In this document: one piece after another, positions 1-64,000 of the stretch
How the letters are laid out: the number at the start of each line of letters is the position of its first letter
Position numbering within the stretch: position 1 is the first letter of the stretch
Assembly (NCBI GenBank): GCA_947475545.1
Contig: CANJLL010000009.1
Coordinates: forward strand, 37,176-101,175
Direction: 5' to 3'
Source of the DNA: Chloroflexota bacterium
GTDB lineage: Bacteria > Chloroflexota > Limnocylindria > Limnocylindrales > CSP1-4
Length of the DNA: 64,000 bases
Made by a program: the position numbers and the translations under genes
Notes under the pieces: model-generated
Seen by the model: the letters and a program-made list of their open reading frames with translations, nothing else
Told to the model about the DNA's origin: nothing
The model's database searches: none

Positions 1-236
1 CTCTCCTCGGCGATCTCCTCGGCAGAGTCCAGCACGCGCTGTGCCTCGTCGGAGTGGCCCGCGATGTCCGCGTCGAGCGGCTGCGACCAGCTCACCTCCA
101 CGACGTGGACGGCCACGAGCTCGGCTCGGTTGGCCCGGGCCAGCTCACAGGCGATGCGCGTGATCCGGGCATCGCTCCGGCCGCCGTTCAGGGCGACCAC
201 CGCTCGCCGGAACGAGGGAGTCTGGGTCTCGAGCAC
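1..236 (-). CDS. Universal stress protein family (UspA-like), truncated by window edge
   Basis: Reverse-strand translation reads VLETQTPSFRRAVVALNGGRSDARITRIACELARANRAELVAVHVVEVSW..., typical Usp N-terminal half; runs off position 1. Confidence 0.65.
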   Translation of the reverse strand, partial: MLETQTPSFRRAVVALNGGRSDARITRIACELARANRAELVAVHVVEVSWSQPLDADIAGHSDEAQRVLDSAEEIAEE

Positions 237-358
237 CGCTGGGCAGGACCTCGATGCTGGTCAGGTGCGCGCCCCGGGAGGGGCCGCTGGGCGAGACTGA
301 CGATACCACCGCCGAGCGGCAGGGATGGGCACAGGCGGACTCGGGCCCGTCCCGCCGG

Positions 359-2371
359 CTAGTGGTCCCGGCGATACGGTACGTCGGCGATGACCGTGTG
401 CTCCCGGCCAACCAGCGCGGCCTGGAGGCGCTTGGCCGTCTGGTTGTAGAGCACGCGATCCCACCAGTGACGTGCGACGTACTCGGGCAGGACCACGATG
501 GTGATCGGCGCCTCGCGCCCCTCGGGCCACGCCTGGTCGAGCACGTCGAGGTAGGCGATGACTGGGGAGATGACCGCCCGATACGGCGATTCCACGATGA
601 CCAGCGAGATGTCCGGGAGCTGCCGCTCCCAGCGCTCCCTGAGACGGTCGCCATCCTCCGGGTCCTCGGTGACGTACACCGCGCGGACGTCCTTGGCCAG
701 CGGCCTGGCGAAGTTGACGGCCTGGATCACGGCCCGATTGATCCCGTTGACCGGGATGACCACCCGTTGCTCGCGGTGCGGGCCCGTGAAGACCATGTCG
801 TCGCGGACCTTGAGTTCCTCGGCCTGGCCGTCGTACTGGCGCCGGATTGAGCTCATCAGGAGCACGAGCAGCGGGATCAGGATCAGGACCAGGAGCGAGG
901 CCGGGGCCTTGGCCGCGGTCACCACCACGGCCACGATGCCGGTGAGGATGGCGCCGAAGGCGTTGATGGCGAGGCGTCGCCGCCAGCCCGCGGGTCGCTC
1001 CCGGCGCCAGTGTCGGATCATGCCCGACTGGCTGATCGTGAAGTCGATGAACACGCCGACGGCGTACAGCGGGATCAGCAGATGGGTCTCGCCGCCGAAC
1101 GCGACGATCAGGCTGGCGGCCACTGCGGCCAGCGCGACGATCCCGTAGGAGAACGCCAGCCGGTCGCCGCGCAGGGCGAACTGGCGTGGCATGAAGCCAT
1201 CGTGGGCGAGGATCGCCAGGAGGCGCGGGAACGCGTTGAAGCTGGTGTTTGCGGCCAGGAACAGCAGGGTCGCCGTGAACGCCTGGAAGAGGAAGAACGG
1301 GATGGAGCCGTCGCCGTAGACCCGCCGGGCGACCTGGCTGATCACCGTCTGCTTCTCCGGCAAGTCGATGTGCGTGATGCCGAAGTTCACGGCCAGGAAC
1401 GTGATCCCGATGAACAGGACGCCCAGGAGGGCGGCCATGACTGCCAGCGTGGTCGCGGCGTTCTTGGCTTCGGGGCGCTTGAACGCCGGCACGCCGGTCG
1501 CGATCGCCTCGGTGCCGGTCAGCGCCACGGCGCCGGCGGCGAAGGCCCGGACGAGGAGGAGGAGTCCCACGTTCTGGAGCGTCTCGCCGGCCTGCTCGCC
1601 GATCTGGGCCGGATACGACTGGCCCTCGCCGAGGAACACGATCCGGACGACGCCCACCCCGATCATGAGCAGCGCCGAGACGATGAACAGGTAGGTGGGG
1701 ACGGCGAAGATGTTGCCCGCCTCGCGGATCCCGCGGAGGTTCGCGACCGTGATCAGGGCGATCGCCGCGACCCCGATCTCGACGCGGACGTCGTACAGCA
1801 TCGGCGCGGCCGACGTGATCTGCTCGACGGCGGACGACGTCGACACCGCGACGGTCAGCACGTAGTCGATCAGGAGCGCCGACGCCGCGATCAGCGATGC
1901 GCCACGTCCGAAGTTGCGCTGCGAGACGGAGTACGAGCCGCCGCCCGTCGGATAGGCGATGCAGATCTGTCGGTAGCTGATCGCCACCGTGATGAGCAGG
2001 ACAGCGATCAGGATGCTGACCTGGAGGCCCAGGACCAGCGCCGCGGCACCGCCCAGGATCAGGACGCGCAGGATCTCCTCCGTCGCGTACGCCGAGGAGC
2101 TGATGGCGTCGGAGCTGAAGATTGCCAGGGCCTTGCGCTTGGAGAGGCGTTCGCCCATCTCCGCGTCGGTCGACAGCGCTGTGCCGATCAGGGCGGTCTT
2201 GACCCGCGCGAGCACGCGACCCGTGGCCGTCGTGGGCTTGCCGACCGTGGCCTTGGCGGTCAGGCGGCCCTCTCCGCTCCAGCGGAAGTAGGCCGCGTGC
2301 GGGCGCTCAACCCGGACGCGCTTGTCGCCCAGCTTGCGGCCCTGGAGCGGCCGCCGGCCGCCGCCGGTCAC
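359..2371 (-). CDS. APC-superfamily amino acid permease
   Basis: 670 aa; SSDAISSSAYATEEILR motif followed by many TM segments, cytosolic C-terminal tail. Confidence 0.88.
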   Translation of the reverse strand: MTGGGRRPLQGRKLGDKRVRVERPHAAYFRWSGEGRLTAKATVGKPTTATGRVLARVKTALIGTALSTDAEMGERLSKRKALAIFSSDAISSSAYATEEILRVLILGGAAALVLGLQVSILIAVLLITVAISYRQICIAYPTGGGSYSVSQRNFGRGASLIAASALLIDYVLTVAVSTSSAVEQITSAAPMLYDVRVEIGVAAIALITVANLRGIREAGNIFAVPTYLFIVSALLMIGVGVVRIVFLGEGQSYPAQIGEQAGETLQNVGLLLLVRAFAAGAVALTGTEAIATGVPAFKRPEAKNAATTLAVMAALLGVLFIGITFLAVNFGITHIDLPEKQTVISQVARRVYGDGSIPFFLFQAFTATLLFLAANTSFNAFPRLLAILAHDGFMPRQFALRGDRLAFSYGIVALAAVAASLIVAFGGETHLLIPLYAVGVFIDFTISQSGMIRHWRRERPAGWRRRLAINAFGAILTGIVAVVVTAAKAPASLLVLILIPLLVLLMSSIRRQYDGQAEELKVRDDMVFTGPHREQRVVIPVNGINRAVIQAVNFARPLAKDVRAVYVTEDPEDGDRLRERWERQLPDISLVIVESPYRAVISPVIAYLDVLDQAWPEGREAPITIVVLPEYVARHWWDRVLYNQTAKRLQAALVGREHTVIADVPYRRDH

Positions 2372-2399
2372 GTTCGCACCTTCCGGATCTCGCCGCGGC

Positions 2400-3140
2400 T
2401 CACTGGCCGGCCGCCAGCCGGGTGATCAGCCAGCGCGGCAGACCGGCGGCGGTCATGGCGGCCTGGACGGCCGGGATGTCGTAGGCGGCGCGGCGCCACT
2501 CGATCGTGGCGGCGCCGGTATCCAGGATCGCGAATGCGGCGCGCGGGTCGCCGTCGCGCGGCTGTCCAACGCTGCCGGGGTTGAGGAGAGCGGGTCCATC
2601 ATCGAGCGCCTGCACCGGGTGGTGCACGGGGCTGGAGAAGGCCACGCGTCCATCCTTCACTCGCCAGGCGGCCGGGACGTGGGTATGGCCGTGCAGGCCG
2701 TGCCGCCCGCCCTGCGCCCCGAGGGCAGCGAGGTTCGCCGACGCCACCGGGCCGGACGTCACGTACTCCCAGGTTGGGTCGAGCGGGCTGCCGTGAACCA
2801 GCGTGAAGTCCCCTGTGGTCGATTGCTCCGGCAGCGCCGCCAGCCACGATCGCGTGGTGTCCGAGATGGTCCTGCGCGTCCATTCCATCGCCCGGCGCGC
2901 ATCCGGGTTGAACCAGTCGATCTCCGGGCCGCCGCAGGCGGCGGCGTCGTGGTTGCCACGCACGCCCCGCGCCCCCAGCGAGGCCAGCCGACCGGCCACC
3001 CCGTCGGGATCCGGACCGTAGCCCACGACGTCGCCGAGGTGCCAGATCTCATCGACCGGCTCCCCCGCGTCGAGCGCCCGCAGCACGGCGTCCAGGGCGA
3101 CGAGGTTCGCGTGGATATCGGACACCAGCGCAACCCTCAT
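2400..3140 (-). CDS. Metallophosphoesterase (YfcE/MJ0936-like)
   Basis: MRVALVSDIHANLVALDAVL..HLGDVVGYGP..GNHD..HGHTH motifs. Confidence 0.9.
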   Translation of the reverse strand: MRVALVSDIHANLVALDAVLRALDAGEPVDEIWHLGDVVGYGPDPDGVAGRLASLGARGVRGNHDAAACGGPEIDWFNPDARRAMEWTRRTISDTTRSWLAALPEQSTTGDFTLVHGSPLDPTWEYVTSGPVASANLAALGAQGGRHGLHGHTHVPAAWRVKDGRVAFSSPVHHPVQALDDGPALLNPGSVGQPRDGDPRAAFAILDTGAATIEWRRAAYDIPAVQAAMTAAGLPRWLITRLAAGQ

Positions 3141-3166
3141 CGCCGGTCAGGGTAGCAGGCAGCCAC

Positions 3167-4195
3167 TCACCAGGGCTCCCGTTTTCGGAGCCGGGGGTCG
3201 CGCGGGAACATCGCCGGGACCTGGCCGGTGCGCGTTGCCACGACCAGGGCGTGGCCGGTGAGCTGCGGCACCTCCACGGGCAGGACCTCCAGGCGCCCGC
3301 CGCCGAGGCCTTCGATGGCGCGCCAGCCCAGCTCCAGCTCGGCGTCGATCTCGCCGCGCTTCCATGCGATCAGCACGCCCCCCGGCTGGAGGAGTGGGAA
3401 CGCCAGCTCCACGAGGTCCGCCAGCGGTCCTACGGCCCGCGCGCTGACGGCCGGCCAGCGCCCCCGGTCGGTCGGCCGCGCGGCGATGGTCTCCAGGCGC
3501 TCCGCGGCCACCTCCACGCCGGACCGCGCCCCGCCGCCGCCGCTCCCACCCGCGCGCCCGCCCGCGCGACCACCTGCCAGTCCGGTGGCGCGCGCCGCCG
3601 CCTCCAGGAACCCCGCCTTCTTCCCGACGGACTCCACCAGCAGCGTCCGGCGGAGCGGCACCGCCGCGGCCAGCGTCAGGCCGGGGAAGCCCCCGCCGCT
3701 CCCCAGGTCCACGAGCCGGTCGATCCGACGGGCGCGGAGCAGGGACACCGCCGTCAGGCTGTCGAGGACGTGGCGGACGGCGACGTCGGCGGGGTCGTCG
3801 ATGGCGGTGAGGTTGATCGACGGGTTCCAGGCGAGCAGGAGGCGGACGTGATCGTCGATCAACCGCCGGGTTCCGCCGTCCAGCTCCAGGTCCAGGACCG
3901 CCAACCCGTCGTCCAGGGCGCGGTGGTAGGCCTGGGGGAGCGGGGGAAGGTCGTCGACGCGCGTCGGGAGCGGTGCTCGCCCTCGGTCCGGAGGCTCCCC
4001 CTGCGGGGCGTCCCCGGGCCGTCGGTGAGTGCCGCTCCCGGCGGGGTCGTTCTTCGCGCGGCGTTCGTGGCTTCGGTCTTGCATAGCTCGGTCAGTTCGC
4101 GGTCGGGTCTCCCCGGACCCCTCGCGAGCCATGGTACCCATCGGGCCGCTGCGCTGCGGACTCTGGACGCTACGGTTCGGCCGCCGCTGCGTCAA
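3167..4195 (-). CDS. rsmG: 16S rRNA (guanine527-N7)-methyltransferase RsmG (GidB); exact start uncertain
   Basis: WNPSINLTAIDDPADVAVRHVLDSL, LVDLGSGGGFPGLTLA, KKAGFL, VSARAVGPLADLVELAFPLLQPGG motifs. Confidence 0.88.
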   Translation of the reverse strand: MTQRRPNRSVQSPQRSGPMGTMAREGSGETRPRTDRAMQDRSHERRAKNDPAGSGTHRRPGDAPQGEPPDRGRAPLPTRVDDLPPLPQAYHRALDDGLAVLDLELDGGTRRLIDDHVRLLLAWNPSINLTAIDDPADVAVRHVLDSLTAVSLLRARRIDRLVDLGSGGGFPGLTLAAAVPLRRTLLVESVGKKAGFLEAAARATGLAGGRAGGRAGGSGGGGARSGVEVAAERLETIAARPTDRGRWPAVSARAVGPLADLVELAFPLLQPGGVLIAWKRGEIDAELELGWRAIEGLGGGRLEVLPVEVPQLTGHALVVATRTGQVPAMFPRDPRLRKREPW

Positions 4196-4200
4196 CCGGA

Positions 4201-4245
4201 GTTATCCACGAAACTGCCCGGCGCACGAGGATCGCGGTGGATAAC
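4201..4245. promoter_or_regulatory. Inverted pair of DnaA-box-like sites
   Basis: GTTATCCAC at 4201-4209 and its reverse complement GTGGATAAC at 4237-4245, just upstream of rsmG. Confidence 0.4.
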
Positions 4246-4307
4246 CGGGCCGACCAGGCAGCGACCGGACGTCCAGGCGCTTGCGACGCCGCGGACCCGT
4301 GGTCCAG

Positions 4308-4727
4308 TCAGCCGGGGTTCTTGCCGCTTGCCCGAACCGGCCGGCCGAGCGCGCGGCGGACCACGTCGATGACTTCGTCCACGTAGCGGTCCGCCTCGCC
4401 ACGCTCCGCGGCGGTCCGGATGCAGCCCTGGACGTGGTCTTCGAGGATCAGGATGGAGAGCGCATCCACGGCTGCCCTGAGAGCGGCCGTCTGCTGCAGG
4501 ATGTCGACGCAGTACTCCTCGCGCTCGATCATCCGGGCGATGCCGCGGACCTGGCCCTCGATGCGCGCCAGGCGCCGCACCAACTGGGTCCGGTCCCGCG
4601 TGTAGCTGTGGCGAAAGTGGTTGTGCGCGTCCTCGGGCGCGAGATCGGCCGGGGCATCCGCCGCGACATCGGGGACTCCGGCCGGACCGGCTGCCACCTG
4701 GTGCTTGTGGGCGCTCTCCGCATTCAT
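4308..4727 (-). CDS. Metal-sensing transcriptional repressor, CsoR/RcnR (DUF156) family
   Basis: QLVRRLARIEGQVRGIARMIEREEYCVDILQQTAALRAAVDALSILILEDHVQGCI. Confidence 0.9.
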   Translation of the reverse strand: MNAESAHKHQVAAGPAGVPDVAADAPADLAPEDAHNHFRHSYTRDRTQLVRRLARIEGQVRGIARMIEREEYCVDILQQTAALRAAVDALSILILEDHVQGCIRTAAERGEADRYVDEVIDVVRRALGRPVRASGKNPG

Positions 4728-4736
4728 GGCTCGATC

Positions 4737-4753
4737 ATACCCCCCAGGGGTAT
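4737..4753. promoter_or_regulatory. CsoR-type operator palindrome
   Basis: ATACCCCCCAGGGGTAT about 10 bp upstream of the csoR-like start codon. Confidence 0.75.
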
Positions 4754-4812
4754 CCAGATTCAAGTGGCCATCCTGATGCCGCGCCGCGCCCACGTCCGCT
4801 AGACTGGCGCGG

Positions 4813-5121
4813 ATGGACTCCCGTGATCGTCCCCGGACCCGAGCGGACGACCTGGCCTGCAGCGTGTGCCGGGAGCCTGCCGCACCCGGGCAGACCCGGC
4901 TCCTGGCCCGCCGGGACGACCTGCTCTTCGTGGAGCACCGCTGTGCGCAGTGCGCCAGCCTGACGCTGGGCTTCGTGTTCGCGGATGGCGATCGCCTCCT
5001 GCCCGACGTCCTGCGTCTTGCCGATGCGCCGCCGATCAGCGCGGATGACGTGCTCGACATGCATCGTCACCTGGCCGACTGGGCCGGCGACCTCCGCGGG
5101 CTGCTGGGCGCGCGCTCGTGA
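4813..5121 (+). CDS. Small CxxC zinc-ribbon-like protein
   Basis: 102 aa with CSVC and CAQC pairs; stop overlaps next start. Confidence 0.6.
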   Translation: MDSRDRPRTRADDLACSVCREPAAPGQTRLLARRDDLLFVEHRCAQCASLTLGFVFADGDRLLPDVLRLADAPPISADDVLDMHRHLADWAGDLRGLLGARS

Positions 5122-5591
5122 CCGTCACCGTCGCCTTGGCCCAAGTCACGGCCGGCCCGCCGCCGCGCCCGGCCAGTGGCCCCCTGTTCGCCCACGAGAG
5201 CGAGGCGGAGATGGCGCGGATCCTCGACTTCTATGCCGTCCGTTGGGACTACGAGCCGCACACCTTCCCGATCCTGTGGAACCTGGATGGGGCCGTCGTC
5301 GAGAGTTTCGCGCCGGACTTCTTCCTGCCCGAGCTGGACCTCTATCTTGAGCTCACCACGCTCCGCCAGAAGCTGGTCCGCAAGAAGAATCGCAAGCTGC
5401 GCCGGCTGCGGGAGCTCTATCCAGCCATCCGGATCAAACTCTTCTACGCCCGGGATTTCCGGGCGCTCATGCTCAAGTACGGGAAGCTTGCCCTGGCCGA
5501 ATCCCTGTCCGGTACGCTCGGCCAGGTGGGTCCTGCCGGGGCCGGCCACCATCTGTCCAGCCAGGCCACCGAGGGAGCTGCCAGTTCATGA
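5118..5591 (+). CDS. Hypothetical protein, possible PD-(D/E)XK nuclease-like fold
   Basis: 157 aa; FAPDFFLPELDLYLELTTLRQKLVRKKNRKLRRL; translationally coupled with flanking genes. Confidence 0.6.
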   Translation: MTVTVALAQVTAGPPPRPASGPLFAHESEAEMARILDFYAVRWDYEPHTFPILWNLDGAVVESFAPDFFLPELDLYLELTTLRQKLVRKKNRKLRRLRELYPAIRIKLFYARDFRALMLKYGKLALAESLSGTLGQVGPAGAGHHLSSQATEGAASS

Positions 5592-6151
5592 CCGCCCGGG
5601 ATCTGCATGCCGACATCGGTGACACCCTGGTCTCGGAAGAGCGGATCGCCGCTCGCGTCGCCGAGCTGGGAGCCAGGATCAGCGAGGACTTCGCCGGCCG
5701 GCGCCTGACGCTGGTGAGCGTCCTCAAGGGCTCACTCCCGTTCATGGCCGACCTCATGCGCGCCATCTCCATCCCCGTCCGGATCGACCTGATGGAGGTC
5801 TCGTCGTACGGCGGCGCCGCCACCGAATCGTCCGGCCTGGTACGCATCCTCAAGGACCTCTCGGCGTCCATAGAGGGTGAGGACGTCCTGATCGTCGAGG
5901 ACATCATCGACACCGGCCTGACGCTCAACTACCTGGTCCGCTACCTGCGCGGCAAGAACCCGGCCAGCCTGGGCATCTGCACGCTGCTGGACAAGCCGGC
6001 CCGCCGGCTCGTCGACATCAACGTCAACTACACGGGCTTCACGATCCCCGACCAGTTCGTGGTCGGCTACGGCCTCGACTACAACGAGCTGTACCGGAAC
6101 CTTCGCTACGTCGGCGTGCTCAAGCCCGAGGTCTACGCGGTCCCCGAATGA
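5588..6151 (+). CDS. hpt: Hypoxanthine phosphoribosyltransferase
   Basis: LTLVSVLKGSLPFMADLMRAI, VLIVEDIIDTGLTLNYL PRPP-binding motif. Confidence 0.93.
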   Translation: MTARDLHADIGDTLVSEERIAARVAELGARISEDFAGRRLTLVSVLKGSLPFMADLMRAISIPVRIDLMEVSSYGGAATESSGLVRILKDLSASIEGEDVLIVEDIIDTGLTLNYLVRYLRGKNPASLGICTLLDKPARRLVDINVNYTGFTIPDQFVVGYGLDYNELYRNLRYVGVLKPEVYAVPE

Positions 6152-6588
6152 CGATGTATCGACGGCCGCTCGGCCGGGCCAGGGTGCTGGCCATCCTGTC
6201 TGCCATCGTGCTGCTCGTCGGCTGCATCCTGCCCTGGTGGACCAGCGGTGGCCCCAACGGGCTGCCCGCGACCACGGGCAATGCGTTCGAGGGGAGCGGC
6301 ATCCTGGTGTTCATCGTCGCGATGGCGACGCTGGCCCTGGTGACCCTGCCGTATGCCTCGGGCGACCGGCCCGTCAGGTTCGAGGGCTGGCTGAGCTATC
6401 TGCTGCTGGCGGTCATCGCCTGGCTGGGGCTGATCGGGCGGACTGTCGACCTGGCGCTGCAGGGCGCGTTCGTGTTCCGGACTCCGGAAGAGGTGATCTC
6501 GCGCGGCGCGGGCCTGCCCGTCGTCATCATCGGGATGATCATCCTGTCGGAGGCGGTCTTCGAGATGGCCCGTCAACACCGCGACTGA
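6148..6588 (+). CDS. Small integral membrane protein
   Basis: 146 aa with about four hydrophobic segments; overlaps hpt stop. Confidence 0.6.
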   Translation: MTMYRRPLGRARVLAILSAIVLLVGCILPWWTSGGPNGLPATTGNAFEGSGILVFIVAMATLALVTLPYASGDRPVRFEGWLSYLLLAVIAWLGLIGRTVDLALQGAFVFRTPEEVISRGAGLPVVIIGMIILSEAVFEMARQHRD

Positions 6589-6696
6589 CGCAAGCCGGGT
6601 CCGCCCCGCCTGAGTCGCATCCCCTCGCCGGCCTCCGCCGGCCTCCGCCGGCCTCCGCCGGCCCGGGCGCACCGGCGCCGGACGTCGGCTCGCTGC

Positions 6697-7419
6697 CTAG
6701 ACGATGCCCAGGTACGCCTTGCGGACCGTGTCGTTCTCGCGCAGATTGGCCGCCAGGTCACTGAGCACGATCATCCCGGTCTCGATGACGTAGCCGCGAT
6801 CGGCGATCTGGAGCGCCATCCGCGCGTTCTGCTCCACCAGTAGGATCGTGGTCCCCTCGGCGTGGAGTCGGCTGATGGTGTCGAAGACGAAGTCGACGAG
6901 CACCGGGGCAAGGCCCATCGACGGCTCGTCGAGGAGGAGCACCTCGGGTCCGGCCATCAGCGCCCGGCCGATCGCCAGCATCTGCTGCTCGCCGCCGCTC
7001 AGTGTGCCGGCCACCTGGGTGCGGCGCTCCTTGAGGCGAGGGAACATCTCGAAGGCGCGGTCGATCCCGGCCTGGACGTCCGCCGCCCTGGTCAGCGTGT
7101 AGCCCCCCATCCGGAGGTTCTCCTCCACCGTGAGGCGGGCGAACATCCGGCGACCCTCCGGCACCTGCACGATGCCGCGCCCCACGATCAGGTGGGATGC
7201 CACGCCGGAGATCGTCTCGCCGCGCAACCGGACCTGGCCCTCACGCGACGGGACCAGGCCGCTGATGGCGTTGAGGGTGGTGGTCTTGCCGGCGCCGTTG
7301 GCACCGATGAGGGTGACGATCTCGCCCTTGTTGATGGTCAGCGAGACACCCTTGAGCGCATGGATGTTCCCGTAGTAGACGTGGATATCATCCACTTCGA
7401 GGATCGGCGTGGGGTTCAT
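6697..7419 (-). CDS. livF: Branched-chain amino acid ABC transporter ATP-binding protein LivF
   Basis: GANGAGKTTTLNAISG, LSGGEQQMLAIGRALM, LLLDEPSMGLAP; position in liv operon. Confidence 0.92.
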   Translation of the reverse strand: MNPTPILEVDDIHVYYGNIHALKGVSLTINKGEIVTLIGANGAGKTTTLNAISGLVPSREGQVRLRGETISGVASHLIVGRGIVQVPEGRRMFARLTVEENLRMGGYTLTRAADVQAGIDRAFEMFPRLKERRTQVAGTLSGGEQQMLAIGRALMAGPEVLLLDEPSMGLAPVLVDFVFDTISRLHAEGTTILLVEQNARMALQIADRGYVIETGMIVLSDLAANLRENDTVRKAYLGIV

Positions 7420-7432
7420 GGGGCGATCGACC

Positions 7433-8287
7433 TCACGCGCTCGCGGGTGTGGAGCCGGCAGAGGCCCCGCCCTGGGTGGCCTCGAGGGCCGGAATGGCTG
7501 TGGCCTCGTGGCCGGCCGTGCCCGCACTCCCGCGGCCCAGGTAGGCCTCGATCACGAGCGGGTCTGTCTGGATCTGGATGGGCGTCCCCTCGGCGATCTT
7601 TTGGCCGTAGTGGAGCACCGTGATCTTCTCCGAGATGCCCATCACGACGCGCATCTCGTGCTCGATCAGCAGGATGGTGGTGCCCAGCTCGTCACGCAGG
7701 TGGCGGATGAACTCGGTCATCTGCTGGGACTCGGCCGGGTTCATGCCGGCCGTGGGCTCGTCGAGCAGCAGGAGGCGCGGCTTGTTGGCTAGGGCCCGGG
7801 CCACCTCGAGCCGGCGCTGGTCGCCATACGGGAGGTTGCTGGCCAGCAGATCGCCCTTGTTCTGGAGGCCGACGAAGCGGAGCAGGCGACGGGCCTCGCG
7901 GTGCGCACGCCCCTCGTCCTCCCGCACGCTCTTCGTCCCGAGGACGGCGCCGATCCACGATGAGCGCAGGTGGTAGTGCTGCCCGACGAGGATGTTTTCC
8001 ATCGCCGTCATGTTCGCGAACAGGCGGATGTTCTGGTAGGTCCGCGAGATGCCCAGGTGGGCGATCTGGTCCCGGCGCAGCCGCTGGATGGGCTGGCCGT
8101 CAAACACGATCTGGCCGGCCTCGATCTGGTAGAAGCCGGCGATGCAGTTGAAGAACGTCGTCTTCCCGGCTCCATTGGGGCCGATCAGGCTGGCAATCGA
8201 GCCCTGCTCGATCTCGAAGTCGAGGTTGTTGACGGCCGTCAGGCCACCGAACTTCTTGGTGACCGCGGTCGCTGTCAGGAGCGGCAT
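7433..8287 (-). CDS. livG: Branched-chain amino acid ABC transporter ATP-binding protein LivG
   Basis: MPLLTATAVTKKFGGLTAV..GPNGAGKTTFFNCI..LLLDEPTAGMNPAE; internal start chosen. Confidence 0.92.
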   Translation of the reverse strand: MPLLTATAVTKKFGGLTAVNNLDFEIEQGSIASLIGPNGAGKTTFFNCIAGFYQIEAGQIVFDGQPIQRLRRDQIAHLGISRTYQNIRLFANMTAMENILVGQHYHLRSSWIGAVLGTKSVREDEGRAHREARRLLRFVGLQNKGDLLASNLPYGDQRRLEVARALANKPRLLLLDEPTAGMNPAESQQMTEFIRHLRDELGTTILLIEHEMRVVMGISEKITVLHYGQKIAEGTPIQIQTDPLVIEAYLGRGSAGTAGHEATAIPALEATQGGASAGSTPASA

Positions 8288-8304
8288 CGCATCAGCCTTT
8301 CGTC

Positions 8305-10049
8305 TCAGAGCGCCAGCGGGCTGGTGGACGACTCGGGTGGCTCGTCCCCCCCGCCGTGCTGGAACTCCCGACGAACGATCCTGGACGGGAGCAGGCCTTC
8401 CGGCCGGAGCTGCATCATGGCGATCAGCGCGATGCCGTAGAAGAGGAAGCGGTACTCCGAGAACTCGCGGAAGAGCTCCGGCAGGCCGATCAGGAAGATG
8501 GCGCCCACGATCACGCCCGGGATGCTGCCCATCCCGCCGACGATGATCAGCGAGGCGACATTGATCGACACCATCAGCTGGATGCTGCTGGCGAAGATGG
8601 AGCCCACCAGCGCCGCGAAGACCGCGCCGCCCAGGCCCGCGAACGCCGCACCCAGCATGTAGGCCAGGATCTTGGTCTGGATCAGGTTGATGCCGATCGC
8701 CTCCGCGACGTCCTCGTCCTCGCGGATCGCGATCCACGCGCGGCCGAGTCTGGACGCTCGGAGGCGCCAAGCCACGAAGGCGATCAGGGCGGCCCCGATC
8801 AGGGCGATGTAGTAGATCTGGTTGGGGCCGGCCAGGAGGCTGTCCGGGGGGACCTCGATGGGCTTGGGGATGTTGATGATCCCGCGCGGGCCGCCCAGCA
8901 GCGGCTTCATGAGGTCCGACCCGGCGAGGATCCGGATGATCTCGCCGAAGCCCATCGTGGCGATTGCCAGGTAGTCGCCCCGGATGCTCAGGATGGGGAG
9001 GCCAAGGAAGGCGCCGAAGACCATCGCGACAATGACGGCGACCGGGACCGCGGCCCAGAATGGCCACTGTGCGATGCCGAATTCGGCGGTGGACGTGAGC
9101 AGGCCCACCGTATAGGCGCCGACGGCGAAGAAGGCGACGAAGCCCAGGTCCAGCAGCCCGGCCAGGCCCAGGGTGATGTTCAGCCCCAGGCCCATCATGA
9201 CGTAGAGCGCGACGATCGCGATGACCTGGGCGAAGAACGACCCCAGGCCCTGCGGCAGCACCAGGACGAAGACGGCGGCCAGGGCGATCAGCGGGATCTG
9301 GATGCGCCGACGCTGGGAGGGAGGCAGGGCCGCGAACTGGCGGTCCAGGCGGCGGGTGCGCTGGAGGTGGTGGAGGCCCACTGACAGCACAAGCACCACG
9401 ACGGCCCCGATCAGCGTCAGGCCGTCCGAGGCGAACAGCAGCCGGGCGAGCTCATCAACGGGCAGCGCGAGCATCGGCGTCCGGATCAAGCCGGCGAAGA
9501 GGCCCAGGGCAAACAGCGAGATGAGCCCCACGAACAGCGAGCGGCGGAGGCGCGGTGATGCAAGGCCGACCGCGCCGGCCAGGCCACCGAGGACGGCGCC
9601 CAGGGCCATCGGGATCCAGAAGCCGACCGTTCCCAGGTTGAAGGTCAGGATGCCGTACAGGACCGGCGAGGCGTTCGGCATGAAGGCGCGGACGTCGACC
9701 ATCGACCCCACGAGGACCAGGGCCGACAGTGCGACGCCGCTCAGGCCGCCGGCGATGGCCCCGTCTGCGATCAGGCGGCTGGAGGACTCCGCGACCCGAC
9801 GGGTGGCGACGAAGCCGGTGGCGAAGAGGCTGAGGAAGAGAGCTGCCTGGCCGAGGGAGATCACCCCCTGGACCAGGGGCCGCGCGTTGAAGATCGGGAC
9901 GATTCCGACCATGCACAGGTAGAGGGCGATCACCGCGCCGAGCAGGCCGGTTCTGATCACCCGCCGCTGGAAGCTGACCGGCATCGCCGGGGCGGACCCG
10001 GTCGCCGACGGAGCCGTGCCCGTGGCCGGCATGCCCGCGCTTGTCACCG

Positions 10050-10053
<4 letters not shown>
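8305..10053 (-). CDS. livM: Branched-chain amino acid ABC permease LivM (with extra N-terminal TM region)
   Basis: GLNITLGLAGLLDLGFVAFFAVGAY, LRASRLGRAWIAIREDEDVAEAIGIN. Confidence 0.92.
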
Positions 10054-11126
<1,073 letters not shown>

Positions 11127-11165
11127 GAAGCGCTCGCCCCCTGCGTGCCGTGCTGCCTGAGAGAT

Positions 11166-11199
11166 GAGTGAGCCGGGCAGTTTCCCGCCCGGCTCACTC
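11166..11199. terminator. Stem-loop in livK-livH intergenic region
   Basis: GAGTGAGCCGGGC / GCCCGGCTCACTC, 13-bp perfect stem. Confidence 0.6.
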
Positions 11200-11214
11200 G
11201 CTGTGTCACTCCGG

Positions 11215-11244
11215 TCCGAAGCTGCGCCCAGGCGCAGCTTCGGA
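11215..11244. terminator. Second stem-loop immediately after livK stop
   Basis: TCCGAAGCTGCGCC / GGCGCAGCTTCGGA perfect inverted repeat. Confidence 0.6.
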
Positions 11245-11246
11245 GA

Positions 11247-12467
11247 CTAGGGCCAGGTCGGCTTGGCCGGCGGCCAGGTGCCGCCCGTCTCGCGCGACGT
11301 GATCTGGTAGACGGCGATGAGCGGGGCGCCGCAGTCGCCGGAGGCGCTGCAGGACAGGACGCCCGTGATGCCCTTGAAGTCCTTGGTGGCGAAGATCGCG
11401 TCGCGGAGGGCCTTGCGGCCGATGCTCAGCGAGTTGTCGCTGTTCTTGACGGCAACCTTCTCGATCGCGTTGAACAGGATGTTGGCCGCGTCATACGCGT
11501 GGGCGTGGAACGCGGAGATGGGGTCCTTGCCGACCTTGGCCTTGTACTTGGTCAGGAAGTCGGCGTAGCCGGCCTGGAAGGCCGAGAAGTTGGGGCTGGA
11601 CAGGTAGTTGCCCTCGGCAGCCTTGCCCGCGGCCTTGACGAAGTCAGGCGTGAACATGCCGTCGGAGCCGATCATCACGGTCTTCTCGAGACCGGCGACC
11701 TGCTTGGACTGGGCCCAGAGGTAGCCGCCCTCGGCGACGAAGACCGGGTCGTAGATGACCTGCGGAGCGGCGGCGGCAACCTTGGTCAGGACCGGCTTCA
11801 TGTCGGTCTGGCCCTTGGAGACGGCCTCCTGCGCCACGATTGAGCCGCCGAGCTTCTTGAACTCGTCGGCGAAGACGCCCTGGAGCGCCTCGGCGTAGGC
11901 GCTGCCATCGTGGATGGTGGCGGCCTTGGTCAGCTTGAGGACGTTGAAGACGAACTCGGCCACGGCCTTGCCCTGGAAGGCGTCGCTGTGGGCGGTGCGC
12001 GCGTAGCCCGCGTACTCGGGGCCACGATCGGCCTTGGTGAGGGCCGGGCGGGTGTTGGACGGCGAGATGGTGGTGAGGCCCACATCGGTGAGGGCCTTGA
12101 TGCCGCCGACTGTCTCGTCGGAGCAGGACGAGCCGATGAGGCCAACGATGGTCTTGTCAGCCGCGAGCTTCTGGGCCGCCGTGGCGCCACCCTCGGGCGT
12201 GCACAGGCCGTCCTCGGTGGTGACCTGGATGGCGTGGCCAAGGAGCTTGCCGCCCTTGTCGTCCGCCGCGATCTGGACGCCGTACAGGGAGTCTGTCCCG
12301 AGGGACGCATCAGCGCCCGAGATGACGCCCCAGAAGGCGACGTGGATGGGGTCGTTGGCGCCGACCTTGATCACGCCGAGGGGGTCCGTCGCGGTCGCGG
12401 CGCCTGAGCAGGCCCCAAGCACCAGCGCGGCGGTGGCCGCGAGCACGCCGAGTTTCCTGAGCTGCAT
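11247..12467 (-). CDS. livK: Branched-chain amino acid ABC substrate-binding lipoprotein LivK
   Basis: MQLRKLGVLAATAALVLGACSG lipobox; periplasmic binding protein type I; GGAGGA RBS. Confidence 0.9.
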   Translation of the reverse strand: MQLRKLGVLAATAALVLGACSGAATATDPLGVIKVGANDPIHVAFWGVISGADASLGTDSLYGVQIAADDKGGKLLGHAIQVTTEDGLCTPEGGATAAQKLAADKTIVGLIGSSCSDETVGGIKALTDVGLTTISPSNTRPALTKADRGPEYAGYARTAHSDAFQGKAVAEFVFNVLKLTKAATIHDGSAYAEALQGVFADEFKKLGGSIVAQEAVSKGQTDMKPVLTKVAAAAPQVIYDPVFVAEGGYLWAQSKQVAGLEKTVMIGSDGMFTPDFVKAAGKAAEGNYLSSPNFSAFQAGYADFLTKYKAKVGKDPISAFHAHAYDAANILFNAIEKVAVKNSDNSLSIGRKALRDAIFATKDFKGITGVLSCSASGDCGAPLIAVYQITSRETGGTWPPAKPTWP

Positions 12468-12553
12468 GGATCTCCTCCGAAATCGAGTAGCGCCGCAGCG
12501 GGCGACGCGCTGACGACCGCGCCGTACGTCTGGCTGCGAGAACGCTTTGCCGT

Positions 12554-12581
12554 ATGATATGGGCCGGCGAACCGATTGCAA
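12554..12581 (-). promoter_or_regulatory. Sigma70-like promoter for liv operon
   Basis: Reverse strand TTGCAA - 16 bp - TATCAT about 90 bp upstream of livK start. Confidence 0.45.
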
Positions 12582-12983
12582 GACGGTCCACGCGACCCGG
12601 CTAGGCCCCAGAGCGCACCGCGCTCGCCTCCCGTGCGGTCCCGCGGCCCTTGTCGCCAGCATCCGGACAGTGTTCAGGCGCTGGCGATTGCACAGGTTTG
12701 GCCACCTCATCGAGGTACGACCCGGCGCGTGGAACACCAGGTCCCAGCGGCCCGCATCACGGACTCGGACGGCAGCATCGCCCAGCGCGACGACGCCTCC
12801 CCGCGCCCTGTGACCGCTCCGTCGGGGCCCGTCCGCAGCGGCGCCGGCCAGGCCCTCAGCACACGATCCGGGGCCCGATAGGAAGCGGCCCATGCGGTCC
12901 GGGGGCCGCACCTCGGGTCATCTGACGACACCCGCCGAGCAGCGTGGACGCGCCGGCGGGCTCACCACTACTTAGGAGTCATT

Positions 12984-15344
12984 GTGGGCAAGAACGTCGC
13001 CGTCTTCGTAGACGTGGCGAACATCTTCTACGCGGCCAAGGCGGCCGGCGTGGACATCGACTACGTGACGTTGCTGAAGTCGGCCTCGGCGGGTCGCGAC
13101 CTCGTGCGCGCATATGCCTATACGGGACTGGATCCAGACAACGAGAACCAGCGCAACTTCCATGACTTCCTGCGCCGGCACGGCTACAAGGTCGTCAGCA
13201 AGGACATCCGCAAGTACGGCGACGGCAAGGTCAAGGCCAACCTCGATATCGAGCTCGTCGTCGACATGATGAAGACGGCCCGCAACCTGGACATCGCCAT
13301 CGTGGTGTCCGGCGACGGGGACTTCGCACCGGCCATCCGTGCGGTCCAGGAGCAGGGCATCCGCGTCGAGGTCATCAGCTTCCGCGGCAACACCAGCTCG
13401 GACCTGATCGAGGTCGCCGACCTGTTCACCGACATCACGCAGCTCGCCAAGGTGGACCGCGATTCGACGCGCTCCGGCCGACGGGTAGCGGACGATGAGC
13501 ACGACTTGTCCATGACCGAGGTGCCGGACAAGATGACCGAGGGGACCGGGTTCTCTCGCGGCCGTGGCGGCCGTGGCGGCCGTGGCCGCAGCCGCGTCGA
13601 GGGCACGCCGATCGAGACCATGCGCGAGACGGGCCGTGGCCGCAGCCGCGTCGAGGGCACGCCGATCGAGACCATGCGCGAGACGGGCCGTGGCCGCAGC
13701 CGCGTCGAGGGCACGCCGATCGAGACCATGCGCGAGTCGGGCCGTGGTGGCCGCGACGAGGGCGCGCCGATTGAGACCCTGCACGAGACAGGCCGTGAGC
13801 CGGGTCGCCGGCCGTCGCGGACCCGCGAGCCGCTGGCAGAGCCGGTGGTCGCCGCGGCGCCGTCGATCGGTGGCGCACCAATCGTCGCGTTGCCCGGCGA
13901 GAAGCTGTCGCGGGCCAGGACGGCCCCCGTCAGCGTGCCGGTGCAGGCCGTCGCCATCGGCGAGGAAGATCCCGACGATGAGGGCGCGCTCGCCGCGTTC
14001 GGGCCGGCACGCGCCCCACGTATGCCGCGCGTGACGTCCGAGCCCCGCGAAGGCGTGGAGGCCAGCGATGCCGGCGAGGCCGGCGAGGCCAGCGAGGCCG
14101 GCGATGCCGGTGAGGCCGGTGAAGGCGGCGAAGGCGGCGAGGCCGGCCGACGTCGTCGTCGGCGCGGCGGTCGTGGTCGCGGTCGCGGCCGGGCCGATGG
14201 GGCCCCCGAGGGTCTGGAGGTCGTCGTCGAGGAAGACGAGGACGAGCAGCCCGCACCGGTTGCACGGCCTGCGCGGGCTGCGCGGCCCGCACCGCTTGCA
14301 CCGCTCGCACCGCGGCCCCAGGCGTCCGTGTTCGGGTCCGTGTGGGACTCCCAGCTGGGCACGCCCAGCCGGCAGTCCAGCGCCCCCGTCGGGGACGACG
14401 AGGACTTCGAGGAGCCGGCAATCCCCGAGTACCTGATCGCCGAGCGCCGCCAGCGTGGCGCCGCCGGTGGGGCTCGCGGCGGTGCTCCCGCGCGCGGCGG
14501 TCGTGCCGGCGCCTACGCGGCGTTCGTCGACCGTGAGCGCTATGGCCGCGGCGGTGGCGGCGGCGGTGGTGGGATCAACCGCTACCCGGACGTCAGCGGT
14601 CGTGCCCCGGTGGGCCGCGACGCCAACCGCGATGCGGGCCGTGAGTTCGCACGAACCGATCGTCCCGCCCGCCCGGCCGGCGGCGAGGGCGGCGGCGACC
14701 CCTGGAGCGAGGTTCCGCCCGAGCTCGAGGCGCTCCTGCGGGCGCAGCTGGCGGGCGGCAAGCCCAAGGCCGCACCGGCGGGTCGCACCGCACCCCAGGC
14801 CGAGACCCAGGCCCCGGCAGAGGCCCGCACGGGTCGTGGCCGTGGTCGGACCCGCGGCCCCGCCGAGGACGACGCAGCCATCGCCGGCAGCGCGGCCCCG
14901 ATCGAGGCCACGCCGGATTCGGCGCCCGCCACCAGCGTTCGTCGCCGCGCTCCGCGTGCGGCGGCTCCGGCCGAGGCTCCGGCCCTGGCGGCACCCATCG
15001 TGGCCGCCGTTGCGGACGAGGCAGCGCCCAGGCGTCGCACCCGTGCCGCCGCAACGCCCGCTGCCGAGGCTCCGGCCCCGGTCGTGGTCGTACCCGTAGA
15101 CGAGGCCGCCAAGCCCCGTCGGACTCGAGCGGTCAGCCCCAAGGCGGCCGTGGCTGCCGTCGCTGCCGAGGCTCCGGCCCCGGTCGTGATCGCACCCGCC
15201 GACGAGGCCCCCAAGCCGCGCCGCACCCGTGCCGCCGCCAAGCCCGCTGCCGAGCCTGCCGCGGCCATTCCTGCCGAGACCGAGGCTCCGACCCCGGCTC
15301 GCCGGCGGACCACGCGCAAGGCTGCGGACGCGCCCGAGGCCTGA
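12984..15344 (+). CDS. NYN (LabA/DUF88-like) domain protein with long low-complexity RG/Ala-Pro C-terminal region
   Basis: MGKNVAVFVDVANIFYAAKAAGVDIDYVTLL...VVSGDGDFAPAIRAVQEQGIRVEVISF; then Arg/Gly/Ala/Pro-rich tail. Confidence 0.88.
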   Translation: MGKNVAVFVDVANIFYAAKAAGVDIDYVTLLKSASAGRDLVRAYAYTGLDPDNENQRNFHDFLRRHGYKVVSKDIRKYGDGKVKANLDIELVVDMMKTARNLDIAIVVSGDGDFAPAIRAVQEQGIRVEVISFRGNTSSDLIEVADLFTDITQLAKVDRDSTRSGRRVADDEHDLSMTEVPDKMTEGTGFSRGRGGRGGRGRSRVEGTPIETMRETGRGRSRVEGTPIETMRETGRGRSRVEGTPIETMRESGRGGRDEGAPIETLHETGREPGRRPSRTREPLAEPVVAAAPSIGGAPIVALPGEKLSRARTAPVSVPVQAVAIGEEDPDDEGALAAFGPARAPRMPRVTSEPREGVEASDAGEAGEASEAGDAGEAGEGGEGGEAGRRRRRRGGRGRGRGRADGAPEGLEVVVEEDEDEQPAPVARPARAARPAPLAPLAPRPQASVFGSVWDSQLGTPSRQSSAPVGDDEDFEEPAIPEYLIAERRQRGAAGGARGGAPARGGRAGAYAAFVDRERYGRGGGGGGGGINRYPDVSGRAPVGRDANRDAGREFARTDRPARPAGGEGGGDPWSEVPPELEALLRAQLAGGKPKAAPAGRTAPQAETQAPAEARTGRGRGRTRGPAEDDAAIAGSAAPIEATPDSAPATSVRRRAPRAAAPAEAPALAAPIVAAVADEAAPRRRTRAAATPAAEAPAPVVVVPVDEAAKPRRTRAVSPKAAVAAVAAEAPAPVVIAPADEAPKPRRTRAAAKPAAEPAAAIPAETEAPTPARRRTTRKAADAPEA
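13578..13790 (+). repeat. In-frame 54-bp tandem repeat (three near-identical copies and a degenerate fourth)
   Basis: Encodes GRGRSRVEGTPIETMRET x3 then GRGGRDEGAPIETLHET. Confidence 0.9.
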
Positions 15345-15370
15345 CCACCGGCAGCACGCCGGTTCTGACC

Positions 15371-16678
15371 ATGGACGGGGCGCGCACGCGCGGACAACCC
15401 GCCGCCCTCGGGGCGGTCCGGGCCATGCTCCGCTCGGGCGTGCCCCACGCCATCCTTCTCACGGGCCCGGCGGGCGTGGGCAAGACCACGCTCGCGCTGG
15501 ACCTGGCGGCCGCGCTCCTGTGCGTGCATCCGGATGCCGCCGCGCGCCCGTGTCGCGCCTGTCGCGCGTGCCGCATGCAGGAGGCGGGCAACCACCCGGA
15601 TCTCCATCGCCTCGCGCCTTCGGGTGCCGGCGCCCAGATCGGGATCGGGGGGACGGAGCGGTCGCGCGGCGTCCGCGACCTGATCGCCGAGCTGGTCCTC
15701 ATGCCCGTGGAGGGCGGCGCCCGGGTTGCCGTCATCGAGGAGGCGCAGCGGCTGAACGAGGACGCGCAGTCGGCGCTGCTCAAGACCCTCGAGGAGCCCG
15801 CCGCCGGTGTCGTCCTCATTCTGTGTGCCGAGGAGGAGGAGCGGCTGCTCCCCACCGTTCGATCGCGCTGTGCCCGGATTCGGCTGGGCCCCGTCGGGGT
15901 GCGCGAGATCGAGGACCTCCTCGGAGAGCTGGGCCTGGCCGAGCCGCCGCTGGCCGGCCGACTCGCCAGGATCGCCGCGGGGCGGCCTGGGATTGCCATG
16001 GCCTACGCCCGGGCGCCGCAGGCCGAGGCCATTCGCGGCGAGCTGTGCCGACGGCTCCTCGACCTTCGAGCCGAGGGAACCGCGGCGGGCCTGGCCGCCA
16101 TCCGCGAGCTGCAGGCCCGCGCCATCGACCTCGCGAAGACCCTGGAAGCGGCCGCGTTGCTTGGTGGGACGGTCAGCGCCAGCGGCCGCAAGACCGCCAA
16201 GGGCCGGACGGGGCGAGGCTCGAAGGCGGGCTCCAAGGGCGCCGCGGTCGAGGCGGGCGCCGGACCGGACACCGGAGCCGGGGGGCTCGATGGTTCGGAC
16301 GAGGGTGCCCCCGATGACGCGCCCGCGGATGGCGAGGCGGGCGGTACCAAGCTGGCCGCCGCGGAGCGCCGGCGGGGCGCCGTGGTGCTGGTCCGCATCT
16401 GGCAGGACCTGGCGCGCGACATGGCCCTGGTTGCGCTGGGGGAGCGGCGGCTGGTCCGTGACCCGGGGCTGCTCGACGACCTTGAGGCAGCCGTCACGCG
16501 TGAAGGGACGGCGCCCGGCCAGCGCCACCATGCGAGCGGCGCGGGCGGCCCGGCCGCCTTCCTGGCACGCCTGTCGCGTGCGGCCGAGCTCCTGGAGGGC
16601 AACGTGGCCCCCGAGCTGGTGCTCGACACCCTCGTCGTTGCCTGGCCCGCGGGGGTCGGTGCCGAGGTCTCCGAGTGA
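15371..16678 (+). CDS. DNA polymerase III delta' subunit (HolB-like)
   Basis: HAILLTGPAGVGKTTLALDLAAALLC..CRACRACRMQEAGNHPDLH..EEAQRLNEDAQSALLKTLEEP. Confidence 0.88.
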   Translation: MDGARTRGQPAALGAVRAMLRSGVPHAILLTGPAGVGKTTLALDLAAALLCVHPDAAARPCRACRACRMQEAGNHPDLHRLAPSGAGAQIGIGGTERSRGVRDLIAELVLMPVEGGARVAVIEEAQRLNEDAQSALLKTLEEPAAGVVLILCAEEEERLLPTVRSRCARIRLGPVGVREIEDLLGELGLAEPPLAGRLARIAAGRPGIAMAYARAPQAEAIRGELCRRLLDLRAEGTAAGLAAIRELQARAIDLAKTLEAAALLGGTVSASGRKTAKGRTGRGSKAGSKGAAVEAGAGPDTGAGGLDGSDEGAPDDAPADGEAGGTKLAAAERRRGAVVLVRIWQDLARDMALVALGERRLVRDPGLLDDLEAAVTREGTAPGQRHHASGAGGPAAFLARLSRAAELLEGNVAPELVLDTLVVAWPAGVGAEVSE

Positions 16679-16983
16679 GCCCGGGCCACGTCGCCGCCCG
16701 GCTGGACGCCGTCGTGAGCGGCCGCGTCCAGGGCGTGGGCTTCCGCTACTTCGTTCTGGTGACGGCCAACCGCCTCGGGCTTGTTGGGTGGGTCGCCAAC
16801 CAGCCCAACGGCAGCGTCCAGTGCATCGCCGAGGGCTCCCGTGAGGATCTCGAGCGCCTGGCCGAGGCGCTCGCCATGGGCCCGACAGGTGCGCTCGTCA
16901 CCAACGTGAGCCAGGCGTGGATGCCGCCCGTCGGCGGGTTCGACCGGTTTTCGATCCGGTCCGGGGGCCACCCCGGCGACTGA
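16675..16983 (+). CDS. acyP: Acylphosphatase
   Basis: VSGRVQGVGFRYFVLVTANRLGLVGWVANQPNGSVQ. Confidence 0.92.
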   Translation: MSPGHVAARLDAVVSGRVQGVGFRYFVLVTANRLGLVGWVANQPNGSVQCIAEGSREDLERLAEALAMGPTGALVTNVSQAWMPPVGGFDRFSIRSGGHPGD

Positions 16984-17003
16984 CCGACCGGGTCGGCAGC
17001 GAC

Positions 17004-17022
17004 CCCACGGTCGAACCGTGGG
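17004..17022. terminator. Stem-loop after acyP
   Basis: CCCACGGT-CGA-ACCGTGGG. Confidence 0.45.
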
Positions 17023-17114
17023 CCAGGCCTGTGCCCTGGTAGCCCATTTGGACGGGTGCTGTCCCTGACTGTTGGGCTATTCGCGACCGGACCACCGGGC
17101 CCTACAGTCTCCCA

Positions 17115-17432
17115 ATGGAGACTTCGACCGCGGCAGAGGCATTCCCGGCGCTGTACCGCGCGATCCTGGACGGCATTGCCGACATGGAGCGAGCCGGGCT
17201 GCGAGCGGCGGCGCACGAGGTTCGCCGGGATGCCACGGCCGCGTACTCGGGCGCCTGGGGCGAAGCGGGCCGTCGTCGGCTGACGGGCCTGGTGGACCGG
17301 ATCGAGGGCGTGCTCGCCGCACACCAACCGACCGGCGAGGCCGACCGGCTCGCATTCAGGGTCCGACCAGACGGCCATGCAGGGACCTCGCGGTCCTGGT
17401 CCGCCCTTCGCAGGGTGGCCCAGCCCCGCTAG
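17115..17432 (+). CDS. Hypothetical protein
   Basis: 105 aa, METSTAAEAFPALYRAILDGIADMERAGL...; codon-bias-consistent. Confidence 0.6.
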   Translation: METSTAAEAFPALYRAILDGIADMERAGLRAAAHEVRRDATAAYSGAWGEAGRRRLTGLVDRIEGVLAAHQPTGEADRLAFRVRPDGHAGTSRSWSALRRVAQPR

Positions 17433-17528
17433 TTCGCCGTCGCCGGATCGGCCTCTCGACCCTCCCACCTCTGTTGCCGTCCCCGCCGTCCCGTGCGCGC
17501 CGGCGGTCGGGGCCGTAGGCTTGGCGCC

Positions 17529-17864
17529 ATGGTCACCGTCAGCCAGCTGCTGGGCCGAGCCCGCGTCGCGTACGAGGCGCTGGGCGTTCTCGGCGAGGAG
17601 ATCCAGGACGAGTGGCAGTACGTCACGGACCTGGGCCGCGTCTGGTTGGCCGAGCTGGATCGGGTGGCTGCCGCCCGCGCCGACGAGCAGGCCACGCCCG
17701 GCACGCAGGCCGCCGTGGACCGGCTGATCGACGAGATCGAGCGCATCAGCGACCCGCACCGCGCGATCGACTGGCTCTCGACGTTTCCGCAGGCCGTCCT
17801 CCTGGCGCTGGGCCCGGGTCCGGTCCCGCCGCCGACCGCCGCCGCGCCGGCATCGCCCGCATGA
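17529..17864 (+). CDS. Hypothetical protein
   Basis: MVTVSQLLGRARVAYEALGVLGEEIQDEWQYV; overlaps next ORF. Confidence 0.6.
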   Translation: MVTVSQLLGRARVAYEALGVLGEEIQDEWQYVTDLGRVWLAELDRVAAARADEQATPGTQAAVDRLIDEIERISDPHRAIDWLSTFPQAVLLALGPGPVPPPTAAAPASPA

Positions 17865-18550
17865 GGTTCCAGGACGCGGCCCGCGACGCGCGTGCGGTCG
17901 TCTACGCGTCGGTCCAGGCGGATCCGCTGGTCGCGCGCGCGGCCGAGGCCCTGGTGCTTGCCAACACGGCCGGTCGGGTGCTCGCGCGGGCCGTCATGAA
18001 CGGTGAGACCACGGACGCGGACGGCTGGCGGGTCGCCTTCCCGACGCTGTTCGGGCCCGATGCATCACCGGAGGTGCGCGCGCATGCCCAGGAGGTCCTG
18101 GCCGTCTCCCTCGCCGTCGCGGAGCGTGGCGACCAGGTCCGGAGCCAGCTCCGCGGGGCCATCGTGGAGGAGCTGACGGAGCGCCTGCTGGACCGCCGTG
18201 CCTCGGCCTCGGAGGTCCGCCGCGAGCGGCGAATCCTGTTCGACGGGGTCCGCGCGGAGATCCACCCGTACGACGTCACCGTCGAGGCAGACGGCCGCGC
18301 GGAGGCGTACGACTGCAAGTGGGGCGCCCGCGGGATCAACGGCGAGGTGATGCTCCAGCTGGATGCCGCCCGCGCCAACGCCGCCACGGAGGACGAGCGC
18401 CTGGCGGTCGCGCTGGTGATCTTCGACGCCCGCCGCTCCTGCCTGGTGCGGCTGGCCCGCCAGACCGCCCCGCTGGGCGCGACGGGACTGGTCAGCATCG
18501 AGACCCTGAACCGGCTGGCGGCTGGCCCGCCGCAGCCCCTGAAGGCGTGA
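17861..18550 (+). CDS. Hypothetical protein, possible nuclease-like fold
   Basis: MRFQDAARDARAVVYASVQADP...AEAYDCKWGARGINGEVMLQLDAARANA; start overlaps preceding stop. Confidence 0.6.
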   Translation: MRFQDAARDARAVVYASVQADPLVARAAEALVLANTAGRVLARAVMNGETTDADGWRVAFPTLFGPDASPEVRAHAQEVLAVSLAVAERGDQVRSQLRGAIVEELTERLLDRRASASEVRRERRILFDGVRAEIHPYDVTVEADGRAEAYDCKWGARGINGEVMLQLDAARANAATEDERLAVALVIFDARRSCLVRLARQTAPLGATGLVSIETLNRLAAGPPQPLKA

Positions 18551-19353
18551 GCGACCCGGTTCCCCATCGCTTCGAGGCGGCCTACCGCGTCCGGTTTGAC
18601 GAGGCGGGCGCCGACGGGCTGGTGCGCGCGTCGTCCGTCCTCCGCTATGCCCAGGACGCCGCCTGGCAGCACGGCGCCGCGCTGGGGCTGACCCGGGACT
18701 GGTACGAGGAGCACCAGCTGATCTGGCTGGTCCGCGCCGTGGACCTGGCGCTGGCGCAGCCGATGCCTGTCGGCGCACAGCTCGACGTGACGACGGCCGT
18801 CGTGGGCCACCGGCGCGTCTGGGCCCGTCGGCGGGTCGAGCTGCGCCTGGCCGGTGACCCGACGGCCGCATCACCCGCCGCCGTCGCGCTCACGGACTGG
18901 GTGCTCATCGACGGGACCGGCCGACTGGTCCGCATCCCCGAATCCTTCAGCACGCTGTTCGGCGTCCCGGCGGCCGACTTCGAGATGACCCGTGTCCACG
19001 CGGCCTCCGCCCCCGAGGGCGTGGCGTCCGTCGGCCTGGCGGTCCGGCCCCACGAAGTGGACCCCAACGGACACCTCAACAACGCCGTCTACCTCGACTG
19101 GCTGGAGGAGGCCGTCGCGGCCGCTGGTGGGGCGCCGGACCTGGCGCGCCTGCCGCGCCGCTATCGGATCGAGTACCTGCAGGCCCTCGCCCAGGGCGCG
19201 GAGACCAGCGTCGTGGCCTGGCAGCCCGCGCCAGGCGCCGCCGGAGCGGCGGCCTCCCCGGCCTCCGCGGCGTGGCAGTGCAGCGTCGTTCGCGGCGCCG
19301 ACGGCGTGGCGGCAGCCCGGGCGCGCCTCACGCTGGGTCCGGAGCCCGCCTGA
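18547..19353 (+). CDS. Acyl-ACP/acyl-CoA thioesterase (hotdog fold)
   Basis: RFDEAGADGLVRASSVLRYAQDAAWQH, HEVDPNGHLNNAVYLDWLEEAV. Confidence 0.82.
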   Translation: MSDPVPHRFEAAYRVRFDEAGADGLVRASSVLRYAQDAAWQHGAALGLTRDWYEEHQLIWLVRAVDLALAQPMPVGAQLDVTTAVVGHRRVWARRRVELRLAGDPTAASPAAVALTDWVLIDGTGRLVRIPESFSTLFGVPAADFEMTRVHAASAPEGVASVGLAVRPHEVDPNGHLNNAVYLDWLEEAVAAAGGAPDLARLPRRYRIEYLQALAQGAETSVVAWQPAPGAAGAAASPASAAWQCSVVRGADGVAAARARLTLGPEPA

Positions 19354-19450
19354 CGGGCGTCCCCGTCCTCCGCGACGGCCCATCCGGAGCGTCGCCCGCG
19401 CCCTACAGTTCACGCGCCAGCCCAGAGAGTTCATGCCTGGAGGATCAGCC

Positions 19451-20278
19451 GTGTTGCGCGAGTACGGGGACCTGCGGATCACCATCGAGGACGGGGTGGC
19501 CACCATCGGGATGCTGCCGTCCGGGGACGCTCAGTACAAGCGGATGCGGGAGACCGAGGGGAAGGTCAAGAAGTTCTTCCCCAAGCACAAGGAAGTCGGC
19601 GAGGCGATCGAGGAGCTGCGCGGCGACAACGACGTCCGCGTGATCATCCTGACGGGCCTGGGCGACATGTTCTTCATCCCGCCGTCCAGCGGCCCCGGCA
19701 TCCAGGCCCACGACCCGGGCGAGGACTGGGATCTCACGCAGGGCCTGGCGCGCACCTTCAACGCCATCATCGAGTGCGAGAAGCCGATCGTCGCGCGGGT
19801 CAACGGCGCCGCGGTGGCCTTTGGTTCCAGCCTGGTCTTTGCCTGTGACTTCGTCGTGGCGGACGAGGAGGCGATGATCGCCGACTACCACCTGGGGATG
19901 GGCGAGCTCCCCTTTGGCCGGGCGGACTTCGGCGTGGTGCCGGGTGACGGCGGGTCGGTCTTCGTGCCGATGCAGATGACGCTGGCCCATGCGCGCGACT
20001 TCCTGCTGCTGGCGCGCCCGTTCACCGGCCGCGAGCTGGCCGACCTGGGCTACATCCACAAGGCCGTGCCAAAGGACCAGCTGGACGCCGCGGTCAAGGA
20101 GCTGTGTGACCGCCTGCTGAAGCGAACGCCCTACGCGCTGGCGTGGTCCAAGCGGGTGCTGAACCGGCGCATCGCCCAGCAGTTCGCGCTCACCTTCGAC
20201 GCCGCGTGGGCGTACGAGATGGTCAATTTCTACATGGAGCACGCGGCCAGGAGCGAACGAGGGAAAACCCTCCTCTAG
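19451..20278 (+). CDS. Enoyl-CoA hydratase/isomerase family protein
   Basis: DNDVRVIILTGLGDMFFIPP, ECEKPIVARVNGAAVAFGSSLVFACDFVVADEEA; GGAGG RBS. Confidence 0.85.
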   Translation: MLREYGDLRITIEDGVATIGMLPSGDAQYKRMRETEGKVKKFFPKHKEVGEAIEELRGDNDVRVIILTGLGDMFFIPPSSGPGIQAHDPGEDWDLTQGLARTFNAIIECEKPIVARVNGAAVAFGSSLVFACDFVVADEEAMIADYHLGMGELPFGRADFGVVPGDGGSVFVPMQMTLAHARDFLLLARPFTGRELADLGYIHKAVPKDQLDAAVKELCDRLLKRTPYALAWSKRVLNRRIAQQFALTFDAAWAYEMVNFYMEHAARSERGKTLL

Positions 20279-20387
20279 GCGGGGATCACCGTTTGACAGT
20301 GGCCAGTCCGCAGGGCCAAGATGTACCGACTCGGCGCCTGCCGGGCCGATCGCGCGCGCGACGGATAGGGCATTCGTCCGGAGTCAC

Positions 20388-20687
20388 ATGATCCAGTGCA
20401 AGGTGATCTTCGCTGGGCTCATCAAGCGGGTCGCGGGGACGTCGGAGATGACGGTCACGCTGCCTGCCGATTCGACGCTGGGCGACCTTCTCGCCGATCT
20501 CACGGCGCGCTTCGGGCAGGAGTTTGAAGACAAGATCCTGTTGAACGGTGACCTCGCGAACCACGCCGTCGTGATGATCGACGGCGAGTACGCCCGGGAG
20601 GTCGGCGGGATGCAGGCTCGGCTGGACCGGCAGACGCCGGCCCAGGTCGAGATCGTGTTGCTGGGTCCACCGCTGCTGGGCGGATAG
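20388..20687 (+). CDS. MoaD/ThiS-like ubiquitin-fold protein
   Basis: MIQCKVIFAGLIKRVAGTSEMTVTLPADSTLGDLLADLTARFG...ending LLGG. Confidence 0.8.
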   Translation: MIQCKVIFAGLIKRVAGTSEMTVTLPADSTLGDLLADLTARFGQEFEDKILLNGDLANHAVVMIDGEYAREVGGMQARLDRQTPAQVEIVLLGPPLLGG

Positions 20688-20719
20688 AGATCTCGGGCAA
20701 GTTCTGAGAGGGGAGAGCC

Positions 20720-23281
20720 GTGGCGGTCGCGCTTCCAATGGCCGGGGTGAAGGAGGACGTCTGGATTCCGACGGCCTGTGACATGTGTTACAACGGCTGC
20801 ACGGTGCAGGTGCACCGCGTAGACGGCGTGGCGGTGAAGGTCGAGGGCATCCCGGGCGTCGGGCCCAACTACGGGATGACCTGCGCCAAGGGCTTGTCGG
20901 CCCTCATGAACGTCTACAGCCCCAATCGCGTCCAGGCCCCCATGGTCCGCACGAACCCCGCCAAGGGCATCGGCGTTGACCCGGGCTGGAAGGAAGTCTC
21001 GTGGGACGAGGCGCTTGACCTGTTTGCCGTCAAGCTCAAGGCCGCGATGGACAAGGATCCGCGGAGCATCCTGACGCACACGTTCGACCGCTACACCTAC
21101 GCCGTCGCCAAGGCCTTCTCCACCGCCGTCGGCAGCCCCAACGTCACGATGGGCTCGGCCGGCATCTTCTGCGGCAACGGCACGCACCCGGTGGCCTTCA
21201 CCCTCACGGCCTCCAACGAGATCCACGACGACCTCAAGTACTGCAACCACCTGCTCATGTTCGGCGCGTCGGCGGGCTTCGTCGGCGGCCACAACGCGAT
21301 GGGCTACAGCGTCGAGATGCAGGACGCCCGCCAGCGCGGCATGAAGCTGACCGTGGTGGATCCGGTCCTCAACTACGCGGCCTCCCATGCCGACGAGTGG
21401 ATCCCCATCCGCCCCGGCACCGACGGCGCCTTCGCGCTCGCGATGATGCGCGAGTGGGTGATCGTCCAGGACAGCTACGACAAGACGTTCCTCAAGCTGC
21501 ATACAAACGCCACGTACCTCGTCGGCGCCGATGGGCGCTACGCCCGCCACGCGACCAGCAACAAGCCGCTCGTCGCGATCGCGGCCACCGGCGCGATCCT
21601 GCCGTACGACGAGGCCCCGTCCGACGAGGCGGCCCTCGAGGGCACCTTCACCGTGGACGGCGTGGAGGTCACCCCGGCGTTTGTTCCTTTCAAGGCACAC
21701 CTCGAGCCGTATACCGCCCAGTTCGCGTCGAAGATCACCTCCATCCCCGCCGCCACGATCACCCGTGTCGCCCACGAGGTCCTCGAGGCCGCCAGCATCG
21801 GCCAGACGATCCAGCTGGAGGGCGATACCTACCCCCTTCGCGGCGCGGCCATCAGCTGGTACCGCGGCATCTCCGCCCATCGTCACGCGATGGCGACTGG
21901 CCAGCTCATGGGCCAGCTCAACATGTTGCTTGGCGCCGTGGACGTCCCGGGCGGCGTCCTCAACTCGTCGTCGATGGGCCCCACCTGGCGGCCCAACCTG
22001 GATCCGGACGGCTTCATCTACCCCGGCAACCCGCTCGCCGGCCACATGAAGCCCGCCCTGCCGCGCCGCAAGGTCTCGGCACCCGAGACCCTGGAGCTCC
22101 AGGAGCTCTTCCCGGTCTCCGTGTATGCCCGGGCGATGCTCTGGCTGGGCCTGCTCGAGGGCGAGAAGTTCGGCCTCCCGTACAAGTGCGAGGTCCTTGT
22201 CCAGTGTCGGGGCAACGTCATGCAGACCTCCGGCGACCCGGAGACGATGGCGAAGGCCTTCCAGACGATCGGGTTCATCGTCTCGATCAACACGTTCCCC
22301 GACGAGACCGCGCAGTGGGCCGACCTGCTCCTGCCGGACATGCACTCCCTCGAGCGTCTCACCCCGCTCGTCGGCAACCCCAACAACTTCACGAACTCGG
22401 CATCCGTTGAGGAATCCGGGACCTGGAACTTCCAGCAGCCGATCGTCAAGGTCGTCGAGAAGGCCCGCAACTGGGGCGAGGTCCTGTTCGACGTCGCCGA
22501 GCGGGCGGGCATCCTCCCGGACATGAACAGCGCCGTGAACGCGGCGTGCCACATCACGGGCGAATATCAGCTCAGGCGCGACCAGAAGTACACCTGGGAG
22601 GACTTCGCCGACCGGTGGACCAAGTCCACGGTGGGTGGCGAGCACGGGCTCGACTACTTCCGCGAGCACGGCTACCTCAAGGAGGACAAGCGGCTCGCCA
22701 AGTACGCCTACCCGATGATCCACCACGGCGGCCGGATCCCGCTGTACCTCGAGCACTTCCTCGACGCCGGAGTGGCCGTCAAGGAGTACACCGACTCCCG
22801 CGGGATCGAGTGGGACACGTCGGACTACGCGGCTGTCATGGACTACCAGCCATGTACCACCGAGAAGCAGGCTCCGGCCCAGTTCGACATGTGGCTGGTG
22901 AACCAGAAGCTCCCGTTCATGGCCGGGACCTACAGCGCGGAGAACCCGCTGCTGATGGACCTTGCCAAGCGCAACAGCAAGGTCTTCAACATCGGGATCA
23001 ACCGGGCCACCGCGCTGAAGAAGGGGATCGCGGACGGCGACGAGATGTGGATCGAGACACCGGCCGGGAAGAAGGTCAAGGGCCTCGCACGGCTGACGGA
23101 GGGGATCCACCCGGAATGCGTCTCCGCGCCGGGCATGTTCGGGCGCACCAGCGCCGGGAACAAGGATGCCGTCGGGCGCGGCGTGCACTTCAACAACCTG
23201 GTCGCGTTCACGCTGGACCACATGGATCCGGTGTCGGCCGCCCTGGACTCCTGCGTCAAGATCAAGGTCAGCAAGGCCTAG
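20720..23281 (+). CDS. Molybdopterin-dependent oxidoreductase catalytic subunit (DMSO-reductase superfamily)
   Basis: CDMCYNGC..MTCAKG Fe/S motif, MGQLNMLLGAVDVPGGVLN, C-terminal molydopterin dinucleotide-binding region; no Tat signal seen. Confidence 0.9.
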   Translation: MAVALPMAGVKEDVWIPTACDMCYNGCTVQVHRVDGVAVKVEGIPGVGPNYGMTCAKGLSALMNVYSPNRVQAPMVRTNPAKGIGVDPGWKEVSWDEALDLFAVKLKAAMDKDPRSILTHTFDRYTYAVAKAFSTAVGSPNVTMGSAGIFCGNGTHPVAFTLTASNEIHDDLKYCNHLLMFGASAGFVGGHNAMGYSVEMQDARQRGMKLTVVDPVLNYAASHADEWIPIRPGTDGAFALAMMREWVIVQDSYDKTFLKLHTNATYLVGADGRYARHATSNKPLVAIAATGAILPYDEAPSDEAALEGTFTVDGVEVTPAFVPFKAHLEPYTAQFASKITSIPAATITRVAHEVLEAASIGQTIQLEGDTYPLRGAAISWYRGISAHRHAMATGQLMGQLNMLLGAVDVPGGVLNSSSMGPTWRPNLDPDGFIYPGNPLAGHMKPALPRRKVSAPETLELQELFPVSVYARAMLWLGLLEGEKFGLPYKCEVLVQCRGNVMQTSGDPETMAKAFQTIGFIVSINTFPDETAQWADLLLPDMHSLERLTPLVGNPNNFTNSASVEESGTWNFQQPIVKVVEKARNWGEVLFDVAERAGILPDMNSAVNAACHITGEYQLRRDQKYTWEDFADRWTKSTVGGEHGLDYFREHGYLKEDKRLAKYAYPMIHHGGRIPLYLEHFLDAGVAVKEYTDSRGIEWDTSDYAAVMDYQPCTTEKQAPAQFDMWLVNQKLPFMAGTYSAENPLLMDLAKRNSKVFNIGINRATALKKGIADGDEMWIETPAGKKVKGLARLTEGIHPECVSAPGMFGRTSAGNKDAVGRGVHFNNLVAFTLDHMDPVSAALDSCVKIKVSKA

Positions 23282-23308
23282 CCAACAGCATCCGGGGGAG
23301 GATGATCG

Positions 23309-23911
23309 ATGACTCGTTGGGGGATGGCCCTCGACCTTGAGCGGTGTGTCGGCTGCTACGCCTGTTCGATGGCGTGCAAGACCGAGAACGGCACGCCGGA
23401 CGGGGTCTGGTACTCACCGGTCTACGAGAAGGAAGTCGGGACGTACCCGAACACCAAGCGGATGTTCATCCCGACGCTCTGCATGCATTGCGAGGACGCG
23501 CCCTGCCTCAACGCGTGCCCGACCAAGGCCATCACCAAGCGGACCGACGGCATCGTGCTGGTCGACCAGACCAAGTGCTGCGGCACCCGGGCGTGCGTCG
23601 CGGCCTGCCCGTACGGCGCCATGAACTACGTCCACGAGGTGCAGGGCGCCTTCGGGGGCGAGCTGATCCAGCTGGAGAAGCAGTCCTTCAAGTCCACGGC
23701 CGGCACGGTCCAGAAGTGCACCTTCTGCTCCCACCGGATCGACGCTGGCAAGTTCGAGCCGGCGTGCGTCGAGGTCTGCCCGACCAAGGCGCGGATCTTC
23801 GGCGACCTTGAGGATCCGGGGAGCGAGATCTCCCGCGTGATCCGTTCCCGGAACGGCAGCCCTGCCCGGCCCGAAGCCGGCACCGGGCCGTCGGTCTACT
23901 ACCTGCGCTGA
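23309..23911 (+). CDS. 4Fe-4S ferredoxin-type electron transfer subunit (DmsB/NrfC-like)
   Basis: CVGCYACSMACK, CMHCEDAPCLNACP, CCGTRACVAACP, CTFCSHRI..ACVEVCP. Confidence 0.92.
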   Translation: MTRWGMALDLERCVGCYACSMACKTENGTPDGVWYSPVYEKEVGTYPNTKRMFIPTLCMHCEDAPCLNACPTKAITKRTDGIVLVDQTKCCGTRACVAACPYGAMNYVHEVQGAFGGELIQLEKQSFKSTAGTVQKCTFCSHRIDAGKFEPACVEVCPTKARIFGDLEDPGSEISRVIRSRNGSPARPEAGTGPSVYYLR

Positions 23912-23969
23912 GCATCGCCGCGCTGGTCGAGGGACTGCGCGCAACCGGCCAAGTGCCGAGGGGGGACCC

Positions 23970-24917
23970 GTGTCGTCGGTCGTAAACCCGTTCACCGGGC
24001 GCTGGATCATGGAGCCCAAGACCCAGAACGTCTGGGGGAACCAGCACGCAACCTGGTTCACACTGATGGGGATCGGCGGTGGGCTGTTCATCAACAGGCT
24101 GCTGTTCGGCATCGAGCTGGGCCGGTTCTGGGGGATGACCTGGGCTGACATCATCAGCCTGGCGCTCATCGGCGTCGGCGGCCTGATCCTGATCGCCGAC
24201 CTGGGCAAGCCGCTCCGCGTCCTGCGGGCGCTGCTCAACCCGCGAACGTCGTGGATCAGCATCGGGGCCATCGCGGACTTCACGTTCATGGGCCTGGCCG
24301 GCCTGTGGACGCTGGCCGATCTCAATTTCGGTGGGGGCGGCCTGAACCTCACCGGCCTCCCCTGGCACGGCGACGGCACCCTGGGCCTGATCTTCCAGGT
24401 GATTGCGGCCCTGGCGGCGATCGTCGTCATCGCCTACCCCGGCCTGGTGCTCGCGTCGTCGCCCAGCATCCCGTTCTGGAACAGCACGCTCATTCCCATG
24501 CAGTTCCTGGTCAACGGCTTCGCCAGCGGCCTGGCCTGCGGGCTCATCTACGCGGCGATCGTGCCGTCCGACGTGTCCGGTGACGTGCTGACCGGCTGGC
24601 TGTCACTGACGACCGGCCTGCTGGTCCTGTCGGTCTTCCTCCAGATCGCCCATGTCCTCAACGGCCAGTACACCCACGTGGCCGCCAAGGTCGCCGTGCG
24701 GCGCCTCCTCTCCGGCAACCTGCAAGTGGCCTACCTGGGCGGCGTGGTGCTGGCCGGGCTGGTCATCCCGCTCGCGCTCATCGCCTACGCGCTGTCGGAC
24801 TCGGCGGGCTCCAACGCCGCGATGGCCGCCGGCATCGCCGGCGTGCTGATCCTGGCCGGCAACTGGCTGAGCAAGCACACGGTCATCCGCGCCGGCACCT
24901 ACGCCTCGCTCTTCTAG
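23970..24917 (+). CDS. NrfD/DmsC-like membrane anchor subunit
   Basis: 315 aa polytopic; ADLGKPLRVLRALLNPRTSWISIGA motif; follows Fe/S subunit. Confidence 0.85.
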   Translation: MSSVVNPFTGRWIMEPKTQNVWGNQHATWFTLMGIGGGLFINRLLFGIELGRFWGMTWADIISLALIGVGGLILIADLGKPLRVLRALLNPRTSWISIGAIADFTFMGLAGLWTLADLNFGGGGLNLTGLPWHGDGTLGLIFQVIAALAAIVVIAYPGLVLASSPSIPFWNSTLIPMQFLVNGFASGLACGLIYAAIVPSDVSGDVLTGWLSLTTGLLVLSVFLQIAHVLNGQYTHVAAKVAVRRLLSGNLQVAYLGGVVLAGLVIPLALIAYALSDSAGSNAAMAAGIAGVLILAGNWLSKHTVIRAGTYASLF

Positions 24918-25017
24918 TCGACTCGCGGGCGGCACGCGCCGCACGAGCCCAACCCCGCAGAACCCGGAGCTCCGTCGGCTGACGGGGCTCCGCCCATCTC
25001 CGAAGGGAAGGACCCAG

Positions 25018-25788
25018 ATGGCCGAGGACAAGAAGTACGGGACCATCGCCTGGCTGAAGCCGGGTGCGCTCGATCGTGAGTCGCTCGACGTGTTCGCCAT
25101 GACGCCCCTGGACGTCAAGCTGGCGGTCTTCACCAACACGGCCGCCGTGTCGATGATGGAGAACCCCAACTTCGACATCTCGTCGTTTGATCGCAACCAG
25201 CGGCCGGGCGTCCTGGAGACGGTCCAGGGGATGAAGGACTACGCCCACCCGGCGTACATCTCGGTCACCGGCGACCTGATCCAGTCCGCGATGGGCCCGG
25301 CGTGGGGCCAGGCGCTGGTGGCGGACATCGAGCGGATCAGCGGCGCCAAGGGCGTCACGGCCATGACCGCCGTGACGGACTGCCTCGACTGGATCGGCAC
25401 CAGGAAGGTCGCGGTAGCGACGCCGTTCCGGAAGAGCCAGAACGACTACATGCACAAGTACCTCACCGAGGCCGGCTACACGGTCACCAGCATCGACGGC
25501 TTCGACACGCACAGCATGCGCGACGTCAAGGCGCTCCCCAAGGACGCCGCCCTGACGCTGGGCAAGCGGGTCTTCGACGAGGACCGCAGCGCCGGCGCGC
25601 TGCTCATCGGCTGCCCGGTCTGGGACCCGTCCCCGTACATCAACGACCTGGAGCAGTACACGGGCGTCCCGGTCATGACCGTCCTGAACGTCATGATCTG
25701 GGCTGGCCTCCACGCCATCGGGCACCCGGGCGGGGTCAAGGGCTACGGCCGGATCCTGGAGGACCCGATCAACCCGCCGAAGGGCTGA
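25018..25788 (+). CDS. Asp/Glu racemase superfamily protein (maleate isomerase/arylmalonate decarboxylase-like), copy 1
   Basis: Two Cys motifs TDCLDWIG and IGCPVWDPS; ends GHPGGVKGYGRILEDPINPPKG. Confidence 0.75.
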   Translation: MAEDKKYGTIAWLKPGALDRESLDVFAMTPLDVKLAVFTNTAAVSMMENPNFDISSFDRNQRPGVLETVQGMKDYAHPAYISVTGDLIQSAMGPAWGQALVADIERISGAKGVTAMTAVTDCLDWIGTRKVAVATPFRKSQNDYMHKYLTEAGYTVTSIDGFDTHSMRDVKALPKDAALTLGKRVFDEDRSAGALLIGCPVWDPSPYINDLEQYTGVPVMTVLNVMIWAGLHAIGHPGGVKGYGRILEDPINPPKG

Positions 25789-25794
25789 CGCGCG

Positions 25795-25840
25795 ATCGAA
25801 CCGCCGGCCGGCCGGGCGTGAGCCCCGCCGGCCGTTCGAT
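25795..25840. terminator. Stem-loop between racemase-family paralogs
   Basis: ATCGAACCGCCGGC / GCCGGCCGTTCGAT, one mismatch. Confidence 0.45.
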
Positions 25841-25892
25841 TCACGGGCCGCCGGCCGAGCCGTGGCCCGCCTCGACCCGGGGGAGGCCCACG

Positions 25893-26666
25893 ATGACCAG
25901 CACCCGATCGTCCACCGGCACCATCGCCTGGCTCAAGCCGGGTCCGCTCGACCGCGACTCGATGGACGTCTTCGCCATGACCCCGCGCGACGTCCGCCTC
26001 CAGGTCTTCGCCATGCCCCTCTCGACGGCCATGATGGAGGCGGAGGTCTTTGACGGGTCCGGCTTCGACGCCGTCCAGCGGCCACAGGTCCTCGACGTGG
26101 TCCGTGGCATCGAGGCGTACGGCCACCCGGACTTCACCGTGGTCACCGGGGACCTGATCCAGTCGGCGATGGGTCCGGCCTGGGACCGCCGCCTCCGGGA
26201 CGACATCGCGGACATCACCGGTCGCGGCGCCGCCACCGCCATGACAGCCGTGACGGATTGCCTGGACTGGCTGGGCGTCCGTCGCCTGGCCGTGGCCTCG
26301 CCCTTCCGCGACGCACAGAACGACCACATCGTGCGGTACCTGACCGCGGCCGGCTACGAGGTGACCGCGATTGGCGGCTACCCCACCCACGGCCTGGCGC
26401 AGGTGCGCGCCCTCCCGCAGGACGCGCCGTACGTCAAGGGCATGGAGGTCTTCGACCGCGACCGGACGGCCGAGGTGCTCTTTGTCACGTGCCCGCTCTG
26501 GCCGGTGGGTGAGCACACGGCTCCGCTGGAGGACGCCACCGGGGTCCCGGTGCTCACGGTCCCCAACACGATGATCTGGGCGGGTCTCCGGGCAATGGGC
26601 CACCCGGGCGGGGTCAGGGGCTATGGCCGGATCCTGGAGGACCCCCGCAACCCGCCGGATCGCTGA
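25893..26666 (+). CDS. Asp/Glu racemase superfamily protein, copy 2
   Basis: Paralog of the preceding CDS: TGTIAWLKPGPLDRDSMDVFAMTP..., TDCLDWLG and VTCPLWPVG. Confidence 0.75.
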   Translation: MTSTRSSTGTIAWLKPGPLDRDSMDVFAMTPRDVRLQVFAMPLSTAMMEAEVFDGSGFDAVQRPQVLDVVRGIEAYGHPDFTVVTGDLIQSAMGPAWDRRLRDDIADITGRGAATAMTAVTDCLDWLGVRRLAVASPFRDAQNDHIVRYLTAAGYEVTAIGGYPTHGLAQVRALPQDAPYVKGMEVFDRDRTAEVLFVTCPLWPVGEHTAPLEDATGVPVLTVPNTMIWAGLRAMGHPGGVRGYGRILEDPRNPPDR

Positions 26667-26689
26667 AGCGGCGCTCACCGCGAATCGAA

Positions 26690-26713
26690 ACGGGGAGCCG
26701 GCCGGCTCCCCGT
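26690..26713. terminator. Bidirectional terminator
   Basis: Perfect 24-bp palindrome ACGGGGAGCCGGCCGGCTCCCCGT then TTCTTC, between convergent genes. Confidence 0.7.
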
Positions 26714-26754
26714 TCTTCGTATCCGGCGCGGGCCATCGCGGCCCGGTCGCGCGC

Positions 26755-27636
26755 CTACCGGCCGGCGACCACGTCCGCCAGCTGGCTCACGGAGTCCAGC
26801 TGCTCGGTGCACGGGCGGAAGACGTACTCGTCCACGCCCGCGTCCTCGCGGCGCTTGAGCATCTCGCGGATCGCCTCGGGGCTGGTGACGATGCCCTTGC
26901 GCATCCGCGCGGCCAGCTCCGGCTTGAAGCCGTAGTTGACCTCGGTGTACTCGTCGGCCTGCGCCTCGGCGTTGGGGCCCAGCGCGAAGTAGCCGCCGTG
27001 CACGTTGCGCGGTGTCCCGGCCCTGCCGGCCGCCGTCCACGCCTCGTTGACCTGGCCGATGAGGCCCGCGACCTGGTCCGGCGCCATGCCGTCCGGCGCC
27101 AGGAAGCCGTCGCCCCAGGCGACGGTCCGACGGATCACCGCGGAGGCGAGATAGCCGCCGATCAGCACCTCCGGGCCGCCGGGTCGAACCGGGATGGGCC
27201 CGATGGGCCCGATCTTCTTCTCCGGGTCGGCGGCTTCGCCCGCCCAGATTCGCTTCAGGATGGGCAGCTGCTCGTCCAGGCGCTTGCCACGCTTGTGGTA
27301 GTCGTAGCCGGTGGCGATGTAGTCCTCCTCGCGGACCGCGACGCCGATGCCCAGGGAGAAGCGGCCCCCGGACAGCGCATCGATGGACGCACACTGGCGG
27401 GCCAGCAGGGTGGTCTCGCGCGTGGGCACCACGATCGCGGTCGTCATCAACCGGATCCGCTGGGTGACGGCTGCCGCCACGGCCAGCGCGATGAGCGGCT
27501 CCTTGGCGTTGAGGACCACGCGGTCGGTGACGGCCAGGCTGGAGAACCCTGCGGCCTCGGCGCGGCGCGCCCACTCGGTGATGAACTCGCCGTCGATATG
27601 GGCCTCGCGAATGGGCAGCCCGATGCCGATCTTCAT
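26755..27636 (-). CDS. LLM-class (luciferase-like) flavin-dependent oxidoreductase
   Basis: MKIGIGLPIREAHIDGEFITEWARRAEAAGFSSLAVTDR..ALSGGRFSLGIGVAVREEDY; internal start selected. Confidence 0.87.
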   Translation of the reverse strand: MKIGIGLPIREAHIDGEFITEWARRAEAAGFSSLAVTDRVVLNAKEPLIALAVAAAVTQRIRLMTTAIVVPTRETTLLARQCASIDALSGGRFSLGIGVAVREEDYIATGYDYHKRGKRLDEQLPILKRIWAGEAADPEKKIGPIGPIPVRPGGPEVLIGGYLASAVIRRTVAWGDGFLAPDGMAPDQVAGLIGQVNEAWTAAGRAGTPRNVHGGYFALGPNAEAQADEYTEVNYGFKPELAARMRKGIVTSPEAIREMLKRREDAGVDEYVFRPCTEQLDSVSQLADVVAGR

Positions 27637-27777
27637 CTTGACCTCCTGTGGTCCGGCGCATGCCCGGCGTCGGTACTCGTGGACGCTGTTCCCGAGCGCA
27701 CAATACGCTGCGGGATGCGCCGCCGCGCAGGGATTCCACGGACACGGGCCGGAGCTTGGCCGAGCAAGGGGGACTTG

Positions 27778-29184
27778 ATGCCTGCCGATCTTCGATCGTT
27801 CCTCGATGCGCTGGAGTCCGCGCCAGCAGGCTCCCTGGCCACCATCACCCGCGAGGTGGACCCCAATCTGCAGCTGACGGGGCTGATCCGGCGCCTCCAG
27901 GCGGACGGCCGCCACCCCGTGCTCTTCTTCGAGAACGTCAAGGGGACCTCGTGTCGCGTGGTGGCCAACGCGCTGGCCACGCGCGAGCGGCTGGGCTTCG
28001 TCTTCGGCGTCTCCGCCGAGCAGGTGGTGGACGAGTACCTGCGCCGCCAGGACCGGCTCATCCCCGTGGAGCACCTGGAGCGCGGGGCGGCGGTCCCCGT
28101 CCGCGAAGTGGTGATGACCGGGGAGGCGGCCAACATCCTTGACCTGCCCCAGATCGTCCACTGCGGGGCCGACGCGGGGCCGTACTTCGCCTCGGGCGTG
28201 GTGCTGGCGAAGGACCCCGACACGGGCATCTACAACGCGGGCGTCTATCGGACCCAGATCGTCTCCGAGCGGAAGGTGCGGATCTACCCGTCGGCGGCCA
28301 CCAACCTGCGCTACCTGTACAACAAGGCGGAGGCGAAGGGCGAGGCGCTGGAGGTGGTCTGGGTGCTGGGCCATCACCCGGCGCTCCTCCTGGCCTCCCA
28401 GTACCGCGGCCCCATCGACGTGGACGAACTGGAGGTAGCCGGCGGGCTGCTGGGCGAGGCACTGCGCATGGTGCCGGCGGAGACCATCGCGCTGGAGGTG
28501 CCCGCCGACGCGGAGATCGTGGTGGAGGGCCGGATCCTGCCCGGGATCCGGGAGCCGGAGGGGCCGTTCGGCGAGTTCACCTGGACGCTGGGGCCCGCGG
28601 AGATGAACCCGGTCGCCGAGATCACCGCGGTCACCCGTCGCCGGGACGCCATCTACCTGGACGTCTTCTCCGCCCACGCGGAGCACAACCTGCTGGGCAT
28701 GCTGCCGCGCGAGGCGCTGCTCCGCCAGCGGGTTCGGGCCGCGGTCCCCTCGCTCAAGGCGGTCTCGATGCCGCTCTCCGGGACGTGCCGGTTCACGGCG
28801 TATGTCTCCATCGGGGCGGCCTACCCCGGGGCGGCGAAGCAGGCCGCGATGGCGGCGTTCGCGTCCGATTCGTTCCTCAAGCAGGTGATCGTGGTCGATG
28901 ACGACATCGATGTCTTCAACGAGGCGGACGTCATGTGGGCCGTGGCGACCCGCGTGCAGGCCGACCGCGACATCATCGTGATCCCCGACGCCTGGACCAA
29001 CGAGCTGGATCCGTCCGCCCACCAGCCCAACGATCGGACGAAGCGGGGCGGCGTCAACGCCAAGTGGATCGTGGACGCCACCCGGCCGGCGGACCTGCCC
29101 GTCCAGCCGCGCGCGGATGTCCCCGACGAGGTCTGGCGGGCGATTCGGCCGGAGGACTTCCTGGCCGAGCGAGACCTGCGATGA
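27778..29184 (+). CDS. UbiD-family (prFMN-dependent) decarboxylase, copy 1
   Basis: GRHPVLFFENVKGT, REPEGPFGEFTWTLGPAEMNPVAEITAVTRR, AHAEHNLLGMLPREALL. Confidence 0.85.
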   Translation: MPADLRSFLDALESAPAGSLATITREVDPNLQLTGLIRRLQADGRHPVLFFENVKGTSCRVVANALATRERLGFVFGVSAEQVVDEYLRRQDRLIPVEHLERGAAVPVREVVMTGEAANILDLPQIVHCGADAGPYFASGVVLAKDPDTGIYNAGVYRTQIVSERKVRIYPSAATNLRYLYNKAEAKGEALEVVWVLGHHPALLLASQYRGPIDVDELEVAGGLLGEALRMVPAETIALEVPADAEIVVEGRILPGIREPEGPFGEFTWTLGPAEMNPVAEITAVTRRRDAIYLDVFSAHAEHNLLGMLPREALLRQRVRAAVPSLKAVSMPLSGTCRFTAYVSIGAAYPGAAKQAAMAAFASDSFLKQVIVVDDDIDVFNEADVMWAVATRVQADRDIIVIPDAWTNELDPSAHQPNDRTKRGGVNAKWIVDATRPADLPVQPRADVPDEVWRAIRPEDFLAERDLR

Positions 29185-31202
29185 GCGCGCTGGAGCCTCG
29201 CACCTTCGCCCGGCCCGACGCCGAGGCGCCATGGCGGCCCGGGCCGGAGCTGCTCAACGACAGCCGCCCCGCGGCCCTGCTGCGTGCCTCCGGGACCGGG
29301 ACACTCGAGGCGCTGCAGGCGCGGGCCGTGGCGGATCCGGCCTGGTTCTGGGGCCTCGCGGTGGACGATTTGGGGCTCTCCTGGTCACGGCCGTGGAACC
29401 GGGTGCTGGACCTGGGCGCCGGCCCCGAGTGGCCGACGTGGTGGCAGGGCGGGGCATTTGATCACGCGGCCGCCGTGCTTCACCGCTGGGCGGGGCGGCC
29501 GGACGACGAGGCAATCTCCTGGGAGGGCGACGACGGGGCGGTGCGCCGGCTGACGGGTGGCGAGCTGGTGGCGGCCGTGGAGGCGGCGGCGGACCGCTTC
29601 GCCGCGCACGGCGTTGGGCCCGGGACGCGGGTGGGGATCTTCCTGCCGATGCTGGTCGAGACCGCGGTCACGATGCTGGCGCTGGGCCGGCTCCAGGCGG
29701 TCTTCACGCCCATCTTCAGTGGGCTGGCGGGGCCGGCGGTGGCGTCGCGGCTGCGCACGTTCCAGGCGACGCACCTGGTCACGGCGGACGGTTTCCTGCG
29801 CCGTGGCAAGCCGGTGCCGATGGCCCAGGTCGCGGCGGAGGCGGTGGCGGACTGTCCCGGGGTTCGGCGCGTGCTGGTCGTGGAGCGACTCGATTCCGGC
29901 GGGTTGCCCGCCGACCTGTCGGACCCCGACCGCGATGCCCGCTGGGGTTCGATGCCCACGGCGCGCCACTCAGCCTCGCTGTCGGCCGTCGCCAGGCCAA
30001 TCGGACCGGTGAATCCCGAGACGCCGTTCATGGTCATCTACACCTCGGGAACCACCGGGGCGCCCAAGGGCACCGTCCATGTCCACGGCGGCTTCCCGAT
30101 CAAGGCGGCGCAGGACCTGGCCCACACCTTCGACCTGCGCTCGGGCGATGCGCTGTGCTGGATCACCGACCTCGGCTGGATGATGGGCCCCTGGGCCATC
30201 AGCGGGACGCTCCTGCTTGGTGCCCGGCTGGTCATCTTCGAGGGGGCGCCCGACTACCCCGACGCCGGGCGGGTCTGGTCGCTGGTCGCCCGCCACCGGA
30301 TCACCCACCTCGGCGTGAGCCCCACGCTGGTTCGCATGCTGCGCGTCGCGGGCGACGCATCGGTGCTCGATCACGATCGGAGCTCCCTGCGCGTGCTGGG
30401 CTCCACCGGCGAGCCGTGGAACCCCGACCCATGGACGTGGCTCTTCCAGGTCGCCGGCGGTGGGCGGCTGCCAATCGTCAACTACACGGGCGGCACCGAG
30501 ATTGCCGGCGGGATCCTGGGCGCTTCGCCGCTGCGGCCCATCCGCCCCACCTCGTTCAACGGCCCCTGCCTGGGGATGGCGGCTGACGTGGCCGGTCCGG
30601 ACGGGGCGACGCTGGTCGACGACGTCGGTGAGCTGGTGCTGCGCGGCCCGTGGCCCGGGATGACCAGCGGCTTCTGGGGCGGCACGCCCGCCGACCGGGA
30701 GCGCTACCTGGACACGTACTGGCGGCGCTTCCCCGGCACGTGGGTCCACGGCGACTGGGCGACACGGGACTCGGACGGATTCTGGTACGTCCACGGGCGC
30801 TCGGACGACACGCTCAAGATCGCCGGCAAGCGGGTGGGCCCGGCGGAGCTGGAGGCTGTCGCGGTGGCGCACCCGGCGGTGATGGAGGCGGCCGCCATCG
30901 GGGTCCCGGACCAGGTCAAGGGCGAGGCGGCCGTGGTCCTGGTGGTGGTCCGCCGCGACGCGCGGGTGGAGGCGGAGACGCTGGCCCGGGAGGTGTCGGA
31001 CGCGGTGGCCAGGAGCCTGGGCAAGCCGCTCCGGCCGGCACGGGTGGTGGTGGTGCCGGAGCTGCCGCGGACGCGCAGCGGCAAGATCATGCGCCGCGTG
31101 GCGCGGGCGGCCTGGCTGGGCCTGGAGCCGGGGGATCTCTCGTCGCTGGAGAACCCGTCCTCGGTGACGGCGATCGGGGCGCTGGGGGTGGCAGGGCGCT
31201 GA
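29181..31202 (+). CDS. Acyl-CoA synthetase (acetyl-CoA synthetase-like AMP-forming ligase)
   Basis: MVIYTSGTTGAPKGTVHVHGGF, YTGGTEIAGGI, HGRSDDTLKIAGKRVGPAELEAV, LPRTRSGKIMRR; overlaps ubiD stop. Confidence 0.92.
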   Translation: MSALEPRTFARPDAEAPWRPGPELLNDSRPAALLRASGTGTLEALQARAVADPAWFWGLAVDDLGLSWSRPWNRVLDLGAGPEWPTWWQGGAFDHAAAVLHRWAGRPDDEAISWEGDDGAVRRLTGGELVAAVEAAADRFAAHGVGPGTRVGIFLPMLVETAVTMLALGRLQAVFTPIFSGLAGPAVASRLRTFQATHLVTADGFLRRGKPVPMAQVAAEAVADCPGVRRVLVVERLDSGGLPADLSDPDRDARWGSMPTARHSASLSAVARPIGPVNPETPFMVIYTSGTTGAPKGTVHVHGGFPIKAAQDLAHTFDLRSGDALCWITDLGWMMGPWAISGTLLLGARLVIFEGAPDYPDAGRVWSLVARHRITHLGVSPTLVRMLRVAGDASVLDHDRSSLRVLGSTGEPWNPDPWTWLFQVAGGGRLPIVNYTGGTEIAGGILGASPLRPIRPTSFNGPCLGMAADVAGPDGATLVDDVGELVLRGPWPGMTSGFWGGTPADRERYLDTYWRRFPGTWVHGDWATRDSDGFWYVHGRSDDTLKIAGKRVGPAELEAVAVAHPAVMEAAAIGVPDQVKGEAAVVLVVVRRDARVEAETLAREVSDAVARSLGKPLRPARVVVVPELPRTRSGKIMRRVARAAWLGLEPGDLSSLENPSSVTAIGALGVAGR

Positions 31203-31354
31203 GGGCGCGGGTTGGCGCACGTGCTGCGCGTCGCACGCCGCACGCGAATGTCATCCCCGCCGCCAGCCGTTTCTCGCTCTTCCCATGGGGTGAGGAGTAC
31301 GGATGATCGGGGCGTCACGCAGACCGGCCGGCTCCGCTGCCACGGCGAGATTTA

Positions 31355-31378
31355 TGCCGACGCACGCTCGCGTCGGCA
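31355..31378. terminator. Stem-loop between convergent genes
   Basis: TGCCGACGC-ACGCTC-GCGTCGGCA. Confidence 0.5.
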
Positions 31379-31488
31379 CATTCCGGAGGCGCGGCGAGTC
31401 CGGTGAGGGGCGGCAACCCGCGTAGTCCTCACCGGGTGTGAACAGCGCGAGTTCGCTGGCTGGAACCTGCGCGTCGCACGCGGCGCTG

Positions 31489-32262
31489 TCACCCGGTCGC
31501 CCGCGAGCCGCCGGGCGCCGTCTCCCGCGCCTCGCGGAGCGACGGCATCTGCTCGTCGAAGAGGCCCGCCGGCAGCGACGCGAGGTAGTCGCACGCGGCC
31601 TGAAGCGAGACAACGTCCGCGTACTTCTGCTGCAGGTCGAACAGGTTGAGCGCATGCGTCGCCTGGCCGCGGTCGAACGTGCACTCCTCCACCACGCCCA
31701 TCCGGTAGTTGTACGCGAAGCCCTCCACGACGGTGGCGCGCACGCAGCCGCTGGTCACGCCGCCAGTGACGATGATGGTGTCGGCCGCGAGGTCGACCAG
31801 GTGCGACGCCAGCAGGGTCCCGAAGAAGACGCTGGGCTTGGGTTTCCGGATGACGAGGTCCCGGGGCTGCGGCGCCACGGCGGGGAGGATGGTGTTGGCA
31901 TAGGCCGCCGCCTCCACCGCGGCGGGGTCCCTGCGCGACACCTTGTCGCCCCATCGGCCGCGCCCCCAGCCGTCGTCGCGGCGCTCGGTCCCGGTGGAGT
32001 AGATCACGGGGATGCCCTGCCGGTGGGCCACGGCCACCAACTCGGCGATCCGGTCCGCCGCGGCCCAGCCCTCCTCGCCGCAGCCGTTCCGCCAGCGCTT
32101 GATCGACTCCAGGATTGGCTCGCGGACGTCGCCGCAGAAGAAGTAGTTGACGTCGATGACCATGACGACGGGCCGGCGGCCGAACCCGGCGGCCCGCCCA
32201 TGGCCGGTCCCGGCGAAGACCTGGCGGTCGCGCTCGGTGAGGAAGGGGTCCCAGACCGCCAC
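31489..32262 (-). CDS. Isochorismatase-like cysteine hydrolase
   Basis: RPVVMVIDVNYFFCG..KPKPSVFFGTLLASHLVDLAADTIIVTGGVTSGCVRATVVEGF. Confidence 0.85.
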   Translation of the reverse strand: MAVWDPFLTERDRQVFAGTGHGRAAGFGRRPVVMVIDVNYFFCGDVREPILESIKRWRNGCGEEGWAAADRIAELVAVAHRQGIPVIYSTGTERRDDGWGRGRWGDKVSRRDPAAVEAAAYANTILPAVAPQPRDLVIRKPKPSVFFGTLLASHLVDLAADTIIVTGGVTSGCVRATVVEGFAYNYRMGVVEECTFDRGQATHALNLFDLQQKYADVVSLQAACDYLASLPAGLFDEQMPSLREARETAPGGSRATG

Positions 32263-32574
32263 GATCAGCCCTCCAATTCGGGTGGTTCCATCCCACACGC
32301 GAACCTGCCCATGGCGGGTCCACCTCGCTGGGCCACCACCTCGACCGGGGCATCCTACGCCGCGCCGTGGTCGGCGGGCCGGGTGACCGCGCCGCGCCGA
32401 ACCGGGACAGAATCTGACTGCCCCGGACCGCACCGTGCGCGCAGCCGTCATTTGGTGCTGATCGGTGGGTTGCAGGGAGGTTGCGGAATCGCCTTGCGAG
32501 GGCCATTCGGCCCCCCTATCCTGCGCCTCATGTCCCGTCTCGGGGCGCAGGGAGTGATCGGGGTGACTGTCGTG

Positions 32575-33669
32575 ATGCGTTCTCGACTCATCGGGCTGCT
32601 CGTTGGTACCACCATGCTGGTGACCGCCTGCTCAGGGGCGGCGACACCGGCGCCCACGGCGGCGCCAACCAAGGCGCCGGTCGCCAGCCAGGCGGCCGCC
32701 GCCAGCCCCACGGCGAAGCCCAAGGCCGCAGACCTGGCCATCCCCAAGCCGTCGGGTGACCTGACCATCAAGATCGGCCTGCCCTCGGTGCTCGCCTTCG
32801 CGACGCTGCCCATCGCCATGACGGTGGACCGCATCAACAGCCAGGGCTGGAAGGCCAGCTACGTCGAGTTCACCAGCACGTCGCTCAACACCCAGGCGCT
32901 CGTCCAGGGTGACGTCCAGTTTGCCCAGGCCCAGGTCCTCGACGCGGCACGCGCCCTCCAGGCGAGCACGGCCGGGAGCGTGGGCTGGCTGGGCGAGAAC
33001 AACGGCGGCGAGTTCGTGATGATCGCCAAGGCCTCCCTGGCCGACTGCAAGAGCCTCGATGGCAAGCGGATCGGCTACCAGGGCGCGGCGGCTCCCGTCA
33101 CCGTGGTGACCAAGAACTGGCTCAAGGCCTGCGGCGCCACGGGCCAGGACGTCATCATCTCCGGCGGCGACAACCGCACCATCGCCATGGAGAAGGACCA
33201 GCTCGACGCGACCATCGCCCAGATGGCGGACTGGCTGCTCCTGGACGCCCGCGCTCCGGGCAAGTTCAAGCTCCTGGACACCGGCACCACGTACGACATC
33301 ACCGGGGCGCACTACTGGGTCAACAACGCCTGGGCGACCAAGAACCCCGACCTGGCCGTGGCGTTCTTCGCGGAGATCCTCAAGACCTTCGCGATGATCC
33401 AGGAGGACCACACGATCGTGCAGCCCGCGATCATCAAGTTCATCCCGGTCTTCACGACCAACAATCCCACGGTCAGCCTGGTCAACACGTACATCACCTC
33501 GGCCGCTATCAAGGCATGGCCGGCCAACGGCGGTGACACCACCAAGGTGGCCAACGCCCTGACGTTCTTCACGGGGACTGGCGACCTGAAGGCGGGCCTC
33601 GCGGCCGACACCCTCACCAACACCACCGTCCGCACCAAGGCGCTCCAACTCGTCGGCCAGGCGAAGTAA
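32575..33669 (+). CDS. ABC transporter substrate-binding lipoprotein (NitT/TauT/SsuA-like)
   Basis: MRSRLIGLLVGTTMLVTACSGAATPAP lipobox; SBP-like body; followed by permease/ATPase genes. Confidence 0.85.
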   Translation: MRSRLIGLLVGTTMLVTACSGAATPAPTAAPTKAPVASQAAAASPTAKPKAADLAIPKPSGDLTIKIGLPSVLAFATLPIAMTVDRINSQGWKASYVEFTSTSLNTQALVQGDVQFAQAQVLDAARALQASTAGSVGWLGENNGGEFVMIAKASLADCKSLDGKRIGYQGAAAPVTVVTKNWLKACGATGQDVIISGGDNRTIAMEKDQLDATIAQMADWLLLDARAPGKFKLLDTGTTYDITGAHYWVNNAWATKNPDLAVAFFAEILKTFAMIQEDHTIVQPAIIKFIPVFTTNNPTVSLVNTYITSAAIKAWPANGGDTTKVANALTFFTGTGDLKAGLAADTLTNTTVRTKALQLVGQAK

Positions 33670-33685
33670 GCCCGGCCGCACCCCA

Positions 33686-34510
33686 TTGGCACAGGCTGCG
33701 AGCCGGCCGCCGCTGCAAGCGGCGGCCGGCTCCGCTTCCCGCCTCGTCGCCGCCCGCGACCATGATCGCCGGCGGGCACGCCTCCTCCGGCTGGCCGTGC
33801 TCGTCGCGTTCCTGACGTTCTGGGAGGTGGCCGCACGGCTCGCCCACAACATCGGGATCGCCACGTTCAGCGACACCATGGTGGCGGCGTGGGACCTCAT
33901 GTTCGGCAACGGCCGGATCTGGGAGGCGATGCTCAACAGCAACGCCGCCCTGGTCCTGGGCTTCGCCATCTCCGCGGTCACGGCCGTCCCGCTGGGGCTG
34001 GCCGCCGGCCGCAGCCGCATCCTGGACCGCGCCCTCAGCCCGTATACCGCCATCCTGCTGGCCATCCCGGTGGCGCCGCTGGTCCCCATTGCGATCACGG
34101 CCTTTGGCCTCTCATTGGCCGCGCGGGTCAGCATCGTGATCCTCTTCGCCGTCATCTTCATCTACGTCAACACGCGGGCCGGGGTCCGGAGCGTTGACCG
34201 GCGCCTGGTGGAGATGGCGCACGCCTTCGGCGCCAGCGAGCGGACCATCTGGACCAAGGTGGTCATCCCGTCGGCGGTGCCAGCGATGTTCGCCGGGCTG
34301 CGGATCGGCCTGGGCCGGGCCCTGACCGGGATGGTCGCGGTGGAGCTCCTCCTGGTCGCCACCGGCGTCGGCAAGCTGCTCCTGGAGTACCGCGACCGGC
34401 TGCAGCCCGCGTACGTCTTCGCGACCGTCCTCTTCGTCATCGCCGAGGCGCTGCTGCTCCTCGAGCTGGCCAGGTTCATCGAGCGGAAGGTGGCCCCCTG
34501 GAATGACTGA
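33686..34510 (+). CDS. ABC transporter permease (SsuC/TauC-like), copy 1
   Basis: RLVEMAHAFGASERTIWTKVVIPSAVPAMFAGLRIGLGRALTGMVAVELL EAA loop. Confidence 0.9.
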   Translation: MAQAASRPPLQAAAGSASRLVAARDHDRRRARLLRLAVLVAFLTFWEVAARLAHNIGIATFSDTMVAAWDLMFGNGRIWEAMLNSNAALVLGFAISAVTAVPLGLAAGRSRILDRALSPYTAILLAIPVAPLVPIAITAFGLSLAARVSIVILFAVIFIYVNTRAGVRSVDRRLVEMAHAFGASERTIWTKVVIPSAVPAMFAGLRIGLGRALTGMVAVELLLVATGVGKLLLEYRDRLQPAYVFATVLFVIAEALLLLELARFIERKVAPWND

Positions 34511-35363
34511 TGTGACCGCCGCCTCGACGGAGACCCAGCCACCGGCCCCTTGGCCGGACGACGCCTCCCTGGCGGCCGCGTCCCACGGCGGCCCGATGAT
34601 CGAGCTCCGCGGCGTCTCCAAGGAGTTCCTGGGCGACCGCTCATCGACCACCACCACGCACGCCCTCGACAACATCAGCCTCACGGTGAACGAGCACGAG
34701 TTCATCACCGTCATCGGGCCCAGCGGCTGCGGCAAGACCACGCTGCTCCGGATCGTGGCCGGCCTGATCCCGTACGACTCGGGCCAGGTCCTGGTCAAGG
34801 GCAAGCCCGTCACGGGGCCGGGCCCGGATCGCGCCGTCGTGTTCCAGAGCTTCGCCCTCCTCCCCTGGGCGACGGTGCTGGAGAACGTCGCGTTCGGACT
34901 GGAGACGCGCGGCATCCCCAGGGCGGAGCGCGAGGAGCAGGCCCGGGTCCTGATCAAGACCGTGGGCCTGGCGGGCTTCGAATCCCGGCTCCCGCGTCAC
35001 CTGTCCGGCGGGATGCAGCAGCGCGTCGGGCTCGCGCGCGCCCTGGCGGTCAACCCCGACATCCTCCTGATGGACGAGCCGTTCGGCGCCATCGACGAGC
35101 AGACCCGCCGGATCATGCAGGAGGAGCTGCTCCGGATCTGGGGCTACCGGCGCAAGACCGTGCTCTTCGTGACCCACTCCATGGAGGAGGCGGTCCTCCT
35201 CGCCGACCGCGTGATCCTCATGTCGCCTCGCCCGGGTCGCGTCCACGAGATCATCGACGTGCCGCTGCCGCGCCCGCGTGGCCGTGAGACGGAGCGGACG
35301 CGCGAGTTCACGGACATCAAGGAGCTGCTCTGGGACAAGCTCCGCGTGATGCAGACCGTCTGA
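34503..35363 (+). CDS. ABC transporter ATP-binding protein (SsuB/TauB-like)
   Basis: GPSGCGKTTLLRIVAGL, LSGGMQQRVGLARALAVNPDILLMDEPFGAIDEQTR. Confidence 0.93.
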   Translation: MTDVTAASTETQPPAPWPDDASLAAASHGGPMIELRGVSKEFLGDRSSTTTTHALDNISLTVNEHEFITVIGPSGCGKTTLLRIVAGLIPYDSGQVLVKGKPVTGPGPDRAVVFQSFALLPWATVLENVAFGLETRGIPRAEREEQARVLIKTVGLAGFESRLPRHLSGGMQQRVGLARALAVNPDILLMDEPFGAIDEQTRRIMQEELLRIWGYRRKTVLFVTHSMEEAVLLADRVILMSPRPGRVHEIIDVPLPRPRGRETERTREFTDIKELLWDKLRVMQTV

Positions 35364-36184
35364 TGGCCGCAGCCGCGCCGCAGCCCACCGCCTCCGCGGC
35401 ACCGTTCGACCCGGCGCCGGCGCCCCGGCGGCCGCGCCGCAGCCTGGCGCGTCGCCTGCCCGTCGAGGGCCTCTCGCTCCTCGCCGGGAGCCTCCTCTGG
35501 GAGATCGCGGGCCGGACCATGGACCTGCCGTGGCTCCCGCCACTGAGCATGATCCTGGCCGACCTCGTGACGCTGCTGGGCCAGGAGAGCGTTCGGGCCA
35601 ACATTCTGGCCAGCCTGCAGGCCCTCGTGATCGGGTTCGCGATCTCGCTGGTCTTCGGCCTCGTGGTGGGCGCCCTGATGGGGCGGTTCCTGAGCGTGGA
35701 GGCCGCGCTCGACATCTACGTCAACGCGCTCCTGGTGGCACCCACGATCATCCTCATCCCGGTCTTCTTCGCCATCTTCGGGCTGGGGGACGGGACGCGC
35801 CTGTCGGTCGTCGTGGTGTACGCCGTCTTCGTGATCATCATCAACACCATGACGGCCATCAAGACGGTTGACCCGGCGATGGTCGAAATGGCCCGCGCAT
35901 TCGGCGCCAGCGAGGCGTTCATCATCCGCAAGGTGATGATCCCGGCGTCGATGCCGCTCGTGATGGCCGGGGTCCGGCTGGGGCTGGGCCGCGCGGTCAA
36001 GGGCATGATCACCGGCGAGATGCTGGTGACGTTCGTCGGCCTGGGGGCGCTGGCCGCCAGGTTCGGCAGCCAGTTCGACATGTCAAAGGTGTTCGCGGTG
36101 AGCCTCATCGTCCTGATCCTGGCCGCCGTCACCAACTGGGTCGCGCAGCTGGTGGATGACCGCCTCACGCGCTGGGCCGACTGA
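35363..36184 (+). CDS. ABC transporter permease (SsuC/TauC-like), copy 2
   Basis: AMVEMARAFGASEAFIIRKVMIPASMPLVMAGVRLGLGRAVKGMITGEML. Confidence 0.9.
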   Translation: MAAAAPQPTASAAPFDPAPAPRRPRRSLARRLPVEGLSLLAGSLLWEIAGRTMDLPWLPPLSMILADLVTLLGQESVRANILASLQALVIGFAISLVFGLVVGALMGRFLSVEAALDIYVNALLVAPTIILIPVFFAIFGLGDGTRLSVVVVYAVFVIIINTMTAIKTVDPAMVEMARAFGASEAFIIRKVMIPASMPLVMAGVRLGLGRAVKGMITGEMLVTFVGLGALAARFGSQFDMSKVFAVSLIVLILAAVTNWVAQLVDDRLTRWAD

Positions 36185-36207
36185 CCGGCCGGAAGGAGAG
36201 ACGCACG

Positions 36208-37191
36208 ATGGGCCTCTCGCTCACCCTGGGCTGCGGCGCCTACGACCGGACCATCCCGCTGGCGGACGGCACGGTGGTCCCGGACGGGATCGACCTCCGG
36301 ATGACCACGCTGACGCCCGGCGACCTCTTCCGGCGGCAGGCCCGCGACGCCGAGTTTGACGTCGCCGAGTTCTCGCTCAGCACCTACGCGATGCTCCATG
36401 GCCGGGGCGACACCCGGTTCGTGGGGATCCCGGTCTTCCCGTCGCGGATGTTCCGCCACCGGAGCATCTTCGTGAACACGAAGGCGGGGATCGCGCGGCC
36501 GGAGGACCTGCGCGGCCGGCGCGTGGGCGCGGCCGAGTTCCAGCAGACCGCCGGGGTCTGGATCCGCGGCATCCTGGAGCGCGAGCACGGCGTTCCCCAG
36601 GCGGACGTGGACTGGGTCTTCGGGGCGTACAACGCGCCCGGCCCGTACCACGAGCGCTCGCCGGTGGCGCTGCCGGCGAACCTGCGAACCACCGTGATCC
36701 CCGAGACCACCTGCCTCAACGACCTGCTGGATGCCGGCGAGATCGACGCGGTGATCGCGGCCCAGGCGCCGGCGGCGCTGAAACGCCCGGGGAGCAACGT
36801 GGCGCGGCTGTTCCCGGACTTCGTGTCGGCCGAGCAGGCCTACTTCGGGCGGACGGGGATCTTCCCGATCATGCACACGGTGGTGATCCGGCGATCCATC
36901 TACGAGGCGGAGCCGTGGGTGGCGCGGGCCATGGTGGACGCGTTCGTCGAGGCGAAGCGGGTGGGCGCCGCCCGCCTGGCCGCGGATGGCACGCCGTACG
37001 CCGGGCTGCCATGGCTGACGGCGCACCTGGAGGAGCTGGCCCGGGTGATGGGCCCGGACCCGTACCCGTACGGGTTCCTGGCCAACCACGCCACGGTGAC
37101 GGCGTTCCTGGAGATGCACCACGCCCAGGGGCTGGCGCCGCGCCTGCTCACCGCCGAGGAGCTCTTCGTGCCGGAGACGCACGCCTCATGA
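36208..37191 (+). CDS. 4,5-dihydroxyphthalate decarboxylase-like / periplasmic-binding-fold protein
   Basis: LTLGCGAYDRTIPLADGTVVPDGIDLRMTTL..FDVAEFSLSTYAML..IPVFPSRMFRHRSIFVN. Confidence 0.75.
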   Translation: MGLSLTLGCGAYDRTIPLADGTVVPDGIDLRMTTLTPGDLFRRQARDAEFDVAEFSLSTYAMLHGRGDTRFVGIPVFPSRMFRHRSIFVNTKAGIARPEDLRGRRVGAAEFQQTAGVWIRGILEREHGVPQADVDWVFGAYNAPGPYHERSPVALPANLRTTVIPETTCLNDLLDAGEIDAVIAAQAPAALKRPGSNVARLFPDFVSAEQAYFGRTGIFPIMHTVVIRRSIYEAEPWVARAMVDAFVEAKRVGAARLAADGTPYAGLPWLTAHLEELARVMGPDPYPYGFLANHATVTAFLEMHHAQGLAPRLLTAEELFVPETHAS

Positions 37192-37230
37192 TGCGCCCCG
37201 AGCCCCTCGACTAGCCCGGAGACCCAGCCA

Positions 37231-38688
37231 ATGCCGTTCAACGACCTGCGCGAGTACATCGACCACCTGGAGGCCAACGGCGAGCTGATGCGGGTGACCG
37301 CCGAGGTGGACTGGAACCTGGAGTTGGGCGCCATCACGCGCCGCTCCATGGACCTGCGCGGTCCTGCGCTCCTGTTCGAGAACATCAAGGACTACCCGGG
37401 GGCGCGGATCTTCGCCAACAGCCTCTCGCGCAACAAGGACCTGCCCTTCAGCCGGATGGCGATGGCGCTGGAGATGGACCCGGCCAGCAGCATGCTGGAC
37501 CTGATCCGGGAGTTCGCCCGGCGCATCCCCAACCTGGTCAAGCCGCGGCTGGTGGAGACGGCGCCGTGCAAGGAGAACATCGTCACCGGCGACGACGTGG
37601 ACCTCTGGAACCTGCCCACGCCGTATCTCCACGGGATGGACGGCGGGCGGTTCGTCGGGACGTGGCACGTGGACGTGACCAGGAACCCGCAGACGGGCCA
37701 CGTCAACTACGGCACCTACCGCCACGTGATCCACGACAAGAACACGCTGGGCTTCTACGCGATGCCCGCGCAGCACGGCCCGGCGCTCTACTACGAGTAC
37801 GAGAAGCGCGGCGAGCCCATGCCCATCGCCCTCTGCTTCGGGACGGACCCGGTGGTCACCATCGTTGGCGGGACATCCGTTGGGCCCAACATCTCCGAGG
37901 TGGAGCTGGCCGGCGGGCTGCGGGGGGCGCCCGTGGACCTGGTCAAGTGCGAGACCGTGCCGCTGGAGGTGCCCGCCTCCTCGGAGATCGTGATCGAAGG
38001 CTGGGCGCTCCCCAACGAGCGCCGGGTGGAGGGGCCCTTCGGCGAGTTCACGGGCTACGCCGCGCCTGACGAACTGCCCCGACCCGTCATCCGCGTCACC
38101 GCGATCACCTACCGCAACAACCCCATCCTGACGATGTCCAACATCGGCAAGCCCTGGAACGAGGACAACGTCCTGGTCTCCGTGGCCGCCTCCGCTGTGC
38201 TGACCGAGGAGCTCCGGCGGCGCGGGATCAAGTTCAAGGACCTGTACGTGGCACCGCCGTCGCAGGCGGTGATCGTCTCGTGCGACCCGCCGATGCACGG
38301 CTACCAGCACACGCTGGCGTCCGCGATCTGGTCGTGCAAGTACGGGCTGATGCGGCCGTACATCTTCATCGTGGGCGAGGACGTGGACGTCACCGACGCC
38401 GAGGACGTCTACTGGTGCCTGACCACTCGCCTGGACCCGGCCCGCGGGATCCACGTCCAGGAGGACACGGTCATGTCCGGCTTCTGGCCGTGGGTGGACC
38501 CGGAGGACCGCAAGATCCGGAAGGGCTCCAAGGTCTACTTCGACGCCACCTTCCCGGCCGAATGGGGGCCCGACTACCGCCCCCAGATCGTGGACTTCAC
38601 GCGCGCCTGGCCCCAGGAGACGCAGGACCTGGTCATGGAGCGCTGGCGCGAGTACGGCTTCACGGACGACCCACGGCTGAAGGGGTAG
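37231..38688 (+). CDS. UbiD-family (prFMN-dependent) decarboxylase, copy 2
   Basis: GPALLFENIKDYPGARIFANSLSRNKD, RRVEGPFGEFTGYAAPDELPRPVIRVTAITYRNNPILTMSNIG. Confidence 0.9.
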   Translation: MPFNDLREYIDHLEANGELMRVTAEVDWNLELGAITRRSMDLRGPALLFENIKDYPGARIFANSLSRNKDLPFSRMAMALEMDPASSMLDLIREFARRIPNLVKPRLVETAPCKENIVTGDDVDLWNLPTPYLHGMDGGRFVGTWHVDVTRNPQTGHVNYGTYRHVIHDKNTLGFYAMPAQHGPALYYEYEKRGEPMPIALCFGTDPVVTIVGGTSVGPNISEVELAGGLRGAPVDLVKCETVPLEVPASSEIVIEGWALPNERRVEGPFGEFTGYAAPDELPRPVIRVTAITYRNNPILTMSNIGKPWNEDNVLVSVAASAVLTEELRRRGIKFKDLYVAPPSQAVIVSCDPPMHGYQHTLASAIWSCKYGLMRPYIFIVGEDVDVTDAEDVYWCLTTRLDPARGIHVQEDTVMSGFWPWVDPEDRKIRKGSKVYFDATFPAEWGPDYRPQIVDFTRAWPQETQDLVMERWREYGFTDDPRLKG

Positions 38689-38756
38689 GCCAGGCAGGGG
38701 TAGCGCGGCGCCGGGCGCGACCCCTTGGGCCCGCGCGGGGTGCGTATCCTGTCGGC

Positions 38757-40523
38757 ATGAGCGAAGACGTCGAACCGCGCGCCGCCACCTGGACCCAGTC
38801 GAACGCGGAGACCGTGGGGGAGGCGGTCGTGGCTGCCGTGGCCGCCGGCGGCGTGGACCACCTGTTCTTTGTCTCGGGTTCGGAGATCGCGTTCCTCCAG
38901 GAGGGGATCGCCAAGGCCCGGGCGTTGGGCCGGCCCGCGCCCAGGCTCATCTCGGTGCCCCACGAGCACCCGGCCCTCTGCGCGGCACTTGGGTATGCCG
39001 CCGTGAGCGGCAAGCCGGCTATGACCGCGGTCCACGTGGATGCGGGGACGCTCCATCACGGCGGGGCGCTGAGCACTGCCGCGCACGCCGGCCTGCCCGT
39101 CGTCATGACCGCGGGCGCACCGCCCGTCGCCTACACCGGCTCCATGCCCGGGAGCCGCGACGACGGCGGCCACCTATGGGCGCAGGAGGTCTTCGACCAG
39201 CACGCGATCGTGCGCAACTACGTCAAGTGGGACCACCAGCTGACCTGGCAGGACAACCCGGGCACGGTCATGAGTCGGGCGATCCAGGTGGCCCGAAGCG
39301 GCCCGGCCGGGCCGGTCTACGTCTCGTTCCCCAAGGAGCTGGCGTTCCAGCCCGTGCGCGACGGGGGGCGGTTCCCGTCCGCGGACCAGCTGGGCGTGCC
39401 GGTCCCGCCGGCGCTGGACCATGACGCGGCCCGCGAGATCGCCGAGCGGCTGGTCCGGGCGGCGTGCCCGGTCGTGGTCACGGGACGGTCCGGGAAGGAC
39501 CAGTCGTCCGTGCCGGCGCTCGTGGCGCTGGCGGAGCTGCTGGGGATCGGGGTCGTGGACGGCGCGCGCCGAAGCTACCTGTGCTTCCCCCTGAAGCACC
39601 CTTTGGCGCAGGCGACGACGCTGCTGCCGAAGGCCGACGTGGTCCTGGCACTGGACGCCTTCGTCCCGTGGGTGCCCGGCCGAAACAACCCGCCCGCCTC
39701 AGCCTGGGTCGCCGCCGTGGGGCCGGACCCCACCGCCGCCCGCACGCCCACGTTCGAGTTCACGGCCGACCTCCGGGCCACCGCCGACCCCAACCGCGCT
39801 GTCCGCGCGATCCACGCTTGGGTGGAGCGGCTCATGGACGGGCCGGCGCGGGAGCGGGCACGGGCGCGTTCGGCCGCCCTCGCCGAGGCCCATGCGAAGC
39901 GGGGCGCGGCGCTCGTGCTGGAGGCCGAGAAGGTCGCGACACGCACGCCGATGGCCCCGGAGTGGGTCAGCTACCAGGTCGGCCAGCTCCTGGACCAGCA
40001 GTCGTTGCTGATCGACGACACCCTCGCCGGGCCTCGCACGCGCGATTTCATCGCGATGGATCGGCCGGGCTCGCTGCTCTCCAACCCCGGGTCAAGCGGC
40101 GGCTGGGCCGTGGGGGCGGCGTTCGGGGCCAAGCTGGCTGCGCCCGACCGCGACGTCATCGCACTGACCGGCGACGGCTTCTACATGTTCGGCACGCCCG
40201 GGCCGGCGCTGATCGCGGCATCCCACTACGGCGCGCCCTTCATGGTCGTGGTCTACACGAACCGCAGTTACACCACGGGCACCACCCGGGTGGGCCTGGC
40301 GTACGGTCGGGACGGCTACGCGGCCAGGGCCGGCTACGAGGGCGGCTACACGGACCCGCCGATCGACTTCGCGAAGGAGGCCGAAGCGGCCGGGGCCTAC
40401 GGCGAGACGGTCCGCGACCCGGGCGAGGTGGCCGCCGCCCTGCGCCGCGGCCTGGCCCGCACCCGCGCCGGCCAGTGCGCCGTGATCTCCATGTGGCTCC
40501 CCCGCCTGGAGGCGGAGGACTAG
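38757..40523 (+). CDS. Thiamine-pyrophosphate-dependent enzyme (acetolactate synthase/benzoylformate decarboxylase-like)
   Basis: HEHPALCAALGYAAVSGKPAMTAVHVDAG; TPP motif ALTGDGFYMFGTPGPALIAASHYGAPFMVVVYTNRSY. Confidence 0.87.
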   Translation: MSEDVEPRAATWTQSNAETVGEAVVAAVAAGGVDHLFFVSGSEIAFLQEGIAKARALGRPAPRLISVPHEHPALCAALGYAAVSGKPAMTAVHVDAGTLHHGGALSTAAHAGLPVVMTAGAPPVAYTGSMPGSRDDGGHLWAQEVFDQHAIVRNYVKWDHQLTWQDNPGTVMSRAIQVARSGPAGPVYVSFPKELAFQPVRDGGRFPSADQLGVPVPPALDHDAAREIAERLVRAACPVVVTGRSGKDQSSVPALVALAELLGIGVVDGARRSYLCFPLKHPLAQATTLLPKADVVLALDAFVPWVPGRNNPPASAWVAAVGPDPTAARTPTFEFTADLRATADPNRAVRAIHAWVERLMDGPARERARARSAALAEAHAKRGAALVLEAEKVATRTPMAPEWVSYQVGQLLDQQSLLIDDTLAGPRTRDFIAMDRPGSLLSNPGSSGGWAVGAAFGAKLAAPDRDVIALTGDGFYMFGTPGPALIAASHYGAPFMVVVYTNRSYTTGTTRVGLAYGRDGYAARAGYEGGYTDPPIDFAKEAEAAGAYGETVRDPGEVAAALRRGLARTRAGQCAVISMWLPRLEAED

Positions 40524-40620
40524 ACTCCCGCCGGTTCGGCCGTCCCAACTCCGTCTAGTGCTTGTGGGCGCGACATCTGGCAGGAAGGCCGAGGTTCAGC
40601 GCCAAGTCGCTGGATGACGG

Positions 40621-40668
40621 TCCGCGACGAGCGGCCTCCGCGACGAGCGGCCTCCGCGACGAGCGGCC
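40621..40668. repeat. 16-bp tandem repeat x3
   Basis: TCCGCGACGAGCGGCC repeated three times. Confidence 0.85.
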
Positions 40669-40719
40669 CTTGACGCTCGGCGCGGGGGAGGGGCAGGATC
40701 GCGCACGGAGGCGTTCGAG

Positions 40720-41604
40720 ATGCGCATTCGGGGTGGAATGAGTCTGGCCGCCGTGGTGGCCGTCGGCGTGCTGGTTGCTGGCCGCGCGGCGAGCCCGCCG
40801 CCGCCGTCGATCACGGGCACCGCGCCACCGACGTTGGCCCCGTCCCCGACGCCTGCCTCCATCGCGACCCCGGCCCCGGCCTCCTCGGCCCCTTCGACGC
40901 CCGAGGCCTCAGCGGCCGCCTCCGCCTGGCCCACCTACGACCCGGCCTCGCTGCTCGGCGATCACCTGACCTGCTTCGGTCAGGGATCCCCCACATTCAC
41001 CGTCTCCCAATGGAATTCGGCCCCGGTCGTGACGCCGGCCGATGTATCCCCCGAGGCGCAGGCATTGCGAAAGGCGCAGAGCCCGGGCAACGGCCTGGGC
41101 CAGTTGGTTTGGCGCCGGATTGTCACGACCGCCGACGCCATCCTGTTCGCGGCTGCGACCGGTTCGGAAGCACCGGAGCAGGCCATTGCCATGGCATTCA
41201 GCGTGGCCTCGGCGCGCTCGGACAACTGGCAGTGGCAATCCTTGGGGAACTGCGCGCTCCGCCTGGCCGTAGGTCCCGATCGTTCCGTCGCGGACGTGTT
41301 CCTCGCCCCCGGTGCGCCGCCGGCACTCACTGATCGAGTGGTCCACCTGATGATCCGGGAGTCCGTCTGCGCCAGCGGGCAGTCGCCGCCAAGCCGCGTC
41401 GTGCCGCCCACCCTCCGGTTGTCCACGGGTTCCGTGACGGTCCTGATCACGATCACCACACGCCCGGGGCCCCAGGACTGCATCGGGGTGGATCCCGTGC
41501 CCTACGACCTGGTCTTGCCGGAGCCGTTGGGTGACCGAAGCGTCCTCGATGGTTCATGGGTTCCGGCTGCCCCGATCGCGAAGCCGGTCGGCTGCTGCGG
41601 GTAG
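40720..41604 (+). CDS. Hypothetical secreted protein with Ala/Pro/Thr-rich linker
   Basis: N-terminal hydrophobic segment then PPPPSITGTAPPTLAPSPTPAS low-complexity linker. Confidence 0.6.
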   Translation: MRIRGGMSLAAVVAVGVLVAGRAASPPPPSITGTAPPTLAPSPTPASIATPAPASSAPSTPEASAAASAWPTYDPASLLGDHLTCFGQGSPTFTVSQWNSAPVVTPADVSPEAQALRKAQSPGNGLGQLVWRRIVTTADAILFAAATGSEAPEQAIAMAFSVASARSDNWQWQSLGNCALRLAVGPDRSVADVFLAPGAPPALTDRVVHLMIRESVCASGQSPPSRVVPPTLRLSTGSVTVLITITTRPGPQDCIGVDPVPYDLVLPEPLGDRSVLDGSWVPAAPIAKPVGCCG

Positions 41605-41826
41605 GACTTCCTGTCAGACGCCGCGCAGGGGAGCACTAAGCACGATATCGGGTCGGGACCGGCGTCCTAGCTCGCCTCGTGCGTCTCGATTCGTGCACGG
41701 CTGAGCGTGCGTGTGCGCATCCGAAGGCTCTCAGGACCCGGTTCGGCCAGCCGGAACCTGCTGAGTGCTCGTGGGCGCGGCGTCTGACAGGAAACCGCGC
41801 CGCGGCGACGGCGCCGGTGCCTTGAG

Positions 41827-42318
41827 CTACGCGCCCTCGCGCTCCCCGTCGGCCTTGACCCGCGCCCGGGCAGCCGCGTCCTGGACCGCATCGATGATCT
41901 TGAGGTAGGAGCCGCAGCGGCACAGATTGCCCGCCAGCCCGTGGCGGATCTCGTCGTCGGATGGGTCCGGGTTCTCGGCGAGCAATGCGCCCGTCGCCAT
42001 CAGGAACCCCGGCGTGCAGTACGAGCACTGGAACGCCGTGTGGTCCACGAACGCCTGCTGGAGGTCGGACAGCTCGCCGTTCGGCCCCGTCAGGCCTTCG
42101 ACCGTCTCCACCGTCAGTCCGTCGCACAGCCCGGCCAGCGTCAGGCAGGACGAGACGATCTTCCCGTCCGCCACCACCGTGCACGCCCCGCACATCCCGA
42201 TGCCGCACGCCTCGCGCACGCCCATCAGCCCCAGCTCGCGGCGAAGCAGCTCCAGGAGCGTCTCGTGCGACCGCGGGGAGACTTGGCGCACGCGCCCGTT
42301 GACCGTCAGCTGGATCAC
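41827..42318 (-). CDS. Xanthine dehydrogenase-family 2Fe-2S subunit
   Basis: GVREACGIGMCGACTVVADGKIVSSC and FQCSYCTPGFLMA..GNLCRCGSYLKI. Confidence 0.93.
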   Translation of the reverse strand: MIQLTVNGRVRQVSPRSHETLLELLRRELGLMGVREACGIGMCGACTVVADGKIVSSCLTLAGLCDGLTVETVEGLTGPNGELSDLQQAFVDHTAFQCSYCTPGFLMATGALLAENPDPSDDEIRHGLAGNLCRCGSYLKIIDAVQDAAARARVKADGEREGA

Positions 42319-44759
42319 GCGGACGCCTCCTTGCCAGACGTGCTGGCACCGCCGGCGCCGGCGCCACGCCCGCCGCCCGGCGCCCCGCGGTCCCGTTCGT
42401 GGATGAGCCGGAGCACCCGCTCCGGGGTCAGTGGCAGGTCCACCACCCGCACCCCCAGCGCCTGCGCGACCGCGTTGGCGATCGCCGGCGCGACGGCCGG
42501 GAGCGGCGTCTCGCCCAGGCCGTGGACGTCGATGGAGTCCGGGATCTCGATCATCGTCTGGCCGAACGCGCGCGGCACGTCCAGGAACGACGGGATCATG
42601 TAATCGGACAGGTTGGGGTTGGTGAGCACGCCCTGCTCGTCCCAGACCAGCTCCTCGAAGAGCGTCTGGCCCACCCCGAACAGTGACGCGCCCAGCACCT
42701 GGAGCTCGCAGTGGATGGGGTTGATCATCCGGCCGGGATACAGCCCCATGTGGAGCTGGAGGACCGTGACCTTGCCGGTCTCCTGGTCCACCTCCACCTC
42801 GGCCCCGCAGATCGCGGGATGCCACTGGGGCGAGGCCACGCCCTGGCCGGTCTCCACGTCCAGCTTCACCTTCACCGGCTCGTGGCCGCTGCCCACCAGC
42901 GAGCCCACCTTGGAGGTGGTGACGATCTGGGCGAATGTCAGCCGCCGCCCCGGCGAGCCCTTGACGACGACCGCGCCGTCCTGGATCTCCAGGTCCCCGG
43001 CCGCGGCCTCCAGCTGCGAGGCGGCCAGGTCGATCAGCTGCTGCTTCACGGACTTCACCGCGCGCCGGATGGCCCGGCCCATGAAGTTGGTGGAGCGGCT
43101 GGCGGCGGTCATCTGGTCGAACGGGGTGTTGGCGGTGTCCGGCGTGGAGACGCGGACGCCGCTAAGGGGCAGCGTCGCCTCGTGGGCGGCGATCTGGGCG
43201 AGCACGGTGAGCGCCCCCTGGCCCATCTCCACGGTGGAGGTGAGCACGTTGAGGGACCCATCCGCGTTCAGCTTCACCACGGCGTTGGCGCCGTACGAGG
43301 CCGTGCCCTTGATGATCGCGGCCAGGCCCTTGCCGCGGACCCTCGCGCCCGCGCCCGCGCTCGCGCCCGCGGCCGTACCTGTAACCGTTCCCGCGCCGGG
43401 CCCCCGCGGCGCCGGCGGCCACGCCCACCCGATGTGCTCAGCCGCGTCCCGGAGCAGCTCCGAGTAGTGGAGGTTCTCCGCGATGGTCTCGCCCGTGGAG
43501 AACTGGTCGCCGGGTTGGAGAACGTTCTTCAGCCGGAGCGCCAGCGGGTCCATTCCCAGCGCCTCGGCGATGGCGTCCATCTGCTGCTCGTGCGCCCAGG
43601 CGACCTGGGGGATCCCGTAGCCACGGAACGCCGATGCGGGCAGGGTGTTGGTGTACACGCCGTACGAGTCGACGTGGATGTTGGGCACCCGGTACGGGCC
43701 GGTGGACGCGTAGCCGCGGTAGATCTTCTCGGGCGTGTTGAGCGAGTACGAGCCGCCGTCGTAGTAGACGTCCGCCTCGTGGGCCACCAGCGTCCCGTCG
43801 CGCATCACCCCGCTCCGAATCCGGATCCGCGAGGGGTGCTTCCCGGCGGTCACGAACTCCTCGGCGCGCGTCAGCGAGACCCGGACGGGGCGCCGCGTCC
43901 TGCGCGCCAGGATGGCCGCCAGCGGCTCGCACATGGGGTCGATCTTCCCGCCGTAGCCGCCACCCAGGGTGGACACGATCACCCGGACATCCGAGATGTT
44001 CATCCGCAGGATGCCGGCCACGTATGCGCCGCACGACGACGGCGCCTGGATCGACGACCAGATGGTCATCTTCCCGCCCTTGTAGTCCGCGACGGCGTTG
44101 TGGGTCTCGAACGGGACGTGGGCGACGCCCGGCGTGGTGTACGTCCGCTCGACGACGACCTCGGCCTCGGCGAAGCCGGCCTCGATGTCGCCCCGGCGGA
44201 GCTTGTACACGTGGATGACGTTGGTGTCCTCCAGGCCAGGCTGGCGGGCCACGATGTCGGGACGGAAGGATTCCAGGTGGCGCTTGCCCGGGTGGAGCAA
44301 TGGAGCGCCGGGGGCCAGCGCACCCTCGATGTCGAAGACGGCTGGCAGGACCTCGTACTCGACCTCGATCAGCTCCACGGCGTCGCAGGCCTGGTCGTCC
44401 GTCTCGGCGGCGACGATGGCGACGGGGTCGCCCACGTAGCGGGCCTTGTCGATGGCCAGCGGCGCGCGGTCCTTGATGAACGGCCCGAACCAGGGCTTGA
44501 GGCCGGGATCCGCGGCCAGGTCGGCGCCCGTCAGCACGGCGACGACCCCTGGGGCGGCGAGCGCCTTCGACGCATCCACACGGATGACGCGCGCGTGTGC
44601 GTGCGCTGAACGCAGGATCCGCGCGTAGAGCATCCCGGGCAGGGTCAGGTTCTGGGCATAGTCGATGGTGCCGGTGATGCGCTCATAGGCATCGACCATG
44701 GGAACCCGTTCGCCGATCAAGGGCCCGTCCTCCCCCCGTCGCGTTGGCCAGCGTGGCAA
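42315..44759 (-). CDS. Xanthine dehydrogenase-family molybdopterin-binding subunit (start uncertain)
   Basis: IGERVPMVDAYERITGTIDYAQNLTLPGMLYARILRSAHAHARV, STLGGGYGGKIDP, SAFRGYGIPQVAWAHEQQMD. Confidence 0.9.
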   Translation of the reverse strand: MPRWPTRRGEDGPLIGERVPMVDAYERITGTIDYAQNLTLPGMLYARILRSAHAHARVIRVDASKALAAPGVVAVLTGADLAADPGLKPWFGPFIKDRAPLAIDKARYVGDPVAIVAAETDDQACDAVELIEVEYEVLPAVFDIEGALAPGAPLLHPGKRHLESFRPDIVARQPGLEDTNVIHVYKLRRGDIEAGFAEAEVVVERTYTTPGVAHVPFETHNAVADYKGGKMTIWSSIQAPSSCGAYVAGILRMNISDVRVIVSTLGGGYGGKIDPMCEPLAAILARRTRRPVRVSLTRAEEFVTAGKHPSRIRIRSGVMRDGTLVAHEADVYYDGGSYSLNTPEKIYRGYASTGPYRVPNIHVDSYGVYTNTLPASAFRGYGIPQVAWAHEQQMDAIAEALGMDPLALRLKNVLQPGDQFSTGETIAENLHYSELLRDAAEHIGWAWPPAPRGPGAGTVTGTAAGASAGAGARVRGKGLAAIIKGTASYGANAVVKLNADGSLNVLTSTVEMGQGALTVLAQIAAHEATLPLSGVRVSTPDTANTPFDQMTAASRSTNFMGRAIRRAVKSVKQQLIDLAASQLEAAAGDLEIQDGAVVVKGSPGRRLTFAQIVTTSKVGSLVGSGHEPVKVKLDVETGQGVASPQWHPAICGAEVEVDQETGKVTVLQLHMGLYPGRMINPIHCELQVLGASLFGVGQTLFEELVWDEQGVLTNPNLSDYMIPSFLDVPRAFGQTMIEIPDSIDVHGLGETPLPAVAPAIANAVAQALGVRVVDLPLTPERVLRLIHERDRGAPGGGRGAGAGGASTSGKEASA

Positions 44760-44858
44760 GCCAGCGGAGTATAGGCCTGCGGGAATCGGTTGCAACCGTC
44801 GCCGGGCCGGTGCTACGGTGCCCGCTTCCGTCCCGGCCAGCTTCTCGGAGGGCGCCTC

Positions 44859-45512
44859 GTGACCCGGTTCATCGACCTGACCCACCCTTTGGGCCCCGAC
44901 GCGAACGTCCCGCCCGGCCTCCCCCAGCCGTCGGTCGACACGGTGCGGACCATGGCCAGCCACGGGCGGAACAGCTCGGTCTTCACGGTGCCCGCCCACA
45001 CCGGCACCCACCTGGATGCGCCCTGGCACGTCTCGGACACGGGCGGCGACATCAACAGCATCGGGCTGGACCGCCTGATCGGCCCGGCCGTGGTCTGGGC
45101 GTTCGCACAGGGCGACGAGCCGTCCGGAATCGGGCCGGCGGAGCTGGAGGCATCCACCCCCGCGGTCCAGCCCGGCGACGCCGTGCTGCTCTCCACCGGG
45201 TGGGCGAAGAAGTACGGGACGCCCGCCTATCACAAGCGCCCGTGGCTGACGGTGGATGGTGCGATCTGGCTGCGCGAGCACGGGGTCCGGCTGGTGGGGA
45301 TGGACTTCGCCAACCCGGAGCAGCCGCCCTCAGCGCACCAGATGAGCATGGACTTCCGGGATCATCACGAGCTGCTGGACCACGGGGTCCTGATCGTGGA
45401 GAACGTGGCGGACATGTCGGAGATCCATGGGCAGCGGGTGCGGCTCTTCGTGACCGCCGCACGGGTGGTGGGGATCGATGGCTTCCCGGCCCGGGTGTTC
45501 GCGGAGGTCTGA
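44859..45512 (+). CDS. Cyclase / kynurenine formamidase-like hydrolase
   Basis: MTRFIDLTHPLGPDANVPPGLPQP..HTGTHLDAPWHVSDTG. Confidence 0.87.
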   Translation: MTRFIDLTHPLGPDANVPPGLPQPSVDTVRTMASHGRNSSVFTVPAHTGTHLDAPWHVSDTGGDINSIGLDRLIGPAVVWAFAQGDEPSGIGPAELEASTPAVQPGDAVLLSTGWAKKYGTPAYHKRPWLTVDGAIWLREHGVRLVGMDFANPEQPPSAHQMSMDFRDHHELLDHGVLIVENVADMSEIHGQRVRLFVTAARVVGIDGFPARVFAEV

Positions 45513-45616
45513 CTCCGAAGGCGTCGCCAGCCCAGCCGCGAAGCGGCCGCCAGCCCAGCCCGAAGGGCTGCAATCCCGGCCGCGAAGCGGCCGCCAGCCC
45601 AGCCCGAAGGGCTGGG
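45511..45616. repeat. Array of about five short hairpins with GAA triloops
   Basis: GACTCC-GAA-GGCGTC, GCCGC-GAA-GCGGC (x2), CAGCCC-GAA-GGGCTG (x2); duplicated 36-bp unit at 45535 and 45579. Confidence 0.75.
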
Positions 45617-45921
45617 CCATGGTCCCGGTGGGCCGGGATTACCAGCCCACCGGCATCGATGTGGTCTTCGCGGTCCTGGCCCGCGATCGGTCCTAGGGCG
45701 CCCGGCGGAGCACCGCGTCCAGCGTGAGGGGCGTCTGGCTGCCGACGTCGTGCCCTCCGCCCGTGCCCAGGTTCCAGAACGCCGCGCCGGCCGAGCCGTA
45801 CGAGGCCTGCAGGTTGAACATGGTCGTGAAGTTGCTGGCTCGCACCGCGTCGCCCAGCGCCGATCAGGCGCTCCGGTATCGGCCCACACATCGTGTGCAT
45901 CGACGCCGGTCGCCCAATCAC

Positions 45922-45954
45922 GAGGGGATCCGGAGGGGATCCGGAGGGGATCCG
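45922..45954. repeat. 11-bp tandem repeat GAGGGGATCCG x3
   Basis: Direct reading. Confidence 0.85.
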
Positions 45955-45980
45955 GAGGGGTCCCCCGGCCTGGAGACGAA

Positions 45981-46012
45981 GAAGGCCCCCACCCTGACGG
46001 GCGGGGGCCTTC
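45981..46012 (-). terminator. Stem-loop downstream of bicupin gene
   Basis: GAAGGCCCCC / GGGGGCCTTC perfect 10-bp stem, 14 nt past the stop. Confidence 0.7.
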
Positions 46013-46025
46013 AGCATGGCGAGGG

Positions 46026-47252
46026 TTACGCGCCGCCCTCCCACCAGCGGCCGGTCGGCGTGGTGCCGTCCTCCGCGAGCTCGGGGAGCGCTTCGACCGA
46101 CTCCTCCACCGACCCCGTGGTGAGGTGAGTCGAGTTCCGAAACGCCTGCGGCGAGATCAGCAGGTGCTGCGAGTAGACGTTGGGACTGGTGTTGAAGTGC
46201 TGGTGCCACGCACCGGACGGCACGTTGATCATGTCGCCGGCCGACCAGTCGTAGCGCTCGCCGTCCACGATGGAGTAGCCCGCGCCCGACAGCACGAACA
46301 CCGTCGCCCAGCCGTGCTTGTGCGTCTCGGTGTGGCAGGAGGGCGGCAGCTGGTGGACGTACATCGACATGACGCGGTTGTTGAAGCCCACGAACCGGTC
46401 GACCAGGCCCACCTTCCAGTCGCCCTTGTGCTCGGAGCGCTGGATGACCGCCTCGCTGCCCTTCATGAGCTTGCGATGCGACCGGCTCTCGGCCTCGAGT
46501 GTCTGGCGGCCGTGGTGATGCGACATCTGCATCTCGGACATCCACTTGATGCCCTCGACGTAGTCGACCGGCACGAGCTCCTTGGTGAAGGGATGCTGCG
46601 GCTTGAAGTCGTCCGGCAGGTCGCTGAACGAGTCGCCCTTGTAGATGACGGCCATCGTGTAGACCTGCTCCATGAGCGGGCCGTCCCGCCCGATCATGAG
46701 GTAGGTACCCTCGTCGCTGTCATTGAAGTGCTGGAACCAGGCGCCCTCCGGCACGTGGAGCGAGTCGTGGGTCTCCCACTCGTAGGGCTCGCCGTAGATC
46801 GTGCTGTGGCCCTTCTTGCCGTAGAGCACGTGGACGACGGACTCGTAGTCCCGGATCTTGAGCGTCCGCGCGCCGGGCTGCAGGTGCCAGATCTCCACGG
46901 TGTGCGTGGGGGCACCCTGGCCCATGTGGGGCGAGGTGATGTACGCGACACGCACGCCAGGCGCACGGGTGTCCTCGAAGACGACCTCGTTGCCGCGGAT
47001 GATCGCGGGCATGGTCTTGCGCTCCTCGCGCCGCGCAAGCTCGCGCTCTGCCAGCCAGCGCTCGTAGCTGGTCAGCTTGGCGCCCTCCTGGTAGAGGTCC
47101 GTCCACTTCCAGCTCTCGTGCGGCCACCAGCGGTCGCCGGTCATCTGCGGCTCACCCAGGCGCGTCTCCCGGGTGCGCAACATCTCCTCGTCTTCCTTGT
47201 GCTGGGTGAAGTACGTCTTGGCACCCGCATGCTGGTGCTCGTGATCTGCCAT
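46026..47252 (-). CDS. Double-cupin (bicupin) protein
   Basis: Two cupin cores: THTVEIWHLQPG...HVPEGAWFQHFN and CHTETHKHGWATVFVLSGAGYSIVDGERYDWSAGDMINVPSGAWHQHFN. Confidence 0.85.
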   Translation of the reverse strand: MADHEHQHAGAKTYFTQHKEDEEMLRTRETRLGEPQMTGDRWWPHESWKWTDLYQEGAKLTSYERWLAERELARREERKTMPAIIRGNEVVFEDTRAPGVRVAYITSPHMGQGAPTHTVEIWHLQPGARTLKIRDYESVVHVLYGKKGHSTIYGEPYEWETHDSLHVPEGAWFQHFNDSDEGTYLMIGRDGPLMEQVYTMAVIYKGDSFSDLPDDFKPQHPFTKELVPVDYVEGIKWMSEMQMSHHHGRQTLEAESRSHRKLMKGSEAVIQRSEHKGDWKVGLVDRFVGFNNRVMSMYVHQLPPSCHTETHKHGWATVFVLSGAGYSIVDGERYDWSAGDMINVPSGAWHQHFNTSPNVYSQHLLISPQAFRNSTHLTTGSVEESVEALPELAEDGTTPTGRWWEGGA

Positions 47253-47341
47253 GGGCCCCATCCTCTCAGTGCTACCTCGCCCCGCGCTGGCGAGGCAATC
47301 AGGACGTCAACCGCGCCGGGTTGTGGCCCGGGGCGGCTGCG

Positions 47342-47551
47342 TCACCCTCCCTTGATGAGTGGGATGACGGTGACCAGGTCGCCGTCACGGAGGATGTCCT
47401 CCACCTTGGCCGGCCGGCCACGGACGCGCACGTCCATGTGCTCGACGGAGATGCCCGCGGCCGCGAGGCCGTCGGCGATGGAGGCGCCCTCCTCGGCCGC
47501 GTACTTGTAGACGCCGCGGCCCAGCTGGACGATCCGAACATTCATGGTCAT
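47342..47551 (-). CDS. ThiS/MoaD-like ubiquitin-fold protein ending in Gly-Gly (candidate Ubl modifier)
   Basis: 69 aa MTMNVRIVQLGRGVYKYAAEEGASIADGLAAAGISVEHMDVRVRGRPAKVEDILRDGDLVTVIPLIKGG. Confidence 0.85.
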   Translation of the reverse strand: MTMNVRIVQLGRGVYKYAAEEGASIADGLAAAGISVEHMDVRVRGRPAKVEDILRDGDLVTVIPLIKGG

Positions 47552-47600
47552 TGCGCTCTCCTCGCGTCGCGGTTGGGCCGTTGTGCGGCAGAGGGGATGG

Positions 47601-48251
47601 TCACCCGCGCCCTCGCGGGGCCGCGAACGGCCCGCGGCGGATCAGGCCGGCGATCTCGCGCCGGATCTCCAGGATCTCGTCATCGCTGGCGGTCACCGGC
47701 TCCGCCGGCTTGTCCACCCAGACCCAGGTGGTGGACCGGATGGCATAGTGATCCAGCCGGCTCAGCGTCCGCATCCGGTGGTTGGTCTCCAGGGAGATCA
47801 TCCAGTCGTTGGCGAAGTGCTCGATGGTCTCCTCGTCCTCACCGGACCAGAAGACTTCTTCCCGGGCGTGGCTGTGCCACCAGAGCCGGAGGTTGGCTGG
47901 GTCGCGGTCCTCGTCCACGAGGCGACTGACCAGCAGGCTGACCTCTTCCTGGTCCATCCGCGTCTGGATGTCGGTCACGTCCTGCGTCACCATGAACAGC
48001 TCGGTGACCTTGAAGTCCTCACCCGTGGGCCCGTCCGGCTCCACCAGCCCCAAACCGGAGATCTCCACCGGGCACTGGGTGGTGAACAGGAAGATCTTCC
48101 GCCAGACCTCGGGGGTGAAGGAGAGACGCCGGTCGGCGAGGACCGCGCGCGGCGGGGCGGGCTTCAGCTTGATCTCGTTGCCCAGCGCGTCCCAGCCCTT
48201 TGGCTCCGACGACGGGCCGTCCCCGTGCAGGTGGACGTTCCGAAGGCTCAT
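47601..48251 (-). CDS. JAB1/MPN (JAMM) metallopeptidase-like protein
   Basis: VEISGLG ... WHSHAREEVFWSGEDE fits HxH-x7-S-x2-D with upstream Glu. Confidence 0.85.
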   Translation of the reverse strand: MSLRNVHLHGDGPSSEPKGWDALGNEIKLKPAPPRAVLADRRLSFTPEVWRKIFLFTTQCPVEISGLGLVEPDGPTGEDFKVTELFMVTQDVTDIQTRMDQEEVSLLVSRLVDEDRDPANLRLWWHSHAREEVFWSGEDEETIEHFANDWMISLETNHRMRTLSRLDHYAIRSTTWVWVDKPAEPVTASDDEILEIRREIAGLIRRGPFAAPRGRG

Positions 48252-48922
48252 GCGTCCTCCCGCTTCCAGAGGGTGATTGGCCCATACGCCGAGACCCGGT
48301 CGTACGACTCAAGGAACTGCATGAGCAGCGAGACGAGCGGGACCAGCTGGAACTCTCCCAGCAGCATCTCGCAGCCTTCCTTGAGGTTGCCCAGGCACGG
48401 GTAGCTGCCCTGGACGTGCGGGTGGTCCCAACCGGTGGCCCAGCTGGTGTTGTTGAGGTTGACGACCTTGATCCCGAAGTCCAGGCCAAGCTCCAGCGCG
48501 AACTCGCCGATCCGGTAGCGGTGGCTCTCGTAGTCGATGAAGATCGTGTCGGTCAGGACGCGGATCAGGCTGCCGACCGCCTCGACGCGGCGGACGCCGG
48601 GCAGCGCCATGATCTCGTCGAAGTCGCGCTCGAAGCGGGCACGCTCCTCGGCGGCCTCTTCCTCCAGCCCGGCCAGCTTCTTGCGGCCGGCATGCAGCTC
48701 GCGGCTGAGCATCCGCAGCTCCGCGGAGACGCGGGTCAGCTCTGCGCGCCGGGTCTCCATCTGGTCGCGCAGGCGGACGCGCTCGCGCTCGACGTCGTGC
48801 AGGCAGGCGGCGACGTAGGCGGCCCGCATCTCGGCTGCGCTTGCGGCATCCACCGCCCCGGCTGGGTCGGCGGCCTCGACCTGGGGCTTGCCGGGGACGC
48901 CGGCGTTACTGGGAACGCTCAT
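48248..48922 (-). CDS. Prokaryotic E2-like (UBC-fold) protein with N-terminal coiled coil
   Basis: Coiled-coil heptads then HRYRIGEFALELGLDFGIKVVNLNN..WDHPHVQGSYPCLGNLKEGCEMLL; E2-like HPxV..CLxNL signature; ATGA overlap with JAMM gene. Confidence 0.7.
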   Translation of the reverse strand: MSVPSNAGVPGKPQVEAADPAGAVDAASAAEMRAAYVAACLHDVERERVRLRDQMETRRAELTRVSAELRMLSRELHAGRKKLAGLEEEAAEERARFERDFDEIMALPGVRRVEAVGSLIRVLTDTIFIDYESHRYRIGEFALELGLDFGIKVVNLNNTSWATGWDHPHVQGSYPCLGNLKEGCEMLLGEFQLVPLVSLLMQFLESYDRVSAYGPITLWKREDA

Positions 48923-49038
48923 GGCATGGACCTTCCCGGGAGGGTCTGCATCACGCTGTCACCCACTTGTCCGGCACCGCCGGATTCTCTCACCGTGTCG
49001 CCCGATTGTAGGGGCGCATCACCCTGTATGCTCGGCCG

Positions 49039-49701
49039 ATGATCGACTATTGGCGCCAGCTCGACATCGTCTCCCCGTCCGACCTCGACTTCGACGTCAA
49101 CCTCGTCGGGGTCGGTGGCCTGGGCTCGCCGATCGCCATGGCCCTCGTGAAGATGGGCTGTCCCCGGATCACGTTCTTCGACGACGACACGGTTGAGCCG
49201 CACAACCTGCCCAACCAGCTCTACCGGATGGCCGACATCGGCCTGCCCAAGGTGGAGGCCCTGGCCAGGATCCTGCGGGAGTACGTGGACGCGGAGATCA
49301 CGCCCATCAACGAGCGGGTCACCAAGCGAACGTTCAGCGGGATCGTGATCTCGGCGGTCGACAGCATGTCGGCCCGCCGGGCGATCTGGGAGAACTGCGT
49401 TCGGTACAAGGCCGGCGTCAAGCTGTATGTCGACGCGCGGATGGGCGGCGAGGTGGGCCGGGTCCTGACCGTCTCACCCACCAACCCGATAGGCGTCTCC
49501 GCGTACGAGGCCACCCTCTTCAGCGATGCCGAGGGCTCGCAGGAGCTGTGCACGGCGCAGGCCACCATCTACTCCACGTTCGGCATCGCGTCGCTGGTGG
49601 CCAACCAGGTCAAGCGCTTCGGCCGGGGCGAGTCGCAGACGTACGAGCACATCATCGACTTCTCCACGTCAATGCTCCTCACCGCCGAGGACCCCGAGTA
49701 G
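49039..49701 (+). CDS. ThiF/E1-like adenylating enzyme
   Basis: VNLVGVGGLGSPIAMALVKMGCPRITFFDDDTVEPHNLPNQLYRMADIGLPKVEAL, VISAVDSMSARR, candidate catalytic Cys in ELCTAQ. Confidence 0.9.
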   Translation: MIDYWRQLDIVSPSDLDFDVNLVGVGGLGSPIAMALVKMGCPRITFFDDDTVEPHNLPNQLYRMADIGLPKVEALARILREYVDAEITPINERVTKRTFSGIVISAVDSMSARRAIWENCVRYKAGVKLYVDARMGGEVGRVLTVSPTNPIGVSAYEATLFSDAEGSQELCTAQATIYSTFGIASLVANQVKRFGRGESQTYEHIIDFSTSMLLTAEDPE

Positions 49702-49720
49702 CCGTTCCCGTGGAGCCACG

Positions 49721-50698
49721 ATGAGCCTGCCCGTCGCCGTCTCGTTCGGGATTGCCGTCCCCCAGGAAGTGCGCGAGGGGCGGGAGCCCCTGCCCGACGT
49801 GGCCCGCTTCGCGCGCGCGGCCGAGCGCCTCGGCTATGACGGCCTCTGGGCGCTGGACCGGATACAGGGCCACCAGTCCGTGCTGGAGCCACTCGTCCTG
49901 CTCACCGCCGCCGCTGCCGTGACGCGTCGCATCCGGCTGGGGGTAGCGGTGATCATCCTGCCGCTCCGCTCGCCGGTGGAGCTGGCCCGAACCACGGCCT
50001 CGCTGGACCGGCTCTCGGGCGGGCGCCTGGACCTTGGCGTCGGCCTCGGTGTCGACCGCGAGCGGGTTGGGGCGGTGGGGCTGGACCCCGCCCGCCGGGC
50101 CGCGCGCATGACCGATTCGATCGCCGTCATCCGGGGCCTCTGGACGGGGGAGCGTGCCTCGGTGGACGGGGCGACCCTCTCGATCCGCGACTGGATGATC
50201 CGTCCCACACCTGCCCAGCGGCCGGGTCCCCCCATCTGGTTCGGCGGCCACCATCCCGGCGCGCTCCGGCGCGCGGTCGCCCTCGGCGACGGCTGGCTGG
50301 GGGCCGGCTCCGTCTCCATGGAGGACTTTGGCCGCGAGATCGCGTTCGTCCGGGAAGAACTGGCCCGGGCCGGGCGCCCGGAGGCCGGCTTTGGGCTGGG
50401 CAAGCGGCTCTACCTGGCGCTCGACGACCGGCGTGGCAGCCGTCGGCCCGCGCTCCGGCGCTGGCTGGCGGACCACTACCGCGATCCCGAGAAGGCGGAG
50501 AAGGTGGCGGCCATGGGGCCCGCGACCGCGATCGTCGACGCGGCCCTCCAGATCGTGGACCAGGGCGGGCGGCTGGTGATCTTCCACCCGGTCACGGACG
50601 AGGAGCGCCAGATGCGCGAGATCGCGGCCGAGGTGCTGCCAGCGATCCGGGCGGCGCTGGCGGTTCGCGGTTCGGCCGACGACGGCGGCCCCGGCTAG
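49721..50698 (+). CDS. LLM-class flavin/F420-dependent oxidoreductase
   Basis: FARAAERLGYDGLWALDRIQGHQSVLEPLVLLTAAAAVTRRIRLGVAVIILPLRSPVELARTTASLDRLSGGRLDLGVGLG. Confidence 0.88.
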   Translation: MSLPVAVSFGIAVPQEVREGREPLPDVARFARAAERLGYDGLWALDRIQGHQSVLEPLVLLTAAAAVTRRIRLGVAVIILPLRSPVELARTTASLDRLSGGRLDLGVGLGVDRERVGAVGLDPARRAARMTDSIAVIRGLWTGERASVDGATLSIRDWMIRPTPAQRPGPPIWFGGHHPGALRRAVALGDGWLGAGSVSMEDFGREIAFVREELARAGRPEAGFGLGKRLYLALDDRRGSRRPALRRWLADHYRDPEKAEKVAAMGPATAIVDAALQIVDQGGRLVIFHPVTDEERQMREIAAEVLPAIRAALAVRGSADDGGPG

Positions 50699-50743
50699 GT
50701 TCGCCCCGGGCGTCCCCACGAGTCTCCGGGCGCCGGGCGCCCG

Positions 50744-51856
50744 TTACCGCCCCGGGCGTCCCCACGAGTCTCCGGGCGCCTTGGGCAGCCGGTAGCGGTG
50801 CGCCGGCGTGCGGCGCTCGACCTGGATGGCCGCCAGCTCAGTCCGCGCCCGGTCCCAGCGCTCCAGCAGCGTGTCCTCGCCGTCGTAGTCAAACGTGTCG
50901 TCCACCTGGGCATCCCATTCGGCCGCGCACGCCGCCCGGTTGTCGCGCAGCCAGCGGACGGTGCGCCCGATCGCCTCATCAGTGGGCACGGTCTCGGCGT
51001 AGCCCAGCGCCCGGATGGGCTCGTCGTCGGCCAGGTTGTGGCCCGGGCTTCGGCCCCAGAGGTAGTGCGCGGGCGTCGCCAGCTCGTACGGCAGGTCCAC
51101 CAGCTCCAGGTCGCGGCCCGCCTCGACGCCCAGCGCCCGACAGATTGCCTCGATCCGCTGGCGGATCGTGTACAGCGGCCGTTCGCCGACGGCCAGGAAG
51201 CGGCCCGCGGTCTCGGCCGGCCGGTCCACGACCAGCAGCACGGCCGCCGCCGCGTGGTCCACGTACAGCCGCTGCTGCAGCTTCAGCCCGCCGTCCGCGA
51301 TGACCAGGCGCCGCCGACCGTCGAGGATTCGGCGGACCACGCTCCACTCCTCGGGCGCCACCTGGCGTGGGCCGTACAGGATCGCGTAGCCCAGCAGCGT
51401 GGCCGCGTAGTCGCCGGCCGCGTGGTGTGCCATCAGGTGGTCCGCGGCCGCCTGGACCCGGGCCAGCAGCCCGGCCGAGGTCGGATCCGGCGGGATGCGG
51501 TCCGCGTCCGCGACCAGCACGGGGCGGCCCATCGGCCCCCAGCGCGGGTCCCGGGGTCCGGCCAGCGCGGCCGTGGTGCCCACCGCGATCAGGCGCCCCG
51601 TGCGGCCGGCCATGACGTCCGAGGTCTCACGGAGCCGCCCGTACATCGCGAGCACCGTGTCAAAGGTCCGATTCCCCAGCGCCGCCTCCAGCGTCGTTGC
51701 GAAGTGGACGTCGCCGTGGAGGTGCTCCACCGCGTCGGGTAGCTCCACCTCGTGCTGGCCGCCGTGGAGCACGGTCACCCGGTGACCGCGGGCCAGCAGG
51801 CCATCGATGATCAGCGGCCCGGTGGGGCCGGTGCCGCCCAGGACCAGGATCCTCAC
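50744..51856 (-). CDS. NAD-dependent epimerase/dehydratase family protein
   Basis: VRILVLGGTGPTGPLIIDGLLARGHRVTVLHGG; extended SDR. Confidence 0.85.
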   Translation of the reverse strand: MRILVLGGTGPTGPLIIDGLLARGHRVTVLHGGQHEVELPDAVEHLHGDVHFATTLEAALGNRTFDTVLAMYGRLRETSDVMAGRTGRLIAVGTTAALAGPRDPRWGPMGRPVLVADADRIPPDPTSAGLLARVQAAADHLMAHHAAGDYAATLLGYAILYGPRQVAPEEWSVVRRILDGRRRLVIADGGLKLQQRLYVDHAAAAVLLVVDRPAETAGRFLAVGERPLYTIRQRIEAICRALGVEAGRDLELVDLPYELATPAHYLWGRSPGHNLADDEPIRALGYAETVPTDEAIGRTVRWLRDNRAACAAEWDAQVDDTFDYDGEDTLLERWDRARTELAAIQVERRTPAHRYRLPKAPGDSWGRPGR

Positions 51857-51902
51857 TGCGCTCCTCCAGGGGGTGGTGCGGCCGGAAACGGCGAGGTCCG
51901 CA

Positions 51903-52781
51903 TCACAGCGAGTCCAGCGCCCGGCCCCAGTGGAGCACGCGGACCGCGACCAGCACCCCGGCCGCGGCCAGCACCAGGATGGCGGCGGCGGCGATCGAGA
52001 GGTCCAGGTCGCCGCCCTCGAACTGGCCGTAGACGACCAGCGGGAGGGTCTGCGTCCGGCCCTCCAGGCTGCCCGCGAACATGATCGTGGCGCCGAACTC
52101 GCCAAGCGACCGGGCCCAGCTCATGACGATGCCCGCGGCCAGCGCCCGGCCGGCGAGCGGGACCGTGATGTGCCGGAAGACCTGCGACTCTGATGCTCCG
52201 TCGACGCGCGCGGCGTCTTCCAGGTCACGGTCCACGCCGGCCAGCCCCGTCCGGGCCGACCGCACGAAGAACGGTGCCGAGACGAAGACCTGGGCGATGA
52301 TGACCGCGACGGTGGTGAACGGGATCTCGATCCCGAGGGCCGTCAGCGGCTCGCCCAGGAACCCGCGTCGGCCCAGCACCAGGAGGAGCGCGAGCCCCGC
52401 CACGGAGGGCGGCAGCACGATGGGCAGGTCCACGATCGCCTCGATCAGCCCCTGGCCGCGGAACCGCTGGCGGGCCAGCACTACGGCCAGCGGGAGCCCC
52501 AACCCGACGGCGATGACCAGGCTGATCGCCGTGGTCGCCAGGCTCAGGCGCAGGCCCTCGACGACCGCCGGCGAAGCGAGCGCTCGCCCCAGCGAGCCGT
52601 CCAGCACGGCCCGCCCGACGAGCACCACCACGGGCAGCGCGAGGAACAGGCCAGCGAACCCGGCCATCGCCAGGAGCGCCCAGTCCCCGGGGCCACGCCG
52701 TCGGGCACGCATGGGCACGCGGCGGGTGGACCCCGCGCCCACCCGCGCCGGGCTCTCGTCCAGGCGCCCCACCACGCTCAT
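51903..52781 (-). CDS. modB: Molybdate ABC transporter permease ModB
   Basis: VARSLGEFGATIMFAGS-type motif (SWARSLGEFGATIMFAGSLEGRTQTLPL). Confidence 0.92.
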   Translation of the reverse strand: MSVVGRLDESPARVGAGSTRRVPMRARRRGPGDWALLAMAGFAGLFLALPVVVLVGRAVLDGSLGRALASPAVVEGLRLSLATTAISLVIAVGLGLPLAVVLARQRFRGQGLIEAIVDLPIVLPPSVAGLALLLVLGRRGFLGEPLTALGIEIPFTTVAVIIAQVFVSAPFFVRSARTGLAGVDRDLEDAARVDGASESQVFRHITVPLAGRALAAGIVMSWARSLGEFGATIMFAGSLEGRTQTLPLVVYGQFEGGDLDLSIAAAAILVLAAAGVLVAVRVLHWGRALDSL

Positions 52782-53596
52782 GGTGGCGGCCGGAAGCCGA
52801 AGCCGGCGAGGACGGCCTGCCCGTCCTTTCCGGCGAACCAGGCGAGGAACGCCGCGCCGGCCGCGACATTCCGGGATGCCCTGACCACGACGCCGCTGTA
52901 AGTGGCCGGAATGTTGGCCCGCTCCGGGACCACGATCGGCCGCACCCTCGTCGAGGCCAGCGCGTCGGTGGCGTAGACGATGCCCGCGTCGCCCTCGCCC
53001 AGCCCGACCTTGGTCACGACCGCGGTCACGTTGGCCTCCTTCGACACGATATTCGCCGCGTACCTTGCCGCGTAGTCCGTGGGATAGCCGGGCTGCGTGC
53101 CAAGGTTGGTGATCAGCTGGGCAGCGTACCGGGCCACCGGCACCGTGTCACCGCAGGCGATGACCTTGATGCCGGCCCGGGCGAGGTCCATGGGGTCCCT
53201 GATCCCGGCCGGGTTCGCCGCGGGGACCACGATCGTGAGGAGATTGCCGGCAACGATGGTCGCGCCTCCCGAGGTCAGGTCCCTGTCGACCAGCCGCTGG
53301 GTGTTGGTGGTGTCGGCCGACAGGAACACGTCCGCGGGCGCGCCCTGCTCGATCTTGGTCGCCAGCGCCGACGACGAGTCCGTTGAGACGGTCACCGTGG
53401 TGCCGGGGTTGGTGGCTTCGTAGACGGCCTTCACCTTCACCAGCGCGGCGATCAATGAGGAGGCTGCATAGACCGTCAGGCTGGCGGCTGGACCCGTGGC
53501 GGGCACCGGGGTGGCCGGCACCGGGGTGGCGGCCGCTGCGCAGGCGGCGACGATCAGCGCGACGGCGAGCGACAGCGGCGTGAGCCTGGACCGCAC
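52778..53596 (-). CDS. modA: Molybdate ABC transporter substrate-binding protein ModA
   Basis: LTVYAASSLIAALVKVKAVYEATNPGTTVTVSTDSSSALATKIEQGAPADVFLSAD. Confidence 0.92.
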   Translation of the reverse strand: MRSRLTPLSLAVALIVAACAAAATPVPATPVPATGPAASLTVYAASSLIAALVKVKAVYEATNPGTTVTVSTDSSSALATKIEQGAPADVFLSADTTNTQRLVDRDLTSGGATIVAGNLLTIVVPAANPAGIRDPMDLARAGIKVIACGDTVPVARYAAQLITNLGTQPGYPTDYAARYAANIVSKEANVTAVVTKVGLGEGDAGIVYATDALASTRVRPIVVPERANIPATYSGVVVRASRNVAAGAAFLAWFAGKDGQAVLAGFGFRPPP

Positions 53597-53633
53597 TGGG
53601 CCGTGATCCTCCGTTTGGTGCCGGGAGCGGCAC

Positions 53634-53665
53634 TATAGCGAGGAATACTAGGCCAGATATAGCGA
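53634..53665 (-). promoter_or_regulatory. Candidate molybdate-responsive operator upstream of modA
   Basis: Two direct TATAGCGA (TCGCTATA on coding strand) repeats 24 bp apart, 38-69 bp upstream of modA. Confidence 0.4.
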
Positions 53666-53958
53666 CAATACCTGTAGATTGGTCAGGGTTACCGTAGGAA
53701 CACCAGCCGATCAGGAGCGCGCTGCGCCCGGTCCGTCCCCCCGGCTGCAGCCCGCCGTCGCGCAGACCGCCAGGTGGGACGAGTGGCGGCAGGGTGGCCC
53801 GGACGATATGCCAGGAACTGTGTAGTACTTTGGGGGCATTGGACCCACGCGAAGAATCGCCGCTGGCGGTCGGGTCCGCCTCCCCTAGCGTGGGGACATG
53901 GCACCGGAGCCGGGAATTCCCCTCCCGGACGTGGGGCCTGACTGACGGGGAACCGCTG

Positions 53959-54393
53959 ATGCGGTCACGCTGGGTGCACGGCCGACCGACGATTGCAGCA
54001 AGGCGAGCAGCCCTTGCCCTCGCCGCCGCCGCGCTCGCGGTGATGGGCCTCACCAGCGGGATCCTCGCCATGGACGAGGTCGCGTTGCAGGGCTGCGACG
54101 AAGCCGTCGATGCCTCCTTTGCGACGGCCTACGACTCGTTCTCGGGGGCCTACCTCGTCGAGGCTGTCATCATCTCCGGCGTGACCGCCACGTGCGACGG
54201 GATGACGTTCTCGGTCACCCTCGCCGACGGGACCAACGCGATGCTGGGCCACGCCACCTACATCGATCCGGCCGGCCCCGACGGCCAGGTCGACCCGCTC
54301 CTGGGCAACCGCCAGGTGGTCCGGCTGGACATGACCGGCCAACGGGTCCGGGCCAGCGCCGTGGTCCTGGTCGCGGCCCAGATCGCCAGCTGA
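53959..54393 (+). CDS. Hypothetical secreted protein
   Basis: Signal-like RRAALALAAAALAVMGLTSGILA; 144 aa. Confidence 0.6.
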   Translation: MRSRWVHGRPTIAARRAALALAAAALAVMGLTSGILAMDEVALQGCDEAVDASFATAYDSFSGAYLVEAVIISGVTATCDGMTFSVTLADGTNAMLGHATYIDPAGPDGQVDPLLGNRQVVRLDMTGQRVRASAVVLVAAQIAS

Positions 54394-54438
54394 CGGGCGC
54401 ACCGGCAGGCCGCCGGTCATCTTCGAAGCCTGGACAGC

Positions 54439-54471
54439 CGAACGCCCCCGCCACAAGGGCCGGGGCGTTCG
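54439..54471. terminator. Bidirectional terminator
   Basis: CGAACGCCCC / GGGGCGTTCG stem between convergent genes. Confidence 0.6.
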
Positions 54472-54554
54472 ATGCTGGTTCGGATTGCTTCTGCGCCGGT
54501 CAGGCGCCCGCCCGACTGGCACCCCAGGTTCGGGGCTGGTAACGCCGCAGAGGG

Positions 54555-56360
54555 CTAGTAGCGCCGCCGCTGGCAGATGACGTCGACGAGCGCGGGCTTG
54601 CCGGTCTCCTTGATGTAGGCGACCGCACGCGCGAGCGCCTCGCGCACCTGCGACGGGTCTTCGATGGGGCCCTCGGCATGGACGCCCAGCGAGCGGGCGA
54701 GCCCCGCGAAGTCCGGGGCCGGATCGTCGATCCGGATGCCGATCGTCTTGCGCTCCGGGTCGCGGTTGCGGCCCAGGGCCATCGACTCCTGGTGCAGCTC
54801 GTCGTTGAAGTACGAGCGGTTGTTGTACATGACCACGAGCATCGGGATCTCGTGGTGGGCCGCCGTCCAGAGGCCGGCCGGCGTGAAGAGCATGTCGCCG
54901 TCGGGCTGGATGTCGATCACCAGCCTGCCGCTGCCCTTGTGGGCGAGCGCCGCCCCGATCGCGATGCCCAGGCCGTAGCCGAGGCCGCTGGTCCGGACGA
55001 ACTGGTAGGGCTTCTCCCACTGCCAGAGCCGCTTGATCCAGCCATCGAGGCCGGTGTTGGCGATGACCCAATCCTCGTCCTTCACCACCTCGCCCAGCTC
55101 GTGGGCCAGCCAGGCCGGGGTGAGCGGGCTCTCGGGGGCCTGCGATTGCGCCTCCACGAGCCACGCGGCGCGGGTCTTGTCGTGGAGGGCCTTGAGCTCG
55201 GCGGTGCGAGCGGCGACACGTGCCTTGATGTCCTCGCGCCCGGCGACCAGCTCGCGGCAGAGCTCGAGGAGCTGCGGCACGGCCAAGGTGACGTCTGCGG
55301 TGATCGACAGGTCCGCCGGCAGGAGCATGCCGTAGTCCTGCGACCAGCTGCGCCAGCGGAGGTGGCGGAGCGAGATGTCGATGTACTTGCAGCCCTCGGG
55401 GAGGTTGAGCTTCACGAACTCGTCATCGCGCGCCTGGGCGTGATGGTCGTAGGTCGTGATCATCGGGCTGATGTCGAAGACTTCGAGGTTGATCAACAGG
55501 TCGGCGACCTGCTGGACCGCCTTCTCGTTGCCCATCATGTCGAGCGGATGGGTGGCGGGGAAGCTGAGGATCGAGCCGCGGTTGGGGACCGGGTTGATGA
55601 TCGCGATACCCAGCAGGTCGGCCAGGTCGATGAGGGCCTGGAACGCGATGGGGTCGTCGCCGATCCGGTCGGCCACGATCACCGGCCGCTCCGCGGCGAC
55701 CAGCATCTCGGCGGCGGCGCGCAGGGCCGCCGGGTCGCCGCCCTGGCGGCTGGGCGGCTGCATCCGGGTCAGGTCCGGGATCTGGACTTTCATGTCGCCC
55801 AGGGGCATCTCCTGGACGTCGGCATCGAAGCACAGGTAGACGGGGCCCTGGGGGCCGGTCATGGCGAGTTGGTAGCCGCGGATGACGCTCTCGATCGCCG
55901 CGGGGACGGAGCTGGGCTGGTCGTCCCACTTGACGAAGTCGCGGACCGCGTTGCCCTGGACCAGCGCCGTGTGGATCCAGTCGATCCACGGCCGCCGCTT
56001 CTCGGTGGCGACCGGGCCGGTCCCACCCATGATCATGACCGGGGCCTGGTCGAGGTAGGCGCCGTAGATGGCGTTGGTGGCATGGAGCAGGCCCACGATG
56101 TCGTGGACCATCGCGACGCCCAGCTTGCCGCTGGCCTTGGCGTAGCCGTGGGCGATGGCGACGGCCAGCTCCTCATGGTTCACGAGGATGAACTGGGGAT
56201 CCTGGTCCCCGCCGTAGTTGACGACCGAATCGTGCAGCCCGCGGAACGTGGCGCCCGGGTTGAGGGCGGCGTACTTGACGCCCAGCGCCTTGAGGACATC
56301 GATGACGACGTCGGACCCGTATTCGGGCTTGCGATCGCCGAGCGGCGGCTTGTTGCTCAT
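54555..56360 (-). CDS. Thiamine-pyrophosphate-dependent enzyme (acetolactate synthase-like)
   Basis: VNHEELAVAIAHGYAKASGKLGVAMVHD; TPP region DGDMLFTPAGLWTAAHHEIPMLVVMYNNRSYFN. Confidence 0.9.
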   Translation of the reverse strand: MSNKPPLGDRKPEYGSDVVIDVLKALGVKYAALNPGATFRGLHDSVVNYGGDQDPQFILVNHEELAVAIAHGYAKASGKLGVAMVHDIVGLLHATNAIYGAYLDQAPVMIMGGTGPVATEKRRPWIDWIHTALVQGNAVRDFVKWDDQPSSVPAAIESVIRGYQLAMTGPQGPVYLCFDADVQEMPLGDMKVQIPDLTRMQPPSRQGGDPAALRAAAEMLVAAERPVIVADRIGDDPIAFQALIDLADLLGIAIINPVPNRGSILSFPATHPLDMMGNEKAVQQVADLLINLEVFDISPMITTYDHHAQARDDEFVKLNLPEGCKYIDISLRHLRWRSWSQDYGMLLPADLSITADVTLAVPQLLELCRELVAGREDIKARVAARTAELKALHDKTRAAWLVEAQSQAPESPLTPAWLAHELGEVVKDEDWVIANTGLDGWIKRLWQWEKPYQFVRTSGLGYGLGIAIGAALAHKGSGRLVIDIQPDGDMLFTPAGLWTAAHHEIPMLVVMYNNRSYFNDELHQESMALGRNRDPERKTIGIRIDDPAPDFAGLARSLGVHAEGPIEDPSQVREALARAVAYIKETGKPALVDVICQRRRY

Positions 56361-56459
56361 GACCCCTCCTTCGCAAAGTCCACGGATCGTAGCAATGTGG
56401 GTCCCGGTCTGTTACCCGCATGGGCGGCCATCGAGGGCGCCCGCCCGGGTGCATGCCCG

Positions 56460-57323
56460 TCAGGCGCGCGGTCGCTCCGTGTCCCACCAGATCAGCGCCC
56501 CGCCGCCCTCTACCGGCCACGCCAGCGGTCCAGCATCGCCGTTGGCAGGGCGTGTCAGCCGGCGTTCGAGGAGCGCCCGCAGGTACGCGTCGTGCGTGGT
56601 CAGCGCACCCAGCCCCAGATGGCGCTTGATCCGCCCCAGTGCGTCCTCGAGGGTGGCGCTGGTGCGTGGCTCCAGTTGGCTGCCCGGATCCACGCGGACG
56701 TTGGCGGCGATCCCCATCTGGAGCAGCACGTTGTAGCCGACCACGAAGTTGGGGCTGTCGAACTCGTGGCCCCAGGCGTGGCGGGCGGCCTCGGCCAGCA
56801 GCCCACCGGGGGTCGGCAGCCGAACGACCAGGAAGCAGCGTCGTCGCGTGACGGCGACCATCCGGCGGATGAAGCCGGGCAGGTCGGCGATGCCGTACAT
56901 CGAGTGGGCCGCGAACGTCACGTCGTGGCGCTCCACCTCGACCTCGGGCCAGCGGCCCTCGATCACCCGGATCGCCGCGCCCGCGGCGCCGGCCGCGGTC
57001 ACGTTCTCGCGCAGGACCGCGGTCATGGACGGCGACGCATCGAGCGCCGTGACGCTGCCCGCCTTCGTCGCGAACACGAGCGCCCAGGCGCCGGTCCCGG
57101 CGCCGATATCGAGGATGCTCTCGCCCGGCTCGATCAGGTCGAGCACGGCCTGCTGGCGCGAGCCGATGCCCCGCGGGCGCGAGCGAGCCATCGAATCGAA
57201 CTCACGCGCACGCCCGGCCCACCGGTCCGCCGTGGCGGCTGGCGCATCCGACTCCGGGCGGCCCGCCAGCCGCGCCTCGACGATCTGGCGCCAGAGAAGG
57301 GCCCAGTCGGTCACGTGCTCCAT
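56460..57323 (-). CDS. SAM-dependent methyltransferase
   Basis: SILDIGAGTGAWALVFATKAGSVTALDASPSM. Confidence 0.88.
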   Translation of the reverse strand: MEHVTDWALLWRQIVEARLAGRPESDAPAATADRWAGRAREFDSMARSRPRGIGSRQQAVLDLIEPGESILDIGAGTGAWALVFATKAGSVTALDASPSMTAVLRENVTAAGAAGAAIRVIEGRWPEVEVERHDVTFAAHSMYGIADLPGFIRRMVAVTRRRCFLVVRLPTPGGLLAEAARHAWGHEFDSPNFVVGYNVLLQMGIAANVRVDPGSQLEPRTSATLEDALGRIKRHLGLGALTTHDAYLRALLERRLTRPANGDAGPLAWPVEGGGALIWWDTERPRA

Positions 57324-57418
57324 GCGCGCAGGATGCCACCCTTGGCCGACACGCGTGGCTCCCCGCTGGCGGCCCCGGCGAGTCGTGGCCTCGGCCCGGC
57401 CGACGCTAGACTCATGGA

Positions 57419-57841
57419 ATGACGCATCCCCGCGACCGACAGGGTGGGCGCCTCCGCATGGGCGAGGCGGCCGAGATGCTGGGCGTCTCGGTGGAGACGC
57501 TCCGGCGCTGGGAGGCGGACGGGCGCCTCACCATGGAGCGATCGGAGGGCGGCCAGCGCCTGGTGGAGGTCCGCGAGATCTCCCGGCTCCTCGCGGAGCG
57601 GCGCAAGGCCACCGTCGAGCGGGCCATCGTCGCCCAGTCGGCCCGCAACCGCTTCGAGGGCGTCGTGACCCGGGTCGAGCGTGACGGCGTCGCGGCCGTC
57701 GTCGAGGTGATGAGCGGTCCGCACCGGCTGGTCAGCCTGATGACCGCGGAGGCCGTCGTCGAGATGGACCTCAAGGTGGGTGACGACGCGGTCTGCGTGG
57801 TCAAGGCCACGAACGTGATCGTGGAAGTGCCGTCGCGCTAG
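57419..57841 (+). CDS. Helix-turn-helix (MerR/excisionase-like) regulator fused to a TOBE/Mop molybdate-binding domain
   Basis: GEAAEMLGVSVETLRRWEADGRL HTH, then SARNRFEGVVTRVERDGVAAVVEVMSGPHRLVSLMTAEAVVEMDLKVGDDAVCVVKATNVIVEV. Confidence 0.87.
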   Translation: MTHPRDRQGGRLRMGEAAEMLGVSVETLRRWEADGRLTMERSEGGQRLVEVREISRLLAERRKATVERAIVAQSARNRFEGVVTRVERDGVAAVVEVMSGPHRLVSLMTAEAVVEMDLKVGDDAVCVVKATNVIVEVPSR

Positions 57842-58058
57842 ACGCTCCCGCGCACCGGGGCTCGCTCGCCGGGCGCCACCGTCCGCCGCGCTGCGGATCG
57901 GCGCGATCCGCACCAGACCCGACCGGAATGGCCCATTCGTACCCCACCCACCCGGAATGACGGTGGGTTGTCTGCGCCGCGTCAGCGCCTAGATTTAGCC
58001 TGAGCCCGTGCATCAACCGTCAGGCACGGGACGATCACGCCACGCCACAGGACATGCC

Positions 58059-58559
58059 ATGACGATCGCTGGCCGCGCGCGCTCCCGGGTCGGGCACCGC
58101 GCGCCCACGACGCACCAGCCCCGCGGACCGCGCCGGAGCAGCCGAGCCGGGCAGTCGCTCGTTGAGTTCGCCCTGGTGATCCCCATCTTCATGCTGCTGC
58201 TGGGCGGGATGGTGGACGTCGGGTTCATGCTCTACTCGCGGATGACCGTGATCAGCGCGTCGCGCTAGGGCGCCCGCGCCGCCGTCAACCAGCTGGACAA
58301 TCCCACCGGGATCCCGATCGTCGTGGACGGCGCCGTGCGCGGCGCGGCCAGCGGGCTGACCAGCCGGGACCTGGCCATCACGGTCCAGTGCGTGCCGCTC
58401 CAGCAGGCGCGTTGCGACTTAGTGGCGGGCGGCCAGCCGGACCCGGTCTCCGGTGACGCGGTCAACGTCACGATCGACTACACGTACCACTCGATCTTCC
58501 TCACGCTCCTGGGCGCGACCGTGAATCTCTCCGGGAGCACGAGGATGGTCCTCGAGTGA
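58059..58559 (+). pseudogene. TadE-like pilus-assembly protein interrupted by an in-frame TAG at 58266-58268
   Basis: AGQSLVEFALVIPIFMLLLGGMVDVGFMLYSRMTVISASR*GARAAVNQLDNPTGIPIVVDGAV...TRMVLE in one frame. Confidence 0.8.
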
Positions 58560-61048
58560 GCCGGCAGCCAGGCGCCGCCCGGCGCATCGGGCCCGCCGGC
58601 CGGGTCGCCGGCCAGGTCGCCGCCCGGGCCCGGCATCGCCACGTGAACGGGGAGCGGGGCCAGGTCCTGGTCCTCTTCATCCTGTCGATCGTCGTGATCA
58701 TGCTGTCCGTCGCGATCGTCGTCGACATCGGGCGATTGCGGAACGACCGCCAGGAGCTGGCCAACGCCTTTGACGCGGCGGCCCTCGCGGGCGGTACGCT
58801 GCTCCCGGTCGATGGCTGCAGCACGCCACAGAGTGGCAGCGCCTGTGCCTCGGTCAATGCCGCCACCGTGACGGCGATCAACGACCGGATGGTCTCCACC
58901 GTCGCGGCCAACTTCCGCGGGATCACCGCCTCGAACTACGCGATCACCTACTACTGCGTCGTGGGCGTCAACACCGCCGTACCGCCGGGTCCCAATATCG
59001 CCCGGGATGTGCCGGAGGTCTGCAACCCGCGGACGTCGCTGGGCCACGTGCCGGTGGCTGCCGACTTCCGCGGCACGGGCAGCACTCGGTTCAGCACATG
59101 CAACCCGATCGTCGGCGACAAGTGCAACGAGGTCGCGCTGGCCGGCGGGGTCAGCACGTCGTTCTCGTTCGCGCGCGTGGTTGGCATCGACAGCGGCGAC
59201 ACCAATGTCGTGGTCTCGACGGCCTGCAACGGGCCGTGTGGCCAGGCGCCGGCCCGGCCAGTCGATCTCGTGGTTCTTGTCGATCGGACGGCCAGCATGT
59301 CGGCCACCGACGTCCAGAACGCGCGCTACGCCGCCAAGGCCATCCTGGGCGTCTACGATCCCGCCCAGCAGCGCGTGGCGGTCGGGTTCCTGGGCCCCAG
59401 CGATTCCGCGGCCACGTGCAACGGATCGGGCGGCGGCCCGGCGGTCCATGCCAACGCGCTCGTGCCCAGTGTTCCCACCGCCCCCGCCTACGCGGCTAGC
59501 ACGTCCGCGAGCAACGCGGGAACCGGCACCACGACGCTGGTCATCAACCGGCCCACGGGGACTGCCAGCGGGCACGTGCTGGTGGCCGGCATCACCGTCG
59601 CCGGCGGCACGGGCGTCACTGTCACGCCGCCGGCCGGCTGGACCCTGGTCCGACGCACGGACAACAGCACCAACGTGAGCCTGGTGACCTACGTCAAGGT
59701 CGCCGGAGCCAGCGAGACGGCCAGCTATACGTGGATATTCTCTCCCAGCGTGCGTGCCGCGGGCGGCATCCTGCGCTACACGGGCGTCAACACCACGAGC
59801 CCGGTAGATGTCTCGGCCGGCCAGTCCAGCACGGACACGATCAGCCCGTTTCGCGTCACGGCGCCGACGATGTCCACCACCTCCGACGCCGAGGCACTTG
59901 TCGGCTTCTACGCAGTCGGAACAGGGACCACCTACTCGGCCAACTCCCTGTTCACCGAGCAGTTGGATGTGCGCAACTCCAACGCCTTGGGGCCGTCGGT
60001 CCAGGGCGCCGTGGGCACCCAGGCGACGACCGGGGCCACGGGAACGTCGTATGCGACCTCCGGGTCCGGCGGACAGATGGTGGCCCAGCACATCGCCCTG
60101 CGACCCACTGGCGCGGCGGTCTACGGGACGGCCTACCCGCTGGACCTGGACAAGTGGATCCCCGTCGGCTTTACCGGCATCGACACGGACACGCCGGCGC
60201 AGGCGTGGAACGAGGCCTACTCGGATGGGCACGGCGTGATCGCATCCACGACGCACATCGTCTCCGCGATCAACTGCTTCAACAACCCGGGCGGCACCGG
60301 CACCAACCTGGCGACGCCCGTGGCGATGGCGGCGGCCTATCTCCAGGCGTACGGACGGCCGAATGTCACGTGGGGCATCCTGCTCGAGACGGACGGCCAG
60401 CCCAGCTACAGCAACACGGGCGATCCGGGCAACTACACGTGCGCCTCTGCGATGGCGGAAGCCACGGCCGCCAAGGCGATCACCAATGCAGGCGGGTCAC
60501 ACATCGAGCTCTTCACCGTCGGGTTTGGCCTCGACGGCGCCAACGATGTCGATTGCCCCGACACCTCCGGGGCCTGGCAGAGCGTGAATGTCACCTCGCT
60601 CCTCGCCCAGATGGCAACCACGAGCTATGCGCCCCGCCCGGACGGCGTCAACTCGGGCTGTGTCCCGGCCGAGAACTCGGATGGCGACCACTTCTTCTGC
60701 CAGCCGCGGGCCGAGGACCTGACCACGGTCTTCCAGCAGGTGGCCACCGAACTGGCCGGCATCCGGACGCACCTGATCGCACTCAACCCATCGCCAGTCG
60801 TGACGGGCGTGAGCCCAGCCACCGGCCTGGCCCGGGGGGGAACCGTGATCACGCTCACGGGCAAGTACTTCACGGGGGCGACGACGGTGAAGGTCGGCGC
60901 GACGAGCGTGTCGTTCACCGTGGTCAACGACACCACGATCCAGCTCACGACCCCGGCCGGCACGGCCGGCGCCGTGGTAGATGTCATCGTGACCAGCCCC
61001 GGGGGCACGTCACCCGCCCATGCCGGGGATCTCTTCACCTACAGCTGA
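58556..61048 (+). CDS. TadG-like surface protein with vWA domain and C-terminal IPT/TIG domain
   Basis: ERGQVLVLFILSIVVIMLSVAIVVDIGRLRNDRQELANAFDAAALAG; VDLVVLVDRTASMS MIDAS; SPVVTGVSPATGLARGGTVITLTGKYF. Confidence 0.85.
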   Translation: MSRQPGAARRIGPAGRVAGQVAARARHRHVNGERGQVLVLFILSIVVIMLSVAIVVDIGRLRNDRQELANAFDAAALAGGTLLPVDGCSTPQSGSACASVNAATVTAINDRMVSTVAANFRGITASNYAITYYCVVGVNTAVPPGPNIARDVPEVCNPRTSLGHVPVAADFRGTGSTRFSTCNPIVGDKCNEVALAGGVSTSFSFARVVGIDSGDTNVVVSTACNGPCGQAPARPVDLVVLVDRTASMSATDVQNARYAAKAILGVYDPAQQRVAVGFLGPSDSAATCNGSGGGPAVHANALVPSVPTAPAYAASTSASNAGTGTTTLVINRPTGTASGHVLVAGITVAGGTGVTVTPPAGWTLVRRTDNSTNVSLVTYVKVAGASETASYTWIFSPSVRAAGGILRYTGVNTTSPVDVSAGQSSTDTISPFRVTAPTMSTTSDAEALVGFYAVGTGTTYSANSLFTEQLDVRNSNALGPSVQGAVGTQATTGATGTSYATSGSGGQMVAQHIALRPTGAAVYGTAYPLDLDKWIPVGFTGIDTDTPAQAWNEAYSDGHGVIASTTHIVSAINCFNNPGGTGTNLATPVAMAAAYLQAYGRPNVTWGILLETDGQPSYSNTGDPGNYTCASAMAEATAAKAITNAGGSHIELFTVGFGLDGANDVDCPDTSGAWQSVNVTSLLAQMATTSYAPRPDGVNSGCVPAENSDGDHFFCQPRAEDLTTVFQQVATELAGIRTHLIALNPSPVVTGVSPATGLARGGTVITLTGKYFTGATTVKVGATSVSFTVVNDTTIQLTTPAGTAGAVVDVIVTSPGGTSPAHAGDLFTYS

Positions 61049-61822
61049 CGGCGCGCCGGCGCTCGTCGGCCGTGGGGTCGCGGGTCACGCGACGCTGGCG
61101 TGCCCGGTCCGCGCCGGGACGACGGCCGGCCGGCCACGGGTGTGGCTTCGGCCCCCGCCGGCTCGGCGGCCCACGGCCCCGGCAGGCTCGTCCGGAGGAT
61201 CCCCACCGAGGCGGCTCCAGCCGGCGGGCCCATGAGGAAGCCCTGGCCCATCGTGGAGCCCAGGTCGCGGAGCTGGGCCAGCTGCCCGTGGCTCTCGATG
61301 CCCTCGGCGATGGTCTCCAGGCCCAGGTCGCGGGCCAGCCGGAGCAACGTCAGAACCAGCGCGTGGCCCTGCTCGCTGCGGTTCATCGCCGTCACGAACG
61401 ACCGGTCGACCGTCAGGACATCGATCGGGAACGTCGCGAGATAACTCATCGCCGAGTACTCCGTCCCGAAGTCGTCGACGGCGATCCGCAGGCCCAGTGC
61501 CCTCAGCTCGCAGAGGACGTGCGAGGCCGCGTCGGCGTCCATCAACACGCTCCAGCTGGCCGAGCGCGATCGACATCCGGATGGCAATGAGGATGGCCAG
61601 CACCGCCGCGCCCAGCGCGATCTCGATGTCGATCGACGGCCCTCCCCCCCGTCCACCCACACCTGCCGGCCTGCCGCCTGCGGGTTCGGCCAGGCCGTGG
61701 ACCACCCGCGCCATCAGGAGCGCGATGGCGCCCGCCACCAGCAGCCACGCCCCGGGCACGGGTATCGGCAGGAGGAATGACGGACGATCAGCATCCCCAG
61801 CCCCATGGCCATGGCGCGCCAT
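61039..61822 (-). pseudogene. Degraded membrane-anchored EAL-domain protein
   Basis: TM segments in one frame (61085-61822) and EAL C-terminal half (LRIAVDDFGTEYSAMSYLATFPIDVLTVDRSFV..ETIAEGIESHGQLAQLRDLG..GQGFLMG) in another; ExLxR half absent. Confidence 0.65.
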
Positions 61823-62086
61823 GCGACGTCGGGAAGCGTGGCGACCCGGTGTGTCAGAGCGGCTGATCGGGCCACGTCACCTCGACCGGGTTCCTGCCGG
61901 GCTCCGGCCGGCGGCAGTGGCAGGGATGGGCGTGCGTCGTGCCGACGGACGTTACCGGTGAAATCGGCGGCGACCGTGTGGTCCTTGAGGGGTGCCGGCG
62001 GGCCTGGAGCTGGGTCGCGCCGACTGCAGCGCGGAGGACGTGTGCCGGCGCCCGGGCGGCCCGGCCCGCCACCGGCCGCGCTTGCC

Positions 62087-62800
62087 CTAGATCAGGCCGT
62101 GATGGCGGGCGAGGAAGACCACGGCGACCCGGCTGTGGGCGCCCAGCTTCTGCTCGATGCTCAGGACGTGGTTGCGCGCCGTCAGCCGCCTGATGGCGAG
62201 CTCCTCGGCAATCTGCAGGGTGCTCCGACCAACAGCCAGCAGGTGGAGGACCTCCAGCTCGCGCGGTGTCAGTGGGCTGCTCAGGGCCGGGACCGCCTCG
62301 TGCGCGGCGGCGGTCGCCGGATGGCGGACCTCGGCGTGTCGCCCGGCACGGCGAGCGGCGCCGGCCTTGGCCCGGACCAGGTGGACCACGACCGGCCGCG
62401 CGGCACACTCCGGGCCATCCGTGGCGTCGGCCCCCGCGTCATTGATCGCGCCGCTGCCCGTGCCGGGCGCGCCGCTGCCCGTGCCGGGCGCGCCGGTCCC
62501 GACCGGCACGACAAACGAGGAAGCGCGCAGGGTGATCGGGTGGCCGTCGACGTGACGGGCGTGGATGTCGGGATGCGCGATGGCTCGGCCGCGGCGCGCC
62601 TCGAGGATGGGTCGGCAGCCCGGCCGGTAATCGGCGTGATTCTCGGGCGAGCCCAGGACCTCGAAGCACAGTCGGCCCATGGCCTCTTCGGCCGTGCGCC
62701 CGAACAGCTGCTCGGCGGCCGCCGACCAGGCCACGATGCGCTGCCCGTCGTCCACCGCGAAGACCGCCTCGGCGGTCTGGATGGCGTCGAGGCGGACCAC
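62087..62800 (-). CDS. PAS-domain LuxR-family transcriptional regulator
   Basis: PAS: QTAEAVFAVDDGQRIVAWSAAAEQLFGRTAEEAMGR; HTH: LTPRELEVLHLLAVGRSTLQIAEELAIRRLTARNHVLSIEQKLGAHSR. Confidence 0.87.
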   Translation of the reverse strand: MVRLDAIQTAEAVFAVDDGQRIVAWSAAAEQLFGRTAEEAMGRLCFEVLGSPENHADYRPGCRPILEARRGRAIAHPDIHARHVDGHPITLRASSFVVPVGTGAPGTGSGAPGTGSGAINDAGADATDGPECAARPVVVHLVRAKAGAARRAGRHAEVRHPATAAAHEAVPALSSPLTPRELEVLHLLAVGRSTLQIAEELAIRRLTARNHVLSIEQKLGAHSRVAVVFLARHHGLI

Positions 62801-62870
62801 CAGCGCGTCCGCCTCGACGCGCGGGAGCCGGGGTGTGGCTCATGCGGGGGTGCCCACGGGGAGAGTTTGG

Positions 62871-62943
62871 CGCGCCCGACAGGATTCGAACCTGCGACCT
62901 TCGGCTCCGGAGGCCGACGCTCTATCCACTGAGCTACAGGCGC
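62871..62943 (-). tRNA. tRNA-Arg (anticodon CCG)
   Basis: Reverse strand GCGCCTGTAGCTCAGTGGATAGAGCGTCGGCCTCCGGAGCCGAAGGTCGCAGGTTCGAATCCTGTCGGGCGC folds as cloverleaf; loop CTCCGGA. Confidence 0.93.
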
Positions 62944-63353
62944 GTGCCCGCGATGGGGTCGCAATGATACCCCGGCGCGCGACGGGCGCAGGCATCATCG
63001 GGCGGGTGGGCCGGCGGGATGCAGCGAGGGGCCTGGTTCCGGGGCGCTAGGGGGCGACTCGTGACGCCGCTGCAGGCACGGTGCCCAGGTCGGCGTCGCC
63101 CCGGAGCGGGCAGGGCACGGTGCTGCGATCGACGAACGGGGTCACCTGGCGCGGGCCCGCGTGGCGCGATTGGGTGCGGCGGGTGAGACGCGTGCGCATG
63201 CGGCCACCTGCAAGATCGACGATACCGGGACTGGCTCGTCTCCCGAGGCTAGCCACGCGCGCTCCCCACCTCAAAGGGCCATTCGGCCCATTCAATCGAC
63301 CCCACGGGCGTCGCGGAGCGGGCCCGCGGGCCTCACAAGCGCCCTTGTGGCAC

Positions 63354-63370
63354 ATACCCCCCGGGGGTAT
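63354..63370. promoter_or_regulatory. CsoR-type operator palindrome (second copy in window)
   Basis: ATACCCCCCGGGGGTAT upstream of the YHS-domain gene. Confidence 0.72.
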
Positions 63371-63451
63371 CATTCGGCCCTGGTCGGGCCGCACTGGACC
63401 CGACTGGGGCGCTCCACCCGCCCCGCCGCGCACCCGCTTGGAGGAATCATC

Positions 63452-63967
63452 GTGGTCGACATGCATCTCCAGATCGACGTCCGACCGGACAACTCGATCT
63501 TCGCCAGCTACACCTGTCCGTGCGGCTGCAATCCGGGCGTCGCGCTGACGGCGGGCACGGACGTGGCCACCGAGGGCTGCTGCTGCGGCAACGAGTTTGC
63601 CGTGGGCCATGGCGCGCGTCACGCGATCGAGTCCAAGGGGTTCGCGGCCAAGCCGGGCTTCGCGCTCCAGGTGGTGCCGGTCCAGGCGCCCTGGGGCGAG
63701 CAGATCGACGCGGTCTGGGCGGTCGGCCAGTCGGAGCATCCCGCGGAGGGTGGCCACGATCACGGGCACGAGGAGGGCGGGCTGGCGGCCGGCCGCGCCA
63801 TCGACCCGGTCTGCGGCATGACGGTGGACGTCGTGGCTGCCACGGGCAAGGGCCTGACGTTCAACCACGCCGGCTCGGACTACTACTTCTGCGGCAAGGG
63901 CTGCAAGCTCGACTTCGAGGAGGAGCCCGGCCGCTACCTCGACCCCACCTACGTCCCCTCGATGTAG
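63452..63967 (+). CDS. YHS-domain metal-binding protein with Cys- and His-rich motifs
   Basis: CPCGCNPG, CCCGNEF, HDHGHEE, IDPVCGMTVDVVAATGKGLTFNHAGSDYYFCGKGCKLDFEEEPGRYL; GGAGG RBS before GTG. Confidence 0.82.
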   Translation: MVDMHLQIDVRPDNSIFASYTCPCGCNPGVALTAGTDVATEGCCCGNEFAVGHGARHAIESKGFAAKPGFALQVVPVQAPWGEQIDAVWAVGQSEHPAEGGHDHGHEEGGLAAGRAIDPVCGMTVDVVAATGKGLTFNHAGSDYYFCGKGCKLDFEEEPGRYLDPTYVPSM

Positions 63968-63990
63968 GGTCAGGACCTGCGGTCCTGACC
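63968..63990 (+). terminator. Stem-loop terminator after YHS gene
   Basis: GGTCAGGACC-TGC-GGTCCTGACC. Confidence 0.6.
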
Positions 63991-64000
63991 TTGCGGCCCA

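Follow-up and report, generated by a model that had tools for sequence, protein, structure and literature searches.

The end of the window studied here, a 64,000-nucleotide stretch of DNA from a Chloroflexota genome of the class Limnocylindria, raises the question of what a small protein rich in cysteine and histidine does behind a copper-repressor type palindrome, and whether this palindrome places its gene under the CsoR-like regulator encoded near the other end. The earlier note had reported a near-identical 17-bp palindrome at both places, and this was borne out: a predicted CsoR type-2 operator, ATACCCCCCGGGGGTAT, lies at positions 63,354–63,370 of the forward strand and has one mismatch to ATACCCCCCAGGGGTAT at 4,737–4,753 of the reverse strand, ten bases 5' of the csoR start codon at 4,727, where it forms a putative autoregulatory operator. 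These are the only matches in the window with up to three mismatches, compared with an average of 0.13 matches in shuffled sequences. The palindrome is also infrequent in the genome as a whole, the genome-wide scan proposed in the same note having returned five sites of ATACCCCNNNGGGGTAT in 3.2 Mb, one of them at csoR, and none of the reversed control pattern. The three remaining sites are all on contig C4. One precedes the gene of a cupredoxin-like protein (PF13473/PF00127), another separates a Rieske gene from a paralogue of the cysteine-rich protein (about 75% identical, 74–76%), and the last lies where a gene for thioredoxin reductase begins (TIGR01292; locus L003, G000:C4:207310-207326). 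Besides the site at csoR itself, the operator sites of this genome are at metal or thiol genes. The first 32 kb of C4 (G000:C4:1-32000; L006, L007) constitute a metal-resistance island with four P1B-type ATPases, a CDF exporter, an ArsR-like regulator, two cupredoxin proteins, the Rieske protein, a two-component system and the CsoR-boxed paralogue.

The presumptive repressor is encoded at 4,308–4,727 on the reverse strand (139 aa) by the only PF02583 gene of the genome (93.4 bits, cut-off 22.8). Aligned to CsoR of Streptomyces lividans (E 2.5e-18), the predicted protein retains the Cys-His-Cys ligands of Cu(I) (C73, H98 and C102), the RLXR DNA-contact motif (RLAR, residues 52–55) and the equivalent of Q81 (Q79). 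The S. lividans repressor binds ATATACCCCTNAGGGGTATAT-type sites and depends on G-tracts flanked by the inverted repeat TAC-X9-GTA (PMC3902906). The window operator has exactly this form, TAC-X9-GTA with G-tracts, and sites of this kind are found both at csoR itself and at copper genes. Near the gene for the cysteine-rich protein we found neither a terminator nor a sigma-70 consensus promoter, a result that is uninformative in Chloroflexota.

That gene occupies 63,452–63,967 of the forward strand and encodes 171 aa from a GTG at 63,452, which is most likely the start codon, given the Shine-Dalgarno sequence GGAGG at 63,440–63,444, 7 nt before it, and its alignment with the ATG of the paralogue, which is preceded by the same arrangement. 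The product comprises an N-terminal Cys6 domain (residues 1–93; 63,452–63,730), a His-rich flexible linker (residues 97–112; 63,740–63,787) and a YHS domain (residues 117–164; 63,800–63,943) that scores barely above the gathering cut-off of PF04945 (30.7 versus 30.3 bits). The combination of CPCGC, CCCG, HDHGH and a YHS domain in one protein, pointed out in the earlier note, is therefore real, and the weight of its parts differs. The six cysteines of the N-terminal domain (C22, C24, C26, C43, C44 and C45) are invariant in all 20 close homologues and retained in five distant ones, and D118, C121, C147 and C151, which correspond to the Asp+3Cys ligands of the YHS/TRASH class, are likewise invariant in 20 of 20, bringing the invariant cysteines to nine overall; HDHGH, in contrast, lies in the linker, which varies in length among homologues, is usually His-rich and is modelled with low confidence (pLDDT < 50).

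The AlphaFold2 model of the N-terminal domain is confident (pLDDT 92, pTM 0.82), and sequence searches of Pfam, NCBIfam and PDB, as well as a fold search of PDB, revealed no significant relative of the domain. Fold searches with the full model and with the N-terminal domain against PDB, and with the latter against viral models, returned nothing at E ≤ 0.001. A match to DUF6527 was too weak to use (best E 0.012, 4 of 17 members) and was set aside. Rather than copper, the domain might hold Zn or an Fe-S cluster. As for the YHS domain, its Asp+3Cys ligand set is that of a YHS domain which gives a mycobacterial adenylyl cyclase a Cu2+ response in vitro, yet YHS domains are also present in proteins to which no metal-related function has been assigned, which counts against a copper function (PMC4626032).

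The contig of the window (C9) terminates 33 bp past the stop codon of the YHS-protein gene, and its last 21 bp (63,980–64,000, forward strand) reappear unchanged at the beginning of contig C5, on which copA starts at position 71. In a second genome of the same genus (G004), where the YHS protein is 98–99% identical, copA is the next gene; the copA orthologue on C5 is 97% identical to that of G004, and the distance from the YHS stop codon to copA would be 82 bp after joining C9 and C5, versus 103 bp in G004. From the overlap and the adjacency in G004 we infer that assembly has split an operon and that the YHS-protein gene directly precedes copA in the window genome. The copA product carries the CPC, YN and M-x-SS motifs and an HMA domain, and scores above the TIGR01511 threshold. 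At the assembly break, between the two genes, lies an inverted repeat with perfect 10-bp arms (GGTCAGGACC-TGC-GGTCCTGACC; 63,968–63,990, forward strand), possibly an attenuator or an RNA-stability element.

We compared the loci of 20 homologous genes from Limnocylindria, mostly from metagenome-assembled genomes. The homologue is located directly 5' of copA in 13 of them, and in two more a metal ATPase is on the 5' side. A TAC-X9-GTA palindrome is present within 400 bp upstream of 17 of the 20 genes, mostly 10–55 bp from the start, and no recognisable box precedes the other three; these and the following box counts refer to related genomes rather than to independent events. A strict search of the homologue loci for TACCC...GGGTA had suggested that the box is confined to the genus, a reading that was dropped because a scan allowing mismatches revealed boxes with both half-sites altered together. 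The paired change, ATACTCC...GGAGTAT, is common among the 17 boxed homologues and is also found at csoR and copA in the same family; across relatives, csoR itself is boxed at 26 sites. The N-terminal domain is rare, being present in 14–15 of 400 sampled Chloroflexota genomes, and its context recurs outside Limnocylindria: a gene for the N-terminal domain fused to YHS is followed by csoR and copA (L214), csoR and copA are followed by a gene that encodes the N-terminal domain with a tail rich in His (L215), and a copZ-like HMA gene is followed by an N-domain gene (L216). Clusters of csoR and copA thus include an N-domain gene in two further Chloroflexota families.

Several other features of these loci are of note. 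Boxes at the start of the thioredoxin reductase gene are conserved over several genera (L069 and others; 21 sites), a copper-thiol link of which we found no description. In many relatives of the same family, CsoR-type palindromes, ATACYCCNNNGGRGTAT, further occupy 22 sites between dnaA and rpmH and 19 sites upstream of dnaG, at loci among L072-L095, L177-L213 and L217-L246, an unusual tie of a copper-type operator to replication genes; the window genome has none there. A small membrane protein with the conserved motif AIGCPICNK and no Pfam match is frequently encoded close to the homologue or immediately ahead of it (L051:9917-10465, L054:5944-6453, L055, L058 and L063). Finally, genes for BlaI/CopY-like regulators lie near two homologues (L061:1576-1989 and L063:8119-8574), where they may provide an alternative regulator.

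The reading that best accounts for the locus, and that we consider probable, is that the YHS protein is produced when CsoR releases its operator, binds Cu(I) in the cytosol and serves CopA as a chaperone or a buffer. A copper carrier or buffer feeding the pump is the most likely role because the gene is behind a copper-repressor switch and directly before the gene of a copper-export pump. The gene would be the first of a CsoR-repressed copper-efflux operon, followed by copA. Upon a rise of cytosolic Cu(I), CsoR would load the metal at C73, H98 and C102 and leave the TAC-X9-GTA operator, allowing transcription of the operon; the soluble protein encoded there would bind Cu(I) through the invariant CxCGC/CCCG thiols of the N-terminal domain, the Asp+3Cys site within YHS or both, and the loaded protein would buffer Cu(I), pass it to CopA made from the next gene, or do both, a role similar to that of CopZ or of archaeal CopM elsewhere. 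Either role falls within this reading, and, as CopA has an HMA domain of its own, the cell might manage without a separate chaperone. The operator, the single csoR, the gene order, the conserved ligands and the matching context in relatives are observed directly; the genomic context and regulation by CsoR are strongly indicated, and repressor binding, Cu(I) binding and transfer to CopA we infer. Judged from sequence and context, two predictions of the earlier note thus gain support: that the csoR-like gene at 4,308–4,727 is the controller, as the one CsoR-family gene of the genome with its copper ligands and DNA-contact residues conserved, and that the YHS/Cys-rich protein is a member of its regulon, as suggested by the adjacency to copA and by the boxes at most of the homologues, which are located with copA, csoR or copZ.

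The main rival is a metallothionein-like cytosolic sponge, which would store or buffer Cu(I) in a thiolate cluster without docking to CopA. The nine invariant cysteines and the His-rich linker are compatible with such a function, as is the location of the gene away from copA in some genomes; the strong linkage to copA, a single pump gene, argues against it. The plasmids searched contained no N-terminal domain, the YHS part alone finding matches, in metal ATPases. Such plasmid-borne fusions of YHS to heavy-metal P-type ATPases suggest contact between this domain and the pump, which again disfavours a sponge. We regard the sponge as unlikely, and the two other explanations as less likely still. 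If the regulator were a CstR-like sensor of thiols or persulfides, the protein would handle reactive sulfur or repair thiols, and the link to copA would be secondary. CsoR-type boxes at thioredoxin reductase in many relatives point this way, and some CsoR-family proteins do answer redox or sulfur rather than copper (PMC10318464), but the Cys-His-Cys copper triad of the window protein is intact and its putative regulon includes copA, csoR and a cupredoxin, so that this explanation appears quite improbable. Least probable of all is that the palindrome is the site of another repressor, such as a BlaI/CopY-like one, as the BlaI-like genes near two homologues and the boxes before dnaA and dnaG, unusual for CsoR, might suggest, given the 26 boxes at csoR itself across relatives and the match of the palindrome to proven CsoR operators (PMC3902906).

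For a CopA-serving copper carrier there are several partial precedents. CopM, a TRASH-domain metallochaperone of archaeal cop clusters, is likewise a small cytosolic protein of the TRASH/YHS class, whose gene accompanies copA and for which a copper-carrying role has been proposed (PMC7830388). The window protein shares the association with copA but differs in that TRASH is not its sole domain, a confidently predicted Cys6 domain and a His linker being added, as well as in being bacterial and under CsoR instead of CopT/CopR. The copZA genes of S. lividans resemble the window locus in the operator class, the kind of repressor and the gene order, with copA coming after the gene of a small cytosolic protein (PMC3902906), whereas CopZ has the HMA fold with CxxC and is unrelated in sequence to the window protein. 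An identity as CopZ or another HMA protein is ruled out, with Pfam giving YHS alone, NCBIfam no match, and an HMA domain with CxxC being absent. The YHS domain of the Mycobacterium phlei adenylyl cyclase has the same Asp+3Cys ligands and is Cu2+-responsive in vitro (PMC4626032), but that domain acts as the sensor of an enzyme, whereas the YHS domain of the window protein has a Cys-rich, non-catalytic partner. A similar layout, compared here by description, is that of CopZ of Archaeoglobus, reported as a copper chaperone of two domains, a Cys-rich N-terminal Zn/[2Fe-2S] domain joined to HMA (Sazinsky 2007, cited in PMC7830388). There the C-terminal domain is HMA and here it is YHS, and the profile of the N-terminal domain of the window protein matches no PDB sequence.

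The general arrangement, a CsoR/CopA system, is known, whereas the protein family and especially its Cys6 domain appear to be undescribed in the libraries searched. We tentatively suggest, at somewhat less than even confidence, that the CxCGC...CCCG domain, alone or fused to YHS, represents a new metal-binding domain and a new class of CopA-linked copper chaperones or stores in Chloroflexota. The results add an uncharacterised family of predicted copper-binding proteins to the CsoR/CopA systems of a largely uncultured lineage and thereby give this family a testable role. The operator map, in turn, outlines a candidate CsoR regulon that would reach thioredoxin reductase and, in relatives, also dnaA and dnaG.
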